DNA from: Cyanobacteria bacterium FACHB-471
GTDB taxonomy: Bacteria > Cyanobacteriota > Cyanobacteriia > Elainellales > Elainellaceae
Assembly: GCA_014695345.1 (NCBI GenBank)
Contig: JACJOC010000058.1
Location: forward strand, 248,001 to 312,000
DNA: 64,000 bases
Direction: 5' to 3'
Part shown: positions 1 to 64,000 of the stretch, one piece after another
Position numbering within the stretch: position 1 is the stretch's first letter
Layout of the letters: every line of letters begins with the position of its first letter
The notes under the pieces: model-generated
Databases searched by the model: none
What the model was told of the DNA's origin: nothing
What the model saw: the letters and a program-made list of their open reading frames with translations, nothing else
Program-made: the position numbers and the translations under genes

Positions 1-2293
<2,293 letters not shown>

Positions 2294-2363
2294 TCAGTTC
2301 AATTCCCTCTATGCGTCCTTCGCAAACTATGTAAACGGGATGCGTTCAGATTCCCAGGTCAGT

Positions 2364-2399
2364 TATTCCAGCCTAATGAGCTATTCCAGCTCAATGAGC
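2364..2399. promoter_or_regulatory. Tandem 18-bp direct repeat upstream of treS
   Basis: Two adjacent 18-bp units (TATTCCAGCCTAATGAGC and TATTCCAGCTCAATGAGC, two mismatches) lie 70-106 bp before the treS start, in the 208-bp gap between treS and the CdaR-like gene. Helically phased direct repeats at this position are compatible with an operator, but no binding protein is known from the sequence. Confidence 0.35.
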
Positions 2400-2501
2400 A
2401 ACTGATGTCATCTGCAAAAAGCAAAGCCCGATACACGTGTATTTTACGAGAGAACTGGGGGCGATCGCCTCCGACTCCCGATGTAAACTTGAGGACTTTT
2501 G

Positions 2502-3707
2502 CTATATCTTGATCGACTGCGATCGCAGCGATCGCAACAGCAAACAGAGCCGCATCTGCACCGCGTCATCAAATCGATGAGGATCTAACCCAGTGAGCGA
2601 AGCAATCTTACCCAAACGATAGCTGAGCGTATTTCGGTGAATTGAAAGCCGTTTTGCAGTTGAGGATGGGCAACAGTCTTCGGCAAAGAAGGCATCCAGT
2701 GTAGTTAGCAAATCTGGCTCATGGTCAAGTGGACTGAGCAAATATTTAGCCAGATCGATTTTGGTTGCTTCGTCTGCGACACCAACAAAGGCAGCAACGC
2801 CCAATCGCCCTAAACAATGAACTTGGTTTTGTCCCTGCAAGCGGCTTCCCAGAGACAGAGCCGCCTGAGCATCCTGATAAGACTGCGCTAACCCCCGAAT
2901 GCCCGGATGATAGCGACCAATTCCCAGGTTGATCGACGCTCCGCCTGTATCGCTTCGCAGCCGCGCTAGCAGCGCATCTGCCGCCCGCCTCAACGCCGTT
3001 AAATTTGCCCAGGAAGAGTTAGTTGAAGGATCAGAATCATCATGACTCGCCCAACTGCCTAAGTTTTTGGTGTTGCTTGCTTTCAGGACAGCAACTTCGC
3101 CTCCGCCTAAGTCGGCGCAAATCGTGTCATTGGGCAAATGAAAGAAACTCACAATGCTGCCGATGACTAACTGTGTGCGTCGCCGTTTGTCTGCCTCGCT
3201 GACCGTTTCTCTCACTCCCAACTTAGAAACATAATCAGTTGCGTCCACCAGAATGACTGCGCGGGGAGGCGACAAATCCATTCCCAGGTCCTTAGCCTGA
3301 CGCAAGGCAACTTCGTCTTGAACCCGACCATGCAGCAAATCATAAATCAGCTGATTCTTAAACTTCTGTTGATTGGGTAACTGATCGAGGATGGCAGCCT
3401 GATTGATCACCAATTCCACTAGAGCTTGAGCTAACCGAGGAGAAATCGGTTCTCGATTCAACGATTCTCCAACCACCACCTCTCCCACTTGCGTATCGTA
3501 ATGGAGAGGAATGCGGAGATGCTGACTAACCGTTTTCCATTGATTCCAATCAAAAGCAAGTCCCACCAGATAAGGATCGCTACTGGTGAGAATGGTGCCC
3601 TGGTCATCGATCACAAAAACGGGGGCACACAAAAGCTCGGCAACCCTAGCGGTGACGATGTTAGCAAGTTGGACAAAGCGAGTAGAGGCAAGCGATAAAG
3701 CTCTCAT
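2502..3707 (-). CDS. CdaR/PucR-family transcriptional regulator
   Basis: A 401-residue protein with the layout of sugar-diacid regulators. The N-terminal 130 residues resemble the diacid-recognition domain (ARVAELLCAPVFVIDDQG, then LVINQAAILDQLPNQQKFKN). A degenerate central GGDEF-like segment follows. The C-terminus carries the PucR-type helix-turn-helix (AKRLSIHRNTLSYRLGKIAS, then LTGLDPHRFDDAVQMRLCL). In enterobacteria CdaR controls glucarate/glycerate use; the ligand here is unknown. It lies upstream of treS on the same strand, separated by 208 bp, so control of treS is possible but unproven. A hairpin precedes the start. No clear Shine-Dalgarno is seen. Confidence 0.85.
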   Translation of the reverse strand: MRALSLASTRFVQLANIVTARVAELLCAPVFVIDDQGTILTSSDPYLVGLAFDWNQWKTVSQHLRIPLHYDTQVGEVVVGESLNREPISPRLAQALVELVINQAAILDQLPNQQKFKNQLIYDLLHGRVQDEVALRQAKDLGMDLSPPRAVILVDATDYVSKLGVRETVSEADKRRRTQLVIGSIVSFFHLPNDTICADLGGGEVAVLKASNTKNLGSWASHDDSDPSTNSSWANLTALRRAADALLARLRSDTGGASINLGIGRYHPGIRGLAQSYQDAQAALSLGSRLQGQNQVHCLGRLGVAAFVGVADEATKIDLAKYLLSPLDHEPDLLTTLDAFFAEDCCPSSTAKRLSIHRNTLSYRLGKIASLTGLDPHRFDDAVQMRLCLLLRSLRSQSIKI

Positions 3708-3762
3708 CGTTGGATAACTGCCACAAAATTCAAAGTAGTGCCCCAGGTAAAATACTTTGATT

Positions 3763-3805
3763 AAAGATGACAGTATCCGTGAGTCTTCGTAGGGCTGTCA
3801 TCTTT
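3763..3805. other. Stem-loop upstream of the CdaR-like gene
   Basis: An 11-bp perfect inverted repeat (AAAGATGACAG and CTGTCATCTTT) with a 21-nt loop lies 56-98 bp before the CdaR-like start, between it and the end of the VTT gene. It could terminate the upstream arsM-VTT transcript or be an operator; there is no clear T-run, so the role is open. Confidence 0.4.
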
Positions 3806-3863
3806 CCAAAGAGGCAGACGGAAAGTGCAGCATCCCCCTAAGTGCAGACTACTCGAACCGAGC

Positions 3864-4667
3864 CTATTGTAAGTTTTCTGCTAGCGCTTTGCGGGCGAGG
3901 TGGGTGGTGTAAACGGTGACTGCAACAGTTGCGAGAAACCCAATGATCCGAATTGCCCATTGAACACTCAAGTTAGTGGGTTGGTTTTCGGTACCAATTT
4001 GGGCAAGGTTACCTGCCAGGGAACCAATGTAAACATACAGAATGGTGCCGGGAATCATGCCGATCGCCCCCAACACATAATCTTTGAGTGAAACGCCGGT
4101 AAGCCCAAAGGCGTAATTCAATAAGTTGAATGGGAAAATCGGGGAAAGCCGAGTGAGCAAAACTATCTTTAAACCTTCTGCGGCGACAGCTTTGTCAATT
4201 GCTGCAAATTTCTGATTGCCAGCAATCTTTTGGCTAACCCAGCCTCGCGCCCAATAACGTCCGATTAGGAAGGCGGCGATCGCCCCTAAAGTTGCCCCAA
4301 TAAAAACATAAATCGCTCCCAGCACTACGCCAAATACGACCCCTGCGCCTAAGGTCAGGATAGAACCGGGAAGGAAGGCAACAGTCGCCACGACGTAAAG
4401 GGCGATGAATGTGATGCCGCCCAATATACCCAGGCTCTCAATCCATTCCAATGCATTCTGAAGCAGGTTTTGAGGATAAAACCCTGGTGATGTGGCACTG
4501 TTGGCTAACGCTGGAGATGTGATTAAGAGAAAGGCGAGCGCTACTCCTGCTAACCCATACACAAATTTGAGCATCCAATAAAACATCTGATTGAGCAGCA
4601 TAGTGGAATAGCAATGACTAAAAACGGAGTCTGCTGCCCAGATCTGCAACTTCGTTAGAGAAGTCAC
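3864..4667 (-). CDS. TVP38/TMEM64 (VTT/DedA-like) membrane protein
   Basis: An integral membrane protein of the VTT superfamily, whose eukaryotic members TMEM41B and VMP1 are lipid scramblases; the cyanobacterial substrate is unsettled. The diagnostic core is visible: GSILTLGAGVVFG, then FLIGRYWARGWV, then LLTRLSPIFPFNLLNYAFGL and the last helices GAIGMIPGTILYVYIGSLAG. The listed GTG start gives 267 aa. An ATG at 4574 would give a protein opening with a signal-like helix ending PALA and may be the true start. It lies 26 bp after arsM on the same strand, so they are probably co-transcribed. From memory, the same pairing occurs in other cyanobacteria (slr0305-like). Confidence 0.85.
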   Translation of the reverse strand: MTSLTKLQIWAADSVFSHCYSTMLLNQMFYWMLKFVYGLAGVALAFLLITSPALANSATSPGFYPQNLLQNALEWIESLGILGGITFIALYVVATVAFLPGSILTLGAGVVFGVVLGAIYVFIGATLGAIAAFLIGRYWARGWVSQKIAGNQKFAAIDKAVAAEGLKIVLLTRLSPIFPFNLLNYAFGLTGVSLKDYVLGAIGMIPGTILYVYIGSLAGNLAQIGTENQPTNLSVQWAIRIIGFLATVAVTVYTTHLARKALAENLQ

Positions 4668-4693
4668 AGATCCTCTTTAGGGCATGAGTTTTT

Positions 4694-5662
4694 TTAACAG
4701 CATCCACCACCGGTGTAATGCCAGGTAGACTCTGTAATGATCACGTCTTGCGAAAACTGGTGACTAAACTGAGCAGCGGTCTTATCACACACTGCCAGGG
4801 GAACTCCTCGCTCTAACCTGTGACCTGCGCCATCATTTAACTCAGGTTCAGCACCGCTGTAAATTGCGGTTTTGCCTGTAAAAACACAGGCTCCATCATC
4901 AGGCACCGGTACTTTAAAGGAAACAGAATCTAAGCTTTCTAGCAATAGAGGAGTATCCAAACTGTAGCTCTGAACATCTAGTAACCGATAAGGACGACGG
5001 GCACGAATTTCTACCTGTCCAAAGCCGACCGCGATTAAATGTTGAATGTATTCGTCATAAGTGAGTGCCCCAGATAAGCAAAGGGCGCGTAATCGATCGT
5101 CTTGCTGAAGGTGGGACGGAATTGGACGGGTGGCGATCGGGTCACTCATGATCAGTCGTCCACCCGGTTTTAATACTCGATATGCTTCGGAGAGGGCTTG
5201 CTTTAGGTCGGCTGGCTCGAAGATGTTAAACAGGCAGTTTTGCGCCACTACGTCTATTGAGGCATCGGGTACGGGTAGCGCAAAGGCATCTCCTTCTAGG
5301 ATTTTGACGAAGTCGGGGGTAAACCAGTCGTTTTCTTGAGCCGCAAGCTGTAGGTTACGAGTCGCGGCGAGTCGCATTTCGGCGACGGGGTCAACGGCGA
5401 CGACTCCTGCTGGTTGGCGACAGAAGTAAGCAAATTGCAGGGCTTCGAGTCCGCCTCCTACGCCGATGTAAAGTACGGTGGGGTTGCCAAAGAGTTCGGT
5501 GGGATGCACCGTCGAGCCGCAGCCGTAGTTCATCTGCTGCATAATTTTTGGGATTTTTAGCCCTGGCAGTCGGGAGGGGGGTGTACTGACGCAGCACAGC
5601 CCAATTTGAGGGATTTCGGCGGCTTCGGCGTAGAGTTGGGCAGTGGTTTCGAGATAACTCAT
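4694..5662 (-). CDS. arsM: Arsenite S-adenosylmethionine methyltransferase (arsenosugar type)
   Basis: A SAM-dependent methyltransferase of 322 aa that resembles the cyanobacterial ArsM class used in arsenic detoxification and arsenosugar biosynthesis. The SAM-binding motif I is VLYIGVGGGLEALQFA with VVAVDP after it; EGDAFALPVPDASIDVV follows. Cysteines expected to bind As(III) or organise the site are visible in GLCCVSTPP, NYGCGS and AQNCLFN, and the protein ends in the characteristic GGGCC. The partner radical-SAM enzyme ArsS is not in the window. It is the first gene of a likely two-gene unit with the VTT protein. The ATG at 5662 has no good Shine-Dalgarno but begins the conserved N-terminus. 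Confidence 0.88.
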   Translation of the reverse strand: MSYLETTAQLYAEAAEIPQIGLCCVSTPPSRLPGLKIPKIMQQMNYGCGSTVHPTELFGNPTVLYIGVGGGLEALQFAYFCRQPAGVVAVDPVAEMRLAATRNLQLAAQENDWFTPDFVKILEGDAFALPVPDASIDVVAQNCLFNIFEPADLKQALSEAYRVLKPGGRLIMSDPIATRPIPSHLQQDDRLRALCLSGALTYDEYIQHLIAVGFGQVEIRARRPYRLLDVQSYSLDTPLLLESLDSVSFKVPVPDDGACVFTGKTAIYSGAEPELNDGAGHRLERGVPLAVCDKTAAQFSHQFSQDVIITESTWHYTGGGCC

Positions 5663-5793
5663 GAGGAGAGGGGGAGTCTTATATTTTCCAGGTGATCATA
5701 ATATGTTTTCTTGATTTCACATTTGGGTGGGGTGGGTTAGGCAATGCCGTAACTTACTGTGGATTTTATTTGTTTGTTTAGCGGGATTTGCTG

Positions 5794-5839
5794 CTGGGGG
5801 GTTCCCCCAGACCCCCGTTGGGGGACGGGCGCGTCCCCC
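5794..5839. repeat. Three consecutive G/C-run hairpins
   Basis: Back-to-back palindromes CTGGGGGGTTCCCCCAG (5794-5810), CCCCCGTTGGGGG (5812-5824) and GGGGGACGGGCGCGTCCCCC (5820-5839, sharing G-tract bases with the previous one). Its composition is unlike the flanks. Similar G/C-run hairpin strings are familiar dispersed repeats in filamentous cyanobacteria. Function unknown. Confidence 0.65.
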
Positions 5840-6196
5840 ACGCCCCCTCCGCAAGGAATTGGGATGGGTGGCAGGACGCGCTTCGCATCGGTGAGTGGCG
5901 AGGGGGTTGCTTGGGGGGAAGGGCGATCGCCCTTCTCTTTCATCCTCAGCCTTCCGTCCTCATTCCCTACTCTTGGCAGTATCACAGTGTTAATTTCAAA
6001 TGCAAAACTTTCGGTGCTTTTTCAGACACGATTACACTAGATGTTGATGGGTGTAATACGCTGCTGCTCAAATTGATTGGATCGGGCCATTGGTCCCCAA
6101 CGAATTTCAACTGAACGGGTGATTCTGTCAAACCGGATCGACCCGTTAGCATCAGGAAAGATGTGAGTAGAACAGAATTTTAATCAGGGTGTATGG

Positions 6197-6268
6197 GTAG
6201 GGGCGAAGCGTTTGGTAGATAAGCTCTGAATTAGAGTAAGGATTTCTGCCCGAACGCTTCGCCCCTAC
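6197..6268. repeat. 72-bp inverted-repeat element, copy 1
   Basis: Perfect 16-bp terminal inverted repeats (GTAGGGGCGAAGCGTT and its complement) enclose a 40-bp AT-richer centre. It is the best-preserved of five related copies; the others are at 12339, 27902, 30246 and 41761. Four are exactly 72 bp and one is 71 bp. It has no coding capacity and is too small to be autonomous, so it is a MITE/REP-like dispersed repeat. Confidence 0.85.
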
Positions 6269-6349
6269 GGAAATGTTTGTACGCCGTTAGCGATCGCCAC
6301 CTCCCCAGCAAAATTAACAGTCCAACCCACCCAGCCATAGCGCCGCCCT

Positions 6350-8110
6350 ATGGACAGCCAAGCTCCACTGCTGAAACGAGGCAACCGCGCCCTGGCCGCT
6401 ATTGTGATTACCGATAGCGTCGGTTTTAGTGCCCGCATGTCAAGCGACGAAGAGCATACGCTGAACCTAATTCAGCGTGACCTCCAGATGATGCGACAGA
6501 TTTGCCAAAACACCGAAGGGCAGGTACTCAAATCCACTGGAGACGGCTTGCTAATGTATTTCGTTAGCGCAGTCCAGGCCGTTGCCTGTGCCACGAAAAT
6601 TCAGACTACTATCGCTGAGCAGGCAGACCAGCGATCGCCCGAAGACGTGCTAATTCACCGCATTGGCATCCACCTGGGCGACGTGTTTTTTAGCGAAACC
6701 GACGTAATGGGCAACGGGGTCAACATTGCCGCTCGTCTGCAAACTGAAGCAAAACCCGGCGGCATCTGCATTTCCCAAACCGTCTACGACGTGGTGAAAG
6801 ATCGGCTAGTGATGGAAGCGGTCTATGCTGGGCCATTGAAGCTAAAAAACATCCAGCAGCCTGTTCCCGCCTACCAGATTTTGCCTGCCCGTCATTCTGA
6901 CGCGACTTCCGTCCATCCTTTGGACACTTCAGCCCCTTCTAATCTGCTCGGCTCTGCCTCCGAAGAAACGCTCCTCGACACGATCATTGACGGTCGCTAC
7001 CAAATTCATCGAGTTCTAGGAAGAGGTGGCTTTGGGCGAACCTACTTAGCCTCAGACATGCAGCGCTTTGGTGATCTGTGCGTTCTCAAAGAATTTGTGC
7101 CAACCAGCCGCGCCGACTACACAGTACAAAAGTCGCGCCAACTGTTTGAGCAAGAAGCCAGAGTCCTCTACGAAATTCAGCATCCGCAAATTCCTCGCTT
7201 CCTCGCCTGGTTTGCCGAAAAAGGGCGGCTGTTTCTCGTACAGGAATACATTGATGGCAAAACCTACGCCACCCTCTTGAGAGAAAAGCTGCGCCAAGGG
7301 GCCGCTTTTTCCGAAGCCGAAGTGACTCGATGGTTGGCTGATTTGCTACCCGTTTTGGAGTATCTGCACAGTCTAAACATTGTTCACCGAGACATTTCAC
7401 CTGACAACGTAATGTTGCCAGATGGTCAAACACACCCGATGCTGATCGACTTTGGCTTGGTCAAGCAAGCGGTAAATCAAATTTGGGCAGCTTACGCAGA
7501 AGAGGGTTCAACCGTGAGCCAGGCTTCCTTTGTCGGCAAGCTAGGCTATGCGCCTCCAGAGCAGATTCGCATGGGGCAGTGTTATCCCTGTAGTGACCTG
7601 TATGCACTGGGCGTAACGGCGATCGTTTTGCTTACGGGGCAAGAGCCGAATACCCTCACCGATCGCGATTCCTTAGAATGGTGCTGGCAGTCCTATGTGC
7701 AGGTGAGCGATCGCCTTACCCAAATTCTCAACAAAATGCTGTCTGAAAAGCCCAAAGATCGCTATCAGTCTGCCGCTGAAGTAATGACAGCGCTGGGACT
7801 AACAGGCGCAGCCAGCAGCCCTCTTCCCAATCCCTCTGTCCGCTCTAGCCGACCAACAAGCAATGTCACCCAGCAGCAGCGCTCGCCTATTCCCCCTCCT
7901 AAACCCTTACCCGTCCTCGATCCTAAATTTGTCGAACGCTGCCGCACCGAGCTAGCCCGCTGCATTGGACCGATGGCAGACTACATCGTGGAAGACATTC
8001 TGTCCCAAACGCCGCACCTGAAACCTGAACAGCTGGTGCAGGCGATCGCTGCTGAAATTCCCAATTCCAAGCAAGCAGAAGCATTTCAGCAGAAATTGCG
8101 ATCGCGTTGA
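6350..8110 (+). CDS. Adenylate cyclase - Ser/Thr protein kinase fusion
   Basis: A 586-aa chimera. Residues 15-175 are a class III nucleotide cyclase. Both metal Asp are present (D22 in ITDSVGFS, D65 in KSTGDG), as are adenine-selecting K61 and D118 and transition-state N125 and R129 in NGVNIAAR, so it should be an active adenylate cyclase. Residues 216 to about 490 are a Hanks-type kinase: glycine loop GRGGFGRTYLA, K247, HRD at 346-348, DFG at 367-369, APPEQ. A proline/serine linker follows, then a C-terminal helical domain (FVERCRTELARCIGPMADYI) that I have seen on other cyanobacterial signalling proteins but cannot name. There is no membrane segment. It appears monocistronic. The two activities in one chain suggest coupled cAMP and phosphorylation output; this is inference. 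Confidence 0.92.
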   Translation: MDSQAPLLKRGNRALAAIVITDSVGFSARMSSDEEHTLNLIQRDLQMMRQICQNTEGQVLKSTGDGLLMYFVSAVQAVACATKIQTTIAEQADQRSPEDVLIHRIGIHLGDVFFSETDVMGNGVNIAARLQTEAKPGGICISQTVYDVVKDRLVMEAVYAGPLKLKNIQQPVPAYQILPARHSDATSVHPLDTSAPSNLLGSASEETLLDTIIDGRYQIHRVLGRGGFGRTYLASDMQRFGDLCVLKEFVPTSRADYTVQKSRQLFEQEARVLYEIQHPQIPRFLAWFAEKGRLFLVQEYIDGKTYATLLREKLRQGAAFSEAEVTRWLADLLPVLEYLHSLNIVHRDISPDNVMLPDGQTHPMLIDFGLVKQAVNQIWAAYAEEGSTVSQASFVGKLGYAPPEQIRMGQCYPCSDLYALGVTAIVLLTGQEPNTLTDRDSLEWCWQSYVQVSDRLTQILNKMLSEKPKDRYQSAAEVMTALGLTGAASSPLPNPSVRSSRPTSNVTQQQRSPIPPPKPLPVLDPKFVERCRTELARCIGPMADYIVEDILSQTPHLKPEQLVQAIAAEIPNSKQAEAFQQKLRSR

Positions 8111-8203
8111 CGCGATTGAGCAGTTGTACCGCGCATCATTCGTCATAAAGTATAGGAAAGTTTGCTTAAGTCAAACAGCTGTTGCCTACGCTCAAAAAAC
8201 TTT

Positions 8204-8911
8204 ATGAATTCGATGAACACAGTTAGCGATAAAACAGTGGATGACAAGGCGGTTGTCCAGGAATACTTTAACGCCACAGGCTTTGATCGCTGGCGGCGCA
8301 TCTACGGCGACGGTGAAGTCAACAAAGTTCAGCTAGATATCCGCAAAGGGCATCAACAGACCGTTGATACCGTGCTGGCATGGCTCCAGGCTGATGGCAA
8401 TCTAGCAAACTTGACAGTTTGCGATGCGGGTTGTGGAGTCGGCAGTCTCAGCATTCCGCTAGCAGCAGCAGGTGCAAAAGTTTACGCCAGCGATATTTCT
8501 GAAAAAATGGTAGGAGAAGCCCAGACCAGAGCCACAACGGAATTGGGGCAGTCAGACAATCCCACCTTTGCCGTGCAAGACCTGGAAGCGCTGAGCGGCA
8601 ACTATCACACCGTGATTTGCCTCGATGTGCTGATTCACTATCCCCAAGATAAGGCGATCGCCATGATCGATCACCTCAGCAACCTGGCAGACTCTCGCCT
8701 GATCCTCAGCTTTGCCCCTAAGACCTTTGCCTACAGCCTGCTGAAAAAAATCGGCGACTTTTTTCCCGGACCCAGCAAAGCAACCCGTGCCTACCTGCAC
8801 AAAGAATCCAACATCGTCAAAGGGTTGGAGGCAAGAGGCTGGAAAGTACAGCGCAACGCCATGACAAAAACCAGCTTCTACTTCTCTCGGCTACTAGAAG
8901 CCACTCGTTAA
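8204..8911 (+). CDS. chlM: Magnesium-protoporphyrin IX O-methyltransferase
   Basis: Transfers a methyl group from SAM to the C13 propionate of Mg-protoporphyrin IX, the step after Mg-chelatase in chlorophyll synthesis. The family N-terminus YFNATGFDRWRRIYGDGEVN is intact, followed by the SAM site VCDAGCGVGSLSIPLA and the C-terminal FPGPSKATRAYLH. Length (235 aa from this ATG) is normal. A TTG-initiated extension from 8162 is open but lacks conservation; ATG 8204 or 8213 is the likelier start. It stands 93 bp after the cyclase-kinase gene on the same strand and is followed by a strong terminator. Confidence 0.93.
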   Translation: MNSMNTVSDKTVDDKAVVQEYFNATGFDRWRRIYGDGEVNKVQLDIRKGHQQTVDTVLAWLQADGNLANLTVCDAGCGVGSLSIPLAAAGAKVYASDISEKMVGEAQTRATTELGQSDNPTFAVQDLEALSGNYHTVICLDVLIHYPQDKAIAMIDHLSNLADSRLILSFAPKTFAYSLLKKIGDFFPGPSKATRAYLHKESNIVKGLEARGWKVQRNAMTKTSFYFSRLLEATR

Positions 8912-8937
8912 GCTCTACATCTGGAATAGCGAAAGGC

Positions 8938-8980
8938 AAAAGGGTGAGGGATGAAATGGACTTTCATCCCTCACCCTTTT
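8938..8980 (+). terminator. Rho-independent terminator after chlM
   Basis: A 19-bp perfect stem (left arm AAAAGGGTGAGGGATGAAA) with a 5-nt loop, ending in TTTT on the plus strand, 27 bp after the chlM stop. Confidence 0.8.
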
Positions 8981-9026
8981 ACCTCCCTGTAACCTTGTTC
9001 ACGAACGATAAGGACTCATACCAATT

Positions 9027-9083
9027 CCAAAAACAGATGGAAGGGCACCCCGTGGAGCGGGGTGCCCTTCCATCTGTTTTTGG
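9027..9083. repeat. 57-bp perfect palindromic element
   Basis: Two 26-bp perfectly complementary arms with the 5-nt loop TGGAG; the apex is GGGCACCCCG/CGGGGTGCCC. It lies only 46 bp after the chlM terminator, so termination is unlikely to be its main role. A shorter relative with the same GGGCACCCCGC core lies at 15506-15546, and both are flanked by an ATACCAATT-like motif. It looks like a dispersed palindromic repeat. Confidence 0.75.
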
Positions 9084-9224
9084 AGAAACGTTATCATACG
9101 GTTGACGCAATCATGGACTAGCCGTTTGAATAGGCAGGCTAGGAGAACAAATTGGCGATGGCCCGGTCTTCTAACTAAGCCTTCTAACTCAGGCTGTAAT
9201 TCTGACCCCACTCCAGCTAGAGTG

Positions 9225-9701
9225 ATGCGAACAAAAAAACTTTTGGCAGGTCTGTTTCTCGCTGCGGGTTCCGCTATTGTTATCGCCTTCGCCCACAGTG
9301 TCATCACCGGAGACACTGGAACTAGATCCTCCCGACTAGTGGGAGGACTCCTATTTGGGGCACCCCCGATTGCCCTGGGAGGCTGGCTACTCGTTAGCGC
9401 ATCCCGTCCTAACCCACGCCACGATCACATTAATTTACGTTCTATTTTTTACCGGTTGCTCAAGCAAAACAGCGGATATTTAACCGTGACGCAATTTGCT
9501 GCTGCTGCCAACCTGCCCAGAATGACTGCGCAATCCTATTTGGATGAGAGAGCCAAAGAATTTGATGCCAAATTTGCCGTCAGCAAAGACGGTAGCCTTG
9601 CCTATCAGTTCTACGTGCAAGACCAAAAAGGGGCGCATCTCACTGAAACTTTACGCGAACGACTCGCTAACTCTGACTTTAACGACATCACCATCATGTA
9701 A
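9225..9701 (+). CDS. Small membrane protein with winged-helix-like cytoplasmic tail
   Basis: Not recognised as a named family. From ATG 9225 the 158-aa product has two hydrophobic helices near the N-terminus (LLAGLFLAAGSAIVIAFAHS and VGGLLFGAPPIALGGWLLVS), then a soluble domain. There LRSIFYRLLKQNSGYLTVTQ then FAAAANLPRMTAQSYLDERA look like a winged-helix fold, with a beta strand FAVSKDGSLAYQFY after it. An open extension to 9102 lacks plausible protein character. It is bounded by a palindromic repeat upstream and a terminator downstream, so probably transcribed alone. Function unknown; a membrane-tethered nucleic-acid or protein-interaction module is possible. Confidence 0.65.
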   Translation: MRTKKLLAGLFLAAGSAIVIAFAHSVITGDTGTRSSRLVGGLLFGAPPIALGGWLLVSASRPNPRHDHINLRSIFYRLLKQNSGYLTVTQFAAAANLPRMTAQSYLDERAKEFDAKFAVSKDGSLAYQFYVQDQKGAHLTETLRERLANSDFNDITIM

Positions 9702-9717
9702 GGTGCTAGCTCTAAGC

Positions 9718-9762
9718 AGTTTGTGAGAACACCTTACCGCCGGACAGGTGTTCTCACAAACT
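9718..9762 (+). terminator. Hairpin after the 158-aa membrane protein gene
   Basis: A 17-bp perfect stem (AGTTTGTGAGAACACCT with its complement) and an 11-nt loop, 17 bp past the stop. The T-run is weak, so it is a terminator or stabilising stem. Confidence 0.7.
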
Positions 9763-9974
9763 ACTTATGAAGCCGACAAGCATGAAGCCAACAAGGTTGT
9801 GTGGCTAGCAAGAATTGTCGCGTAAGAATTTTTAACAAAATCTCTCATCAAATCGGATTACTCTAACAATTTGGGAAGCTTTTTAACATTGTTTCTTAGC
9901 ATTGTTAAGTAGCCTTGTTAAGCTTCGGCACTCCAGCAGGCAAATTTAATGTTGGGATTAGTAGGACTTTAATA

Positions 9975-10691
9975 ATGACCAGTAATTTAGCAACCAAGCT
10001 GCGAGAGGGCACCAAAAAGGCCCATACAATGGCTGAGAACGTCGGCTTTGTGAAGTGCTTTCTCAAAGGAGTTGTAGAAAAGAACTCCTACCGAAAGCTG
10101 GTCGCCGACCTCTATTTTGTCTACTCGGCAATGGAAGAAGAAATGGAGCGCCATCAGCAGCATCCAATCGTTTCTAAAATCCATTTCCCAGAGCTAAATC
10201 GCAAGGAAAGTCTGGAGCGCGACCTGCACTTTTACTACGGAAACAACTGGCGCGACCAAATTGCTCCGACCCCTGCGGCTAAAGCATATGTAGAGCATAT
10301 TCGTCAGGTCTCTGCAACGCAGCCTGAGCTACTCGTAGCACATTCCTACACCCGCTACCTGGGTGACCTGTCAGGCGGTCAAATCCTCAAAGGCATTGCC
10401 CAGCGTGGCATGAACCTGAGCAACGGTGAAGGAACCGCTTTCTACGAATTCAAAGACATTCCTGACGAAAAGCAGTTCAAAGCAAAATATCGTCAGGCAA
10501 TGGATGAATTGCCCGTGGACGAGGCGACTGCCGATCGCATTGTTGACGAAGCAAATGCCACCTTCGGCATGAATATGAAAGTCTTCCAGGAACTTGAAGG
10601 CAACCTGATTAAGGCGATCGGTCAAATGCTGTTTAACAGCCTCACCCGTCGTCGCGGTCGCGGCAGCACCGAGTTGGCAACTGCTGACTAA
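9975..10691 (+). CDS. ho1: Heme oxygenase (biliverdin-forming)
   Basis: Opens heme to biliverdin IX-alpha, CO and iron using reduced ferredoxin, feeding phycobilin synthesis. The product is 238 aa from ATG 9975 (MTSNLATKLREGTKKAHTMA). The proximal heme ligand is the His in KKAHTMAENVGFVK. The distal helix glycine motif is in YTRYLGDLSGGQILKGIAQR. Length and sequence match cyanobacterial HO1. An upstream open extension to 9915 is not conserved. A strong terminator follows. No neighbouring pcyA or other bilin gene is present. Confidence 0.96.
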   Translation: MTSNLATKLREGTKKAHTMAENVGFVKCFLKGVVEKNSYRKLVADLYFVYSAMEEEMERHQQHPIVSKIHFPELNRKESLERDLHFYYGNNWRDQIAPTPAAKAYVEHIRQVSATQPELLVAHSYTRYLGDLSGGQILKGIAQRGMNLSNGEGTAFYEFKDIPDEKQFKAKYRQAMDELPVDEATADRIVDEANATFGMNMKVFQELEGNLIKAIGQMLFNSLTRRRGRGSTELATAD

Positions 10692-10726
10692 CTCATCAAG
10701 CTCTAAGCTCCTATCCTAAAAACTAT

Positions 10727-10779
10727 TTGGGGAGGTTAATTTTTCGTAGACTAGCCTGCGAAAAATTTAACCTCCCCAA
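10727..10779 (+). terminator. Terminator after ho1
   Basis: A roughly 20-bp stem (left arm TTGGGGAGGTTAATTTTTCG, right arm complementary apart from one extra A) with a 12-nt loop, 35 bp past the ho1 stop. Confidence 0.75.
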
Positions 10780-10978
10780 GTTGCTTTAAGCCTGGTGGTA
10801 AGACAAGCTACAAGCGGTGTCTGCCGCATGATAGGATTAACTACTGGTTACGGACTTCCGATCCCTGTCTCTAAACATTTGAGTGGCTAGATGCCTTCGT
10901 CATTTCGCTGAAGCATGACTTCCCAGGGTGACTCGGAAAAGTTTGTCTCGCCTGACCCTCACCCGCTAAAGCTGGAAG

Positions 10979-12334
10979 ATGCGTTTTTCCAAAATTTTGA
11001 TTGCCAACCGTGGGGAAATTGCCCTTCGCATCCTTCGTACCTGCGAAGAGATGGGAATTGCCACCGTTGCCGTTCACTCCACAATCGATCGCAATGCGTT
11101 ACATGTTCAGCTGGCAGATGAGGCGGTCTGCATCGGTGAGCCTCCCAGCAGCAAAAGCTATTTGAATATTCCCAATATTATTGCCGCAGCCCTGACTCGC
11201 AACGCTACTGCGATCCACCCGGGCTATGGTTTTTTGGCAGAAAACGCCCGTTTTGCTGAAATTTGCGCCGATCACCAGATTGCCTTTATCGGTCCTTCCC
11301 CTGAAGCAATGCGGGCAATGGGCGACAAATCAACTGCAAAAGAAACGATGCAGCGGATTGGTGTGCCTACTGTACCCGGAAGTGATGGGCTGCTAATCGA
11401 TGATCAGGAAGCCTTGGCGATCGCCAACAAAATTGGCTATCCCGTCATCATTAAAGCAACAGCGGGCGGCGGCGGTCGCGGAATGCGTCTAGTTCGAGAT
11501 GAAAGCGAATTAGTGAAATCTTTTCTAGCGGCTCAGGGTGAGGCGGATGCCGCTTTTGGTAACCCCGGCGTTTATCTAGAAAAATTCATCGAACGACCCC
11601 GTCACATCGAGTTTCAAATTCTTGCTGACAGCTACGGCAACGCCATTCACCTGGGAGAGCGAGACTGTTCCATTCAGCGACGGCACCAAAAGCTGCTAGA
11701 AGAAGCTCCCAGCGCTGCTCTCACCGCAGAACTGCGCGAAAAAATGGGATCTGCTGCTGTCCGGGTCGCTCAAGCGATCAACTACACGGGTGCAGGCACT
11801 ATCGAATTTCTGCTTGACCAATCGGGACATTTTTATTTCATGGAGATGAACACCCGCATTCAGGTTGAGCATCCCGTCACCGAGATGATTACTGGCTTAG
11901 ATCTAATTGCTGAGCAAATTCGCGTCGCCCAGGGAGAAAAGCTACGTCTGACACAGGAGCAGGTGGTATTTCGCGGACATGCGATCGAGTGCCGCATCAA
12001 TGCTGAAGATCCTGACTACAACTTTCGTCCGCACCCCGGACGCATTAGCGGCTATTTGCCTCCTGGCGGTCCCGGCGTGCGAATTGATTCCCATGTTTAC
12101 ACCGACTACGAAATTCCGCCCTACTATGACTCGTTGATTGGCAAGCTGATTGTCTGGGGACCCGATCGCCCTGCCGCAATTCAACGAATGAAGCGAGCCT
12201 TACGAGAATGCGCGATCACAGGTTTACCCACCACGATTGGCTTTCACCAAAAAATTCTGGAAACTGCCGAATTCGGGCAGGGCAAGATCTACACTAACTT
12301 TGTTGAGCAAATGATGCGTCCCCCCGAAAAGTAA
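10979..12334 (+). CDS. accC: Acetyl-CoA carboxylase, biotin carboxylase subunit
   Basis: Carboxylates the biotin on BCCP with ATP and bicarbonate, the first half-reaction of acetyl-CoA carboxylase in fatty-acid synthesis. It has 451 aa, the usual length. The N-terminal biotin-carboxylase fold is [20 protein letters not shown]; the ATP-grasp glycine loop is [14 protein letters not shown]; the catalytic region includes ERPRHIEFQ and [15 protein letters not shown], and the C-terminal domain has [13 protein letters not shown]. The other acc genes are not adjacent, as is usual in cyanobacteria. The start is the ATG of the conserved N-terminus. A degenerate 72-bp repeat begins 5 bp after the stop. 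Confidence 0.97.
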
Positions 12335-12338
12335 GTCT

Positions 12339-12410
12339 GTAGATGCGAAGCATTCGGTCAAGATTCCGTGCAATGACCGAAATCTTGTTGCCGAATACTT
12401 TGCCCCTAAC
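12339..12410. repeat. 72-bp inverted-repeat element, copy 2 (degenerate)
   Basis: Ends GTAGATGCGAAGCATTCGG and CCGAATACTTTGCCCCTAAC are imperfect inverted repeats matching the family ends; the length is exactly 72 bp. It sits in the space between convergent accC and the YggT gene, where its folding could act as a terminator. Confidence 0.75.
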
Positions 12411-12464
12411 CCGCTAAAACGCAAGCGTTCCCAGTTGTGCGGTAATTTCTGCCTGGAAATTGCC

Positions 12465-12752
12465 TCAGTAAGCCATCATCGTCAGTAGCCCCTGCTGCCC
12501 CAGCAAAATTTCACGCAGCAGACTAAAAATTCCAACCCAAATAATAGGGGTGATGTCTACTCCACCTAAAGGAGGCACAAGCTTACGCAGTGGGATCAGA
12601 AAAGGTTCTGTGGGCAAAGCCACCAGAATGAATGGCATCCGATTCAGTTCGGCTTGAGGATACCAGGTCAAGACGATGCGAATAATGAACAACAAAATCA
12701 GTAGCCCCAACAGAGGAGCCAAAACCCAATTGGCGATCGCAACAGAGGTCAT
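12465..12752 (-). CDS. YggT-family membrane protein
   Basis: A 95-aa protein with two transmembrane helices and the family signature. The first helix region reads LGLLILLFIIRIVLTWYPQ, the middle RMPFILVALPTEPFLIPLRK, then LVPPLGGVDITPIIW and a second helix. In cyanobacteria and plastids YggT/YlmG (CCB3) homologues are linked to thylakoid biogenesis, cytochrome b6f assembly and nucleoid distribution. The specific role here is unknown. It runs convergent to accC and divergent from psbX. Confidence 0.9.
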   Translation of the reverse strand: MTSVAIANWVLAPLLGLLILLFIIRIVLTWYPQAELNRMPFILVALPTEPFLIPLRKLVPPLGGVDITPIIWVGIFSLLREILLGQQGLLTMMAY

Positions 12753-12935
12753 AGGTGCTAAAAATTAAGCTTTGTAACCGAGTCTATTCATATTCTACCG
12801 CCCCTCGAACGCGGCTTTAGACCTGCCCCAACCTAGAATTGCAGTAAAATCTAAAGTCAAATAGACTTCTCAAAGGATTAACAGCCCGATAAGATTATTA
12901 ATGAAATAGCCTTCCAAATTTGGGGATCAAAACTC

Positions 12936-13055
12936 ATGACACCATCTTTAGCAAATTTCCTATACAGCCTGCTTGCAGGAGCAGTCATCATCATTATTCC
13001 AGCAACCGTTGCCCTGATCTTCATTAGCCAAAGAGACAAGATCCAGCGCTCTTAG
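12936..13055 (+). CDS. psbX: Photosystem II reaction centre protein X
   Basis: A 39-aa single-helix PSII subunit near cytochrome b559, involved in quinone turnover at the QB site. The sequence opens MTPSLANFLYSLLAGAVIII and ends FISQRDKIQRS, matching PsbX. The ATG at 12936 and TAG at 13053 fit the family length exactly. It lies upstream of ycf66, a common cyanobacterial arrangement, and is followed by a hairpin. Confidence 0.95.
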   Translation: MTPSLANFLYSLLAGAVIIIIPATVALIFISQRDKIQRS

Positions 13056-13095
13056 TCGGATGAGGTTATTTGACTCAGGTTTGTGAATTGAGCAG

Positions 13096-13145
13096 AGCCA
13101 GAGATTTTCAGAGTAGAAGTCATTTGATTCTGAAAATCCCTGGCT
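13096..13145 (+). terminator. Hairpin after psbX
   Basis: 16-bp arms (AGCCAGAGATTTTCAG and CTGAAAATCCCTGGCT, one mismatch) with an 18-nt loop, 40 bp past the psbX stop. It is a likely terminator or 3'-end stabiliser for the very short psbX transcript. The rest of the 367-bp gap to ycf66 shows nothing recognisable and should hold the ycf66 promoter. Confidence 0.65.
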
Positions 13146-13422
13146 TTGTAGATCTAAGCTTCCGCATGACTTTTAGGACCGTTTAGATAAGCTTCTAACC
13201 CAACTCCTGAAGTTTTAGTGTCTAGTTAGTCTTGACACAGAGCAGTATCCTCATTTAGCTTGGCTAGTTAATGCTTGTAGCGGTTTGGCTGAAAGACTTA
13301 GGTCAGTCAGCGATTCGGTTAGAGTAGAGATCATTACAAAATCAACAAGCGAATTGGTTAAACAAGCAAATCGATTTAACTAAAAGTCGCTTAGGATTAG
13401 GACATACTTACGGAGAACTGCA

Positions 13423-14271
13423 ATGGTGGATGCTGGGCTGGGTTTGAACAGCATGATTACCCCGACGCTAGCAACGGTTAACATCATCTCAAACGCAAGT
13501 AGCCTTGTGGGGGTTGGTTTGGCCCTCTCAGGCGTAGGGCTTTATTTCCTGCGTTCGGTGCGCCCTAACCTGGCGCGAGATCATGACATTTTCTTTGCAG
13601 CAGTGGCGCTGGTTTGCGGTGGCATTCTGTTCTTCAATGGCTGGCGGCAAGACCCGATTTTGCAGTTTGGTCAGTTTATGCTGACGGGTTCTGCCATTTT
13701 CTTTGCGGTTGAGAGCATTCGTCTGCGGGCTGTCGCTACAGAGCAGGCAAAGCGTACAACGCCTGTTGTCGATGATGATCGTCCTGTGAGCCGGGTTTAT
13801 CGGGCTGAGTTAGACGAACTGGATGCCCTAGATGAAGAACCTCGGCCTATCACTCGTCGGATCAGAGGCACACGCGATGCTCGCCCGAATGACGAGTACG
13901 GTGAGGAAGTGCGTCGTCGTCCATCCAGCCGAGGCAGCAGCGATCGCCTCGGTTCTGGTGACCCTTACAGTGATGCGTCAAGCCGCCCTCGTCGCCGTCG
14001 TCCTCCCTCTAGTGGAACCGAGCGTCCAGTGTCCCGCCGTCCTGATGTAGACGAGTACTGGGGTGATACAGAGGACAAACCGATTCGCAGCAGTCGTCCT
14101 AGCCGCAGTTCCGATTCTCCCCCATCTTCAAGACCCAGAAGAACCCGCCCTCCTCAAGATGCGCCTCGCCGCAGTCGAGTTGAGTCAGAGCGATCGCCCT
14201 CTGACTACGTTGACTATCAGCCAATTGATTACACCAGCGAAGACCAGGATAATCCACGTGATTATGATTAG
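13423..14271 (+). CDS. ycf66: Ycf66-family membrane protein
   Basis: The N-terminal 110 residues carry the Ycf66 domain with three or four hydrophobic helices (SSLVGVGLALSGVGLYFLRS, FFAAVALVCGGILFFNGWRQ, FMLTGSAIFFAVESIRLRAV). The remaining 170 residues are disordered and very rich in Arg, Ser, Pro and Asp (repeated RRRRPPSS and SSRPSR blocks), so the tail is polyampholytic. Ycf66 is conserved in cyanobacteria and some plastids; its function is not established. The ATG at 13423 begins MVDAGLGLNSMITPTLATVN; an internal ATG at 13453 is a less likely start. Confidence 0.9.
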   Translation: MVDAGLGLNSMITPTLATVNIISNASSLVGVGLALSGVGLYFLRSVRPNLARDHDIFFAAVALVCGGILFFNGWRQDPILQFGQFMLTGSAIFFAVESIRLRAVATEQAKRTTPVVDDDRPVSRVYRAELDELDALDEEPRPITRRIRGTRDARPNDEYGEEVRRRPSSRGSSDRLGSGDPYSDASSRPRRRRPPSSGTERPVSRRPDVDEYWGDTEDKPIRSSRPSRSSDSPPSSRPRRTRPPQDAPRRSRVESERSPSDYVDYQPIDYTSEDQDNPRDYD

Positions 14272-14296
14272 CGACAACTAAACGCTAGCTCCTCAA

Positions 14297-14839
14297 GTGG
14301 TCAGGCATTTTGGCATTTTCAAGCGCTTTCAGCAGTGGATAGGGTTAAGCATTGGCTTGATCCTGTTCACTTTTCTTATTAACTGCCAACAAGACGTAGC
14401 TTGGGCTGATGACTCCTTAAACGGTTTGAACAGCCTGTATACCGATGAGCAACCAGCCTTAAGCGGCAATGGGCAATTTATTGCTTACGTATCTAACCGA
14501 AACGGTACTCGCAGTCTTCTGCTGTTTGACTTGAAAAGTCAGGAATTTGTCGATTTGCCTCGGTTAAATCGCCCGGATGCGATCGCCGAAAACCCCGGCG
14601 TTAGCAACACAGCCCGCTACATTGTGTACGTTGCAAGCGATCGCGGTAGAGCCGATATTGAGTTATATGACCGCGTTACCGAACAAGTCCAGGTTCTCAC
14701 GGCTGGCTACCGAGGCTGGGTCAGACATCCCAGCATTAGCCCCAACGGACGCTACATTACCTTTGAGACGGGCAGCAACGGACAGTGGGATATTGAAGTG
14801 ATTGATCGAGGCACAAGAGTTGAGCTAGATGTTCTGTAG
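14297..14839 (+). CDS. TolB-like half beta-propeller protein (first of a pair)
   Basis: A 180-aa exported protein with a GTG start, an N-terminal hydrophobic segment (WIGLSIGLILFTFLINCQQD) and then three WD40-like Tol-B repeats: GNGQFIAYVSNRNGTRSLLL, then ARYIVYVASDRGRADIELYD, then GRYITFETGSNGQWDIEVID. Three blades are only half a propeller, so it may dimerise. INC resembles a lipobox, but Asn at -1 is unusual, so lipidation is uncertain. It starts 25 bp after ycf66 and is probably co-transcribed. It is paralogous to the next gene. Function unknown. Confidence 0.8.
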   Translation: MVRHFGIFKRFQQWIGLSIGLILFTFLINCQQDVAWADDSLNGLNSLYTDEQPALSGNGQFIAYVSNRNGTRSLLLFDLKSQEFVDLPRLNRPDAIAENPGVSNTARYIVYVASDRGRADIELYDRVTEQVQVLTAGYRGWVRHPSISPNGRYITFETGSNGQWDIEVIDRGTRVELDVL

Positions 14840-14909
14840 AGTGAAGTCAGAGAATTAAACCGCAATTCCTCCTTGTCCCGCTCCGCCTTGCCCCCTCCGT
14901 CTTGCTCCT

Positions 14910-15452
14910 GTGAAACCTGCTGCTGTGAGATCTGTTTTAGCGATTTTAGTTTTGGCGATCGCCCTGTCTGCTCTGCTGATTGGTTGTTCAGGCCCACACT
15001 ATCTCAGCTTTCCCTTTGACCCCAACGGACGCAGCCTCAACAGCCCCTATGCAGAACTATCTCCTAAAGCTGCTAGCAGACATCTTGTTTTTGTCTCAGA
15101 CCGAGCAGGCAGTCAAGATGTCTATGTGTATGACCTAATCGGGCGGCAATTGCTCGACTTACCTGAACTCAACAGTCTAGATATGACTGTTGCCGATCCA
15201 GACATTTCTGAAGATGGTCGCTACATTGTTTTTGCAGGGAATCGGCAGGGCGAATCTAATATTTATCTGTATGATCGCCAACTGTATCAGCTTCGCAGTC
15301 TCACCAACGCTCTTAAAGCTGAAGTTCGTAACCCCAGCATTAGCGCTGATGGCAGCACTATCGCCTTTGAATCCAACGCTCAGGGGCAGTGGGACATCTT
15401 AATTTATACCCGTGCTGGCGATCCCCTAGACATTCCCATGAATCCCCGCTGA
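14910..15452 (+). CDS. TolB-like half beta-propeller lipoprotein (second of a pair)
   Basis: A 180-aa paralogue of the preceding gene with the same three-repeat layout (RHLVFVSDRAGSQDVYVYDL, GRYIVFAGNRQGESNIYLYD, GSTIAFESNAQGQWDILIYT). It has a clear lipoprotein signal, LSALLIGCSGP, predicting acylation at that Cys. The GTG at 14910 begins MKPAAVRSVLAILVLAIALS. Shared motifs (PNGRYI/DGRYI, GQWDI) indicate a tandem duplication. The spacing of 70 bp suggests one transcript. The ligand and partner are unknown. Confidence 0.82.
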   Translation: MKPAAVRSVLAILVLAIALSALLIGCSGPHYLSFPFDPNGRSLNSPYAELSPKAASRHLVFVSDRAGSQDVYVYDLIGRQLLDLPELNSLDMTVADPDISEDGRYIVFAGNRQGESNIYLYDRQLYQLRSLTNALKAEVRNPSISADGSTIAFESNAQGQWDILIYTRAGDPLDIPMNPR

Positions 15453-15505
15453 GGTTAGAGGAGGTTCGAATTTGATCTGTACGCTAGCACTTATAACATT
15501 TCTCT

Positions 15506-15546
15506 AGATGGGAGGGCACCCCGCGACGCGGGGTACCCTCCCATCT
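15506..15546. repeat. 41-bp palindromic repeat
   Basis: 19-bp arms (AGATGGGAGGGCACCCCGC, one mismatch) around a 3-nt loop. The core is shared with the 57-bp palindrome at 9027-9083, and an ATACCAATT-like motif is adjacent in inverted orientation. It lies 54 bp after the second TolB-like gene, where it may also terminate. The rest of the 338-bp gap up to the protease gene holds no further feature I can support. Confidence 0.7.
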
Positions 15547-15790
15547 GTAACCCTAATTTTTGAGTTGGTATTACGCCTCAAAAAGTGATTCGTGCTGGAA
15601 GATTATTTCTTATTTAAATCTTCATTGCAACAGCGATAGCTGTCACACAAACCCTACCCAACCCTATCCCGGATAGCCAAAATAGAAGGATGAAGAAGGT
15701 ATCGGATAAACGGAATCGGCGATCGCCACCAGGTATCTCCTGAATAGCTCTTTGAAATCTGTTCCCTAGCAGTTGCACCACAATTCCAGC

Positions 15791-17311
15791 ATGAACATCA
15801 AACTCCTCAGCCGTGTAGCCACATCAGGAATCATCGCAGCAGGAACTGCAATTGGTCTCACCACCCTTGATGCATTTGTTCCGGTTGACCTGCTGAACGT
15901 TACTAATTTGGGTCAGCCCCGCTCCAACCAAGCGCTGGCTCAAGATGTGGAAGAAGATACCAACGTTCGGGTCTATGAAACGGCAAGTCCAGCGGTTGTT
16001 TCTGTAAATGCAGGAGACGGTTCAGGTAGTGGCAGCATCATTAGCCCAGACGGACTGATTCTGACCAATGCCCACGTTGTGGCAGGTAGCCGTACGGTGA
16101 CAGTGCGTTTGTCGGACGGTAGAGAGGTTCAGGGCGATGTTATTGCGTTTGGGGAAGAGGGATTAGACTTAGCCGCAGTTCGGTTACGAGGACAGAGCAA
16201 TTTGCCCTACTTAAGGTTGGCTAACTCTGGCTCTGTACGCGTTGGGCAAAGAGCCTTTGCGATCGGCAACCCCTTTGGACAGTTTCAAAATACTTTTACA
16301 GTGGGTATTGTCAGTCGAATTGACCAGGATCGGGGACTGATTCAAACTGACGCAGCAATTAACCCCGGCAACTCTGGTGGACCCCTCCTGAATAACCGAG
16401 GAGAATTGGTTGGAGTTAACACCTCCATTTTTACAACGGGTAGCACTGCGGGAAATATCGGCATTGGGTTTGCCATTTCAGTCGATCGCGTTCAGCCATT
16501 CCTCACAGCAGTGCGAGAAGGAAGTGCCCCCACTGTTGCTCAAACCAACCGCCCACAAATTAATCGTCCGCCTGAGGCGATCGCAGTCAATGGTCCAATT
16601 GTTAGGGGTAATCTAGGCGACGGCAGCAACGTCTTACCAGTAGACAATAGCTACTTCAACCTTTACACCTTTGAAGGCAGAGCCGGACAGCAGATCGAAA
16701 TCACAATGAGTAGCAACCAATTGGATGCTTACCTGATCTTGCTGGCACCCGATGGTAGCGATCTGACTCAAGATGACGACAGTGCTGGCGGTACCAACGC
16801 TAGGCTAGCAACGACTTTGCCAGCTAACGGAACTTATACAATTCTGGCAAACTCCTATGCCGCAGGGGAATCGGGAGATTATGAATTGCGCGTAGCTTCG
16901 GCTGGGTCAACTCCTCAACAGCAAGCGGGTCAACCGCCTGTCCAAGGACAACAGCCTCGACAGCAACAGCAACCCACCCCATCCGGCGTAATCTTGCAAG
17001 AGCAAGGGGTACTGAGCCCTGGTGGACCAACGCTATCTGACAATAGCCTCTACCGCGAACATGTTTTTCGCGCAACGCAGGGGCAGACGGTGACAGTCAC
17101 GATGGAGAGTACAGAATTTGACACCTATCTGATCCTGGTGAACGAGCAGGGCGAACCACTCGAACAAAATGACGATCGGTGCCAGCAACAAACGCCAGAG
17201 TGCCGCAACTCTGAAATTAGAGTTACGCTACCCCAAACGGGTACCTACCGGGCGATCGCTAATGCCTACGATGCCAACGGTCAAGGGCGCTATACCCTCA
17301 CAGTGCGCTAG
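15791..17311 (+). CDS. HtrA-like serine protease with two PPC domains
   Basis: A 506-aa secreted S1C protease. The signal peptide ends near NQALAQ. The catalytic triad is visible: H95 (ILTNAHVVAGS), D126 (EEGLDLAAVRL) and S195 (NPGNSGGPLL). After residue about 250, where HtrA/Deg proteins carry PDZ domains, it has two bacterial pre-peptidase C-terminal domains (about 275-365 and 415-505; LDAYLILLAPDGSDLTQDDD and FDTYLILVNEQGEPLEQNDD) joined by a Gln/Pro linker. The start chosen is ATG 15791; a TTG 18 bp upstream is possible. The stop overlaps that of the convergent HLIP gene. It probably acts in the periplasm. Confidence 0.9.
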   Translation: MNIKLLSRVATSGIIAAGTAIGLTTLDAFVPVDLLNVTNLGQPRSNQALAQDVEEDTNVRVYETASPAVVSVNAGDGSGSGSIISPDGLILTNAHVVAGSRTVTVRLSDGREVQGDVIAFGEEGLDLAAVRLRGQSNLPYLRLANSGSVRVGQRAFAIGNPFGQFQNTFTVGIVSRIDQDRGLIQTDAAINPGNSGGPLLNNRGELVGVNTSIFTTGSTAGNIGIGFAISVDRVQPFLTAVREGSAPTVAQTNRPQINRPPEAIAVNGPIVRGNLGDGSNVLPVDNSYFNLYTFEGRAGQQIEITMSSNQLDAYLILLAPDGSDLTQDDDSAGGTNARLATTLPANGTYTILANSYAAGESGDYELRVASAGSTPQQQAGQPPVQGQQPRQQQQPTPSGVILQEQGVLSPGGPTLSDNSLYREHVFRATQGQTVTVTMESTEFDTYLILVNEQGEPLEQNDDRCQQQTPECRNSEIRVTLPQTGTYRAIANAYDANGQGRYTLTVR

Positions 17312-17511
17312 CGTAGCCCCAGCCAGGTAAAGAAATCTTCGCGAGTAAGCAGCTCCAAAATCAGTAGCGCAAAGAACCCGATCATGGCAAATCGCCCATT
17401 GATCCGTTCAGCATAGGGTGTCCAGCCGAAGCCAGGCTCAGGCTGGACAGCCGTTTCGGCTGTGGAATCTGGAGTAACTTCGGGTGTGGGTGTGATTTTT
17501 TCAGAAGTCAT
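17308..17511 (-). CDS. High-light-inducible / one-helix chlorophyll-binding protein (HLIP)
   Basis: A 67-aa protein with an acidic, Pro/Thr-rich N-terminus and one transmembrane helix bearing the chlorophyll-binding signature ERINGRFAMIGFFALL. HLIPs bind chlorophyll and carotenoid, quench excess energy, and help PSII assembly and chlorophyll recycling. ATG 17511 is preferred over a longer open frame to 17547. Its TAG shares the tetranucleotide CTAG with the stop of the convergent protease gene. Confidence 0.9.
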   Translation of the reverse strand: MTSEKITPTPEVTPDSTAETAVQPEPGFGWTPYAERINGRFAMIGFFALLILELLTREDFFTWLGLR

Positions 17512-17591
17512 AGGAATTGAGTCATTCAGAATAGGAATTTTGAGCATTCGTAAGAAATGCTAATCCACTAAAGGATTCTAAAGGGCTGTTG

Positions 17592-18605
17592 CTAGTTTGA
17601 CTGCGACTCCAGATTTTGCACAGATTCGATTAGCGATCGCACCTCTGCTGCCCCTTCAGATGGCTCAAATTCTAAAGGAAACTTTCCTCGAACTAGCATC
17701 CGCAAGCCCAAAGGCCCAAGGCTAGCTAAACCTCGTAAGTCCCTAAACGAATCACCAACTACTTTTAGTCCAAACTGGCGCTCGTCAATCCAGCCGCCCT
17801 GCTTCACCAAATCAATCAAAACCTTACGGTGTCGCACCGAACGGCTACTGCGCTCATCCTTGCGGTCTAAAATTTCCTGTTTGATTTTGCCAATCTGATC
17901 CATTGGCGCAACGTCCATCGGGCAAACCGCATTGCAATAATAGCAGCGTGTACAGCCCCACACTCCATGAGTGCCCTGGTTGTAGTTTTCTAGCCGAGCT
18001 TCCGTCTGGTCGTCCCTGGAGTCAGCTACCATTCGAGCCGCTTTTGCCAGCGCATGAGGTCCAACAAAATCTGCATTCACCTCGCGCGCATTACATTCGG
18101 AATAGCAAGCTCCGCAGAGAATGCAGTTGCCGTTTTGATTCAGGCGATCGCGCTCTTCTGGGGTTTGCAAAAACTCACGTTCTGGAACCTGTCGCGCCTT
18201 AGTGCTGACATACGGCTCAACCGCCTCGAGGTTATCCCAGAAGCTCTGCATATCCACTACCAAATCTTTAATCACGGGCATATTTCCCATGGGGGCAACC
18301 GTGATTGTTGGAAGTTCAGACCCATGATTCGAAGTTGCAGACGCTTGGATTTGTTGCAACCGAGCAATTTCGCTACCAATATTTTCCTTACAGGCTAGGG
18401 CAGACCGACCGTTAATTCGCATTCCACAACTGCCACAAATCGTGTTGCGACAGTTCTTCCGAAACGCCAAAGTACCGTCCTGTTCCCACTTAATTCGATT
18501 CAGACAATCTAAAACCGTATTGCCGGGGTCAACTTCTAATTCGTAAGTTTGGATTCGTGGAGTGCCGTCTAACTCCTGCCGAACCACTTTAAACAAAACT
18601 TGCAT
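17592..18605 (-). CDS. sdhB: Succinate dehydrogenase/fumarate reductase iron-sulfur subunit
   Basis: The electron-transfer subunit of succinate:quinone oxidoreductase, a major donor to the thylakoid respiratory chain in cyanobacteria. The [2Fe-2S] ferredoxin domain has CRNTICGSCGMRINGRSALAC. The C-terminal half has CILCGACYSEC and CTRCYYCNAVCPMDVAP for the other clusters. ATG 18605 (MQVLFKVVRQELDGTPRIQT) begins the conserved sequence; an open frame to 18641 is probably not used. At 337 aa it is longer than enterobacterial SdhB (about 240), as in other cyanobacterial versions, with an insert between the first and second cluster regions. SdhA is not adjacent. Confidence 0.92.
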   Translation of the reverse strand: MQVLFKVVRQELDGTPRIQTYELEVDPGNTVLDCLNRIKWEQDGTLAFRKNCRNTICGSCGMRINGRSALACKENIGSEIARLQQIQASATSNHGSELPTITVAPMGNMPVIKDLVVDMQSFWDNLEAVEPYVSTKARQVPEREFLQTPEERDRLNQNGNCILCGACYSECNAREVNADFVGPHALAKAARMVADSRDDQTEARLENYNQGTHGVWGCTRCYYCNAVCPMDVAPMDQIGKIKQEILDRKDERSSRSVRHRKVLIDLVKQGGWIDERQFGLKVVGDSFRDLRGLASLGPLGLRMLVRGKFPLEFEPSEGAAEVRSLIESVQNLESQSN

Positions 18606-18641
18606 AGTCAAAGCAAATTCCAGACTATTGATACTCAGCAC

Positions 18642-19530
18642 TGATGCAATCTTTTGTAGTGATCAGTCAGTGCTTCTATATCTATAGTCTAAGCCGAAAC
18701 TCCTTGAAACTCCTTTGACAAGGAGAATAACTTCACCTAATGCGCGGCGGGATAATGAAAGAGAGCAGCCAAAAACGCCTTGACCACAACCTCCCACAAT
18801 CGTTTCCTAAAGGATCACTCTTTCGTATTTATCACTACCAACCGCAAAACAACACCGATACAATCCAACTTAGGTAGCGAGATTAGGGTAGGGATTGCGA
18901 GTGTCTAGGTAAAGATTACGCTACTTACAATCACCGCTTATTTAGAACTAACCCCTACGCAATTTCTGAGTCAGATGGTTTGTGAAATCACGCCATTGGA
19001 GAGCGAATGCCTTGATAAACTTTCCAGGATTGCTACCAGCATGAGGGGAAGTAAATGAGTACAACATCTAGTCTTTACATGGCTTTTTTGCTTTTTGGAG
19101 TTGACAGTTCTCAGCAATCATGTATCGACTTTCAATCCTAAGAGCGATTGAAATCAACTATCTGATCTACTTCTGATATTGATTAACCTCCAAATTTTGC
19201 CCCATGGATTTGACACACAGATCTCTATGGCTGAGATTAGGAAGATCGGCAATAAGTACCTTAGCTTAATTAGCAATGCACACTGCTAAGAAACGCGATG
19301 AAAACTCCAACTTAGCAATATAGGGTTAAGCCAATCCCGATACTCCTAAATTAGGCTTTCAGATTTTGCATAGGCTTTAAGCAGAGCATGATGTTTAACT
19401 AGTCTATTGTTTAGGTTCTTCAGTAAATTCTTGTCATATCAGTGACCTTTAGGGCTATATTTTTATATAGAAAAGGTTGGCATTAGCTCTAATTTGCTAT
19501 CTTGAAGTCTGAAAGGACACCTTAAAGAAG
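18642..19530. other. Roughly 890-bp gene-free region upstream of the cyAbrB gene
   Basis: The longest unexplained spacer in the window, between divergent sdhB and cyAbrB. I find no credible open frame, tRNA, long hairpin or repeat. It is AT-richer than its flanks. A weak promoter-like pair (TTGTCA, 19-bp spacer, TATATT) lies about 60-100 bp before the cyAbrB start. A long regulatory leader or an unannotated small RNA is possible but not demonstrable from sequence alone. Confidence 0.4.
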
Positions 19531-19941
19531 ATGACTGAAACTGTAACGGCTCCTTTAACCGGAAAAGCGCTACTTCAAAAAGTAAAAGAACTTTCCCACT
19601 TGCCTCGTCGAGAAAAAGCGAGACGGTGCGGATACTATACAGTTGGCAAAAATAACCAGACCCGAGTTAATCTTGCAGATTTTTTTGAAGCCGTACTAGC
19701 AGCCAAAGGAACTCCCTTGAGTGCAGAGGGCACAAAAGATGGACGGGGTCGAGAACCAACCTATCGAGTCAGTGTTCATAAGAATGGGCAGATAGTTATT
19801 GGTGCAACTTACACCGAAAAAATGGGATTAAAGCCGGGTGATGAGTTTGAGATTAAGTTAGGCTACAAGCACATTCACCTCATTCAGATTGATAGTGATA
19901 GAAATGGTTCGATTGACCTGGATGAGGATGAAGATCTCTAG
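19531..19941 (+). CDS. cyAbrB-type transcriptional regulator
   Basis: A 136-aa member of the cyanobacterial AbrB-like family, which coordinates carbon/nitrogen balance, photosynthesis and hydrogenase genes. The conserved N-terminal half is GKALLQKVKELSHLPRREKA then RRCGYYT. The AbrB-like fold follows: PTYRVSVHKNGQIVIGATYT, then MGLKPGDEFEIKLGYKHIHL. The acidic C-terminus is DRNGSIDLDEDEDL. Length fits the family. Two paralogues per genome are typical; which one this is cannot be decided here. It is preceded by an unusually long spacer. Confidence 0.92.
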   Translation: MTETVTAPLTGKALLQKVKELSHLPRREKARRCGYYTVGKNNQTRVNLADFFEAVLAAKGTPLSAEGTKDGRGREPTYRVSVHKNGQIVIGATYTEKMGLKPGDEFEIKLGYKHIHLIQIDSDRNGSIDLDEDEDL

Positions 19942-20189
19942 AAGGCGAATGCTTTGATCGTGGTTTGTCAAGACCAACTTTGGGCTGTAATCCTCTCAAG
20001 ATAAATAAGTAGATAAGTAAGCTAATCATTAATACTTGGAGAAATTACCGTTCAAATCTAAATCTACGCATGACCGTTCACATCAGAAATATGCATGAAG
20101 GCTCATGCCGTTGAGCAATCTGTATCCAATTCGTCTTGTTTTGGTACATCCTTTCCCGACTTTTGCTCAAAAGTTCTAGGCTGTTCGGT

Positions 20190-21035
20190 ATGAGCTTTGC
20201 AGTTTTGACTAAAGCCCCTGCGCTGTTAAAGATCTTCATTTTCTTTCTCACCTGGGCGATCGCTTGGCTACCCATTGCGATACTGCTAGCGATCGCGCTT
20301 CATTGGCATCCTCCAAAACCCCTTGCCCCCTCGCAAAAGCTGCCGCTGCTAGCCTCGCTTTACCTGTTAGCACCTGCAATTTTGTGGGGGGCAGCCCATT
20401 TAGAAGGGACATCATTCACTGATTACGGCTTGTCCTGGAATCCATCGGTACTGAGTTCAGTCGGGTTAGGGTGGCTGCTGGGGGTATTGGGTTTAGCAAT
20501 TCTGTTTGTGGTTCAGCAAGCTCTGGGTTGGCTACGCTGGCAGCGCCCAATTCAAACTAAGGCGGAAGGCAGTCATGCTGCCACTGCTTTGCTTCAGCTA
20601 TTGCTGCCGACTTTGCTCCTGGGATTGTGGGTGAGCGTTACAGAAGAGTTAATTTTTCGCGGGTTTCTGATTAACCAGCTCCAGCAGGACTACTCTGTCT
20701 GGGTGGCAGGGGGGATCGCCAGCTTGATTTTTGCGCTGCTACATCTAGTTTGGGAGGGCAAAGAAAATATTCCTCAACTGCCAGGACTGTGGCTGATGGG
20801 AATGGTGCTGGGGCTGGCGCGATGGGTGGATGGCGGCAGTTTAGGCTTAGCCTGTGGGCTTCATGCTGGATGGATTTGGGCGATCGCTAGCCTGGATGCA
20901 ATGGAGGCGATCGCTTACACCGGAAGCGGTTCAACCTGGCTTACTGGGTTAGGTGGCAAACCGCTAGCTGGAGCAATGGGTATTTTGTTTCTATTAGCCA
21001 CAGGGGCTATTCTGTGGGAGTTTGGCTTAGCGTGA
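20190..21035 (+). CDS. CPBP-family intramembrane glutamic endopeptidase
   Basis: A polytopic membrane protein of the CAAX protease/bacteriocin-processing (Abi) family. Motif 1 is EELIFRGFLINQL (EExxxR), motif 2 is FALLHLVWEG, and the last is GLACGLHAGWIWA. About eight hydrophobic helices are present. ATG 20190 (MSFAVLTKAPALLKIFIFFL) is preferred over a TTG at 20136. Substrates are unknown. The 3' end overlaps the convergent cobL by 29 bp. Confidence 0.87.
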   Translation: MSFAVLTKAPALLKIFIFFLTWAIAWLPIAILLAIALHWHPPKPLAPSQKLPLLASLYLLAPAILWGAAHLEGTSFTDYGLSWNPSVLSSVGLGWLLGVLGLAILFVVQQALGWLRWQRPIQTKAEGSHAATALLQLLLPTLLLGLWVSVTEELIFRGFLINQLQQDYSVWVAGGIASLIFALLHLVWEGKENIPQLPGLWLMGMVLGLARWVDGGSLGLACGLHAGWIWAIASLDAMEAIAYTGSGSTWLTGLGGKPLAGAMGILFLLATGAILWEFGLA

Positions 21036-22302
21036 GCAGCGTCACCGGGTTGAGTGGCGTAAATCGGGTTAACGATCCCACTGGCACCGAGCGAGAAAGC
21101 TGCACCTGAAGCAAATGGTGCTGCCAGCGTTTGGATTGGGGAAGCTGATCCCGCCATAGCAAAGCCGTAGTGAGACGTTCTAGCGTCGCCAGAGCAAGCA
21201 CCAGAATGCCTTTGGGGGCTATCCGTTGGGCGCAAAGATCAAGAATTTCGCTCAGGTTGCCGCCACTGCCGCCAATAAAGATACGGTCTGGGTTCGGCAA
21301 GCTTTGCAGTGCATCCGGGGCGCTGCCGTGAATTGAAGTAATGTTTTTCACCTGAAAGCGATCGCAATTCTGCTGAATCAGGGCAGTTCCAGCGGCGGTT
21401 TGCTCAATTGCGTAGATCTGCGACTGCGGAAACAGGCGGGCAATCTCGATGGAGACAGAGCCCGTGCCTGCGCCAATGTCCCAGACTACCTGCCCCGGTT
21501 GCAGTGCCAGTTCGCCCAAAACCAGCAGCCGAATTTCACGCTTAGTCATCAATCCAGGGCGATCGCCAAAGCTGAAAAAACTCTGATCGGGCAGTCCCAA
21601 GGCAGGTAACTGTTCCAAAGTTAGAGCTTTCTGTCGATCGGTGCGGAGCAGCACAACTACATTCAGGGGCGCAAAATCCTTCTCAGCTAACTCGTTTGCG
21701 GGAAAGGTTTGAATGCGTTCCTCGTTGCCTCCCAGGTTTTCACACACCCAAATCTGATACTCGCTGGGCAAGTCCAGCGCTAATAGCAAACGGGCGATCG
21801 CCCCAGGCGTATTCTTAGGGTCGGTTAGCACAGCAATTTTGTCTTTGCCCTGCTGCAATGCCTGGGTGAGTTGCTCAAGCGATCGCCCATGCGCGCTGAT
21901 CAATTCTGCGTCCTGCCAGGAAACTTTGACCCGACTAAAGGCAAGCTGCACGGAACTGAGATGCGGGTGAAAGGTAATTTGGTCGGGCGGCAGTTCTGCT
22001 AGCAGCAGGCGACCGAGCCCGAAGAAGAGGGGATCGCCGGAGACGAGGATGGCGATTGAGGGGCTAGGGGCTAGGGGCGGGGGGCTAGGGGGAGAAGAGG
22101 GGGAAGGGAGGAGGGTGCGGAGGGTTGCGATCGCCTGATGGAAGTCTCCCAGCATGAGACGCTGGGCGGGGTGGTGGGGGAAGTAGCTGAGGTGGCGATC
22201 GCTGCCGACTAGCAGGGTGGCTTGTTGGATCAGCTTTTGCACTGAGTCAGGGAGTCCTGCTGAGCCGTCTAGCCCGATGCCAATAACCTGAATAGGTGTC
22301 AT
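21007..22302 (-). CDS. cobL: Precorrin-6Y C5,15-methyltransferase (decarboxylating), CbiE-CbiT fusion
   Basis: Methylates C5 and C15 of precorrin-6B/cobalt-precorrin and decarboxylates C12 in corrin synthesis. The CbiE half (1 to about 215) begins MTPIQVIGIGLDGSAGLPDS, with SGDPLFFGLG as the SAM-binding loop. The CbiT half follows (REIRLLVLGELALQPGQVVW, then DIGAGTGSVSIEIARLF; later RIFIGGSGGNLSEIL). Residues 66-82 are a Pro/Ser-only stretch just before the SAM loop, encoded by C-rich repeats (22057-22107). A NarL-type response regulator lies 6 bp upstream on the same strand, so the two are probably co-transcribed. Confidence 0.92.
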   Translation of the reverse strand: MTPIQVIGIGLDGSAGLPDSVQKLIQQATLLVGSDRHLSYFPHHPAQRLMLGDFHQAIATLRTLLPSPSSPPSPPPLAPSPSIAILVSGDPLFFGLGRLLLAELPPDQITFHPHLSSVQLAFSRVKVSWQDAELISAHGRSLEQLTQALQQGKDKIAVLTDPKNTPGAIARLLLALDLPSEYQIWVCENLGGNEERIQTFPANELAEKDFAPLNVVVLLRTDRQKALTLEQLPALGLPDQSFFSFGDRPGLMTKREIRLLVLGELALQPGQVVWDIGAGTGSVSIEIARLFPQSQIYAIEQTAAGTALIQQNCDRFQVKNITSIHGSAPDALQSLPNPDRIFIGGSGGNLSEILDLCAQRIAPKGILVLALATLERLTTALLWRDQLPQSKRWQHHLLQVQLSRSVPVGSLTRFTPLNPVTLLTLSQTPTE

Positions 22303-22308
22303 GTCGAA

Positions 22309-22986
22309 TTACACTAACCCCGATCGCAATGCGGCAACCGCTGCCTTGATCCGGTCATCTACAGCTAGCTTATTCATGATGGTGCGAACGTGAGCTTTGA
22401 CGGTACTGAGACTGAGATAAAGCTCACCTGCAATTTCAGGATTGCTTTTGCCGTCTACAATCAGCCGCAATACTTCAATTTCTCGCTCTGAAAACTGGGC
22501 ATTGCTCACCGTAGGCGGAGCGGGCTTGAGATATTCAACCACGTGGTGGGCAATTTGCGGATCGAGATAGGCCCCACCTTCACGGGCACAGGCGATCGCC
22601 ACCTTGAGCTGGTCTAAACTCGTACCCTTCACAAAATAGGCATCTGCCCCACTGGAAAGGGCAGCAATCATTTCGGTGTCATCTGTGTGAGAAGTAAACA
22701 TGACGATTCGCATCTCAGGCAACTTTGCTTTAATTTGCTGAGTTGCTGCAATGCCGTCCAGATAAGGCAATCCAATATCCATCAGCACCAGATCGGGGTT
22801 GAGCTTAAATGCAGCCTCCACCGCTCGATAGCCATCTTCTGCCTGACCCACCACCGTGAACTGAGGGCAATCCTCCAAAAACTGCTCCATTCCTAGCCGC
22901 ATCACCGGATCATCCTCAACCAGCAAAATCTTTAACGGCTGCAGATCGGGAACCGACTTCCCGGAAACGTTTTGGGCAGGAGGCAT
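22309..22986 (-). CDS. NarL/FixJ-type response regulator
   Basis: A 225-aa two-domain regulator. The receiver domain (about 18-135) has the acidic pair in LLVEDDPVMR, the phosphoacceptor D70 (LVLMDIGLPYLDG), the Thr in MFTSHTDD and the Lys in YFVKGTS. The LuxR-type helix-turn-helix is C-terminal (FSEREIEVLRLIVDGKSNPE, then IAGELYLSLSTVKAHVRTIM). There is no adjacent kinase, so it is an orphan. It is transcribed with cobL (6-bp gap). Its promoter region contains a 42-bp tandem repeat 180-410 bp upstream. Confidence 0.93.
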   Translation of the reverse strand: MPPAQNVSGKSVPDLQPLKILLVEDDPVMRLGMEQFLEDCPQFTVVGQAEDGYRAVEAAFKLNPDLVLMDIGLPYLDGIAATQQIKAKLPEMRIVMFTSHTDDTEMIAALSSGADAYFVKGTSLDQLKVAIACAREGGAYLDPQIAHHVVEYLKPAPPTVSNAQFSEREIEVLRLIVDGKSNPEIAGELYLSLSTVKAHVRTIMNKLAVDDRIKAAVAALRSGLV

Positions 22987-23166
22987 AGGTGAAGCTCCTC
23001 AAAGAACAGGCGTAGCACTCATTCAAATTCTCCCAGTTCTAGCAAAAGAAGGGAGAAACCAGAGTCCTACTAGTAGGCGATTTTAACCTGCACCAAATTA
23101 TGCTCAAGAAGACGCACCTCCCCACCCTGGTGATGAGAACCTCGTCGTTTAGGATAGGGCGATCGC

Positions 23167-23396
23167 CATTTCAAGTGAGAATCATCTCACTGAGAACTGC
23201 ATCATTCCAACTTGGAGTGGGAATCACCTCACTTTAAGTTGCACCATTGTCATTTCAAGTAGGAATGATGTCCCTTGAAACTACATCGTTGTCACTTCAG
23301 ATGAGAATGGTGTCCCTTAAAACTGCATCATTGCCGTTTCAAATAGGAATAATGTCACTTGAAACCGCATTACTCCTACTTCAAATAAGAATTGCG
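23167..23396. repeat. 42-bp tandem repeat, five and a half units
   Basis: Units start at 23167, 23209, 23251, 23293 and 23335, with a partial sixth at 23377. The period is exactly 42 bp with diverged units (consensus about CATTTCAAGTAGGAATGATG then TCACTTGAAACTGCATCATT). Several units contain TTTCAAG/CTTGAAA-type inverted arms. Stops occur in the reading frames checked, so it is non-coding. It lies between ccmK4 and the response-regulator gene. No spacers are present, so it is not CRISPR. The remainder of this 598-bp gap shows nothing else. Confidence 0.85.
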
Positions 23397-23584
23397 TTAG
23401 CTGGGGCCACAACTTAGCCCTATCAATGCAGCTATTAGCCGGTAAGTTGGGCAAAGCAGATATGTAAACCAACAGAATTTAGGGGAATGTTGGGTTCCGC
23501 TTTGCTGCACCCAACCTACTGGGATGGCAGGCTTAGTTTGCTGGCTTAGGAGTTTTGCAGTGACGCAGAGTCAGCGATTTCTAT

Positions 23585-23944
23585 CTACTGAGCTCTGAGT
23601 CCTCCGTTACCAGGAAGTCGTCTGGGTTGCTCAACCGAGTCGCGGAATTGCTCAACCGCTTCGGTGTAGGCGATCGGTAACACACCTTCCACGTTTTCGT
23701 GGGGACGGGGAATAATCACCCAGGATTCTAACGTACCGCCATAGCACTGCTCCGCGGCTACGATGCCCGCATCCATTGCAGCTTTGACTTCAGAGACATC
23801 TCCGCGAATGTTAATCGTAAACCGGGCACTTCCTGCCCGCAGGTAGCCGACTAGCGTGACCCGCCCTGCTTTCACCATTGCGTCTGCCGCTGCAAGCACC
23901 GCCGGAAAGCCTTTTGTTTCTAGTGACCCAACCGCAACTGGCAT
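23585..23944 (-). CDS. ccmK4: Carboxysome shell protein CcmK4-like (BMC-H)
   Basis: A single BMC domain protein of the beta-carboxysome shell, forming hexamers with a central pore. The sequence [20 protein letters not shown], the segment [19 protein letters not shown] and the [10 protein letters not shown] motif resemble CcmK4. The C-terminal tail after the domain ([18 protein letters not shown]) is variable. It lies 118 bp downstream of ccmK3 on the same strand, away from any ccmLMN genes, as usual for the K3/K4 pair. ATG 23944 has GAGGAAGGG upstream. Confidence 0.9.
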
Positions 23945-24062
23945 CGCTGATCCCTTCCTCGTAGATACGTAAATGAATGACTGTAATTCAAGATTAATTG
24001 TACGAGCCTTCGCTCTGAAATTGCTGAGGTGAAGTGATCAGCTTCAGCTTTGCCTGGACGGG

Positions 24063-24371
24063 CTAAACGCGGAATTGCTCGACTTCATCCGTAAAAGCGA
24101 TCGGCAAAACGGACTCAATGTTTTCGGGTGGATTTGGCACAATGTAGTGCGAAAGGACGAGACCGTCCTTAACCTTATTTCCAGCTTCAACCCCAGCGGC
24201 GATCGCAGGCTTCACCTCAGAAACGCTGCCTCGAATTGCCACAATAAACTGTGCCCGTTCAGCCAAACCATAATAAACCAGCGTTACCCGCGCCGCCTTA
24301 ACCATTGCATCGGCTGCCGCTAGCACTGCCGGAAACCCATCTGTTTGAATCACGCCGACCGCCATTGGCAT
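24063..24371 (-). CDS. ccmK3: Carboxysome shell protein CcmK3-like (BMC-H)
   Basis: A 102-aa BMC protein. [20 protein letters not shown], the altered pore region LVYYGLAERAQFIVAIRG and SHYIVPNPPENIESVLPIAF are CcmK3 hallmarks; the usual K-x-G-S pore loop is missing. CcmK3 is reported to be stable only in hetero-hexamers with CcmK4, consistent with the adjacent gene. A strong Shine-Dalgarno (GAGGAGG) precedes ATG 24371. It is divergent from carB with about 170 bp between starts. Confidence 0.9.
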   Translation of the reverse strand: MPMAVGVIQTDGFPAVLAAADAMVKAARVTLVYYGLAERAQFIVAIRGSVSEVKPAIAAGVEAGNKVKDGLVLSHYIVPNPPENIESVLPIAFTDEVEQFRV

Positions 24372-24541
24372 GGTTTCAGCCTCCTCGAAAGCTTGCGACC
24401 CCGATAATAGCAGAGATCTAGATGTTGCAGTCCTACTTTTTTGGCAAAGCTAAGAAACTTGAATCAGATGATTCAAAACGATTTAGTTGAAAACCTCTAC
24501 AATAGGTGGGATTTACCAGCCATGACCTTTCTGGTGCCCCT

Positions 24542-27500
24542 ATGCCACGCCGTAACGACTTACACAAGATTCTATTGATTGGCTCTGGCCCGATTGTGAT
24601 TGGGCAAGCCTGCGAATTTGATTATTCTGGAACTCAAGCCTGTAAAGCCTTAAGAGATGAGGGCTACGAAGTTGTGCTGGTAAATTCAAACCCAGCCACG
24701 ATCATGACTGACCCAGAGACGGCTAACCGAACTTACATTGAGCCGCTCACGCCAGATCTGTTAGAAAAGGTGATTGCCCGAGAGCGTCCTGATGCACTGC
24801 TGCCGACGATGGGCGGACAAACGGCGCTCAACTTGGCAGTGACGCTGGCAAAAACTGGAGTCCTAGACAAATATAAGGTTGAGCTAATCGGTGCAAAGCT
24901 GCCTGCGATCGAGATGGCAGAAGACCGCAAGCTGTTTAAGGAAGCAATGGGGCGGATCGGGGTTGCGGTCTGTCCGTCTGGGTTGGCAGAGACGATGGCT
25001 GAAGCAAAGGCGATCGCCCTTGAAATCGGCACCTACCCCCTAATTATTCGTCCCGCTTTTACGATGGGTGGCTCCGGTGGCGGTATTGCCTACAACCAAG
25101 AAGAATTTGAGGAGATTTCTCAGTCTGGTCTGGATGCCAGTCCCGTTTCCCAAATTCTGATTGAGCAGTCGCTTTTGGGCTGGAAGGAATATGAATTAGA
25201 GGTGATGCGCGACTTGGCAGACAACGTCGTGATCATTTGCTCGATCGAAAACCTTGACCCGATGGGCATTCATACGGGTGACTCGATTACCGTTGCCCCG
25301 GCTCAAACCCTGACCGACAAGGAATATCAGCGATTGCGGGATGCCTCAATCAAGATCATTCGGGAGATCGGCGTTGAAACGGGTGGCTCCAACATTCAGT
25401 TTGCGGTGAATCCGGTCACGGGTGAAGTGATCGTGATTGAGATGAACCCGCGAGTATCCCGCAGTTCTGCCCTTGCCTCGAAGGCAACCGGATTCCCAAT
25501 TGCCAAAATTGCAGCAAAGCTGGCAGTGGGCTACTCGCTGGACGAAATTCCAAATGACATTACCCGTAAAACGCCTGCTAGCTTTGAGCCGACGATTGAT
25601 TACGTGGTCACCAAAATTCCTCGCTTTGCCTTTGAAAAATTCCCTGGCTCCAATCCGGTCTTGACGACTCAGATGAAGTCGGTGGGTGAAGCAATGGCGA
25701 TTGGTCGCACCTTCCAGGAATCGTTCCAAAAGGCACTGCGATCGCTCGAAACGGGTCGGGCGGGCTGGGGCTGCGATCGCGCCGAAAAGCTACCTAGTCT
25801 GGAGCAAATTCGCGCCGGACTGCGTACCCCCAACCCTGAACGGATTTTCACCGTGCGCCATGCAATGCTGATGGGCATGGGCATTGAGGAGATCTACGAG
25901 CTAACCTGCATTGATCCCTGGTTCTTAACTAAGCTCCAAGAACTGCTAGAAACGGAGAAGTTTTTGAAGCGATCGCCCTTAAAAGACCTGACTAAAGACC
26001 AGCTTTATGCCGTTAAGCAACAGGGCTTTAGCGATCGCCAAATCGCCTACGCGACCAAAACCACTGAAGACGAAGTGCGTAGCTATCGTCAGCAGCTTGG
26101 CGTGATCCCTGTCTATAAGACAGTGGATACCTGTGCCGCCGAATTTGAGGCGCTCACGCCCTACTACTACTCCACCTATGAGAGTAGCTTTGAGGCACTG
26201 ACGCTAGACGAAGCGCTAGCCAATCAGCTTAAAACCCATAACACTACCCTCAACACCGAGTCAGAAGTGCTGCCCTCTGATCGGCGCAAGGTGATGATCT
26301 TGGGCGGCGGCCCAAACCGCATCGGTCAGGGAATTGAGTTTGACTATTGCTGCTGTCATGCCTCCTACGCTCTGCGTGCCAAAGGGTTTGAAACCATCAT
26401 GGTGAATTCCAACCCTGAAACCGTTTCGACTGACTATGACACGAGCGATCGCCTCTACTTTGAGCCACTGACCAAAGAGGATGTCCTTAATATCATTGAA
26501 GCCGAGCATCCCGAAAGCGTAATCATTCAGTTTGGCGGACAAACGCCGCTGAAACTGGCAGTTCCGTTACAGAGCTACCTGGAATCGACTGACGCAGAAT
26601 CGATAGAAGGGAAGCCATCTGTTCCCACAAAAATTTGGGGTACTTCCCCTGACTCGATCGACACAGCAGAAGACCGCGAAAGATTTGAGAAAATTTTGCG
26701 CGAACTGGGTATTGAGCAACCCCCTAACGGACTTGCCCGCAGCTACGAAGAAGCGGTACGCATTGCTCAGCAAATCAACTACCCGGTTGTCGTGCGTCCT
26801 AGCTATGTGTTGGGCGGACGGGCAATGGAAATTGTCTACTCTGATGCTGACCTGGAACGCTACATGACCTATGCGGTTCAGGTTGAGCCAGATCACCCCA
26901 TTTTGATTGACCGATTTTTAGAAAACGCGATCGAAGTGGATGTGGATGCGATCGCCGACCAAACCGGACAGGTCGTGATCGGCGGCGTGATGGAGCACAT
27001 CGAGCAAGCAGGGATTCACTCTGGCGACTCTGCCTGCTCTATTCCTACAATCTCACTCCACCCCGTTGCCCTGGATACCATTCGCACCTGGACAGTGCAG
27101 CTTGCCAAAGCCCTCAAGGTAATTGGCTTAATGAACATTCAGTTTGCTGTGCAGGGTGAACAGGTTTACATCCTGGAAGCAAATCCCCGCGCCTCTCGCA
27201 CCGTTCCCTTTGTCTCAAAGGCGATCGGTGTACCCCTGGCTAAAATTGCGGTGCAGGTGATGTCAGGCGAAACTCTGGAATCTTTGGGCTTCACAGAAGA
27301 AGTGATCCCCAAACACATTTCAGTCAAAGAAGCAGTGCTGCCGTTTGAGAAATTCCCTGGCACCGACACCATTCTTGGACCAGAAATGCGATCGACAGGA
27401 GAAGTTATGGGCATCGACACCGACTTTGGCAAAGCCTTTGCCAAAGCTGAACTCGGTGCAGGTCAACGCCTTCCCCTCAGCGGCACCGTCTTTGTCTCAA

Positions 27501-27874
27501 TGAACGATCGCGACAAAACTGCGGCTGTGCCCGTTGTCCGCGATCTGATGGAACTAGGCTTAGAAGTGGTCGCTACCGCAGGCACCCGGCAAACCTTGCA
27601 GGAACACGGACTGGACGTAGAGCTAGTGCTAAAGCTGCACGAAGGTCGTCCCCATGTGCTGGACTGGATTAAGAACCAGAAAATTCAGCTGATTCTCAAT
27701 ACGCCCGCGGGGGAAGCTGCTCAGTTGGACGATCGCCTGATTCGTCGAACTGCTCTGTCCTACAAAATTCCTACGATTACCACGATTGCTGGAGCCAAAG
27801 CAACTGCTTCGGCAATTCGTTCTCTTCAGTCGCAACCACTGGACGTAAAGGCGCTTCAAGACTACAGCGCTTGA
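24542..27874 (+). CDS. carB: Carbamoyl-phosphate synthase large subunit
   Basis: Makes carbamoyl phosphate from bicarbonate, ATP and glutamine-derived ammonia for arginine and pyrimidines. The 1110-aa product has the usual two homologous halves. The first opens [20 protein letters not shown] with ATP-grasp [18 protein letters not shown]. The second opens [20 protein letters not shown] with [16 protein letters not shown]. The C-terminal MGS-like allosteric domain follows ([20 protein letters not shown]). ATG 24542 (MPRRND) is the conserved start. The stop lies at the edge of a MITE-like element. Confidence 0.97.
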
Positions 27875-28016
27875 GGATGTTTAAGAAGGCGCAAATGTCT
27901 TGTAAGGGCGTAGCATTCGGGCAAGAATCTCTGATTTATTTCAGAAACTACTTACCAAATGCTACGCCCCTACGGGATCTAAGGTTTTAGATTGAACTTT
28001 GCACTCTTATCCCTCT
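27873..28016. mobile_element. 144-bp MITE-like element containing 72-bp repeat copy 3
   Basis: Outer ends GAGGATGTTTAAGAAG and the CTTATCCCTCT side enclose a 72-bp core (27902-27973; ends GTAAGGGCGTAGCATTCGGG and GCTACGCCCCTAC). Both flanks are homologous to the element at 30207-30349 in inverted orientation. It fills the space between convergent carB and the ATP-grasp gene and includes the last two bases of the carB stop and the final codons and stop of the other gene. There is no transposase, so it would be non-autonomous. Confidence 0.65.
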
Positions 28017-29665
28017 CCTCGTCCGTTCCATTGGATTGGCAGCATGGGGGTTGAAGGATGACCAGAATAGCTATTTTGCTCTGTAGTTTCTGAGTCGAGG
28101 ACTTGAATTACCCGATTGTAGATTTCCTCAGCTTGTTGGGGCGAGTTGCCGATGCTGGTCAGTCCCACTTTGCCGAACTCTGACAAGCAGCCCATCAGGT
28201 GAAAAACGGTGCCTGTCTCGGTAATGCTGTTAAAGTGCAGACGATGGTGGGCAATGATGTCCATCAGGTCGCTGGGCAATAGCCCCCGATAGCGGTCTTT
28301 TTGCAGGTTGTCAGTAGCAATGTAGTATTTCGGCACACCCTGCTGATTGTAAAACTGACCCGTGGGGCGATCGTAACGCCCGTTAGTCAACAGTTTTAGC
28401 GTCATAAATGGATGGGTAGTGCCACCTTTTCGCAGGTTGATTTCGATCGCTTGAAATTCCCACTGTTCGCCCGGAGCGGCACCGTCGCCAGCCCGTCGCA
28501 CGGCAATAAAGTCTACACTGTAGCGCTCTAAAGCTCCCCGTGCTGCCAGGGCTTTGCCGACTTTCCAGCCCCATTCCTGCAAACGCAATCGATAGGATTC
28601 ATCAGCGGGGAAGCTGCATCCCAGGAAAATTTGTCCGTCTGGGCCACCCAAGATCTGATCATGAGTAGAAAGGATCTCAACTTCGCCGCCAGGCGTGATA
28701 CGTCCTTGAACGCTGGGCGATCGCTTTTCCTCACCCTCGATAAAGGCTTCAGCGATCGCCCCCAATTCTGGAATGCGACTGCTAAAGTTATCCCAAGTTT
28801 CAGTGTCCGATTGGAAGCTGAGCGACTCAAAGCGATCGCGTATTTCCTGAACCCGTTCTGCAGTCGAGGCATTTCCGGGGGCAAGGTGCTGAATCGGTCT
28901 GAGGTCAAGCAGTGCATTCCCCTGCCCTGAAAAGCCTTCGTTTAGCTTGATGACCATTCGCTTTAGGTCAGGCTGTCGTTCCCAAAGCTCGACCGCTACT
29001 TTTGCTAAGTCTGCCGAGTTCCAGACCAAATCACTCCCATCAGGATGCGGCACTTCAGCTTCGGCAAAAATTTCTCGACTGCCGCTCTTGGTGCCCCAGT
29101 AGAGCAAACTTGGATCAAGCCCTAGCAGCGGTATATTTAGCTGTAAAGCCAGATCCCGTTCTAGCGTCGTGGCATTAAAACAGGTCATATAGGACCGCTC
29201 TGCACGAATTGCCTGCCGAATTCGCTCGACTAACCGGGGGCGCTCTAAAATCTTTTCGGTCAAAGAGCGGGGGGAGGAATCGTAGGCGCATAGAAGGAGG
29301 AGGCGATCGCGGGCTTGGGAAAACGGCACCCCTGGCAAAAGCTGGAGGTAGTACTCAATCACACTAGGGTGAATCGGCTGTGAGGTGACGTAGATCAGCC
29401 GAGTGCAAGGATTTTGCAGTCGAATCAGAGAAAACAGCAGACGTTCTTCATAGTGATGCACTCCCTTGATCTTGAGAAGCTCCCGCTGATCCAGGCTGAG
29501 CGAGGGAATCACCAAAATATCGCAGTCGTTATGGTCGAACTGCTCTACGGCTTGCCAGCGATCGCGTAGCTGAAGCTGAAGCTGCCGAAACTGCTCCAGG
29601 TCTTCGCTATACATTGTCGTCGAAGGAATAGTTAAACTTTGCATGACTCCCCCGCCTAGTTGCAC
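28007..29665 (-). CDS. ATP-grasp carboxylate-amine ligase, PGM1 (peptide ligase)-related
   Basis: A 552-aa protein related to PGM1, the Streptomyces ligase of pheganomycin biosynthesis. An N-terminal pre-ATP-grasp region (DRLLLLCAYDSSPRSLTEKI) is followed by an ATP-grasp core (RMVIKLNEGFSGQGNALLDL; later EAFIEGEEKRSPSVQGRITP, then FQAIEINLRKGGTTHPFM with metal-ligand Glu/Asn). The C-terminal domain is PGM1_C-like (FHLMGCLSEFGKVGLTSIGN). It presumably ligates an acid to an amine, but substrate and product are unknown. It stands alone, with no biosynthetic partners adjacent. The last codons overlap a MITE-like element. Confidence 0.82.
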   Translation of the reverse strand: MQLGGGVMQSLTIPSTTMYSEDLEQFRQLQLQLRDRWQAVEQFDHNDCDILVIPSLSLDQRELLKIKGVHHYEERLLFSLIRLQNPCTRLIYVTSQPIHPSVIEYYLQLLPGVPFSQARDRLLLLCAYDSSPRSLTEKILERPRLVERIRQAIRAERSYMTCFNATTLERDLALQLNIPLLGLDPSLLYWGTKSGSREIFAEAEVPHPDGSDLVWNSADLAKVAVELWERQPDLKRMVIKLNEGFSGQGNALLDLRPIQHLAPGNASTAERVQEIRDRFESLSFQSDTETWDNFSSRIPELGAIAEAFIEGEEKRSPSVQGRITPGGEVEILSTHDQILGGPDGQIFLGCSFPADESYRLRLQEWGWKVGKALAARGALERYSVDFIAVRRAGDGAAPGEQWEFQAIEINLRKGGTTHPFMTLKLLTNGRYDRPTGQFYNQQGVPKYYIATDNLQKDRYRGLLPSDLMDIIAHHRLHFNSITETGTVFHLMGCLSEFGKVGLTSIGNSPQQAEEIYNRVIQVLDSETTEQNSYSGHPSTPMLPIQWNGRGEG

Positions 29666-30206
29666 AGATTGAAATGAGATTCGAGCTATGAGCGATTCTA
29701 TCCAGGTATTGTGTTGAATATATCCCTGTCCTGCGGTAGAAATATCCAGGACGGCACCCTACTTCTCAACGGGGATCAACAGTTCGGCAGAGATCAAACT
29801 AACGCCAAAAGGTTGCTCAAGTTCCCTTAACCCAGGGCTTAAAACTTTCTCTTTCGTTTGGCAGAGAAGGTTGAAAGCAACCTATACGACGCAAAAGATT
29901 AATAGTAACTATGCGTAAGTCTTGACATCTCCTACACTGATCATGTCTCATCCTTAGGATTTCTAGGGAATCTAGAAAAAAGTCTTATTGCATTTGCTCG
30001 TTTCTGGTTTTGCGCTTATTTACACAGCAGAGTTTGTTACTTTTCTGGGAATCACAGACTCTTTTTGAAATTCCCTACTGTCTAAATACTCTTTGGCGTT
30101 GCTTAATTTTGTGGAAGTTTGGAATGAATCAAAAATACGGCGTGTTAGTAGGAAACTGCTGTATTCCGTACTGCACAATTGCAATGGAGTCAGATTGCCT
30201 CCTGTA
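29666..30206. other. 541-bp gene-free region between divergent genes
   Basis: AT-rich spacer upstream of the ATP-grasp gene. It holds a small inverted repeat TTTCTAGGGAATCTAGAAA (29960-29978) and a TTGACA hexamer near 29923 without a good partner. I see no gene; short frames at 30010-30268 have no protein-like character. Confidence 0.45.
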
Positions 30207-30349
30207 AGAGGATGTTTCAAAAGTCTAATCTGTAACCAAAAGTTTGTAGGGGCGTGGCATTCGGGCAAGAATTTTCGGTCTATTTTAGAGTCTATCTGCC
30301 GAATGCTGCGCCCTTACAGAGGACATTTGCTACTTTTCAAATACCCTCT
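30207..30349. mobile_element. 143-bp MITE-like element containing 72-bp repeat copy 4
   Basis: Terminal inverted repeats of 18 bp (AGAGGATGTTTCAAAAGT and ACTTTTCAAATACCCTCT, a few mismatches) flank the 72-bp core at 30246-30317. It is the inverted relative of the element at 27873-28016. The ends resemble IS-derived termini, but no transposase is present and no clear target duplication is seen. It lies just upstream of dacB and may contribute to its leader. Confidence 0.7.
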
Positions 30350-30379
30350 AAGTTCTGTGTAGAAGAAGTTGGGATTGTG

Positions 30380-31879
30380 ATGCTTATAAGAGGGCTTTTT
30401 CGGGTTGGGTTGGGACTAGTAGCGATCGCCATTCCACTTAGCATCGCTTCGGTTAGAGCACAGACTGCTGCTCAAATCCCCGTTCCTGTAGCTCAAGCAA
30501 ACTCTGAGACGAGTTCAGAAATCTGTCCGACTAAGTTGGCAGATGAGTTGCAGGCGATCGCCAACCGTCCCGAACTTCAACGCTCACGTTGGGGTATCTC
30601 CATTCAGACCCTAGCAACAGGTGAAACGCTGTATGAGCAAGAGGCTCAGCGCTACTTCATTCCAGCCTCTACAGCTAAACTGTTGACGACTGCTGCTGCG
30701 CTACATCAATTGGGTAGCTCCTTTCAAATTCGCACTTCTGTGTATCAGGCAAACGATTCTAACGAGATGGTTTTGCGAGTTGTGGGACAGGGTGATCCTA
30801 GCTTCACAGATGCAGAACTGCGACAACTGGCGCAGCAAATTCGCGATCGCAACATCACTCACATCGATCGCCTGATTGGGGACGACCAGTACTTTCAAGA
30901 CCCAATTCTTAACCCCAACTGGGAATGGGAAGACGTGCAGGCAGGTTACGGTGCTGGGGTTAATAGCCTGATTCTGAACTTGAATGCGATCGCCCTCACC
31001 CTTTCACCTCAAGCAGTAGGACAACCCCTCCAGCTTTCTTGGAGCGATCCGGTAGAAGCGCAGCGTTGGCAGGTTGAAAACAATTCCATCACTACAGCAG
31101 CCGAAGCGCCAGAATTTTTGCAGCTTGAGCGAGAGTTGAATCAGCCGAGTTTACGAATTTCAGGGCAGCTGCAGGTTGGGGGAGAGCCAGAAGTTGAAGC
31201 GATCGCCATTCCTGATCCTAGCCAGTATTTCTTGCGTCGCTTCCAGCGCATTCTAGCTGAAGCGGGAATTACGGTTGGGCAGGTTGCAGTGGCAACAAGT
31301 CCCGCTAACGGAGATGAGCAAGCGATCGCCACCGTCACATCTGATCCACTGTCGGAACTGCTAATTCAGGCAAATCGGGAGAGCGAGAATCTTTATGCCG
31401 AAGCGCTGCTGAGAATCTTAGGTGCGACTCCGACAAACTCAACCGATTCCACTTTGGAAGCCGGAATTGCTACGGTTGAAACGACCTTAACCGAATTAGG
31501 CGTTGATCCTGAAAGTTACGTGCTGGCAGACGGATCGGGATTGTCTCGCCACAATTTGGTCAGTCCAGAGGCGCTGGTGCAAACTTTAAGGGCAATCGCT
31601 CAATCCGCCGAAGCAGAGGTTTATCGAGAATCATTGGCGATCGCTGGGGTCAATGGCACTCTGCAAAACCGCTTTCGAGAAACTCCGATTCAGGGCAGGC
31701 TGTTTGGCAAAACCGGAACGGCAAGCGGCATTGTCACTTTATCGGGCTATCTCGAATTGCCTGATTATCAACCATTAGTTTTCAGCATCTTGGTGAATCA
31801 GTCTGACCAGCCCGTGCGAATCATTCGACAGGCGATCGATGAAATGGTACTGAAGCTAGCTCAGCTTCATTCCTGCTAA
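30380..31879 (+). CDS. dacB: D-alanyl-D-alanine carboxypeptidase/endopeptidase (PBP4 family)
   Basis: A peptidase S13 enzyme that trims peptidoglycan stem peptides and cross-links in the periplasm. The signal peptide is MLIRGLFRVGLGLVAIAIPL with cleavage near SVRAQ. Active-site motifs are present: SxxK at S97-K100 (IPASTAKLL), SxN in RESENLYAEALLR, and KTG in FGKTGTASGIVTLSGYLE. Its 499 aa is normal. ATG 30380 is preferred because an upstream open extension to 30254 runs through the MITE-like element. Confidence 0.94.
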   Translation: MLIRGLFRVGLGLVAIAIPLSIASVRAQTAAQIPVPVAQANSETSSEICPTKLADELQAIANRPELQRSRWGISIQTLATGETLYEQEAQRYFIPASTAKLLTTAAALHQLGSSFQIRTSVYQANDSNEMVLRVVGQGDPSFTDAELRQLAQQIRDRNITHIDRLIGDDQYFQDPILNPNWEWEDVQAGYGAGVNSLILNLNAIALTLSPQAVGQPLQLSWSDPVEAQRWQVENNSITTAAEAPEFLQLERELNQPSLRISGQLQVGGEPEVEAIAIPDPSQYFLRRFQRILAEAGITVGQVAVATSPANGDEQAIATVTSDPLSELLIQANRESENLYAEALLRILGATPTNSTDSTLEAGIATVETTLTELGVDPESYVLADGSGLSRHNLVSPEALVQTLRAIAQSAEAEVYRESLAIAGVNGTLQNRFRETPIQGRLFGKTGTASGIVTLSGYLELPDYQPLVFSILVNQSDQPVRIIRQAIDEMVLKLAQLHSC

Positions 31880-32296
31880 AAGAATTACCTCACTAGATAG
31901 AGTTGCTATTCAAACAAATCAAACTGTTGACGTACTTCCATTTCTACTTAAAAGAAGGCTGCCAGAGTAGAACTTTCTAGATAAACAACCGTAGGGATAT
32001 GTAGACGTAAAATGTTTTGCCTTACAACAGGGGCTAGGTGCTAGAGCCCCCCATTCACGGAGGTTTTAGCTACTGATCTAGTCTCTTTTGTGAAAATTGA
32101 AATAGCTAAATTCATCCGCAAAAATACAGATAATTCCTCCTTTAATCCTTCATCAAAAAATTAAGAGTTTCACTAATTCCTGCTAAATCTGATTTCTTCT
32201 TTCTACTAACCCTAAGAATGATGTTGTGCCACTAGAAAACTTCCTAACATAGCTGACAAAGCCAAATAACTTAACGAAGAACGAAGGAGTTTTTTT
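31880..32296. other. 417-bp gene-free region upstream of the BON protein gene
   Basis: No open frame or strong hairpin. A short GC-rich patch (GGGGCTAGGTGCTAGAGCCCC, 32030-32050) is palindromic and could be the dacB terminator. The rest is AT-rich and should contain the BON gene promoter. Confidence 0.4.
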
Positions 32297-32689
32297 ATGG
32301 GTTGGTTACAAAGACTGTTTGGTAAAGAAGAGCAAGAGAAAAAGCAAAGAGCCCATGGTGGACAGGGCAACAGAGCTGCTCAAAGCGGTGGTGGTGTTGC
32401 TCAGGCACCTGCTACAACTCGGCAATCCAGCACACAGTCCATTCCGCCAGAGCGGGTCGGTTTGGATGGACAGTATGACGAGAGCGGCTTGGCTAAGCGA
32501 GTCGCGGCGGCGTTTGATGATGATCCTTCTCTAGATGACATCGACACTCTTTATGTCGCCCAGACTGGCGGCACTGTTGTCCTAAAAGGTAAAGCGCCCA
32601 GCCAACAAATTTTGAGCAAGATGGCAACAGTTGCCAAAGGCGTTCGTGGAGCTAGTGCAGTTGATACCAGTCAAGTCACGATTGGCTAG
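32297..32689 (+). CDS. BON-domain protein
   Basis: A 130-aa soluble protein. A basic, Gly/Gln/Ser-rich N-terminus (1-60, probably disordered) leads to one BON domain at 65-130 (LAKRVAAAFDDDPSLDDIDT, later GTVVLKGKAPSQQILSKMAT). BON domains bind membranes or ligands in stress-related proteins (OsmY, Kbp). There is no signal peptide, so it is cytoplasmic. A good Shine-Dalgarno (GAAGGAG) precedes ATG 32297. It is followed 153 bp later by a DUF937 gene on the same strand. Confidence 0.85.
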   Translation: MGWLQRLFGKEEQEKKQRAHGGQGNRAAQSGGGVAQAPATTRQSSTQSIPPERVGLDGQYDESGLAKRVAAAFDDDPSLDDIDTLYVAQTGGTVVLKGKAPSQQILSKMATVAKGVRGASAVDTSQVTIG

Positions 32690-32842
32690 TTTTATTTCCG
32701 ATTACCTAAGTAAAGGCAATCACGACTTTTAATGGGGTAGAGCAGGGGAGAGGGTACGAATTTGGTAAATTGCCGAATTTTGCCCTCATCCCCACTTTTT
32801 CACCTCAAGCAGACTAAGTTGAGTTTTGAGATTGGAAGATTT

Positions 32843-33379
32843 ATGGGACTTTTTGATCAGGTACTTGGAGCAATCGACAATCCAAATCAGCACGCTAGCT
32901 CCAACCAAATTAGCAGCATTTTAGGTGCAGTTCAGCAATTGTCGGGCGATCGCAACGTACCTCCCTCGACGACCCAAACTGTTTTATCCATCGTCGGTCG
33001 TCATGTTCGCTCTGCCTTGCAGCAGAAGCGCTCTGCTGGACACAGCGACGAGGCAGAAACGCTAGTCGAACAGTTTAGCGGTACTCATGCTAATTCCGCT
33101 GCGGTTCAGTCGCTTTTTAACCGGCAGCAGGAAGAGGAAACGGTACGGGATACTGCTAGGCAAACCGGACTGGACATGAACACCGTTCGAGCCATGCTGC
33201 CGATACTAATTCCGATTGTGTTGAATCTTCTGCAATCCGGAGCCAGCAACCAAAGAACTCAGAACAGACGCGGTTCCAACTCGGTACTGGACACGTTTTT
33301 GGGTGGGCAAGACGGACAAGTTGATATCGGAGATGCGGTCGCACTGGCGAGCCAATTTCTCAACCAGCGATCGCGTTAA
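32843..33379 (+). CDS. DUF937 protein
   Basis: A 178-aa protein opening MGLFDQVLGAIDNPNQHASS, typical of DUF937 (YidB-like) proteins, with hydrophobic helices near AMLPILIPIVLNLLQSG and a C-terminal GDAVALASQFLNQR. Function unknown; the fold is helical. ATG 32843 begins the conserved N-terminus; the open frame to 32762 is not conserved. It lies 24-42 bp upstream of the topoisomerase gene and is likely co-transcribed. Confidence 0.82.
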   Translation: MGLFDQVLGAIDNPNQHASSNQISSILGAVQQLSGDRNVPPSTTQTVLSIVGRHVRSALQQKRSAGHSDEAETLVEQFSGTHANSAAVQSLFNRQQEEETVRDTARQTGLDMNTVRAMLPILIPIVLNLLQSGASNQRTQNRRGSNSVLDTFLGGQDGQVDIGDAVALASQFLNQRSR

Positions 33380-33420
33380 GCGCTTTTAGGCAAAATCCCA
33401 GAGTGGGTCTGGTTACGACA

Positions 33421-34542
33421 ATGCAAGCAAAGACGGCTAAGGTTCAAAAGAAAACAATTCACAAGCAGCTAGAGGCCGTGCTGGTTACAGACCCAGTCAA
33501 GTCTGCAAAAGTGGCGGGTCTGCGTTACGTTTGTGACGATAGTCCAGGAATTCGGCGCAAACGGTCTGGCAAAGGCTTTAGCTATGTCGATGTGAATGGC
33601 AATCGCGTCCAGGATGCGGTGGTGCTAGAGCGAATCAAAGCCTTAGCCGTTCCCCCAGCCCTCACAGATGTGTGGATTTGCCCCTTGGATAACGGTCACC
33701 TTCAGGCGACCGGACGCGATGCCAAAGGGCGCAAGCAATATCGCTATCATGCCGACTGGCAAAAAATTAGAAGCCAGACCAAATTCAATCGAATGATTCC
33801 TTTTGGTCTGGCTTTGCCGTTGATTCGACAAATCACCGAAGAGCATTCCAAACTGCGAGGAGTACCCCGTGAGAAGGTCTTAGCAGCAGTTGTACAACTG
33901 CTAGGAGCAACTTTCATTCGGATTGGTAATCCTGAGTACGCGGAAAAAAACAAGTCCTTTGGCTTAACTACCCTGCGAAATCGCCACGTTGAAGTCTCAG
34001 GATCTACAATTCGGTTTCACTTTCGCGGCAAGAGCGGAGTTGAGCATGAGATTGAATTAAATGATCGCCGTCTCGCCAAGATTGTCAAAAGCTGCCGTGA
34101 ACTTCCTGGATACGAGCTATTTCAGTACGTCGACGAAGAAGGACAGCGACAAAAAGTTAGCTCCGAAGATGTCAACGACTACCTGAGGGAAATTACAGGC
34201 GAAGAGTTTAGCGCTAAAGACTTTCGCACTTGGGCAGGTACCGTTTTAACGGCAATGGAGCTAAGCGAAATTGGACCCTTCGAATCAAAAACTGCTGCCA
34301 ATCGAAATATTGTTCAGGCGGTCAAGGCAGTTGCAAAGCAACTTGGCAACCGACCTGCAACCTGCCGCAAATATTACGTTCATCCCGGTGTGATTGATGC
34401 TTACCTGGAAGGTTGGCTGCTGCCAATTATGGAGAAATCCCAAACAATAGAGCAGGCTAACCCGAATGATCTCCGTCCGGAAGAGCAGGCGGTATTAGAA
34501 GTTTTAGAGCAAAATTTTGCAAATACAGGTGGTAAGAAGTAA
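33421..34542 (+). CDS. DNA topoisomerase IB
   Basis: A eukaryote/poxvirus-type topoisomerase that relaxes DNA through a 3'-phosphotyrosine. It contains AGLRYVCDDSPGIRRKRSGK at the N-terminus, the GRDAKGRKQYRYHADW motif of the DNA-clamp region, the catalytic core IRIGNPEYAEKNKSFGLTTL, then KDFRTWAGTVLTAMEL, and the nucleophile Tyr in CRKYYVHPGVI. Length (373 aa) matches bacterial TopIB. ATG 33421 is chosen; an in-frame GTG at 33403 is possible, and neither has a strong Shine-Dalgarno. This enzyme is patchy among bacteria. Confidence 0.92.
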   Translation: MQAKTAKVQKKTIHKQLEAVLVTDPVKSAKVAGLRYVCDDSPGIRRKRSGKGFSYVDVNGNRVQDAVVLERIKALAVPPALTDVWICPLDNGHLQATGRDAKGRKQYRYHADWQKIRSQTKFNRMIPFGLALPLIRQITEEHSKLRGVPREKVLAAVVQLLGATFIRIGNPEYAEKNKSFGLTTLRNRHVEVSGSTIRFHFRGKSGVEHEIELNDRRLAKIVKSCRELPGYELFQYVDEEGQRQKVSSEDVNDYLREITGEEFSAKDFRTWAGTVLTAMELSEIGPFESKTAANRNIVQAVKAVAKQLGNRPATCRKYYVHPGVIDAYLEGWLLPIMEKSQTIEQANPNDLRPEEQAVLEVLEQNFANTGGKK

Positions 34543-34674
34543 CTATCCCATGCCCAGTGGGGGGATGTTACTCTAAGGGAGATACCTGCTCAGGCAGTAG
34601 GGTTTCCTGAGGTGATCTGCACCAGATGGTCACTTCAATCAAAAAAACAGAATTTATCAAACGAGGTGCAAAGA

Positions 34675-35859
34675 GTGGTTGCTACTCCTGAAAAATTGCA
34701 ACAGCCGACCTTAGAGCAAGCTGCCGGTGGTGATCGGGTAGCTGTTTTGCTCATGGGTTATGGCGAAGTCGAAAGTTACGAAGATTTTGCTAATTACAAC
34801 GAACAGGCGCTAAATCTGCTCACCGCTAAGTTTGCGCCTGTGCCAACCTGGATCTATCCCCCGTTGGCAAAGCTGCTGGCTGTGTTTGATCTGCACGAAT
34901 GGAGCCACCAGCACGATCACTTTATTTCACCTCACAATGCCATTTTTGAACAGCAGCGGTTGGGCATCGAGCAGAATTTGCAGGCAAAATGGGGCGATCG
35001 CATCCAAGTTTTCAAAGCCTTTAACTTCTGTGCTCCCTTCCTGCCAGAACAGGTTTTGACGGAAATCAAAGCCCAAGGTTTTGACAAGCTTCTGATCTAT
35101 CCGCTGCTGGTTGTAGATTCCATCTTTACCAGTGGTATTGCCGTTGAGCAGGTCAACAAAGCGTTGGTGCAACTGGCAGACGGCACAGAGCATTGGGTCA
35201 AGGGAACCCGCTACATTCCCTCCTTCTACAACGAGCCTGCCTACATTGATTTGATGGCTAAGCTGGTTGAAGACAAGATCGCGAAGGACTTAGCAGTGGC
35301 TCACCTGCCTTCCCAGACAGGCATCGTGTTGATGAATCACGGCTGCCCCCACAAAGCAAAAGGCTTTACCTCTGGGATCGATGAGAGTCAGGCGCTTTAC
35401 GAACGGGTACGGGAAAGGCTAATCCACCGCTATCCGCTGATTTCGGTAGGCTGGCTAAACCACCAAACTCCCCTAATCGAATGGACTCAGCCCAATGCAG
35501 ATCTGGCTGCTAAAAATCTGATTGACTTGGGTGCAACGGCACTAGTGTTCATGCCAATTGGCTTCGCCACCGAAAACCATGAAACCTTGCTGGATGTAGA
35601 TCACATCATTCACGGATTGCGTCGTAAGCATCCTGAAGTCACCTATGTACAGATGGCTTGCGTCAACGACCATCCTGAATTCCTGCAAATGGCGGCAGAT
35701 TGGGCAGATCCCCAGATCGAAGCGTTGCTTTCAGAGCAGGCTTTGGCGGTGAATCCATCTTTGGCAGCAGCTCAAGCGCAGTCCTATCACACTCATAGCC
35801 ATGATCACAACCATGATGGACATCATCACCATCATGACGATCACCACCATCACCACTAA
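34675..35859 (+). CDS. Ferrochelatase-like protein with histidine-rich C-terminal tail
   Basis: A HemH-superfamily chelatase fold of 394 aa: RVAVLLMGYGEVESYEDFAN at the N-terminus, VFKAFNFCAPFLPEQVL in the middle, and a second half with GIVLMNHGCPHKAKGFTSG, FMPIGFATENHETLLDV and VNDHPEF. It differs from canonical HemH and lacks the HLIP-like C-terminal helix of cyanobacterial ferrochelatase. Instead the last 23 residues (35788-35856) are almost entirely His with a few Asp, Asn, Ser, Thr and Gly. It could be a second ferrochelatase, a Co/Ni chelatase or a metal-storage protein. The GTG at 34675 follows a GAGGT site. Confidence 0.8.
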   Translation: MVATPEKLQQPTLEQAAGGDRVAVLLMGYGEVESYEDFANYNEQALNLLTAKFAPVPTWIYPPLAKLLAVFDLHEWSHQHDHFISPHNAIFEQQRLGIEQNLQAKWGDRIQVFKAFNFCAPFLPEQVLTEIKAQGFDKLLIYPLLVVDSIFTSGIAVEQVNKALVQLADGTEHWVKGTRYIPSFYNEPAYIDLMAKLVEDKIAKDLAVAHLPSQTGIVLMNHGCPHKAKGFTSGIDESQALYERVRERLIHRYPLISVGWLNHQTPLIEWTQPNADLAAKNLIDLGATALVFMPIGFATENHETLLDVDHIIHGLRRKHPEVTYVQMACVNDHPEFLQMAADWADPQIEALLSEQALAVNPSLAAAQAQSYHTHSHDHNHDGHHHHHDDHHHHH

Positions 35860-35881
35860 GACTTTCTAAAGAAAGTAGTTT

Positions 35882-35915
35882 AGAAGCGATCGCCTCTCAA
35901 GGGGCGATCGCTTCT
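35882..35915. terminator. Bidirectional terminator containing HIP1 palindromes
   Basis: A 13-bp perfect stem (AGAAGCGATCGCC) with an 8-nt loop sits between the convergent ferrochelatase-like gene and cupS. Both arms carry GCGATCGC. Confidence 0.7.
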
Positions 35916-35987
35916 TCATTTCCGTACCATGCTCCGCCGGGAACGAGAAAAAACTAAGGGGAAATGAGGGAAAGGCGATCGCCCCAC

Positions 35988-36389
35988 TTATCCCATCAAG
36001 ATCACCCGATCCAAAACATGAATCACACCATTGTCCGCCTCAATATCTGCGGCTAAAACCGTTGCATTCTTCACCTCAAATCCATCAGCAGTGTTGATGG
36101 GAATGGTAGAACCTTCCACCGAAGTGAGTGAATTGACCTTCTCCAAATCCGCTTTCATCAGCTTGCCTGGAACGACATGAAACGTCAGAATTCTGGCGAG
36201 CTGAGGTGTGTTTTGTACCAGGGTTTGCACGGTTCCAGGTGGCAATTTGGCAAAGGCATCATCATTTGGCGCAAATACAGTAAACGGGCCAGGGCTTTTC
36301 AAAGTTTCTACCAAACCTGCCGCCTGAACTGCTGCAACCAAAGTTTGGAAAGAGCCTGCACCTACTGCAATGTCAACAATATCAGCCAT
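35988..36389 (-). CDS. cupS: CupS, fasciclin-domain subunit of NDH-1MS
   Basis: A 133-aa single FAS1 domain ([65 protein letters not shown]). CupS is reported to have a fasciclin-like fold and to bind the NDH-1MS CO2-uptake complex with CupA. Its position directly after cupA supports the assignment. The ATG at 36389 follows GAGGTG. No signal peptide, so it is cytoplasmic, unlike most fasciclin proteins. Confidence 0.88.
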
Positions 36390-36497
36390 TTTCACCTCAT
36401 AAATTTGTTAATAGATTGCGTAGGATGCGTTACGCTACCGCTAACGCATCCTCTCTTGATTCTTCGGTGCGTTGTGCTGTCGCTAGCACCACCTTAC

Positions 36498-37805
36498 TTA
36501 TCGGTAGTCTGGGTCTTGAATGCTCCGCAGCCTTGCTTCGGGACGCTTGAAGCGATCGAGCTGTGATTCAAAAAATTCTCGATTTGCCTGAAGGTGCTTA
36601 GGATTGGGGTCATCCAGTGGATAAAGCAAAGCGGTTCTAAGCGCCTGAATTACGGCTGATGTAACGCAGTACATCGATCGCTGAAAGCTAATCCCCAGCT
36701 GAATCAGCATGTCGTCCTCGCCCCGGCAATACTGTTTGTAATAGTCCAGCAGGTATGGGGGCAAGAAGTGCAGCATATCCTGCATTAGCAGTGTCGGTGG
36801 AATGCCTGCGGTGCCAACGGGAAATACATCAGCGTAGAGGATGCCGTAGTGGAAATCTTTCTGGTCGTCAGGCACCTGTTTTGCTTGAGCGTTGTAGGAT
36901 TTGGTGCCCCGGAAGGGAGAAGTGCGGTAGAACACAGCTTCAACGTAGGGCAGTGCGGCTTCATACAGCCAGGTAAAGCCTTTGGACTTCGGAATGATTT
37001 CGTAGCATTCACCTCGAATGTAGACGTTGTGGTAGATAGGGCGACCGGCGATCGCAAAAATCCCGTTCACCAAAAAGTTCATCGCTTCTGGGACGCTGGT
37101 GAGTTTGCCCTCGTCGTACAGGTCTGACATTTCAAAGAAGACGGGAGCCATCACTTCCCAAAACAGTCCCAGGTTGCTGTAGTAGGACATCTGCCGCACC
37201 TGTTCGATGAACATATCGGGAAACATCTTGTACATCCCCATCATCACCGGGTTGTATTTGAAGTAGGCTTTGATGGCGCGATCGGCGTTAGCAATGTATT
37301 CTTCACTGTCGAGGTAAGGGTCAAAGCGGTTGATCGGAGCGTACATGTTGCGATGCCAAAGCATCACCCGCATACACTCCTCGGCGAATTCCATGTTGAC
37401 GCGATCGTGCCATAAGTGGTGCAGCAGTTTAGGCAGCTTACGCTGAACTTCGCCTTTTTCGATAAATTCCAGCAGTTCAGGGTGAGCAGTAGCTTCGCCG
37501 CGCCAGATGCGGAGATCAGCATCGTCCCCGGCGTAATGATTATGCAGTTCTAAATATTCTTTGGGTAAAAAGTATTTGAAAAAGGGCAGCGGTTCGAGGA
37601 AGACCCGCTCGGCAATGTAAAGCAAGTCACGCCAGTAAAAGTCCATTGGCACGGCGTAGGCTTTGTAAATGCCGATGATTTGCTTCAGGTTTTCAGGGCT
37701 GTCAGGCAGCATTGCTTCACCTGCTTCGAGCCGATGGATGATGTCGGCAAATTCGTGAGTAGAGGGGGGAAGTTTGGTTTTGGGGGTGTCGAGAGTGGTA
37801 GTCAT
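36498..37805 (-). CDS. cupA: CO2 hydration protein CupA (ChpY)
   Basis: A subunit of the inducible high-affinity CO2-uptake NDH-1MS complex, thought to convert CO2 to bicarbonate vectorially at the thylakoid using a metal site. Its 435 aa include GIYKAYAVPMDFYWRDLLYI, HHLWHDRVNMEFAEECMRVM and many conserved His, Trp and Tyr. The neighbours ndhD3, ndhF3 and cupS identify it as CupA rather than CupB. The 164-bp gap to ndhD3 has G-rich TAGGGGCT-like repeats. Confidence 0.93.
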   Translation of the reverse strand: MTTTLDTPKTKLPPSTHEFADIIHRLEAGEAMLPDSPENLKQIIGIYKAYAVPMDFYWRDLLYIAERVFLEPLPFFKYFLPKEYLELHNHYAGDDADLRIWRGEATAHPELLEFIEKGEVQRKLPKLLHHLWHDRVNMEFAEECMRVMLWHRNMYAPINRFDPYLDSEEYIANADRAIKAYFKYNPVMMGMYKMFPDMFIEQVRQMSYYSNLGLFWEVMAPVFFEMSDLYDEGKLTSVPEAMNFLVNGIFAIAGRPIYHNVYIRGECYEIIPKSKGFTWLYEAALPYVEAVFYRTSPFRGTKSYNAQAKQVPDDQKDFHYGILYADVFPVGTAGIPPTLLMQDMLHFLPPYLLDYYKQYCRGEDDMLIQLGISFQRSMYCVTSAVIQALRTALLYPLDDPNPKHLQANREFFESQLDRFKRPEARLRSIQDPDYR

Positions 37806-37969
37806 GTTTCGGGAGTAGGAATTTTCTTAAGGGGAGTTAGGGGCTGGGGACTAGGAGCTAGGGTGTGAATTAAAACCTTCTTAGCCTGCAAGTCCCCCAT
37901 TCTGAACAGCTTTTTGAACCGCTCAAAGTGCCCCAGTATGGGGAATTTAGGGAGCGAAATGCAGTTTAC

Positions 37970-39526
37970 TCAAGGTTCCAGGCTGGGAATTGTTGCTACT
38001 GGTGCAAGCTCTTGATTGGCTGCAATGGAGCGATCGCTTTCAACTTTGCCCAGCACCCCATTCTCAATTGGAACTGCAGCTACCATCGCGTTGGTAGTGG
38101 GTTCGCTCCAGCGCACCAACCAAGTCGGTTGAACGCCCAGGAAGAAGATTAGGGCAGCAAGAATAAAGGCAGGGACCTTTTCGGAGAATTCAACTTTGGG
38201 AAAGTAGGCGATCGCATTGTCCAACTTTCCAAAACAGGTGCGGTTCAGCAGAATCACAAAGTAAACGGCGGTTAGACCTGTCCCCGCTACGCACAGTAGC
38301 GTTTGTGCAGGGAAGGCAACGAAGCTGCCCTGGAAAACCAGGAATTCAGCGATAAATCCAGCCATTCCAGGAATACCTGCACTTGCCATTGCGCCTAGAA
38401 CGAGCAGAGAACTGACGGTGGGTAAGCCACGAATCGGATTCATCAAACCGTTTAGTACATCAAGTTCGCGAGTACCAACTTTGGCTTCGATAATACCGAC
38501 CAGGTTAAATAGAATTGCCAGAATCAAACCGTGTGCCACCATTTGGGAAACGGCACCGACTAGGCTCAGTTCTGTAACGGCAGCACCGCCCAGCAGAACA
38601 TAGCCCATGTGACCAATGGAACTGTAGGCAACCATGCGCTTGATATCTTTTTGGGCAATGGCAGCGATCGCTCCATACAGTACGCTCACTGCTGCCCAAG
38701 TTGCCATCCAGGGAGCTAGCACGCTCCAAGCATCAGGAAATAGCCCCAAGCCAAACCGGAAAATGCCGTAGGTGCCCAGTTTTGCTAACACGCCGCCCAG
38801 CAAAATTGCGACAGGGGTAGAAGCTTCAACGTAGGTGTCAGGGAGCCAGGTGTGCAGCGGCACCAATGGAATTTTGATGCCAAACCCGACCAGCAGCACA
38901 CTCAGCAAAATCACCTGCAAGCCTAGCGGCAATGCCTGTCCCGCAAGGGATTCGTAGGCAAAGCTAGAAGCACCCGTTAGCAAAACCAGTCCGAGAAAAC
39001 CCGCTAGGATCAGTGCACCAGAAGTAGCCGTGTAGATCAGGAATTTAGTCGCGGCATAACCCCGCTTCGCTCCTCCCCAAATCGAGATCAGCAAGTAGAA
39101 GGGAACTAGCTCCAGTTCATAAAACAGGAAGAATAGCAGCAGATTTTGAGCAAGGAATGCTCCAGCAACTCCGCCACTAATCAGCAGAATCAACGCATAA
39201 AACAGTCTCGGACGTTCAATTTCCGCTTTATTGCTAAATACAGCAATCCAAGTGAGCAGGCTATTGAGCGCCAGCAGAACGAGGGAAAGTCCATCTACGC
39301 CAAGCTGATAGTTCAGTCCTAGTGTCTCAATCCAGGGCAGATATTCCTGCAATTGCAGCCCAGAGAGGCTTGAGTCAAACTGGGTCATCAAGAAGATTGT
39401 CCAGGCTAAAACTGCGCCAGTAATGGCTAAAGTCCCGGTGCGAACCTGTTTTGCGGAAAAGATGCCTGGCAGAAATCCGATAATGGCTGCCCCCAAAATA
39501 GGGAGCCAAATTAATACGCTAAGCAT
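37970..39526 (-). CDS. ndhD3: NAD(P)H-quinone oxidoreductase subunit D3
   Basis: A proton-pumping antiporter-like membrane subunit, 518 aa with about 14 helices. Visible motifs include the channel glutamate helix FFLFYELELVPFYLLISIWG, HTWLPDTYVEASTPVAILLG with its conserved Lys in LAKLGTYGIF, and AYSSIGHMGYVLLGGAAVTE. Sitting between ndhF3 and cupA marks it as the CO2-uptake paralogue D3. It follows ndhF3 by 16 bp. Confidence 0.94.
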   Translation of the reverse strand: MLSVLIWLPILGAAIIGFLPGIFSAKQVRTGTLAITGAVLAWTIFLMTQFDSSLSGLQLQEYLPWIETLGLNYQLGVDGLSLVLLALNSLLTWIAVFSNKAEIERPRLFYALILLISGGVAGAFLAQNLLLFFLFYELELVPFYLLISIWGGAKRGYAATKFLIYTATSGALILAGFLGLVLLTGASSFAYESLAGQALPLGLQVILLSVLLVGFGIKIPLVPLHTWLPDTYVEASTPVAILLGGVLAKLGTYGIFRFGLGLFPDAWSVLAPWMATWAAVSVLYGAIAAIAQKDIKRMVAYSSIGHMGYVLLGGAAVTELSLVGAVSQMVAHGLILAILFNLVGIIEAKVGTRELDVLNGLMNPIRGLPTVSSLLVLGAMASAGIPGMAGFIAEFLVFQGSFVAFPAQTLLCVAGTGLTAVYFVILLNRTCFGKLDNAIAYFPKVEFSEKVPAFILAALIFFLGVQPTWLVRWSEPTTNAMVAAVPIENGVLGKVESDRSIAANQELAPVATIPSLEP

Positions 39527-39542
39527 TGATTAAGTCTCCTAT

Positions 39543-41405
39543 TTATTGAGCAAGGGGGAAGGGTAGGCTGGTTAGCAGTGACCAACCCATCAGGACGGTG
39601 ATTACCACAACTCCTACCGCAATTGTCAGCGTATAAAACTGGGTGCGTCCAGAGTTGCCGTACTTCAAGGTTTCACCACCAAAGATGGAAGCAACGCCGA
39701 TGAAATTCACAAAGCCATCAACGATATAGCGATCGCCCCAGTCCACCATTCGCGATATCACATCAACGCTGCCAACAATCGTGGAGCGGTAAATTCTAGG
39801 AGTGTAAAAGTCATACGCCAAAAGGTCACGCAATGGTTGCCAGAGAATGCCAACCGGCTTGGAGACGGTCTGACCGATGTAGATGAGTCCGCCCAAGCTG
39901 ATGCCAAAAATGCTCGACCAGATCAGCAACAGCGCCATGTCTTTGTTTAACACTGCCCAATCAGGTAGGAGTGAGAGACTCTGTAAAATCAGCGGCAGGT
40001 GAAGCGTAAAACCAACCAAAATCATCATGGGCAGGACAATCGTCCACAGGTTCTCGGGCGATCGCTCCGTCATCTGCTGCCGCTTGCCAGCAAAAATCAG
40101 CCCAAACACACGAGTCACGCTGAACGCTGACAGAGTATTCACCACTAGCAGAATCGCGACCACAACCGGACGAGTTGCCCATAGTCCATCCGCCAATTCC
40201 AACATTGCCCAAAAGCCGCCCAGCGGAGGCAGCGCAATCAGCCCCAGTGCACCCACAATAAAGGACAGTCCGGTAATTGGGCGGCGGCTCCATAGCCCAC
40301 CCATCTGAGTCAAGTCTTGGGTGATGTTGTTTAGCACAATGGAACCCGTACTCATCACCAGCAGCGCCATTGCCAGAGCATGAGTCAATACCAGCAGAAA
40401 AGCGGCTTCAGTTTGCTGTGCGCCGACCGCGATAAACACCAATCCCATATATGCGCTGACCAGGTAGGATAAGGCGCGTTTGATGTCGATTTGGGCGATC
40501 GCAATCAGCGTTCCGCCGATCGCCGTCACCGCTCCAATAGCAATCATGGCCGTCAGTGCAAATGGAGACAGCGCCAGCACAGGCTCTAGCTTCACCAGCA
40601 CCCATGCCCCTGTTGCCACTACCACCGAGTTTCTCAAAATCGTGCTAGGCAGTGGGCCTTCCATCGCCTCATCCAGCCACAGGTGCAGCGGAAACTGAGC
40701 GCACTTACCCATTGGTCCAGCAATCAGAGCGAGCGCAACCAGGGTCGCGACTTTCGGATCAACCTGCGCGGTCTGCGCCCACTGTGCCAACTCATTAAAA
40801 TCCCAGGTGCCTGCCAGCGGATACAGTGCCAACACGCCCATCAGCAAAAACAGGTCGCCCACCCGCTTTGTCAGGAACGCATCTCGTGCGCCTGTCACCA
40901 CCAGTGATTGGTTTAGCCAGAATCCCACCAAAAGGTAGGTTCCCAGCGTCAAAACCTCTAGCAGAATGTAGCTAAAGAACAGAGAATTGCACAAAATCAG
41001 AGAACACATTCCGGCTTCAAACAGCGCCAGCAGCGCATAAAACCGTGCCCAGCCCCAATCCATTTCCAGGTAGCCAACGGCGTACCACTGCGCCAGAAAG
41101 TTAATTCCCGTCACCAGAATGGTTCCGCCAATCGTAATTGCCGAAATCTCCAGCGGAATTGTCAGGTCTAAATCTGCTACTTGCAGCCAGGGAATGAATT
41201 GATACTGAGCAGGCTGATTCCAGACTGCCGAAAACGCCAGCACCGCATGAAAAAACGCCAGAAGCGTCATGATCAGGTTCACATAACCCGCTGGTCTAGG
41301 GCCCGTGCGTCGAATCACTGAAGGAAACCAGGCAATCGACAAAAGCATCCCCACCAGCGGATAGCAAGGAATGAACCAAGCTGTTTGAGCTAGGAACTGA
41401 AACAT
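39543..41405 (-). CDS. ndhF3: NAD(P)H-quinone oxidoreductase subunit F3
   Basis: The distal antiporter-like subunit of NDH-1MS, 620 aa with about 16 helices and the long lateral C-terminal extension of NdhF. ALIAGPMGKCAQFPLHLWLD then EAMEGPLPSTILRNSVVVAT, and SYLVSAYMGLVFIAVGAQQT are conserved. It is the first gene of ndhF3-ndhD3-cupA-cupS. This operon is induced at low CO2 under LysR-type control (NdhR/CcmR) in model strains; no regulator gene is in the window. Confidence 0.94.
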   Translation of the reverse strand: MFQFLAQTAWFIPCYPLVGMLLSIAWFPSVIRRTGPRPAGYVNLIMTLLAFFHAVLAFSAVWNQPAQYQFIPWLQVADLDLTIPLEISAITIGGTILVTGINFLAQWYAVGYLEMDWGWARFYALLALFEAGMCSLILCNSLFFSYILLEVLTLGTYLLVGFWLNQSLVVTGARDAFLTKRVGDLFLLMGVLALYPLAGTWDFNELAQWAQTAQVDPKVATLVALALIAGPMGKCAQFPLHLWLDEAMEGPLPSTILRNSVVVATGAWVLVKLEPVLALSPFALTAMIAIGAVTAIGGTLIAIAQIDIKRALSYLVSAYMGLVFIAVGAQQTEAAFLLVLTHALAMALLVMSTGSIVLNNITQDLTQMGGLWSRRPITGLSFIVGALGLIALPPLGGFWAMLELADGLWATRPVVVAILLVVNTLSAFSVTRVFGLIFAGKRQQMTERSPENLWTIVLPMMILVGFTLHLPLILQSLSLLPDWAVLNKDMALLLIWSSIFGISLGGLIYIGQTVSKPVGILWQPLRDLLAYDFYTPRIYRSTIVGSVDVISRMVDWGDRYIVDGFVNFIGVASIFGGETLKYGNSGRTQFYTLTIAVGVVVITVLMGWSLLTSLPFPLAQ

Positions 41406-41760
41406 CTTTACTATCCTTCAAAGCTTAAAGTTCGGAAACCGTCCCCCCTTTCTAAGAACTCCCCAGGCAATTTGGGCATATAGGGATTTCTATAAGAAAT
41501 GGGATAACCATCACTAAAAATCTATTGAAAATTAGCTTAACGTAGAAACCTAAAGAAAATGAGAATTGTTTGATAGAAATTTCTTGATGTAAAGTAGAGG
41601 TTCTACTTATACCTTGCTGCGCTTTGGGGACGTAACCTGGCGTTGCATGGGCTAAATAGCCAGCAGATGTTGCCGTAGGTTAGGTTTACTTAGCAGGAAT
41701 TAGTCCCCGACAAAGGTGATCGCCTCTCATCCCAAACCCGTCTGTAGAGTAGCGGCATCG
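41406..41760 (-). promoter_or_regulatory. ndhF3 upstream region with two AGAAAT palindromes
   Basis: Gene-free 355 bp ahead of ndhF3. It contains ATTTCTATAAGAAAT (41486-41500) and the palindrome AGAAATTTCT (41575-41584) inside TTGATAGAAATTTCTTGAT. Shared AGAAAT half-sites about 85 bp apart are plausible operators for the low-CO2 regulator, though they do not clearly match the published NdhR consensus. Confidence 0.35.
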
Positions 41761-41831
41761 GTAGGGGCGAACATTTGGTTACAATCCTTGCAACCGAAGC
41801 ACAATTCTTTTGCCGAATGCTTCGTCCGTAC
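41761..41831. repeat. 71-bp inverted-repeat element, copy 5
   Basis: Ends GTAGGGGCGAACATTTGG and CCGAATGCTTCGTCCGTAC are degenerate terminal inverted repeats of the 72-bp family. It lies between the ndhF3 promoter region and the peroxiredoxin terminator. Confidence 0.75.
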
Positions 41832-41925
41832 ACCCAATGGTGCTTCCTTACGAAACGGATTCTGTATTAGAAATCATCAAGCGTATCGCCTCAAGCAAAC
41901 ATGCTGGGCTTGGACAACAAAAAGA

Positions 41926-41948
41926 CCCTCTTCCAAATTGGAAGAGGG
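41926..41948 (-). terminator. Terminator of the peroxiredoxin gene
   Basis: An 11-bp perfect stem (CCCTCTTCCAA) followed on the minus strand by GTCTTTTTG, 37 bp past the peroxiredoxin stop. Confidence 0.8.
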
Positions 41949-41984
41949 GTAAAAACTGAAACATTACGGCTCAAGCCTAATTGC

Positions 41985-42620
41985 CTACTTGTTGGGCTGA
42001 GGCGTTGTGCGTAGGTAAGGCTTAACTTCGGTAACGCCTTTGGGGAATTTTTGCTTTGCTTCTTCGGTAGAGATCGTAGGAACGACCACTACATCATCGC
42101 CATCCTGCCAGTTTGCGGGGGTTGCAACGCTATAGTTATCAGTCAGTTGCAGTGAGTCAATCACGCGCAGAATTTCGTCAAAGTTGCGTCCTGCACTGGG
42201 GGGATAAGTCAACGTCAGACGCAGTTTCTTGCTGGGGTCAATGACGAAGACTGCCCGAACGGTGACTTTTGCGTTGGCATTGGGGTGGATCATGCCATAC
42301 AGGTCAGCTACCTTTTTGTCGTCGTCTGCCAAGATGGGGTAGTTGAGCGTTGTGCTTTGGGTTTCTTCGATGTCGCCAATCCAACCTTTGTGAGATTCAA
42401 CATCGTCAACGCTGAGGGCGATCGCCTTGACGTTGCGCTTGTCAAATTCGGGCTTAAGCTTGGCAACTTCGCCTAATTCTGTGGTGCAGACAGGGGTATA
42501 ATCCGCAGGGTGAGAGAATAAAATTACCCAGCTATCGCCAGCCCAGTCATAAAAGCTAATGTCGCCCTCGCTGGACTTTTGAGTGAAATTGGGAACCGTA
42601 TCGCCGAGTTGAAGTGCCAT
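41985..42620 (-). CDS. 1-Cys peroxiredoxin (Prx6 type)
   Basis: A thiol peroxidase reducing H2O2 and alkyl hydroperoxides. Its 211 aa carry the peroxidatic C45 in HPADYTPVCTTELGEV and the catalytic Thr/Arg frame. No other cysteine exists in the protein, which defines the 1-Cys class. The long C-terminal domain (GRNFDEILRVIDSLQLTDNY, then PANWQDGDDVVVVPTIS) is typical of Prx6. ATG 42620 is the conserved start. It is monocistronic with its own terminator. Confidence 0.94.
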   Translation of the reverse strand: MALQLGDTVPNFTQKSSEGDISFYDWAGDSWVILFSHPADYTPVCTTELGEVAKLKPEFDKRNVKAIALSVDDVESHKGWIGDIEETQSTTLNYPILADDDKKVADLYGMIHPNANAKVTVRAVFVIDPSKKLRLTLTYPPSAGRNFDEILRVIDSLQLTDNYSVATPANWQDGDDVVVVPTISTEEAKQKFPKGVTEVKPYLRTTPQPNK

Positions 42621-42895
42621 GCTAACTTCCTGTGATTTCTAATACAGATGCAAAGCGTTTACTCTGCTTATCATGCCATACAAACTCCGGTTATCCGATC
42701 GGAGTTTAGATCTTATTTATGATTTTAGCGTGACCAGAAATATTATTAGCCGTGGCTGGGGTGAAAGTACCCATAGCCCACAGTTAAGCATACAAGAGAG
42801 CTAGGGCAAATTTAACGTTTGACTATTTGGGTCGGCTTTAGAGCTTTCTAAGAAATGAATAGCTTATCAGAAAAAGATTATTCTGACAGAATTTC

Positions 42896-43390
42896 ATGCT
42901 GAATTTGACGCAACGTTTGCCTGCTGATCCAACGGTGGTGGCTGAGTTTACTTTGGCTCTGACGGCTGAAGAAAGGGTGCGATCGCGTCACTACTTTCAC
43001 ACGGATGAGCAAGATTTTTATCTCAACCTACCCAGAGGCACGGTGCTACAGAACGGCGACCTGTTGCAAACTGAAGCTGATGGTCAAATAGTTCGTGTGA
43101 GTGCCAAGCCAGAACCTGTCATGACTGTGACAGCGCCATCAATGCTCGATTTGCTCCAAGCCGCCTATCATCTGGGCAATCGCCACGTGCCCCTAGAGGT
43201 GACGGCAACTCATTTACGCTTTTCGCCCGATCCGGTGCTCAAGGCAATGTTAGAGCAGCGAGGGCTGCATGTGTCCGAAGATATTGCCCCATTTCAACCA
43301 GAAGCCGGAGCGTATGGACACAATCACGCCGCCAATCATCATGCCCATCCCCCATCCGTTCCGGCTCAAGCCCACCACCATGCCCAATGA
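42896..43390 (+). CDS. ureE: Urease accessory protein UreE
   Basis: A nickel metallochaperone that hands Ni2+ to urease through UreG. Its 164 aa show the family domains (VAEFTLALTAEERVRSRHYF, DFYLNLPRGTVLQNGDLLQT, then LLQAAYHLGNRHVPLEVTAT with the conserved metal-binding His). The C-terminal tail is His-rich (about ten His after GAYGHNHAANHHAH). It overlaps ureF by 11 bp. Urease structural genes and ureD are not in the window. Confidence 0.94.
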   Translation: MLNLTQRLPADPTVVAEFTLALTAEERVRSRHYFHTDEQDFYLNLPRGTVLQNGDLLQTEADGQIVRVSAKPEPVMTVTAPSMLDLLQAAYHLGNRHVPLEVTATHLRFSPDPVLKAMLEQRGLHVSEDIAPFQPEAGAYGHNHAANHHAHPPSVPAQAHHHAQ

Positions 43391-44114
43391 AACGCAGCTA
43401 GATCCAACTATTTCTCCTCCTACCCCTTCGTCCCTGCACTCCTCCACCTCCTCGCTCCTCCACCTGATGCAGTTGGTCAGTCCAGCACTCCCTGTGGGAG
43501 CCTACAGCTACTCTGAAGGATTGGAAACCTTAGTACAGTCCGGTAACTTGCCCGATGCTGAAAGTCTACAGCGCTGGCTGGTTCAAGAATTGCGCTATGG
43601 GGCGGTCCGCTTGGAGGGAGCGGTAATGGTGCGAGTTTACCAGGCTGCGATCGCCTCCAACCCATCCAACCTAAACTATTGGAATCAATGGCTCTCAGCC
43701 TTTCGCGAAACTGAAGAGTTGCGGCAGCAAAGCTGGCAAATGGGTCGCTCCTTGAGCCGATTATTGCTAGAGCTACAGCCGCCGCTAGATGGTTTACTCC
43801 AAGCCTGTGGGGAACCTTGTAATTTTGCAGTTGCTTTTGCGATCGCCTCTCATTTCTGGCAGATCAACTGCAAAACGATGATCTTGGGTTACCTCCACAG
43901 TTGGTTAACTAATTTGGTGAATGCGGGAATCAGACTAATTCCGCTAGGGCAAACAGTTGGGCAGCGTTTGTTGCTGGAGCTTTACGCTGAGATTGAAACT
44001 GCAACGACCTCCATTTTAGAAATGAAGGACGAAGATTTTGGCAACTGTAGTTGGGGGGTGGCGATCGCCAGCATGAACCATGAAACCCTCTATTCCCGCC
44101 TGTTTCGCAGTTAG
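43380..44114 (+). CDS. ureF: Urease accessory protein UreF
   Basis: An all-helical accessory protein that gates UreG GTPase activity in the urease activation complex. From ATG 43380 it has 244 aa. A Ser/Thr/Pro-rich N-terminus is followed by [20 protein letters not shown], then [20 protein letters not shown], and near the end [25 protein letters not shown] as two blocks. The open frame to 43269 lies inside ureE and is not the start. Translational coupling with ureE is likely. Confidence 0.93.
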
Positions 44115-44182
44115 GTTTGCAGTTAGAAATATTGCGTTCCCATAAGCTATCATCTGCAAATTCTCGGTATAAGGGGGAAAGG

Positions 44183-44803
44183 ATGCATACATTTCGAGTA
44201 GGAATTGCAGGTCCAGTCGGATCGGGCAAAACTGCGCTGGTAGATGCGCTCTGTAAAACAATGCGCGATTGCCACAACATCGCCGTTGTCACCAATGACA
44301 TTTATACCCAGGAGGACGCGCAGTTTTTGGTGCGGAGTCAGGCATTGGAGCGCGATCGCATCGTCGGCGTAGAGACGGGTGGCTGTCCCCATACGGCAAT
44401 TCGGGAAGATGCCTCGATTAACTTAGTGGCGATCGAGCAACTAGAACAACAGTTTAGCGACCTGAATCTAGTCTTCGTTGAAAGTGGGGGAGATAATCTA
44501 GCTTCTACCTTCAGTCCAGAACTGGTTGATCTGACTATTTACGTCATCGACGTTGCCGCTGGAGACAAAATTCCCCGGAAGGGTGGTCCAGGAATTACCA
44601 AATCCGATCTCTTAGTCATCAACAAAATCGATTTGGCATCGCTAGTCGGAGCAGATCTCACGGTGATGGAACGAGATGCCCGTAAAATGCGGGGCGAAAA
44701 GCCCTTTGTGTTTACAAACCTCAAAATCGGGCAAGGACTGGAAACGGTAGTCGATCTGATTCAGCTTCACATGGGTAAGAGTATCTCGGTAACAGCGAAA
44801 TAA
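44183..44803 (+). CDS. ureG: Urease accessory GTPase UreG
   Basis: A SIMIBI-class GTPase that drives nickel insertion into urease. Its 206 aa show the P-loop [12 protein letters not shown], the metal-binding Cys-Pro-His in [24 protein letters not shown] as Walker B, and the guanine-binding NKIDLA. ATG 44183 follows AAGGGGGAAAGG, a strong Shine-Dalgarno, 68 bp after ureF. It is the last gene of ureEFG. Confidence 0.95.
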
Positions 44804-44818
44804 AATAACCATAAAAAA

Positions 44819-44845
44819 GTAGGGTGGGCACATTGCCCACCCTAC
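44819..44845. terminator. Terminator between ureG and infB
   Basis: A 12-bp perfect stem (GTAGGGTGGGCA) with loop CAT, preceded by an A-run so that it also reads as a terminator with a T-run on the minus strand for infB. It serves the convergent ureG and infB genes. Confidence 0.75.
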
Positions 44846-44879
44846 CCAATTTGGTAACTCTGCTTGTGATAAGCAAAAG

Positions 44880-47800
44880 TTAGACAGATAGCGATCGCCG
44901 CTTGGAGATCAGACGGTAGGTTTCAATAATGTCACCGACTTCCCAAGCATTGAAGTTGTCTATGCCAATACCGCATTCATATCCAGCATTGACTTCTTTC
45001 GCGTCATCCTTCATCCGCTTCAGCGAATCTAGGTTGCCCTCAAAGACAACACTGCCGCTGCGACGAACCCGCACTTTACAGTTACGGATTGCTTTACCCG
45101 ACTGCACATAACAGCCTGCAACTGCACCACGGCCCACTGGGAAGACTGCCCGAACCTCCACTTGACCCAGAGGTTCCTCCACCATTTCTGGCTCCAGCAA
45201 ACCTTCCATTGCGCCCTGGATGTCTTCCAGCAGCTTATAGATGATGTTGTACTCACGTACATCTACGCCAGCACGGTCTGCTGCTTGCCTCGAACCACTG
45301 GCGAGAGTCGTGTTAAAGCCAACAATCACCGCATCACTCGCAGCCGCCAAATCAACGTCTGTTTCTGTGATTTCACCTGGAGCAGAGAGCAACACCCGCA
45401 CCTGAACCTCTTTCTGAGGAAGCTGCTGTAGTGCTCCCAAAATGGCCTCGACTGATCCCTGTACGTCTGCCTTCAAGACCAGGTTTAGCTCTTTCAGATC
45501 GCCTTCCTGCGCCTTCGCCGAAAGCGTATTCAGGCTGACCCGTCGGGATGCCATTGCCTGCTGTAGGCGAGACTGACGCTGTTGGTCCGTTCGGCTAGAA
45601 GCAGTCGATCGCGCCTCCTTCTCATCCAGGAAGACCTCAAACTCGTCACCCGCAGCAGGTACATCACTCAAACCCAATACTTCCACAGCAAAGGAAGGTG
45701 AGGCACTGTCTACCCGCTTACCTCGATCGTCGATCATGGCGCGGACTTTACCAAAGGCAGAACCTGCCACCAGGACATCGCCGACCTTCAGCGTTCCGTT
45801 CTGAATCAACAGAGTTGCTACAGGACCTCTAGCTTTATCCAGGTTCGCTTCGATGATTGTTCCTCTAGCCGGACGGTCTGGGTTGGCATAGAGGTCTTCC
45901 ACCTCTGACACCAGCAACAGCATTTCCAGTAGGGTATCCAGGTTTTCACCATTGATCGCGCTCACTGGAACCATAATGGTTTCACCACCCCATTCCTCTG
46001 GCACAAGTCCAAACTCGGTTAGCTCCTGCTTCACCCTGTCTGGCTGAGCTTCTTCTTTATCTACCTTGTTGATCGCGACTACAATTGGCACTTCCGCTGC
46101 TTTTGCGTGACTGATTGCCTCAATGGTTTGAGGTCTTACACCGTCATCTGCAGCGACGACCAGCACAGCAATGTCTGTAACCCTGGCTCCTCTTGCCCGC
46201 ATCGCAGTAAACGCCTCGTGACCTGGTGTATCCAGGAAGACGACCTGCTGCGTATTGCCCTCATGCTCGACATCGACGTGGTAAGCACCAATGTGTTGCG
46301 TAATGCCGCCTGCTTCGCCCTGAGCCACTTTGGTTTTGCGGATCGAGTCAAGCAGAGTGGTCTTACCATGATCGACGTGTCCCATGATCGTGACCACAGG
46401 AGGACGGCGCTGGAGGCTTTCCAGGTCGGTCGCATCGATCATTTCGGTGACTTTCTTCGCCTCAGCCTCAGCCTCAGCAGTCTCTACTGTCACGCCCATT
46501 TCCTCTGCCACCATAGTCGCAGTGGGAATGTCCAGAATCTGGTTAATGTTGGCGATGATGCCCTTGAAGAAGAGCGCTTTGATAATCTCTGTTTCAGGGA
46601 CTACCAGCTCCTCAGCCAAGTCGTGAACAGTCAAGCTGCCCGTCAGAATTAGATGCTCTGGACGCTCAACTTTTGCTTCTTCACGGCGATCGCGGCGATA
46701 GCTTCTAGAAGATTCCCGCCCTTTGCTCTTTTGAGTTGGGCTAGAAACTGCTACAGGCTTCACCTGTCCTGGACGACCTTTTGGCTTAGGTGGACGTGCC
46801 AAAGACAAGCTAACCTGTACGGGAGAGTCCTCATCATCCGCGTTCAGAACATCTTCCAGTTCTTCTTCATCCTCATCCAGCACAGGCTGGGCGCGGCGCT
46901 TTGCTTTGGTTGCTTTTGCCGCTTTTGGTGTTTCTTGCTCTTCCTCTTCTTCCTCCCAACCCTTAGTCCGTTTGGGAACACGGGGCAGAGTGGGTCGCCT
47001 TAGCTCATCTAGCGGTCCGGCTACAGGCTCAGTACCAGTTTTGGCCGTTTCAGTACCGTCAGCGCCATCCGATGATCCAGGCGCACCAGGACGAACCGGT
47101 TTACGCCGTAGTTCGATAACAGGCTTTGGCTTTGGAGCAGCTTGTTCTTCAGTTTCCGTGATTGGAATCTGCCTACCGCGATCGCCTCTCAGAGCAACCC
47201 GTTCTCCTCTCTCAGAGGGGGCTCTAAGCTCAGGTCTTGCTGAGTCAGATGAGCGAACTTCAGGTTGATCGGTTCTAGCCCGTTTTAGCGTTGGTCGATT
47301 GGCCGGATTAGATTGCGGCGGACTCGAAACCTTGGCAGCCGGTCTAGATGGAGGCGCAATGAGGTCAGGCACCTCTTCCTCTTCAAGAGATATCACGACG
47401 TCGTCGATCGGCTCAGCAGAAATACTAAGCTCACTAGATTCAGGCACTTCAACTTCTTCAGAAATGCGATCGCGCAGATCCTCTTCTACCTCAGCTTCTT
47501 CTACTACAGCGGCCGTTTCAACAGTTTCAGGACTATCCGGCTGTGAACGCTGTGGTCGGCTAGGAGGTCCTGCTAGACGGTTTACAGGACGTGCAGGAGA
47601 GCTAACAGGCGGCGCTGCTACGTCATCGAATGAGGACGGATCAGAAATTGGTGCCTCAGCTTCCGCTTCTGCTCGCTTGGGAGGAGCCGCTAATGGACGA
47701 TGACGACGAATTTCAAGAATCTGTTGCTTTTTAACGGGTGGCTGCACGCCAGATTTTCGAGCTTGAGAACCACCATTGTACTGAGCCGACGAATTAGGCT

Positions 47801-47990
47801 TATTGGCAGAAGAGTGACTGGTGGTGTGCTTCTCGGCAGCGGATCGAATCTGAGCGGCTTCAGCTTCTGTAATAGTGCTGCTGTGGCTTTTGACCGCAAT
47901 GTTGAGCTGATCGCAAACTGCCAAAATATCCCTATTGTCCAAATTCAATTCCTTTGATAACTCGTAAATTCTCACTTTGCCGTTGTTCAT
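44880..47990 (-). CDS. infB: Translation initiation factor IF-2
   Basis: Delivers initiator fMet-tRNA to the 30S subunit and promotes subunit joining. The 1036-aa protein opens with the IF2_N module ([20 protein letters not shown]), then about 400 residues of low-complexity Pro/Glu/Arg-rich linker. A second IF2_N-like region ([20 protein letters not shown]) follows, then the GTPase ([37 protein letters not shown]) and C-terminal tRNA-binding domains. It is the last gene of rimP-nusA-ylxR-infB. Confidence 0.97.
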
Positions 47991-48437
47991 CCACGCTTCC
48001 TCTTCGTACCGGACTTGTTGTCACATAGTGTTCTGCCGCTCTTTTGATGAAACTACGCTAAATCTACTCAAGCCGTGCATTTAACCTGAAAAGCTACAGA
48101 TTTTGCTATTTCCATGATCCTACAGATGAAGGATTTTGGGCATATCTTGTAACTTTCTCCCATAGTTCAGACGGCTGCCCTGGAAAAATAAGCAGCTTCT
48201 TTTACTATCTTGCCTGAACTTTCAGAAAACTGGTGGCAGCCTCCAACCAGATCGTTAGCAATGAAAAGGCATAGCTATACTAATACTACACGGTTACTAC
48301 AGATTACCTCCAACTGTCTCCGCATTGAATCCATCTGAAGTTAGCTGTAAGTTCAGTGTAATTACCCAAACGAATCTCTACTAGGGACAGTATGTTACTC
48401 AATACATTGCTGATACTGCACTCAAAGCAGATATCAC
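47991..48437 (-). other. 447-bp gap between ylxR and infB
   Basis: In many bacteria an L7Ae-like (YlxQ) gene lies here. I find no such gene: the open frame 48304-48570 lacks ribosomal-protein character and overlaps ylxR. The gap may hold an internal infB promoter; no further structure is recognised. Confidence 0.5.
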
Positions 48438-48701
48438 CTAGGACGGGGAACTGGAAGCTAATAGACGTTTCAACAATATTTGATAAATTGTCTCGGGAAC
48501 ACAAGCTTTGAGCGATCGCCCCAGTCGGTTTTTCTTTTGAGCTGTCCGCAAACAGCTTTCCTGCGGACACAGGTAAACTGATCGCCCTTCACCCTGATCT
48601 AATTCTACCGTACCAGATGGGTGTACTCTGACAATTCGCCAGAAGCCTGACTTTAGTGCAACCCTGCGGCAGCTCACGCAGCGGCGATAGTTTGGCAACA
48701 T
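48438..48701 (-). CDS. ylxR: YlxR/RnpM (DUF448) RNA-binding protein
   Basis: An 87-aa basic protein with the DUF448 signature NYRRCVSCRRVALKSGFWRI and GRSVYLCPQESCLRTAQKKN RLGRSLK as two blocks. YlxR homologues bind RNA and in Bacillus modulate RNase P (RnpM). ATG 48701 (MLPNYRRC) is preferred over an upstream frame to 48737. It lies 113 bp after nusA in the same operon. Confidence 0.9.
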   Translation of the reverse strand: MLPNYRRCVSCRRVALKSGFWRIVRVHPSGTVELDQGEGRSVYLCPQESCLRTAQKKNRLGRSLKACVPETIYQILLKRLLASSSPS

Positions 48702-48814
48702 AACCCCTACCAGATCAATGCAAATAAATTTGCTCACTCCCGGATCATCTGTGCCAGATCATCTATGAGTGAATGAAGGCACATGCTTTGAATAGCCCTA
48801 GCGGCCGGGCATAT

Positions 48815-50197
48815 CTATGGTCTAAAATCCGCCTGAGGCCGCTTGATTGCATTATCTGCTTCAACCCCGAATCCGTCTGCTGAGACAGTAGTGGGTTCAG
48901 GGGAGGGATCAAATTCTGGCTCTTCCAAGTCAAGATTTTCAGATTCCGATTCTAGTTCTGACTCAAATTCTGATTCCAGTTCCTCATCTTCCTGCCACTC
49001 CTCTTCCTGAGCTTGACGGCGTTCTTCGGCTAGAGCTGCCATTTTCTGGTTTTCTGCTTCATAGTCATATTTGGCTGAATCTTTGATGTCAATCTTCCAT
49101 CCAGTCAAGCGAGCTGCCAAACGCACGTTTTGCCCCTCTTTACCGATCGCCAGACTCAACTGATCTTCTGGAACTAGCACATGCGCCTGCCGATCTTCTG
49201 GGTTAATGAGGCGTACCTCGTCTACTCGTGCTGGACTGAGGGCATTAGCAATATAAGTGGCGGGGTCAGGCGACCAACGAATTACGTCAATCTTTTCGCC
49301 GCGAAGCTCATTTACCACCACCTGAATGCGTGAACCTCGTGCGCCGATGCAAGCTCCTACCGGGTCAACATCTCGCTCCAGGGTGTCTACCGCAATTTTA
49401 GTGCGAGGTCCAACGGAACGAGAGGGTGGATTGGCTTCTCGGGCGACTGCGACAATCCGCACAACTTCATCTTCAATCTCGGGAACTTCGGTAGCAAATA
49501 GGTCAACGACAAGTCCTGCATCTGCTCTAGATACCAAAAGCTGTGGTCCCCGGTGTGATCCTTCCGAGACGCGCTTGAGAAAGACCTTAAAGACTGCGTT
49601 TGCGCGATAGTTGTCGTTCGGCAACTGATCGCGTTTGAGCAGTTCTGCTTCTACTTCAGGTTGCCCAAAGCCGCTGCTGACTGCCATGATTACAGACTGC
49701 CGCTCAAATCGCAGCACCCGCGCTTGAGGTAGAACGGTTCCTTCAAGATCCTGGAATTCTTCTTGAACGAGCTTGCGCTGCTGATCCCGCAGTTTTTGAG
49801 CGAGTACCTGTTTCGTTTGGATGGCTGCCATGCGCCCAAATTCGCCTTGATCAGGTGTGACATCCAGTACAACCGTGTCACCAAGTTGCGCTTCTGCTGC
49901 GACTTCTTGCACTTCCTGAAGAGCAATTTGGTGATCAGGTGTGGTCACTTCTTCCACAATGGTTTTTGCAGCAAGGACGCGAAACCCTTCATCCTCAATG
50001 TCTAATTCGACTTCAAAATTGTTGAAATATTCTTCGTCAAAGCTGGCACTGTCGGGGCGGTGGGTGCGACGATAGCGCTCATATCCTTTGAGTAGGGCTT
50101 CTCGCAGGGCAGCTTGAACCGCGTGTTTGGGCAAGTTGCGCTCACGGCTGATGCCGTCAATCATGTCTTGAAGTCCGGGTAAGCTGACCATTGACAT
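48815..50197 (-). CDS. nusA: Transcription termination/antitermination factor NusA
   Basis: An RNA polymerase-bound elongation factor. Its 460 aa show the N-terminal polymerase-binding domain (LQDMIDGISRERNLPKHAVQ), an S1 domain, and KH domains (RDVDPVGACIGARGSRIQVV, then LSLAIGKEGQNVRLAARLTG WKIDI). The acidic C-terminal tail from about 400 (many Glu, repeats of ESE) replaces the enterobacterial acidic-repeat domains. ATG 50197 has a good GGAGG site. Confidence 0.96.
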   Translation of the reverse strand: MSMVSLPGLQDMIDGISRERNLPKHAVQAALREALLKGYERYRRTHRPDSASFDEEYFNNFEVELDIEDEGFRVLAAKTIVEEVTTPDHQIALQEVQEVAAEAQLGDTVVLDVTPDQGEFGRMAAIQTKQVLAQKLRDQQRKLVQEEFQDLEGTVLPQARVLRFERQSVIMAVSSGFGQPEVEAELLKRDQLPNDNYRANAVFKVFLKRVSEGSHRGPQLLVSRADAGLVVDLFATEVPEIEDEVVRIVAVAREANPPSRSVGPRTKIAVDTLERDVDPVGACIGARGSRIQVVVNELRGEKIDVIRWSPDPATYIANALSPARVDEVRLINPEDRQAHVLVPEDQLSLAIGKEGQNVRLAARLTGWKIDIKDSAKYDYEAENQKMAALAEERRQAQEEEWQEDEELESEFESELESESENLDLEEPEFDPSPEPTTVSADGFGVEADNAIKRPQADFRP

Positions 50198-50258
50198 AGA
50201 ACTAACCTCCTGCTTTCCGAGTTTTCGGTTTTGTATTTTGTTTAGTGATGGTTCCGTT

Positions 50259-50316
50259 AGCTTGTTTTAGGTTTCGGGTTCTAAACGTTGGAACCCAAAA
50301 CTTAAAAGACAAAGCT
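50259..50316 (-). other. Imperfect stem-loop in the rimP-nusA spacer
   Basis: Arms of about 20-25 nt (AGCTTGTTTTAGGTTTCGGG and a matching GAACCCAAAACTTAAAAGAC side, with small bulges) around a 9-nt loop, inside the 128-bp intercistronic region. It could attenuate or process the operon mRNA. It contains CAAAACT/AAAACTT-like words resembling the repeat near 54.5 kb. Confidence 0.45.
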
Positions 50317-50325
50317 CAAAACGAT

Positions 50326-50787
50326 TTAAGGACTTTCGTCTAGCTGCACTGTGTCAATCAAGTGGCGTGGAATAGCGATCGCCCGTCCTTTTTTGTTTAA
50401 ATAAAGTGCTTCTTCATCGCGCCGAATCAACTTCCCAGCCCAGGATTTGTGTCCTTCATGCGGCTCTGTTGTCGTCACAACTACAGGGAAACCCTTAAAG
50501 GAAATGAATTCTCGATCGGTCGTCAGGTTACGAGGAATTCCAGGGCTGGAAATTTCTAAAACGTAAGCATCAGGAATCACATTTGCCTCGTCTAAGGCCG
50601 CTTCTAGCGCTCGACTCATTTGCTCACAATTTTCCAAACTTACATCGCCCTGAGAATTACGGATATCTACCCGCAAAATGGGCGGATGTTGATTAGTATG
50701 AAAAACAGCCGTAACGACCTCTAAGCCCAAGTCTTCGGCGATTGGGGCTGCTAGATCAACAATTTTAGGAATTAAAGGATGAGCCAT
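50326..50787 (-). CDS. rimP: Ribosome maturation factor RimP
   Basis: Assists late maturation of the 30S subunit. Its 153 aa show the N-terminal domain (IPKIVDLAAPIAEDLGLEVV, then PPILRVDIRNSQGDVSLENC) and the SPGIPRNLTTDREF motif, followed by an SH3-like C-terminal domain. It is the first gene of the nusA operon; a terminator of the upstream gene lies about 95 bp ahead. Confidence 0.95.
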   Translation of the reverse strand: MAHPLIPKIVDLAAPIAEDLGLEVVTAVFHTNQHPPILRVDIRNSQGDVSLENCEQMSRALEAALDEANVIPDAYVLEISSPGIPRNLTTDREFISFKGFPVVVTTTEPHEGHKSWAGKLIRRDEEALYLNKKGRAIAIPRHLIDTVQLDESP

Positions 50788-50881
50788 CTTTCTCTCAAGA
50801 TGCTGTACAGATATTCTTAGAGTGCTGTACAGGTAAAAGTTGCCTGTAATTCATCAAACCGGATTGCGTTGCAATAAAAAA

Positions 50882-50899
50882 AGTGGGGTCTGGCCCACT
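50882..50899 (-). terminator. Terminator of the 51-52.5 kb membrane protein gene
   Basis: Stem AGTGGG/CCCACT with a short loop, followed on the minus strand by seven or more T. It lies about 145 bp past the stop at 51045 and just ahead of rimP. Confidence 0.7.
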
Positions 50900-51044
50900 T
50901 CCACCGAAATGATGTCCAAAATGTGACGAAACGCAGGGTTGCCCTTCATCACTGATAAGTCTAGCGCATTCAGTTCAGAGTTGTCAGAATACGCTGCTGT
51001 AAGGAACTATGGGTGATCTGAGTGGCTCGCTCATTTCTGACGGC

Positions 51045-52544
51045 TTATTTCCTGCCGCCCGTTTGAGTAATTTGGTAAAGCATCTGAGTTTGTTCGCGCA
51101 GCTTCTCTACATCTTCTTCGGCAATCCGTTGAACGTAGTTGATCTTGACTTCATCCAGCCAGACAGCTACCAGAGCTTCAATTTCCTCTAAGGTGTGCCC
51201 TTTTTGAATTTCAGCTCTAAAAGCTTTGACGGTGTTGTCGATCAAGGTTTGAGTCAGGGCTGACCCAGCTGGGTCTTCCTGTAGTGAATCAGCGATCGCC
51301 CCGTACACAGTTTGATAAAGCTGAGCAATCACCTGCCGGGTCAGTTGGTCGGGGAGATCGCCAATTCCAGGCAAGTGCTTGACTCCTTCATACAGCGGCA
51401 ACTCTTGTAAAGCTTTGCTGGCGTTGTGGTGCAACAAAGCTTCAACATCCGGTCTGACTTTAGGCAAAACCTGGCAAACCAGAGTTGAAGATAGCCGCCT
51501 GGAAATCAGGGTAACTTCATCGACCTCGTTCAGGTTGATGTAACGTGGACCTACTTCCGGCTTGAGCAGCGTTCGAGCAATATCTCCCTGGCGAATCAGA
51601 TTTTGAAGTTGCTCAATTACGCGAATCACGACGATCTCAGTCAACTCGACCGCATAATTAGCGATAATTCCTCGAATAATGCGATCGCGTAGTGGATCAA
51701 GGTTAATCAGGTTAGATTGATTGATCCGCGTAGTTAAAGGAATAATTCGCAGGAAGCGCCAAAATGGCAGCAGCAGAAGCACGTCATACCAGCGCCATAG
51801 CATTGTATCTAACCAACTGGTGCCTTTATAGCGGCGGCTGAGGTACCACGTTCTAGCTAGAAACTCGATCCCAAACAGGGCAATAAACCAGATATCGATT
51901 TTGATAAATTCATCGGTGGGTCTACCGTTAAACCCGATGCTGCGATAGTAGTTGCTTTGAATCAGCGGCTCAATACGCTCGTCGAAAAAGCCCATCTGTC
52001 GAGCAAAGCCGTTTCTAGCAAGATATTCAGGGCTCCAGAAAATAGTAAATGCTTGTTTTGAAGATTCAATTTCCTGTCCAGTCTGGTCTTCAACGTGCCT
52101 TCGCATCCGCTCCTTGATTCGTTCCAGAGTGCCTGACTTGTTGGCAATTTCAAACGGATCTTCGTCAACCATCGCTTCACTGCGGCTCTGCAACTCCGAC
52201 AGAATAGGCCGCATCTGTGGCGATGAAATAGACTGTTCTCCTTGCTGGCGTACCTGCCGCTCTAGCTCATCCACGGCAGCCAGATAAGCTTCGGTAGTGC
52301 GGTTTGGCTCAATTCCTTTGAACTGATGACCGTACCAGTCAATAAACCGTGAAGAGTTGATCTGGCGATCGCTCCAAAGCGTAATCGGCGGAATTTGCCT
52401 CAGATAAAAGTCTCTTAATGGAATGTAGCTGTAATCAAACAGCACCAGCGAAAAATTTAACAGCGCGATCGCTGCCATGATGCGTTCAAACAAACGCGCT
52501 CTGCGCCGAGCTTTAGTAACTTTAGAGCGTTCTAAGGCTGCCAT
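51045..52544 (-). CDS. Conserved-looking membrane protein with a sensor-like four-helix region
   Basis: Not assigned to a characterised family. The 499-aa product has an N-terminal hydrophobic helix (IMAAIALLNFSLVLFDYSYI), a soluble helical region of about 150 residues, then a membrane cluster: FIKIDIWFIALFGIEFLART, MLWRWYDVLLLLPFWRFLRI, then IPLTTRINQSNLINLDPLRD. The order of an acidic first helix and an Arg-bearing last helix is reminiscent of the S3-S4 part of ion-channel sensor domains. The C-terminal 230 residues are soluble and mostly helical. ATG 52544 is chosen; a GTG at 52568 is possible. It has its own terminator. Confidence 0.7.
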   Translation of the reverse strand: MAALERSKVTKARRRARLFERIMAAIALLNFSLVLFDYSYIPLRDFYLRQIPPITLWSDRQINSSRFIDWYGHQFKGIEPNRTTEAYLAAVDELERQVRQQGEQSISSPQMRPILSELQSRSEAMVDEDPFEIANKSGTLERIKERMRRHVEDQTGQEIESSKQAFTIFWSPEYLARNGFARQMGFFDERIEPLIQSNYYRSIGFNGRPTDEFIKIDIWFIALFGIEFLARTWYLSRRYKGTSWLDTMLWRWYDVLLLLPFWRFLRIIPLTTRINQSNLINLDPLRDRIIRGIIANYAVELTEIVVIRVIEQLQNLIRQGDIARTLLKPEVGPRYINLNEVDEVTLISRRLSSTLVCQVLPKVRPDVEALLHHNASKALQELPLYEGVKHLPGIGDLPDQLTRQVIAQLYQTVYGAIADSLQEDPAGSALTQTLIDNTVKAFRAEIQKGHTLEEIEALVAVWLDEVKINYVQRIAEEDVEKLREQTQMLYQITQTGGRK

Positions 52545-52714
52545 GAAGAGACTCAATTGAAATTTCACCCATTGTGTTCAAATATGCTGTTTTATGAGCC
52601 AAATTACTATCTGCAATCGGTGGGATTTCAGCGCTGCGATAGGATCAACTAGGATCATTTATATTGCTTCACACTAATTCTCAGAATCGCATTTTTCTAA
52701 AGTACGCCTAGCTT

Positions 52715-53605
52715 ATGCAAACATCGACCGAAACCCAAACAGGAGCCTATTGGCAGTGGCGAGAACAGCCTATTTACTACGTGCGAAGTGGCGATCGCCA
52801 TCCTCAAAGACCACCCCTGTTGCTAATTCATGGGTTTGGTGCCTCCACCGACCACTGGCGCAAAAATATCGAGGGGCTAAGCCGTGATTTTGAAGTCTGG
52901 GCGATTGACCTACTAGGCTTCGGACGCTCCGCCAAACCTGACTGGCAGTATAGCGGTGACCTCTGGCGTGACCAACTGCACGAATTTATCACTAACGTGA
53001 TTGGTCAACCTGCGGTGCTGGCGGGCAACTCTCTTGGTGGCTACTCAGCCCTGTGTGTTGCTGCCCAACGCCCTGAATCAGCTGTTGGGCTAGTCCTGCT
53101 TAACAGCGCCGGACCATTTACCGAAATGCAGCTTACCTCCAAGCCTGACCCTTTCAGGCAAACAATGGGCACGCTGATCCAATCCTTTCTGCTCCAGCCG
53201 CTACCCAGCTTCTTGTTGTTTCAGTATGTCCGACAGCGCTGGGTAATTCGTCGAACTTTGGAAAGCGTCTATTTAGACAAAAGCGCCATCACGGACCAGC
53301 TTGTTGAAGATATTTACCGTCCTTCTTGCGATTCGGGGGCTGCAAAAGTCTTTGCCTCAGTGTTCAAGTCACCTCGTGGCGAAAAAATTGACGTTTTGCT
53401 TAATCAACTGACCTGCCCACTGCTACTGCTCTGGGGTGAAGGTGATCCCTGGATGAATGCTAGAGATCGAGGCGCTCAATTTCGGCAGTACTACCCGCAA
53501 CTGATGGAACATTACCTACAGGCTGGACATTGCCCCCACGATGAGGTGCCCGACCAGGTAAATACGCTATTGCGAGAATGGGTGCTGAATCTAGGCGAAA
53601 GGTAA
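52715..53605 (+). CDS. Alpha/beta-fold hydrolase
   Basis: A 296-aa hydrolase of the esterase/epoxide-hydrolase-like superfamily. Oxyanion motif LLLIHGFGASTDHWR, nucleophile Ser in AGNSLGGYSAL, a late acidic residue in LLLWGEGDPWMNARD, and catalytic His in QAGHCPHDEVPDQV. A cap domain lies between (about 145-225). There is no signal peptide. The substrate cannot be told from sequence. ATG 52715 is the start; it is divergent from the membrane-protein gene. Confidence 0.87.
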   Translation: MQTSTETQTGAYWQWREQPIYYVRSGDRHPQRPPLLLIHGFGASTDHWRKNIEGLSRDFEVWAIDLLGFGRSAKPDWQYSGDLWRDQLHEFITNVIGQPAVLAGNSLGGYSALCVAAQRPESAVGLVLLNSAGPFTEMQLTSKPDPFRQTMGTLIQSFLLQPLPSFLLFQYVRQRWVIRRTLESVYLDKSAITDQLVEDIYRPSCDSGAAKVFASVFKSPRGEKIDVLLNQLTCPLLLLWGEGDPWMNARDRGAQFRQYYPQLMEHYLQAGHCPHDEVPDQVNTLLREWVLNLGER

Positions 53606-53675
53606 AAGGCGATCGCTTTTCTCTCTTGCGAAGACCCGATTCATTGCGTCTTTAAACCTTGTACTGATTCCCTTT

Positions 53676-53728
53676 AAGGCTGCATATTTTGAAAAGTGCC
53701 CCGCGTACCTTTCAAAATGTGCAGCCTT
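53676..53728. terminator. Long stem-loop between the hydrolase and KaiB-like genes
   Basis: 19-bp arms (AAGGCTGCATATTTTGAAA, one G-T wobble) with a 15-nt loop in the space between convergent genes. It probably terminates both. Confidence 0.7.
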
Positions 53729-53756
53729 GTGTAGAAACGGTATTACAAACTCAAGC

Positions 53757-54536
53757 TCAAGAAGTAGAGAGCATTTGCAGAATTTTAGCCGCGTCCTCTA
53801 AGTTTCCGGCAATACGTCGAACTGGCTTCGGCCAAACCTTAACCAGGGTTGGAGTAGCCGCAACTTGATCTGCTTCTGCCTGCTCAGGGTGCTTGTAGAT
53901 GTCAACAACCTTCAGCGTGTAGGGTTGCTGAAGAGATTTTTCTAAGAGCTGATGCAGATTTTGCAGAATACGTTCTGTAGCGGAATTATGTCCTGCAATA
54001 AACAACCGCAACACGTAGCCTTGGGAAGGCGGATCTAATTTTTGAGGTGACCAGGAAAGCGCTGTGTGTCTGCTTTCGAGTGAGTAGGAGTGAGGTTCTG
54101 CTTGAAGCCGAACGACCAGATCATGCTCCTCCCAAAGCTGGGGAAATTGTTGGCGATAGCTAGCTAAAACAAGCGGGTCACAGAGTTCTTCCTGCCGAGG
54201 ATCTGTCTCCCAAACCAAATCTTCCATTGCAAAAATCGCATTAAGCAATGCTTGATGCGATAAAACTCGGGGACAAGCCTCTGCAGAGATTTGAATTTGC
54301 TGTGTTTTAGGGTCAAGCCAACGGTCAATGGTTGCTGTGTAGCAGGGCAACAAAAAATGGGGAGGCTCAACCAACCCCAGCATCTCCTGCAATACTGAAC
54401 AAAGTTGCAGATGCCAACGGCTCTGCTTGTGGGGATCAATGCAATACACCAAATCCCCACCTGGCGTAAATAAAGCAATTCCCTTAAAGAGACCTGGGTT
54501 CTGAGTTTTGAGTGCTGAATCGGAACTGTAACTCAT
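53757..54536 (-). CDS. Protein with C-terminal KaiB-like domain
   Basis: A 259-aa protein. Residues 173-257 match the thioredoxin-like KaiB fold of the circadian clock: YVLRLFIAGHNSATERILQN, the strand TLKVVDIYKHPEQAEAD, and the signature ATPTLVKVWPKPVRRIAGNL. The first 165 residues are a separate domain I cannot name (LFKGIALFTPGGDLVYCIDP, then HFLLPCYTATIDRWL). It is not SasA, as no kinase follows. The first 15 residues are encoded by a heptad-repeat region, so the true N-terminus is uncertain. It lies 27 bp downstream of pilT on the same strand and is probably co-transcribed. Confidence 0.82.
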   Translation of the reverse strand: MSYSSDSALKTQNPGLFKGIALFTPGGDLVYCIDPHKQSRWHLQLCSVLQEMLGLVEPPHFLLPCYTATIDRWLDPKTQQIQISAEACPRVLSHQALLNAIFAMEDLVWETDPRQEELCDPLVLASYRQQFPQLWEEHDLVVRLQAEPHSYSLESRHTALSWSPQKLDPPSQGYVLRLFIAGHNSATERILQNLHQLLEKSLQQPYTLKVVDIYKHPEQAEADQVAATPTLVKVWPKPVRRIAGNLEDAAKILQMLSTS

Positions 54537-54561
54537 GACTCAAAACTCACAACTCAAAACT
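54503..54561. repeat. Heptad repeats and inverted repeat over the KaiB-like gene start
   Basis: CAAAACT, CACAACT, CAAAACT (54541-54561) follow a degenerate heptad CATGACT that contains the complementary start codon. An 11-bp perfect inverted repeat (GAGTTTTGAGT at 54503, ACTCAAAACTC at 54538) straddles the start. It resembles short tandemly repeated (STRR) sequences of cyanobacteria. Confidence 0.7.
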
Positions 54562-54563
54562 CC

Positions 54564-55895
54564 CTAAACGCGACCGCGCAAGATTTGTGCCATTTCATTG
54601 GGTTTAGGCGACATTTCCAGAGCCGTTTCTTCAGTGATCCGCCCTGCTTCGTATAGCTTGTAGAGCGATTGGTTCATTGTACACATGCCGTCAAAGGTAC
54701 ATCTAGGAATAATTGCTTCAACTTCGTCAATTTCCCCACGCCGAATGTAGTCTTTAATTGCGTCTGTGTTGATCATGATGTCGTGGAAAGCAGCCCGTTT
54801 GCCGTCCGTGGTGCGACATAGACCTTGAGCGATGACAGCAACCAGAGATTCAGCGATCGCCACCCGCATGGGAGCCTGCTGATCTGGCTCGTACAGGCTT
54901 AGAATCCGCTCAATCGTCTTCACAGCACTGTTGGTGTGCAGCGTTCCCATAACCAAGTGTCCGGTTTGGGCTGCTTTAAGTGCCGTGTTCACCGTTTCCT
55001 TGTCTCGCATTTCACCAATCAGAATCACATCTGGGTCTTCCCGCAAAGAAGACTTCAGTGCCCGGTCAAATTCGAGCGTGTGAATTCCGACTTCCCGCTG
55101 TTTGATCAAAGCTTTGCGGCTCTGGTGGACATATTCAATTGGGTCCTCAATCGTGATGATGTTTTTGGGCATCTCCTTATTGATGTAGTCCACCATTGCT
55201 GCCATCGTTGTGGACTTACCAGAACCCGTTGGACCTGTCACTAACACTAAGCCTTTGTGATAGTGACAAATGTCTTTAAATACCAGGGGCAGATTCAACT
55301 GCTCAATGGTCAGGATTTTCAGCGGAATCAAACGCATAACCAGCGCCGGACCCCTGAGCGAATCGAACAAGTTTACCCGTACCCTGGCAAAGTCGTATTG
55401 AGCCGCTCCGTCAAAGTCAAGCGTTTCCTTAAACCGCTTGATTTCCATGTCCGACAGGATTTCTTTAAGCCAACTGAAAAAGGTTGACTCATCCGTAACA
55501 GGGTAATCCGTAAGGTCCATTTCACCCCGGTTGCGGAAGCGAGGAACCTCACCCACACCTGCATGGATATCAGAAAATCCTTTATCAAAGGCTTCTTTGA
55601 CAAGCTGCGCCAAGGTAGGCGAACCAGGCGTGACTTTATTAACCCGCGAACTCTGCACTGGAGGGGGTGCAGCAGGTCGATGTCCTGCTGGCGGTGGCGG
55701 CGGTTTCACAGCCGGTGCAGTAGCCTCGTGGGTCATAGGAGCGGTGTTCACCGAAGTAGCTGTAGGGGTCCCCAAAGTTTGAGAAGGCACCTGCGTAGCT
55801 CCGGCAGATGCATGGGGCGCAGCCTGTCTCGGGGGCGGGGGAGGGGGAACCCGATGAGCAGGAGGAGGGGTGAGCGGACGCTGTGCTTCTGTCAT
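54564..55895 (-). CDS. pilT: Type IV pilus retraction-type ATPase, PilT family
   Basis: A hexameric motor ATPase for pilus retraction, twitching and phototaxis. The core (about 93-440) has Walker A GPTGSGKS (221-228), the Asp box IITIEDPIEYVHQ, Walker B DPDVILIGEMRD and the His box TGHLVMGTLHTNS. Ahead of it lie about 90 Pro/Ala/Thr-rich residues, a disordered extension. The sequence resembles the PilT2 paralogue of Synechocystis more than PilT1, but this is from memory. No other pil genes adjoin. Confidence 0.92.
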   Translation of the reverse strand: MTEAQRPLTPPPAHRVPPPPPPRQAAPHASAGATQVPSQTLGTPTATSVNTAPMTHEATAPAVKPPPPPAGHRPAAPPPVQSSRVNKVTPGSPTLAQLVKEAFDKGFSDIHAGVGEVPRFRNRGEMDLTDYPVTDESTFFSWLKEILSDMEIKRFKETLDFDGAAQYDFARVRVNLFDSLRGPALVMRLIPLKILTIEQLNLPLVFKDICHYHKGLVLVTGPTGSGKSTTMAAMVDYINKEMPKNIITIEDPIEYVHQSRKALIKQREVGIHTLEFDRALKSSLREDPDVILIGEMRDKETVNTALKAAQTGHLVMGTLHTNSAVKTIERILSLYEPDQQAPMRVAIAESLVAVIAQGLCRTTDGKRAAFHDIMINTDAIKDYIRRGEIDEVEAIIPRCTFDGMCTMNQSLYKLYEAGRITEETALEMSPKPNEMAQILRGRV

Positions 55896-56235
55896 AAACT
55901 ACTTCTCAGTGAAAGAGTTTCAGGATGCCTCAGATTTGGTTGAACCAAAGCCGAAACCTACTCTGGGCAATTGAACAAGATGGAGAAATTGAGTGGCTTG
56001 CGAGAAGGGAATGCATAACTTCCCCCCTTTATACCTGGTTTTTTACAAAAACTTCTAGAGTCTCAATTTCAGTTTATATATGATTGCCTATAGATTGCCC
56101 AAAGCTTGAGTGATTCTTGCAGCTTGTTACTGTGATTTCTAGAGCGATTCAATCAAGCCAACTCAATCAAAAAGTGAAGCCAGGGCAAAAATTTCTTCCT
56201 CATTTTTTCTAGCTTTTGTAAACCCTGTTCTACAG
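55896..56235. other. 340-bp gene-free region upstream of pilT
   Basis: AT-rich spacer after the hybrid kinase gene and before pilT, both on the minus strand. It should hold the pilT promoter; no hairpin, repeat or gene is seen. Open frames reading out of pilT on the plus strand are shadows. Confidence 0.5.
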
Positions 56236-59200
56236 CTATACGGGCTGCTGAAGCTGCTGACGATGTAGCTCTAGGGTCGTTTTAACTCTCTGATACTCCG
56301 CTTCAAGACTAGTCAGCTTTTCCTGGATTTCGGCTTCGCTGATGCTTGTTTTGTTGATTTGATCAGGATGTTCCATCGTCCAGCGTTCTAGTCTTTGGCA
56401 GATATCCGCCAGGTGGGTGGCTCCGACGGCAGCACTGGTTGACTTCAAGGTGTGAGCAGCTTGCTGCAAGGCACTAGGGAGATCAGCAGTTCCTGCTTCG
56501 CGCATAGCCCGCAGTAGGCGAGGTGCATCTTCCAGGTAGATGTCAATGATTTCAAACAGGACGTCCCGATTTTGTTCTCGCCCGATCGCCTGCAGCTCTT
56601 GTAAAACTTTGAGGTCAATGGCTGGCGATAGTTCGTTTCTGGAGAGCGGTTGGCATTTTTTTAGCGCTTGGACTAGTTTCTCGATCCGAATTGGTTTGCT
56701 GAGATAGTCATCCATGCCTGCGATGAGGCATTCTTCGCGATCGCCCGTCATTGCTCCTGCTGTCATCGCAATAATGCGCGGACGATTTGCAGGTTGCCAG
56801 TCCTGACAGATCTGGCGAGTTGTGGCGATGCCGTCCATTTCTGGCATCTGCACGTCCATCAATACGACATCATAGGCTTGACGATGTAGCGACTCAAGCA
56901 CTTCCCGTCCATTGCAAACGACATCAGCTCGATACCCGATGCGTTGGAGGAGGTGCAAAACAACTTTTTGGTTGACAACGTTATCTTCTGCTAAGAGGAT
57001 CTTCAGCGGCAACTGTTGAGATAGGGGTAATTCAGTTGGGCTAGTAGCAGGTTGAGATGGCTGCATCTGAATCGGTTGTCTACCCAGAATGCGAACTAAA
57101 ACATCATGAAGTTGAGCTTGCTTAACAGGTTTGTGAAGCAATGCCTTGAAGCTGGCGATGGTTGTTGCATGGGCATCTCGTTCCAGGTTGACCATCGAGG
57201 TTAGCATGACGAGCGGCAAACGCAGGTAACTGGGTTGCCTACGAATCGCGGTGGCTAGGGTTAGCCCGTCCATGTTGGGCATCTGCATGTCGAGAATGGC
57301 GATGTCAAACAAATCGGGCTGTGTTAGCCAACTTAAAGCCTCTGCGCCAGAGGCAGCAGCGCGACTAGACATGCCCCATGCCTGAGCTTGAAGGGTGAGA
57401 ATTTGGCGGTTGGTGGCGTTGTCATCGACGATCAAAAGCCGCTTTCCGACGAGGTAGTCTGCATGAAGGGAGCGATCGCCCGTTTCAAAGTTAGGCGCTA
57501 CCTGAGTCAGGATCGTGAAATAGAAGGTGGAACCTTGACCGACCTGGCTCTCAACCCACATTCTGCCGCCCATCATCTCACTCAAATTTTTGCTAATGGC
57601 AAGTCCTAGTCCGGTCCCTCCATAGCGACGATTAGTAGACGAGTCTACCTGGCTAAACGACTTAAACAACCGATCCATGCGGTCTGCCGGAATTCCAATG
57701 CCCGTATCTTTGACTGCAAATTGAATCTTGTAAACCGGGCAAAACTCGTTATCTAGTTTTTTGTCTGCCGATTTTTGAATTGACTCGACGGAGACGATTA
57801 CCTCACCTGAACTCGTAAATTTGACGGCGTTGCTGATCAGGTTGACTAGAATTTGGCGCAGTCGGGTGACATCTCCCACAATGAATTGAGGGGTTTGAGG
57901 CTCGATCAGGTAGCCCAATTCCAGACCTTTTTCGGCAGCTTTAGGTGCCAGTAAGTCAAGGGATTCTTCGATGCATTCACGCAAGCTGAAGGGTTGGCGT
58001 TCTAAATCGAATTTGCCAGATTCGATTTTAGAAAAATCCAAAATGTCGTTGATGATAGTGAGCAAAGCATCGCCGCTGGTGCGAATGGTTTCAACGAAGT
58101 CTTGCTGCTGCGGGTCAAGCGGAGTGTCTAACAGCAACCCAGTCATGCCAATGACTGCATTCATAGGGGTGCGAATTTCGTGGCTCATGTTTGCCAAAAA
58201 TTCGCTTTTTGCCCGATTCGCAGCTTCGGCTTCTCGTTTTGCTCGTTCTAGAGCAAAGTTTTTAAGCGCTAGTTCTTGGCGCTGAAGCTTTTCCTGCTCT
58301 AATAGGTGAGCCTGCGTGAGTGCGATCCCAACTTGGGCAGCGACAGCTTCTAGTAGCTCGATTTCATCATCTGTCCATTCGCGGAAGTGATCGCACTGAT
58401 GTAGCTCGATGATTCCGTTTGGCTCGTTGTTATACGAGGTGCGGACTGCTAGCAGCGACTTTAAGTGAGCTTGATGATAGATTGCGAGTGCAGGAGATAG
58501 AAGTGGTTCTGCGTAGACATTAGGGAAGGCGATCGCCTGATCACGAGCTAGCAAACCCTGCATGTAGGGATTGGCAACAGCAGGAATTTCCAACTTTAGA
58601 ACTGACTGATATTCAGCTTCTAAATATTCAGCTACGCAAGGAGCTTTGGGCACTGGTGCAGCAATGTAAGTGCGGATTACGCAGTGGTTTACTTCAAATG
58701 CTTGACCAATTTGTGTTGCTGTAGTTTGAAAAATCTGCTGAATGTCCAAACTTTGGCGAATTTCCTCGGTGATTTTCTTCAGTAGCAAGGCCCGATGGAT
58801 TTGGTGCTGGAGACTATCTTCTGCCTGCTGTCGCTGTTTCAGGGCTTTTTCTACAGTTTTCAGGTTATGGCGCAGTTCCAACTGAGTGACAACTTGACGT
58901 GCTAAAACTCGCAGAGTTTCTTGTTGCTCAAGGCTTAAGTTTCGCGGCACAAAGTCAATGACACAAAGTGAGCCTAATGTGAAACCATCGGGCGTGACTA
59001 ACGGCGCACCCGCATAAAACCGAATATGTGGATCTGCAGTCACTAGAGGATTGTTAGCAAATCGTGGATCTGCCAGAGCATTAGGTACAATCAGCAAGGC
59101 TTCGGGCTGAAGCACCGTATGAGCACAAAAGGCAACATTTCGTGGGGTTTCTGATGCGTCCAGCCCAACTTTTGACTTAAACCACTGTCGCTTAGCATCG

Positions 59201-59355
59201 ACTAAACTAACCAACGCGACGGGAGTTTGGCAGATCTGGGCGGCCAGCCGAGTCAAGTCGTCAAAAGCAGCCTCAGGAGGAGTATCAAGAACTTCACATC
59301 GGTTAAGTGCTTGCAACCTTAAAGCTTCATTTTCTGGCAATGGAGCGACTTGCAT
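56236..59355 (-). CDS. Hybrid sensor histidine kinase (GAF-GAF-HisKA-HATPase-REC-REC-Hpt)
   Basis: A 1039-aa soluble phosphorelay protein. GAF1 is about 20-160 ([20 protein letters not shown], later [13 protein letters not shown]). GAF2 is about 200-350. A coiled coil runs to the HisKA box with phosphoacceptor H392 ([19 protein letters not shown]). The ATPase has [22 protein letters not shown] and [10 protein letters not shown]. Two receivers follow ([11 protein letters not shown] with [21 protein letters not shown] with [10 protein letters not shown]). The Hpt domain has its His in [14 protein letters not shown]. No Cys typical of bilin-binding GAFs is evident. There is no partner gene adjacent. 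Confidence 0.95.
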
Positions 59356-59671
59356 AAGCGATCGCGAGATTCAGATTAAGATTCAGTCATTAATTATCAG
59401 CATTCCCGGCTCAATTATGTCTTGCTCACTTGGATAAATATCAAGAATGCCGCTCTCATTATATAAACGATACATATATCAAGACTTTTGCCTTACAGTC
59501 CTACAATGCTGTGGTGTACGGGATATTTTCTGCTCTTTGGAGATGGGTATGTCAACTACCAAAGATAAGAAATACTGTTAGCCCCGAAAAGTAGTGCTAA
59601 TCACAACCCTAGATTGGATTAGAGTGAGATAAGCAATAAGCACCGTTAAAAACTTAAAAGGTATAATCCGT
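59356..59671. promoter_or_regulatory. Divergent promoter region of the hybrid kinase and dxs
   Basis: A 316-bp spacer. A perfect TATAAT (59662-59667) lies only 4 nt before the dxs ATG; if used it would give an almost leaderless mRNA. No consensus -35 is paired with it. No gene is present. Confidence 0.4.
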
Positions 59672-61579
59672 ATGCATCTGAGTGAATTGACTCATCCCAA
59701 CCAGTTGCATGGTCTGTCGATTCATCAACTTAAGCAAATTGCCCGCCAGATTCGAGAAAAGCACTTGCAAACAGTGGCTACCAGTGGCGGTCATCTTGGT
59801 CCTGGCTTGGGTGTGGTGGAGTTGACTCTGGCTTTGTATCAAACTCTAGATCTTGACCGAGACAAGGTAACCTGGGATGTTGGGCATCAAGCTTATCCTC
59901 ACAAGCTGATTACCGGACGCTATGACCGTTTTCACACGCTGCGGCAAAAGGACGGCATTGCAGGCTATTTAAAGCGCTGCGAAAGTAAATTTGACCATTT
60001 TGGTGCAGGTCACGCCTCTACCAGTATTTCTGCGGCATTAGGAATGGCGCTAGCACGGGACGCAAAAGGGGAAGACTTCAAGGTCGCAGCGGTGATTGGA
60101 GATGGTGCTTTGACAGGGGGAATGGCCCTGGAAGCGATTAACCATGCTGGACATTTGCCCAACACCAATTTGCTGGTCGTGCTGAATGACAATGAGATGT
60201 CAATTTCGCCTAATGTGGGCGCGATTCCTCGCTATCTCAACAAAATGCGACTTAGCCCTCCGGTGCAGTTTTTGGCTGATAACTTGGAGGAGCAGTTTAA
60301 GCATCTGCCCTTCGTGGGTGACTCTCTTTCCCCAGAGCTAAACCGAATCAAGGAAGGGATGAAGCGGCTAGCTGTTCCTAAAGTCGGTGCAGTGTTTGAG
60401 GAACTGGGCTTTACCTACATGGGTCCGGTTGATGGTCATAATTTGCAAGAGTTGATTTCAACCTTCCAGCAGGCTCACCAACATCCGGGACCCGTGCTGG
60501 TGCATGTAGCCACGGTAAAAGGGAAAGGGTATGCGATCGCCGAGCAAGATCAGGTAGGCTACCATGCTCAGTCGCCATTCAACCTGGCAACCGGAAAGGC
60601 TCTTCCTGCTAGTAAACCCAAGCCTCCCAGCTACGCCAAGGTGTTTTCCCATACGCTGGTTAAACTTGCTGAGAATAACCCAAAAATCATTGGCATCACG
60701 GCAGCAATGGCAACGGGGACTGGGCTAGATAAGCTGCAAGCAAAATTGCCCAAGCAATATATTGACGTGGGAATTGCCGAACAACATGCAGTGACGCTAG
60801 CAGCAGGACTTGCTTGTGAAGGAATGCGTCCTGTTGCGGCGATCTACTCAACCTTTTTGCAGCGTGGCTACGACCAGATTGTTCATGATGTCTGTATTCA
60901 AAAGCTGCCTGTGTTCTTTTGCTTAGACCGGGCAGGCATTGTGGGTGCAGACGGCCCAACCCATCAAGGGCTATATGACATTGCCTATCTGCGCTGCATT
61001 CCTAACATGGTACTGATGGCTCCCAAGGATGAGGCTGAGCTTCAGCGAATGGTGGTGACAGGCGTTAACTATACAGAGGGGGCGATCGCCATGCGCTATC
61101 CTCGGGGCAATGGTCACGGTGTTCCCCTAATGGAAGAAGGCTGGGAACCGTTACCCATTGGCAAAGGAGAAATTTTGCGCCAGGGCGATGACGTTTTGCT
61201 AATCGGCTACGGCACGATGGTTTACCCAGCTATGCAGACTGCTGAAATCTTGAGCGAACACGGGATTGAAGCAACAGTAATCAACGCCCGCTTTGTGAAA
61301 CCGCTTGATACTGAACTGATCGTTCCGTTAGCGAAGCAGATTGGGCGCGTTGTCACCCTTGAGGAGGGATGTTTGATGGGCGGCTTCGGCTCTGCCGTTG
61401 CAGAAGCCTTGCTCGATCAGGATGTAACAGTGCCAATTAAACGCATTGGTGTGCCAGATACGCTGGTCGATCATGCTAAGCCGGAAGAATCCCTAGCGGC
61501 TTTAGGATTAACTCCACCTCAAATCGCTGAGAGCATCTTAAAAACCTTCAGCCCTCAACCCTCAGCTGTGAGTGTCTAA
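59672..61579 (+). CDS. dxs: 1-deoxy-D-xylulose-5-phosphate synthase
   Basis: The first enzyme of the MEP isoprenoid pathway: condenses pyruvate and glyceraldehyde-3-phosphate with thiamine diphosphate. It has 635 aa. [20 protein letters not shown] is the conserved start. ThDP and Mg motifs are [15 protein letters not shown] and [20 protein letters not shown], then [13 protein letters not shown]. The second half has [20 protein letters not shown] with the catalytic Glu and [20 protein letters not shown]. It supplies carotenoids, phytol and quinones. A terminator follows. Confidence 0.97.
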
Positions 61580-61599
61580 TCGGAGTTATTGATGTTCAT

Positions 61600-61634
61600 A
61601 GAACGTGCCTTGCGTGCAATGTGAGGCACGTTCT
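61600..61634 (+). terminator. Terminator after dxs
   Basis: An 11-bp perfect stem (AGAACGTGCCT) with a 13-nt loop, followed by TTGTATT, 20 bp past the dxs stop. Confidence 0.7.
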
Positions 61635-61734
61635 TGTATTGCCGCGTCGTGTTTCTTGAGGAACTGACCTGGGTACTTTGGGAGTGGGAGATAGGGAATC
61701 CCAAACCTGTTCTGTCGTGAAGTTCTGTAAGTAG

Positions 61735-62712
61735 ATGCAGCAACCCTCTTTTCAAGGAGATATGAATTTTGTAGATTCTGCGGTCGGCGAACAGGATAAA
61801 CCGTTGATTCTCTTGGTCGATGACGATGCGGTGATTCGACTGCGGCTGCGTCGTTTTTTAGAACAGGAAGGATATAAGGTTGCTGAGGCGCAAAACGGCA
61901 TAGAGGGTTTGACCGCATATACCTGTCTACATCCCGATATTGTTTTGTTAGACGCGCTGATGCCAGAAATGGATGGCTTTGGCTGCTGTATGCATCTGCA
62001 ACGCCTGCCAGGTGGTGCCCGCACCCCTGTGCTGATGATTACGGGGCTGGAAGATCGAGAATCGGTTGATCAAGCCTTTGCAGCGGGTGCGGCAGATTTT
62101 GTAACGAAGCCAATTCACTGGGCGGTCTTACGTCAGCGAGTACGGCGGTTAATTCATCAGACTCAACTTCAGCGTAAGTTAGAGGCGGCGAACCAGGCAT
62201 TGCAGCGGTTAATTTCGATCGACAACTTGACGCAGGTAGCCAACCGTCGTCGATTTGACGAGTATTTGGGTCAGGAATGGAAATGCATGGTGAAAGAGCG
62301 ATCGCCCCTCTCCCTGATTCTTTGTGATGTTGATTTTTTCAAAGCTTACAACGATACCTATGGGCACCAGGCAGGCGATCGCTGTCTTCAGCAAATCGCT
62401 AAAGTGCTTGAAAATACCCCCAAGCGCGCGACTGATTTGGTTGCTCGTTATGGAGGCGAAGAGTTTGCGGTGATCTTACCCAGTACTCCGATTGAGGGAG
62501 CAGTGCAACTAGCTGAGCTAATACGGGCGGAGGTCAAGGCTCTGTCTATTCCCCATTCCTACTCGCCCAGTCAGATTGTGACGTTGAGCATGGGAGTTGC
62601 CTTTGCGAGTAGCTGTAGTGATACAAACTACGAAGCCTTGATTGCGGATGCGGATGCAGCCCTCTATAAAGCCAAGGCTTTAGGACGCGATCGCGTTGTT
62701 GCTGACGAGTAA
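61735..62712 (+). CDS. Response regulator with GGDEF output (diguanylate cyclase)
   Basis: A 325-aa protein. The receiver (about 22-140) has the acidic LVDDDAV, phosphoacceptor D73 (IVLLDALMPEMDG) and Lys in FVTKPIHW. A short coiled linker leads to the GGDEF domain (about 160-322) with metal-binding LCDVDFFKAYNDTYGHQAGD, the active-site loop GGEEF (240-244) and an intact inhibitory I-site RATD (231-234). It should make cyclic-di-GMP under phosphorylation control and feedback. The start at 61735 is open; ATG 61762 (MNFVDS) is an alternative. It is convergent with a histidine kinase gene. Confidence 0.94.
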   Translation: MQQPSFQGDMNFVDSAVGEQDKPLILLVDDDAVIRLRLRRFLEQEGYKVAEAQNGIEGLTAYTCLHPDIVLLDALMPEMDGFGCCMHLQRLPGGARTPVLMITGLEDRESVDQAFAAGAADFVTKPIHWAVLRQRVRRLIHQTQLQRKLEAANQALQRLISIDNLTQVANRRRFDEYLGQEWKCMVKERSPLSLILCDVDFFKAYNDTYGHQAGDRCLQQIAKVLENTPKRATDLVARYGGEEFAVILPSTPIEGAVQLAELIRAEVKALSIPHSYSPSQIVTLSMGVAFASSCSDTNYEALIADADAALYKAKALGRDRVVADE

Positions 62713-62719
62713 ATTTGCT

Positions 62720-64000
62720 TTAACCCTCTTGCAGGTTGGACTGAGCGGCTGAGGAAATGGCTAGTGGCAGTGTCAGCCAAAAAGTAGAGCCAACATTGGG
62801 AGCGCTGTGAACCCCAATTTGACCGCCGTGAGCGGTAATAATCTGGCGGCTGAGATAAAGTCCCAAACCAATGCCGGTGGAATGACGTGATTTTGGACCC
62901 CGAACATAGCGCTCGAAGAGGCGATCGCTGACTTCCTGACTCATGCCAACGCCATTGTCTTGAAAGTTAAACCGAATCATTTCCTCTTCAACGGTGGCGC
63001 TGACGGTCAGGTCTACCCCTGGAGGATTGTGGTTAAGCGCATTGGTAATCAAGTTCTCGAACACTCGTCGTAGCTGCAGAGGGTCAGCCGTGACGAGCGG
63101 CAAGTCTGGCGGCACCAAGTTTTTTAGTGTGGCTTGATTTTTTAGCACCAGTGGTTCCAGTTCTTCTAGAATGACCTGCGTCAGGAGCCCCAGTTGCAGC
63201 AGTTCGCAGTGTAGAACAACACCTTGGGTTTCACCCGCATGGGCTTGCAGCAAAGAATTGATCAGTTGAAGCTGGTGTTCGCTGCTTTGCAGCATTCGGG
63301 TCACAATTGAGCGAGTGATGGGAATGATCTCTCCAGACTGATTCAGCAAATTCTTCAGTACCAGCGACACGCCCATAATTGGTGTACGCAGGTCATGAGA
63401 GAAGGCATTGAGAAATTCGTCTTTAAGCTGATTGAGTTGTTGCAATTCCTGCATCTTTTGCTGAAGCTGGGCAGTGCGTTCCTCAACCTGCTGTTCCAAT
63501 CCAGCGTTGAGGGACTGCACCTGCTGATAAAGCTGGGACTGCTGGATGGCGATTGTCACCTGGGTAGCTAGGCGGTCCATCAGGTCAGCTTCAAAGGGTT
63601 GCCATTCGCGAGGATTGGAGCATTGATTGACCACGAGTGAACCAAAAAATCGACCGTCTGGCATGATAGGGACGGCAATTCCAGCCCTGATCTGATATTG
63701 CTTGTAGTATTCCTTCAGGTATGGAGGAGATGTAGCTTGTTCCGTGTCATTGAGGATGTAGATGCGATCGCGCTCAAAAATGTCTCGGACTTCCTCGTAA
63801 ATGGAGCTGTCTGTCACCGAGCCTAAAGTAGGCAGAACGTTTTCAGCGACCGATTCAGCAACGACGATGCTGATCCCAGCTTCGTTGTAATGGCTGATTG
63901 AAACTCGGTCAGCTTTCAGCAGATGTCGTACTTCTACGGCTGCTGTGTTGAGAATTTCGTTTAGGTCGAGGGATTGGCGAATGCGAAGTGCGATTTCTCC
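62720..64000 (-). CDS. GAF-domain sensor histidine kinase (5' end outside window)
   Basis: The reading frame stays open to the right edge, so at least 427 residues are present and the N-terminus is missing. The visible part holds a GAF domain (EIALRIRQSLDLNEILNTAA at the edge; later FGSLVVNQCSNPREWQPFEA), a coiled coil, HisKA with the acceptor His in NAFSHDLRTPIMGVS, and a HATPase with ENLITNALNHNPPG, DNGVGMS and STGIGLGLYLSRQI. Internal ATG 63817 is not the start, because GAF sequence precedes it. It ends 7 bp from the convergent REC-GGDEF gene, a candidate partner by position only. Confidence 0.93.
   Translation of the reverse strand, partial: GEIALRIRQSLDLNEILNTAAVEVRHLLKADRVSISHYNEAGISIVVAESVAENVLPTLGSVTDSSIYEEVRDIFERDRIYILNDTEQATSPPYLKEYYKQYQIRAGIAVPIMPDGRFFGSLVVNQCSNPREWQPFEADLMDRLATQVTIAIQQSQLYQQVQSLNAGLEQQVEERTAQLQQKMQELQQLNQLKDEFLNAFSHDLRTPIMGVSLVLKNLLNQSGEIIPITRSIVTRMLQSSEHQLQLINSLLQAHAGETQGVVLHCELLQLGLLTQVILEELEPLVLKNQATLKNLVPPDLPLVTADPLQLRRVFENLITNALNHNPPGVDLTVSATVEEEMIRFNFQDNGVGMSQEVSDRLFERYVRGPKSRHSTGIGLGLYLSRQIITAHGGQIGVHSAPNVGSTFWLTLPLAISSAAQSNLQEG

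Follow-up and report, generated by a model that had tools for sequence, protein, structure and literature searches.

Elongated KaiB and related clock and pilus proteins

Elongated KaiB was described in 2017 (Schmelling et al., passages of PMC5520375) as a KaiB with approximately 150 extra N-terminal residues, highly conserved, found in cyanobacteria only and most similar to KaiB1. Its C-terminal domain was later named KaiB-4, and NMR analysis of this domain from T. vestitus showed a monomer that is stable in the fold-switched, thioredoxin-like state (PDB accession no. 8UBH); the role of the protein was left open (Wayment-Steele et al. 2023, passages of PMC10808063). In canonical KaiB, L60 is a documented KaiC-contact residue, and the G89A/D91R substitutions give the fold-switched state and fast KaiC binding (PMC8059507). 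SasA does not possess the lateral-contact residues and binds KaiC non-cooperatively (PMC6769508).

Two PilT homologues have been distinguished in cyanobacteria. PilT1 is part of the pilBTC locus. The second, PilT2, has a proline-rich N-terminus and an unsettled function; a pilT2 mutant of Synechocystis has been reported with negative phototaxis (2025 review, PMC12288463).

Organisation of the kaiB4 locus

The window analysed here is a 64,000-nucleotide stretch of contig JACJOC010000058.1 of Cyanobacteria bacterium FACHB-471. The features of the locus, all on the minus strand, are as follows (basis of each assignment in brackets):

54564..55895, minus strand: pilT2-type retraction ATPase with a Pro-rich N-terminus, 443 aa (TIGR01420)
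54537..54563, minus strand: 27-bp spacer from the pilT2 stop to the kaiB4 start (sequence)
53757..54536, minus strand: kaiB4 (elongated KaiB), 259 aa, N-terminal domain, linker and KaiB-4 domain (ORF, PF07689)
54117..54536, minus strand: N-terminal domain, residues 1-140 of the kaiB4 product (AF2 model of residues 1-150)
54021..54116, minus strand: variable linker, residues 141-172 of the kaiB4 product (weakly conserved, gapped in alignment)
53760..54020, minus strand: KaiB-4 (thioredoxin-like) domain, residues 173-259 (PF07689 and PDB match 8UBH)

KaiB is the sole Pfam match of the kaiB4 product (PF07689, residues 177-257, E 3.5e-27; 94.4 bits against a gathering score of 27), and no kinase domain was found in it. 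The signatures ATPTL (residues 227-231) and PVRRIAGNL (residues 238-246) are present. The best PDB match is 8UBH (E 1.9e-23), the C-terminal domain of the KaiB-4 family and the closest solved relative. The protein scores 78.4 bits with the equivalog model for the circadian oscillator KaiB (TIGR02654), under its cut-off of 145.3. The KaiB fold, its two signatures and the position of the gene 27 bp downstream of pilT on the same strand, as given in the initial annotation, are thus all borne out. The annotation also spoke of a fused, unnamed domain of 165 residues: an extra N-terminal region is indeed there, though it is made up of a conserved domain of approximately 140 residues followed by the variable linker (approximately 141-172). 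The fusion itself had already been described in 2017 (passages of PMC5520375).

The window protein is a member of the published elongated KaiB/KaiB-4 family, from which it shows no architectural difference. Twenty diverse KaiB-4 members align with it over their full length at 44-63% identity and have the elongated KaiB architecture, and 416 elongated KaiB loci were counted among GTDB genomes. This genome encodes its canonical KaiB separately, together with KaiC (contig C103); the homologous domains of the two proteins are 43% identical. Unlike canonical KaiB, KaiB-4 carries the extra N-terminal domain, has no C-terminal tail and is altered at the positions of G89, D91, R23, K26 and E84. SasA is likewise a separate gene in this genome (contig C63; L001). 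KaiB-4 resembles SasA in that a KaiB-type domain, here probably held in the thioredoxin-like state, is fused to a partner domain and the lateral KaiB-KaiB contact residues are absent; it differs in that the KaiB domain is C-terminal and that there is no kinase domain.

The neighbouring ATPase scores 455 bits with TIGR01420 (cut-off 319). A second PilT of the same genome, 39% identical to it, is located beside PilB (contig C32). Because the PilT of the window possesses a proline-rich N-terminus (residues 1-90), it is classified by sequence as a pilT2-type protein outside pilBTC, and its counterpart is Synechocystis sll1533, a second PilT that is also proline-rich at the N-terminus and encoded outside pilBTC. 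PilT2 calls in other genomes were made by identity to this PilT (E below 1e-135) and not from a tree.

Upstream of pilT2, on the same strand and 340 bp away, lies an ORF of 1039 aa (56236-59355, minus strand), which by eye resembles a GAF-type hybrid histidine kinase with receiver and Hpt domains. It is not among the neighbours common to several kaiB4 loci.

Conservation of the linkage with pilT2

A phylum sample of 194 genomes was searched, and an intact full-length kaiB4 homologue was identified in 55 of them, that of the window included. Neighbourhoods of 6-11.7 kb around kaiB4 were fetched for the other 54. In 50 of these 54, pilT2 is located upstream of kaiB4 on the same strand (within 390 bp in 48), and the linkage spans 18 families, counting that of the window and including T. 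vestitus. No other neighbour comes close, the two next commonest families of ORFs being seen at 29 and 20 loci. With pilT2 recurring beside 50 of 54 homologues and the next family in 29 loci, the linkage is not attributable to chance. In a second collection, the 80 best loci from GTDB 220, it was found in 67 of the 76 whose upstream DNA was long enough; the exceptions are mostly Scytonema, Brasilonema and relatives (L108, L118, L124, L135, L142, L160). The conserved pilT linkage that the initial annotation proposed to survey is therefore found in both collections, and the two genes are presumably co-transcribed. An ORF of 129 aa divergent from pilT2 (L034, 8102-8491, plus strand) is found again and again, in 29 sampled loci.

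Four sampled loci have kaiB4 without an adjacent intact pilT (L051, L056, L057, L073). Both genes are present, unlinked, in genomes G185 and G191 (L051, L057), G051 (L056) keeps kaiB4 and has no pilT2-type gene, and L073 belongs to the reduced genome G183 discussed below. Within the class, 53 genomes encode both genes, two kaiB4 only, 25 pilT2 only and nine neither (Fisher p 0.002, with shared ancestry ignored); pilT2 is thus often present without kaiB4. Synechocystis has been described with kaiB1, kaiB2 and kaiB3. None of these three is known to be an elongated KaiB.

The same arrangement surrounds the solved KaiB-4 domain. The 84 residues of 8UBH that align to the window protein occur at 100% identity within an ORF of genome G089, and the upstream same-strand neighbour of this ORF is PilT2 (L086). 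The solved domain therefore comes from the same operon-like arrangement. The words pilT, pili and motility do not occur in PMC5520375, and neither the pilT2 linkage nor retention without pili features in the passages of PMC5520375 and PMC10808063. A search of 5.39 million open-access papers returned no report of KaiB-PilT linkage. In that literature the genes around the solved domain and the persistence of kaiB4 in pilus-less genomes (described below) likewise appear to be unreported.

Retention of kaiB4 in genomes without pili

One genus allowed a comparison of larger genomes (G143, G203 and G204; 4.6-5.2 Mb) with reduced ones (G147, G183, G205 and G206; 2.5-3.1 Mb), which, going by size, might be those of endosymbionts. 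The pilT2-kaiB4 pair is intact in the three larger genomes. No intact PilT or PilB was found in the four reduced ones, nor was a secretin in a search that covered these four along with G143 and G203. Circadian KaiC is kept in all seven. Three reduced genomes (G183, G205 and G206) still have an intact kaiB4, while in the fourth, G147, it is a pseudogene, with a pilT2 relic upstream (L088, 5905-6303). Relics of pilT2 also lie upstream of intact kaiB4 (L186, 1137-1337; L189, 2398-2616), and in-frame stops within the relic are common to G183 and G205, so pilT2 was probably dead before these two genomes split.

Between G183 and G205 the relic and spacer are 85% identical, and kaiB4 differs at 28 synonymous and 16 non-synonymous sites (pN/pS 0.16, Fisher p 6e-10). 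The ratio is 0.09 for the KaiB domain and 0.23 for the N-terminal domain with linker. Other pairs of reduced genomes gave 0.24 and 0.28 for the whole gene, and the KaiB domain is the most constrained part in the pilus-less genomes (0.09-0.20). These low ratios show that purifying selection on kaiB4 has persisted in the absence of both PilT2 and a pilus. Motility control, the putative function suggested in the initial annotation, was set aside as the only role since the gene is constrained in genomes lacking pilus motors and secretin.

Clock-protein contacts and fold state

Residues were mapped in T. elongatus KaiB numbering across the 20 diverse KaiB-4 members. Y40, K43, K67 (K/R), R74 and R75, which we take to matter for contact with KaiC or KaiA, are kept in 16-20 of the 20, and the position of I59 is hydrophobic. 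The lateral KaiB-KaiB contact positions R23, K26, E84 and D91 are not conserved across this set, nor is that of G89. The L60 position is occupied by S, A, T or Q in the family, and that of A41, which is on the KaiA/CikA-binding strand, by T or S. A review names Lys42 (S. elongatus numbering) among the KaiB residues that have been mutated.

The fold switching put forward in the initial annotation is not expected, because the fold-switched state is the stable one for the T. vestitus domain (8UBH; passages of PMC10808063); G89 and D91 are also not conserved. On the grounds of 8UBH and the loss of these two residues, a fold switch in the literal sense was rejected as the mechanism, and the KaiB-4 domain of the window protein is probably locked in the thioredoxin-like shape. 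The kept positions (Y40, K43, K67, R74, R75 and a hydrophobic residue at I59), the loss of the lateral-contact residues as in SasA, the changes at G89 and D91 and the missing tail point to a putative SasA-like reader of KaiC without the fold-switch delay.

The N-terminal domain

The conserved part of the N-terminal domain comprises approximately 140 residues (17-140 in alignments). An AF2 model of residues 1-150, built with 75 sequences (pLDDT 79.6, pTM 0.73), has the order b-b-a-b-b-a-a; a full-length model with 42 close homologues (pLDDT 50) was of insufficient quality to judge the fold state of the KaiB domain. No convincing sequence relative of the N-terminal domain came from profile searches of Pfam and PDB. 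Searches with the AF2 model gave a best Foldseek hit at E 0.059 and a best VIA-align Z of 3.9 (rmsd 3.9 over 82 residues), with weak matches to the ADF/gelsolin-like fold that do not stand out. The strand-helix order had prompted a look for longin, profilin and roadblock folds, none of which was among the fold matches listed. No stand-alone copy of the domain was seen in the 194 genomes of the phylum sample.

Possible roles of KaiB-4

The explanation that we favour, tentatively, is that KaiB-4, constitutively fold-switched, reads the KaiC ring non-cooperatively and brings its N-terminal domain along, PilT2 being its operon partner and probably one client. The C-terminal KaiB domain would be held in the thioredoxin-like state and would dock on the KaiC CI ring without cooperativity, as the N-domain of SasA does, with no slow fold switch. 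Once docked, it could recruit or displace partners through its N-terminal domain in dependence on the time of day. Expression of kaiB4 from the pilT2 transcript would make PilT2 and the type IV pilus a probable client in most species, with an additional role that needs no pilus. KaiC docking, dependence on the clock, contact with PilT2 and any effect on pili are all predictions of this model. Of the 55 kaiB4 genomes, 54 also encode a circadian KaiC, among them all three pilus-less genomes with an intact kaiB4; this co-occurrence is weak evidence because KaiC is near-universal in the class. The changed L60 and A41 positions count against KaiC reading, as do the loss of kaiB4 in one of the four pilus-less genomes (G147) and its absence from 25 of the 78 pilT2 genomes in the class.

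It is possible, if rather unlikely, that KaiB-4 is instead an accessory of PilT2, a KaiB-type domain docking directly on a RecA-like hexameric ATPase and tuning retraction or phototaxis with KaiC uninvolved. The near-universal adjacency in 18 families, its recurrence in the second collection (67/76) and the presence of pilT2 in 53 of the 55 kaiB4 genomes of the class are what such an accessory would leave, the association (Fisher p 0.002) again ignoring shared ancestry. However, G183, G205 and G206 all lack PilT, PilB and secretin yet have an intact kaiB4 under constraint, and in G183 and G205 this gene adjoins a pilT2 relic in which the two genomes share in-frame stops; furthermore, G051 has kaiB4 without pilT2, and in G191 and G185 the two genes are unlinked. 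That KaiB-4 is just a pilus part is unlikely.

Retention without pili but with KaiC, and the stronger constraint on the KaiB domain than on the rest of the protein in those genomes, would also suit a component of the clock only, which competes with KaiB and SasA at KaiC and shapes phase or output, its linkage to pilT2 reflecting shared expression timing. The 'kaiB3' transcript of Cyanothece 51142, reported to oscillate in constant light (PMC4431719), is in keeping with such a role. It is probably that of an elongated KaiB, because the primers listed for cce_0435 (PMC3854555, table) translate in frame to HHLLET and VSATPT, which are typical of KaiB-4; the kaiB4 loci that were fetched contain no match to these primers. 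This explanation, which we consider somewhat improbable, leaves unaccounted for the same non-clock partner kept adjacent in 18 families. A KaiB-fold stress or scaffold protein outside the clock, whose thioredoxin-like and N-terminal domains bind other partners, is very unlikely. Non-clock KaiB homologues do exist and crystallise in the same state (passages of PMC10808063), the KaiB of Legionella has a reported role in stress response, the score is under the circadian equivalog cut-off (78 vs 145 bits) and the L60 and A41 contacts are changed; yet the basic and aromatic KaiB positions are conserved and KaiC occurs in nearly all kaiB4 carriers.

The near-universal adjacency of kaiB4 and pilT2 ties together two genes of unexplained role, and the pilus-less genomes show that this link cannot be the whole story. 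In its broadest form, which is a doubtful extension of the favoured reading, KaiB-4 would join SasA and CikA as one more output arm of the clock that reads KaiC: its KaiB domain, permanently fold-switched, would carry an effector domain found only in cyanobacteria, and the protein may convey time of day directly, without transcription, to PilT2 and to a second, pilus-independent target.
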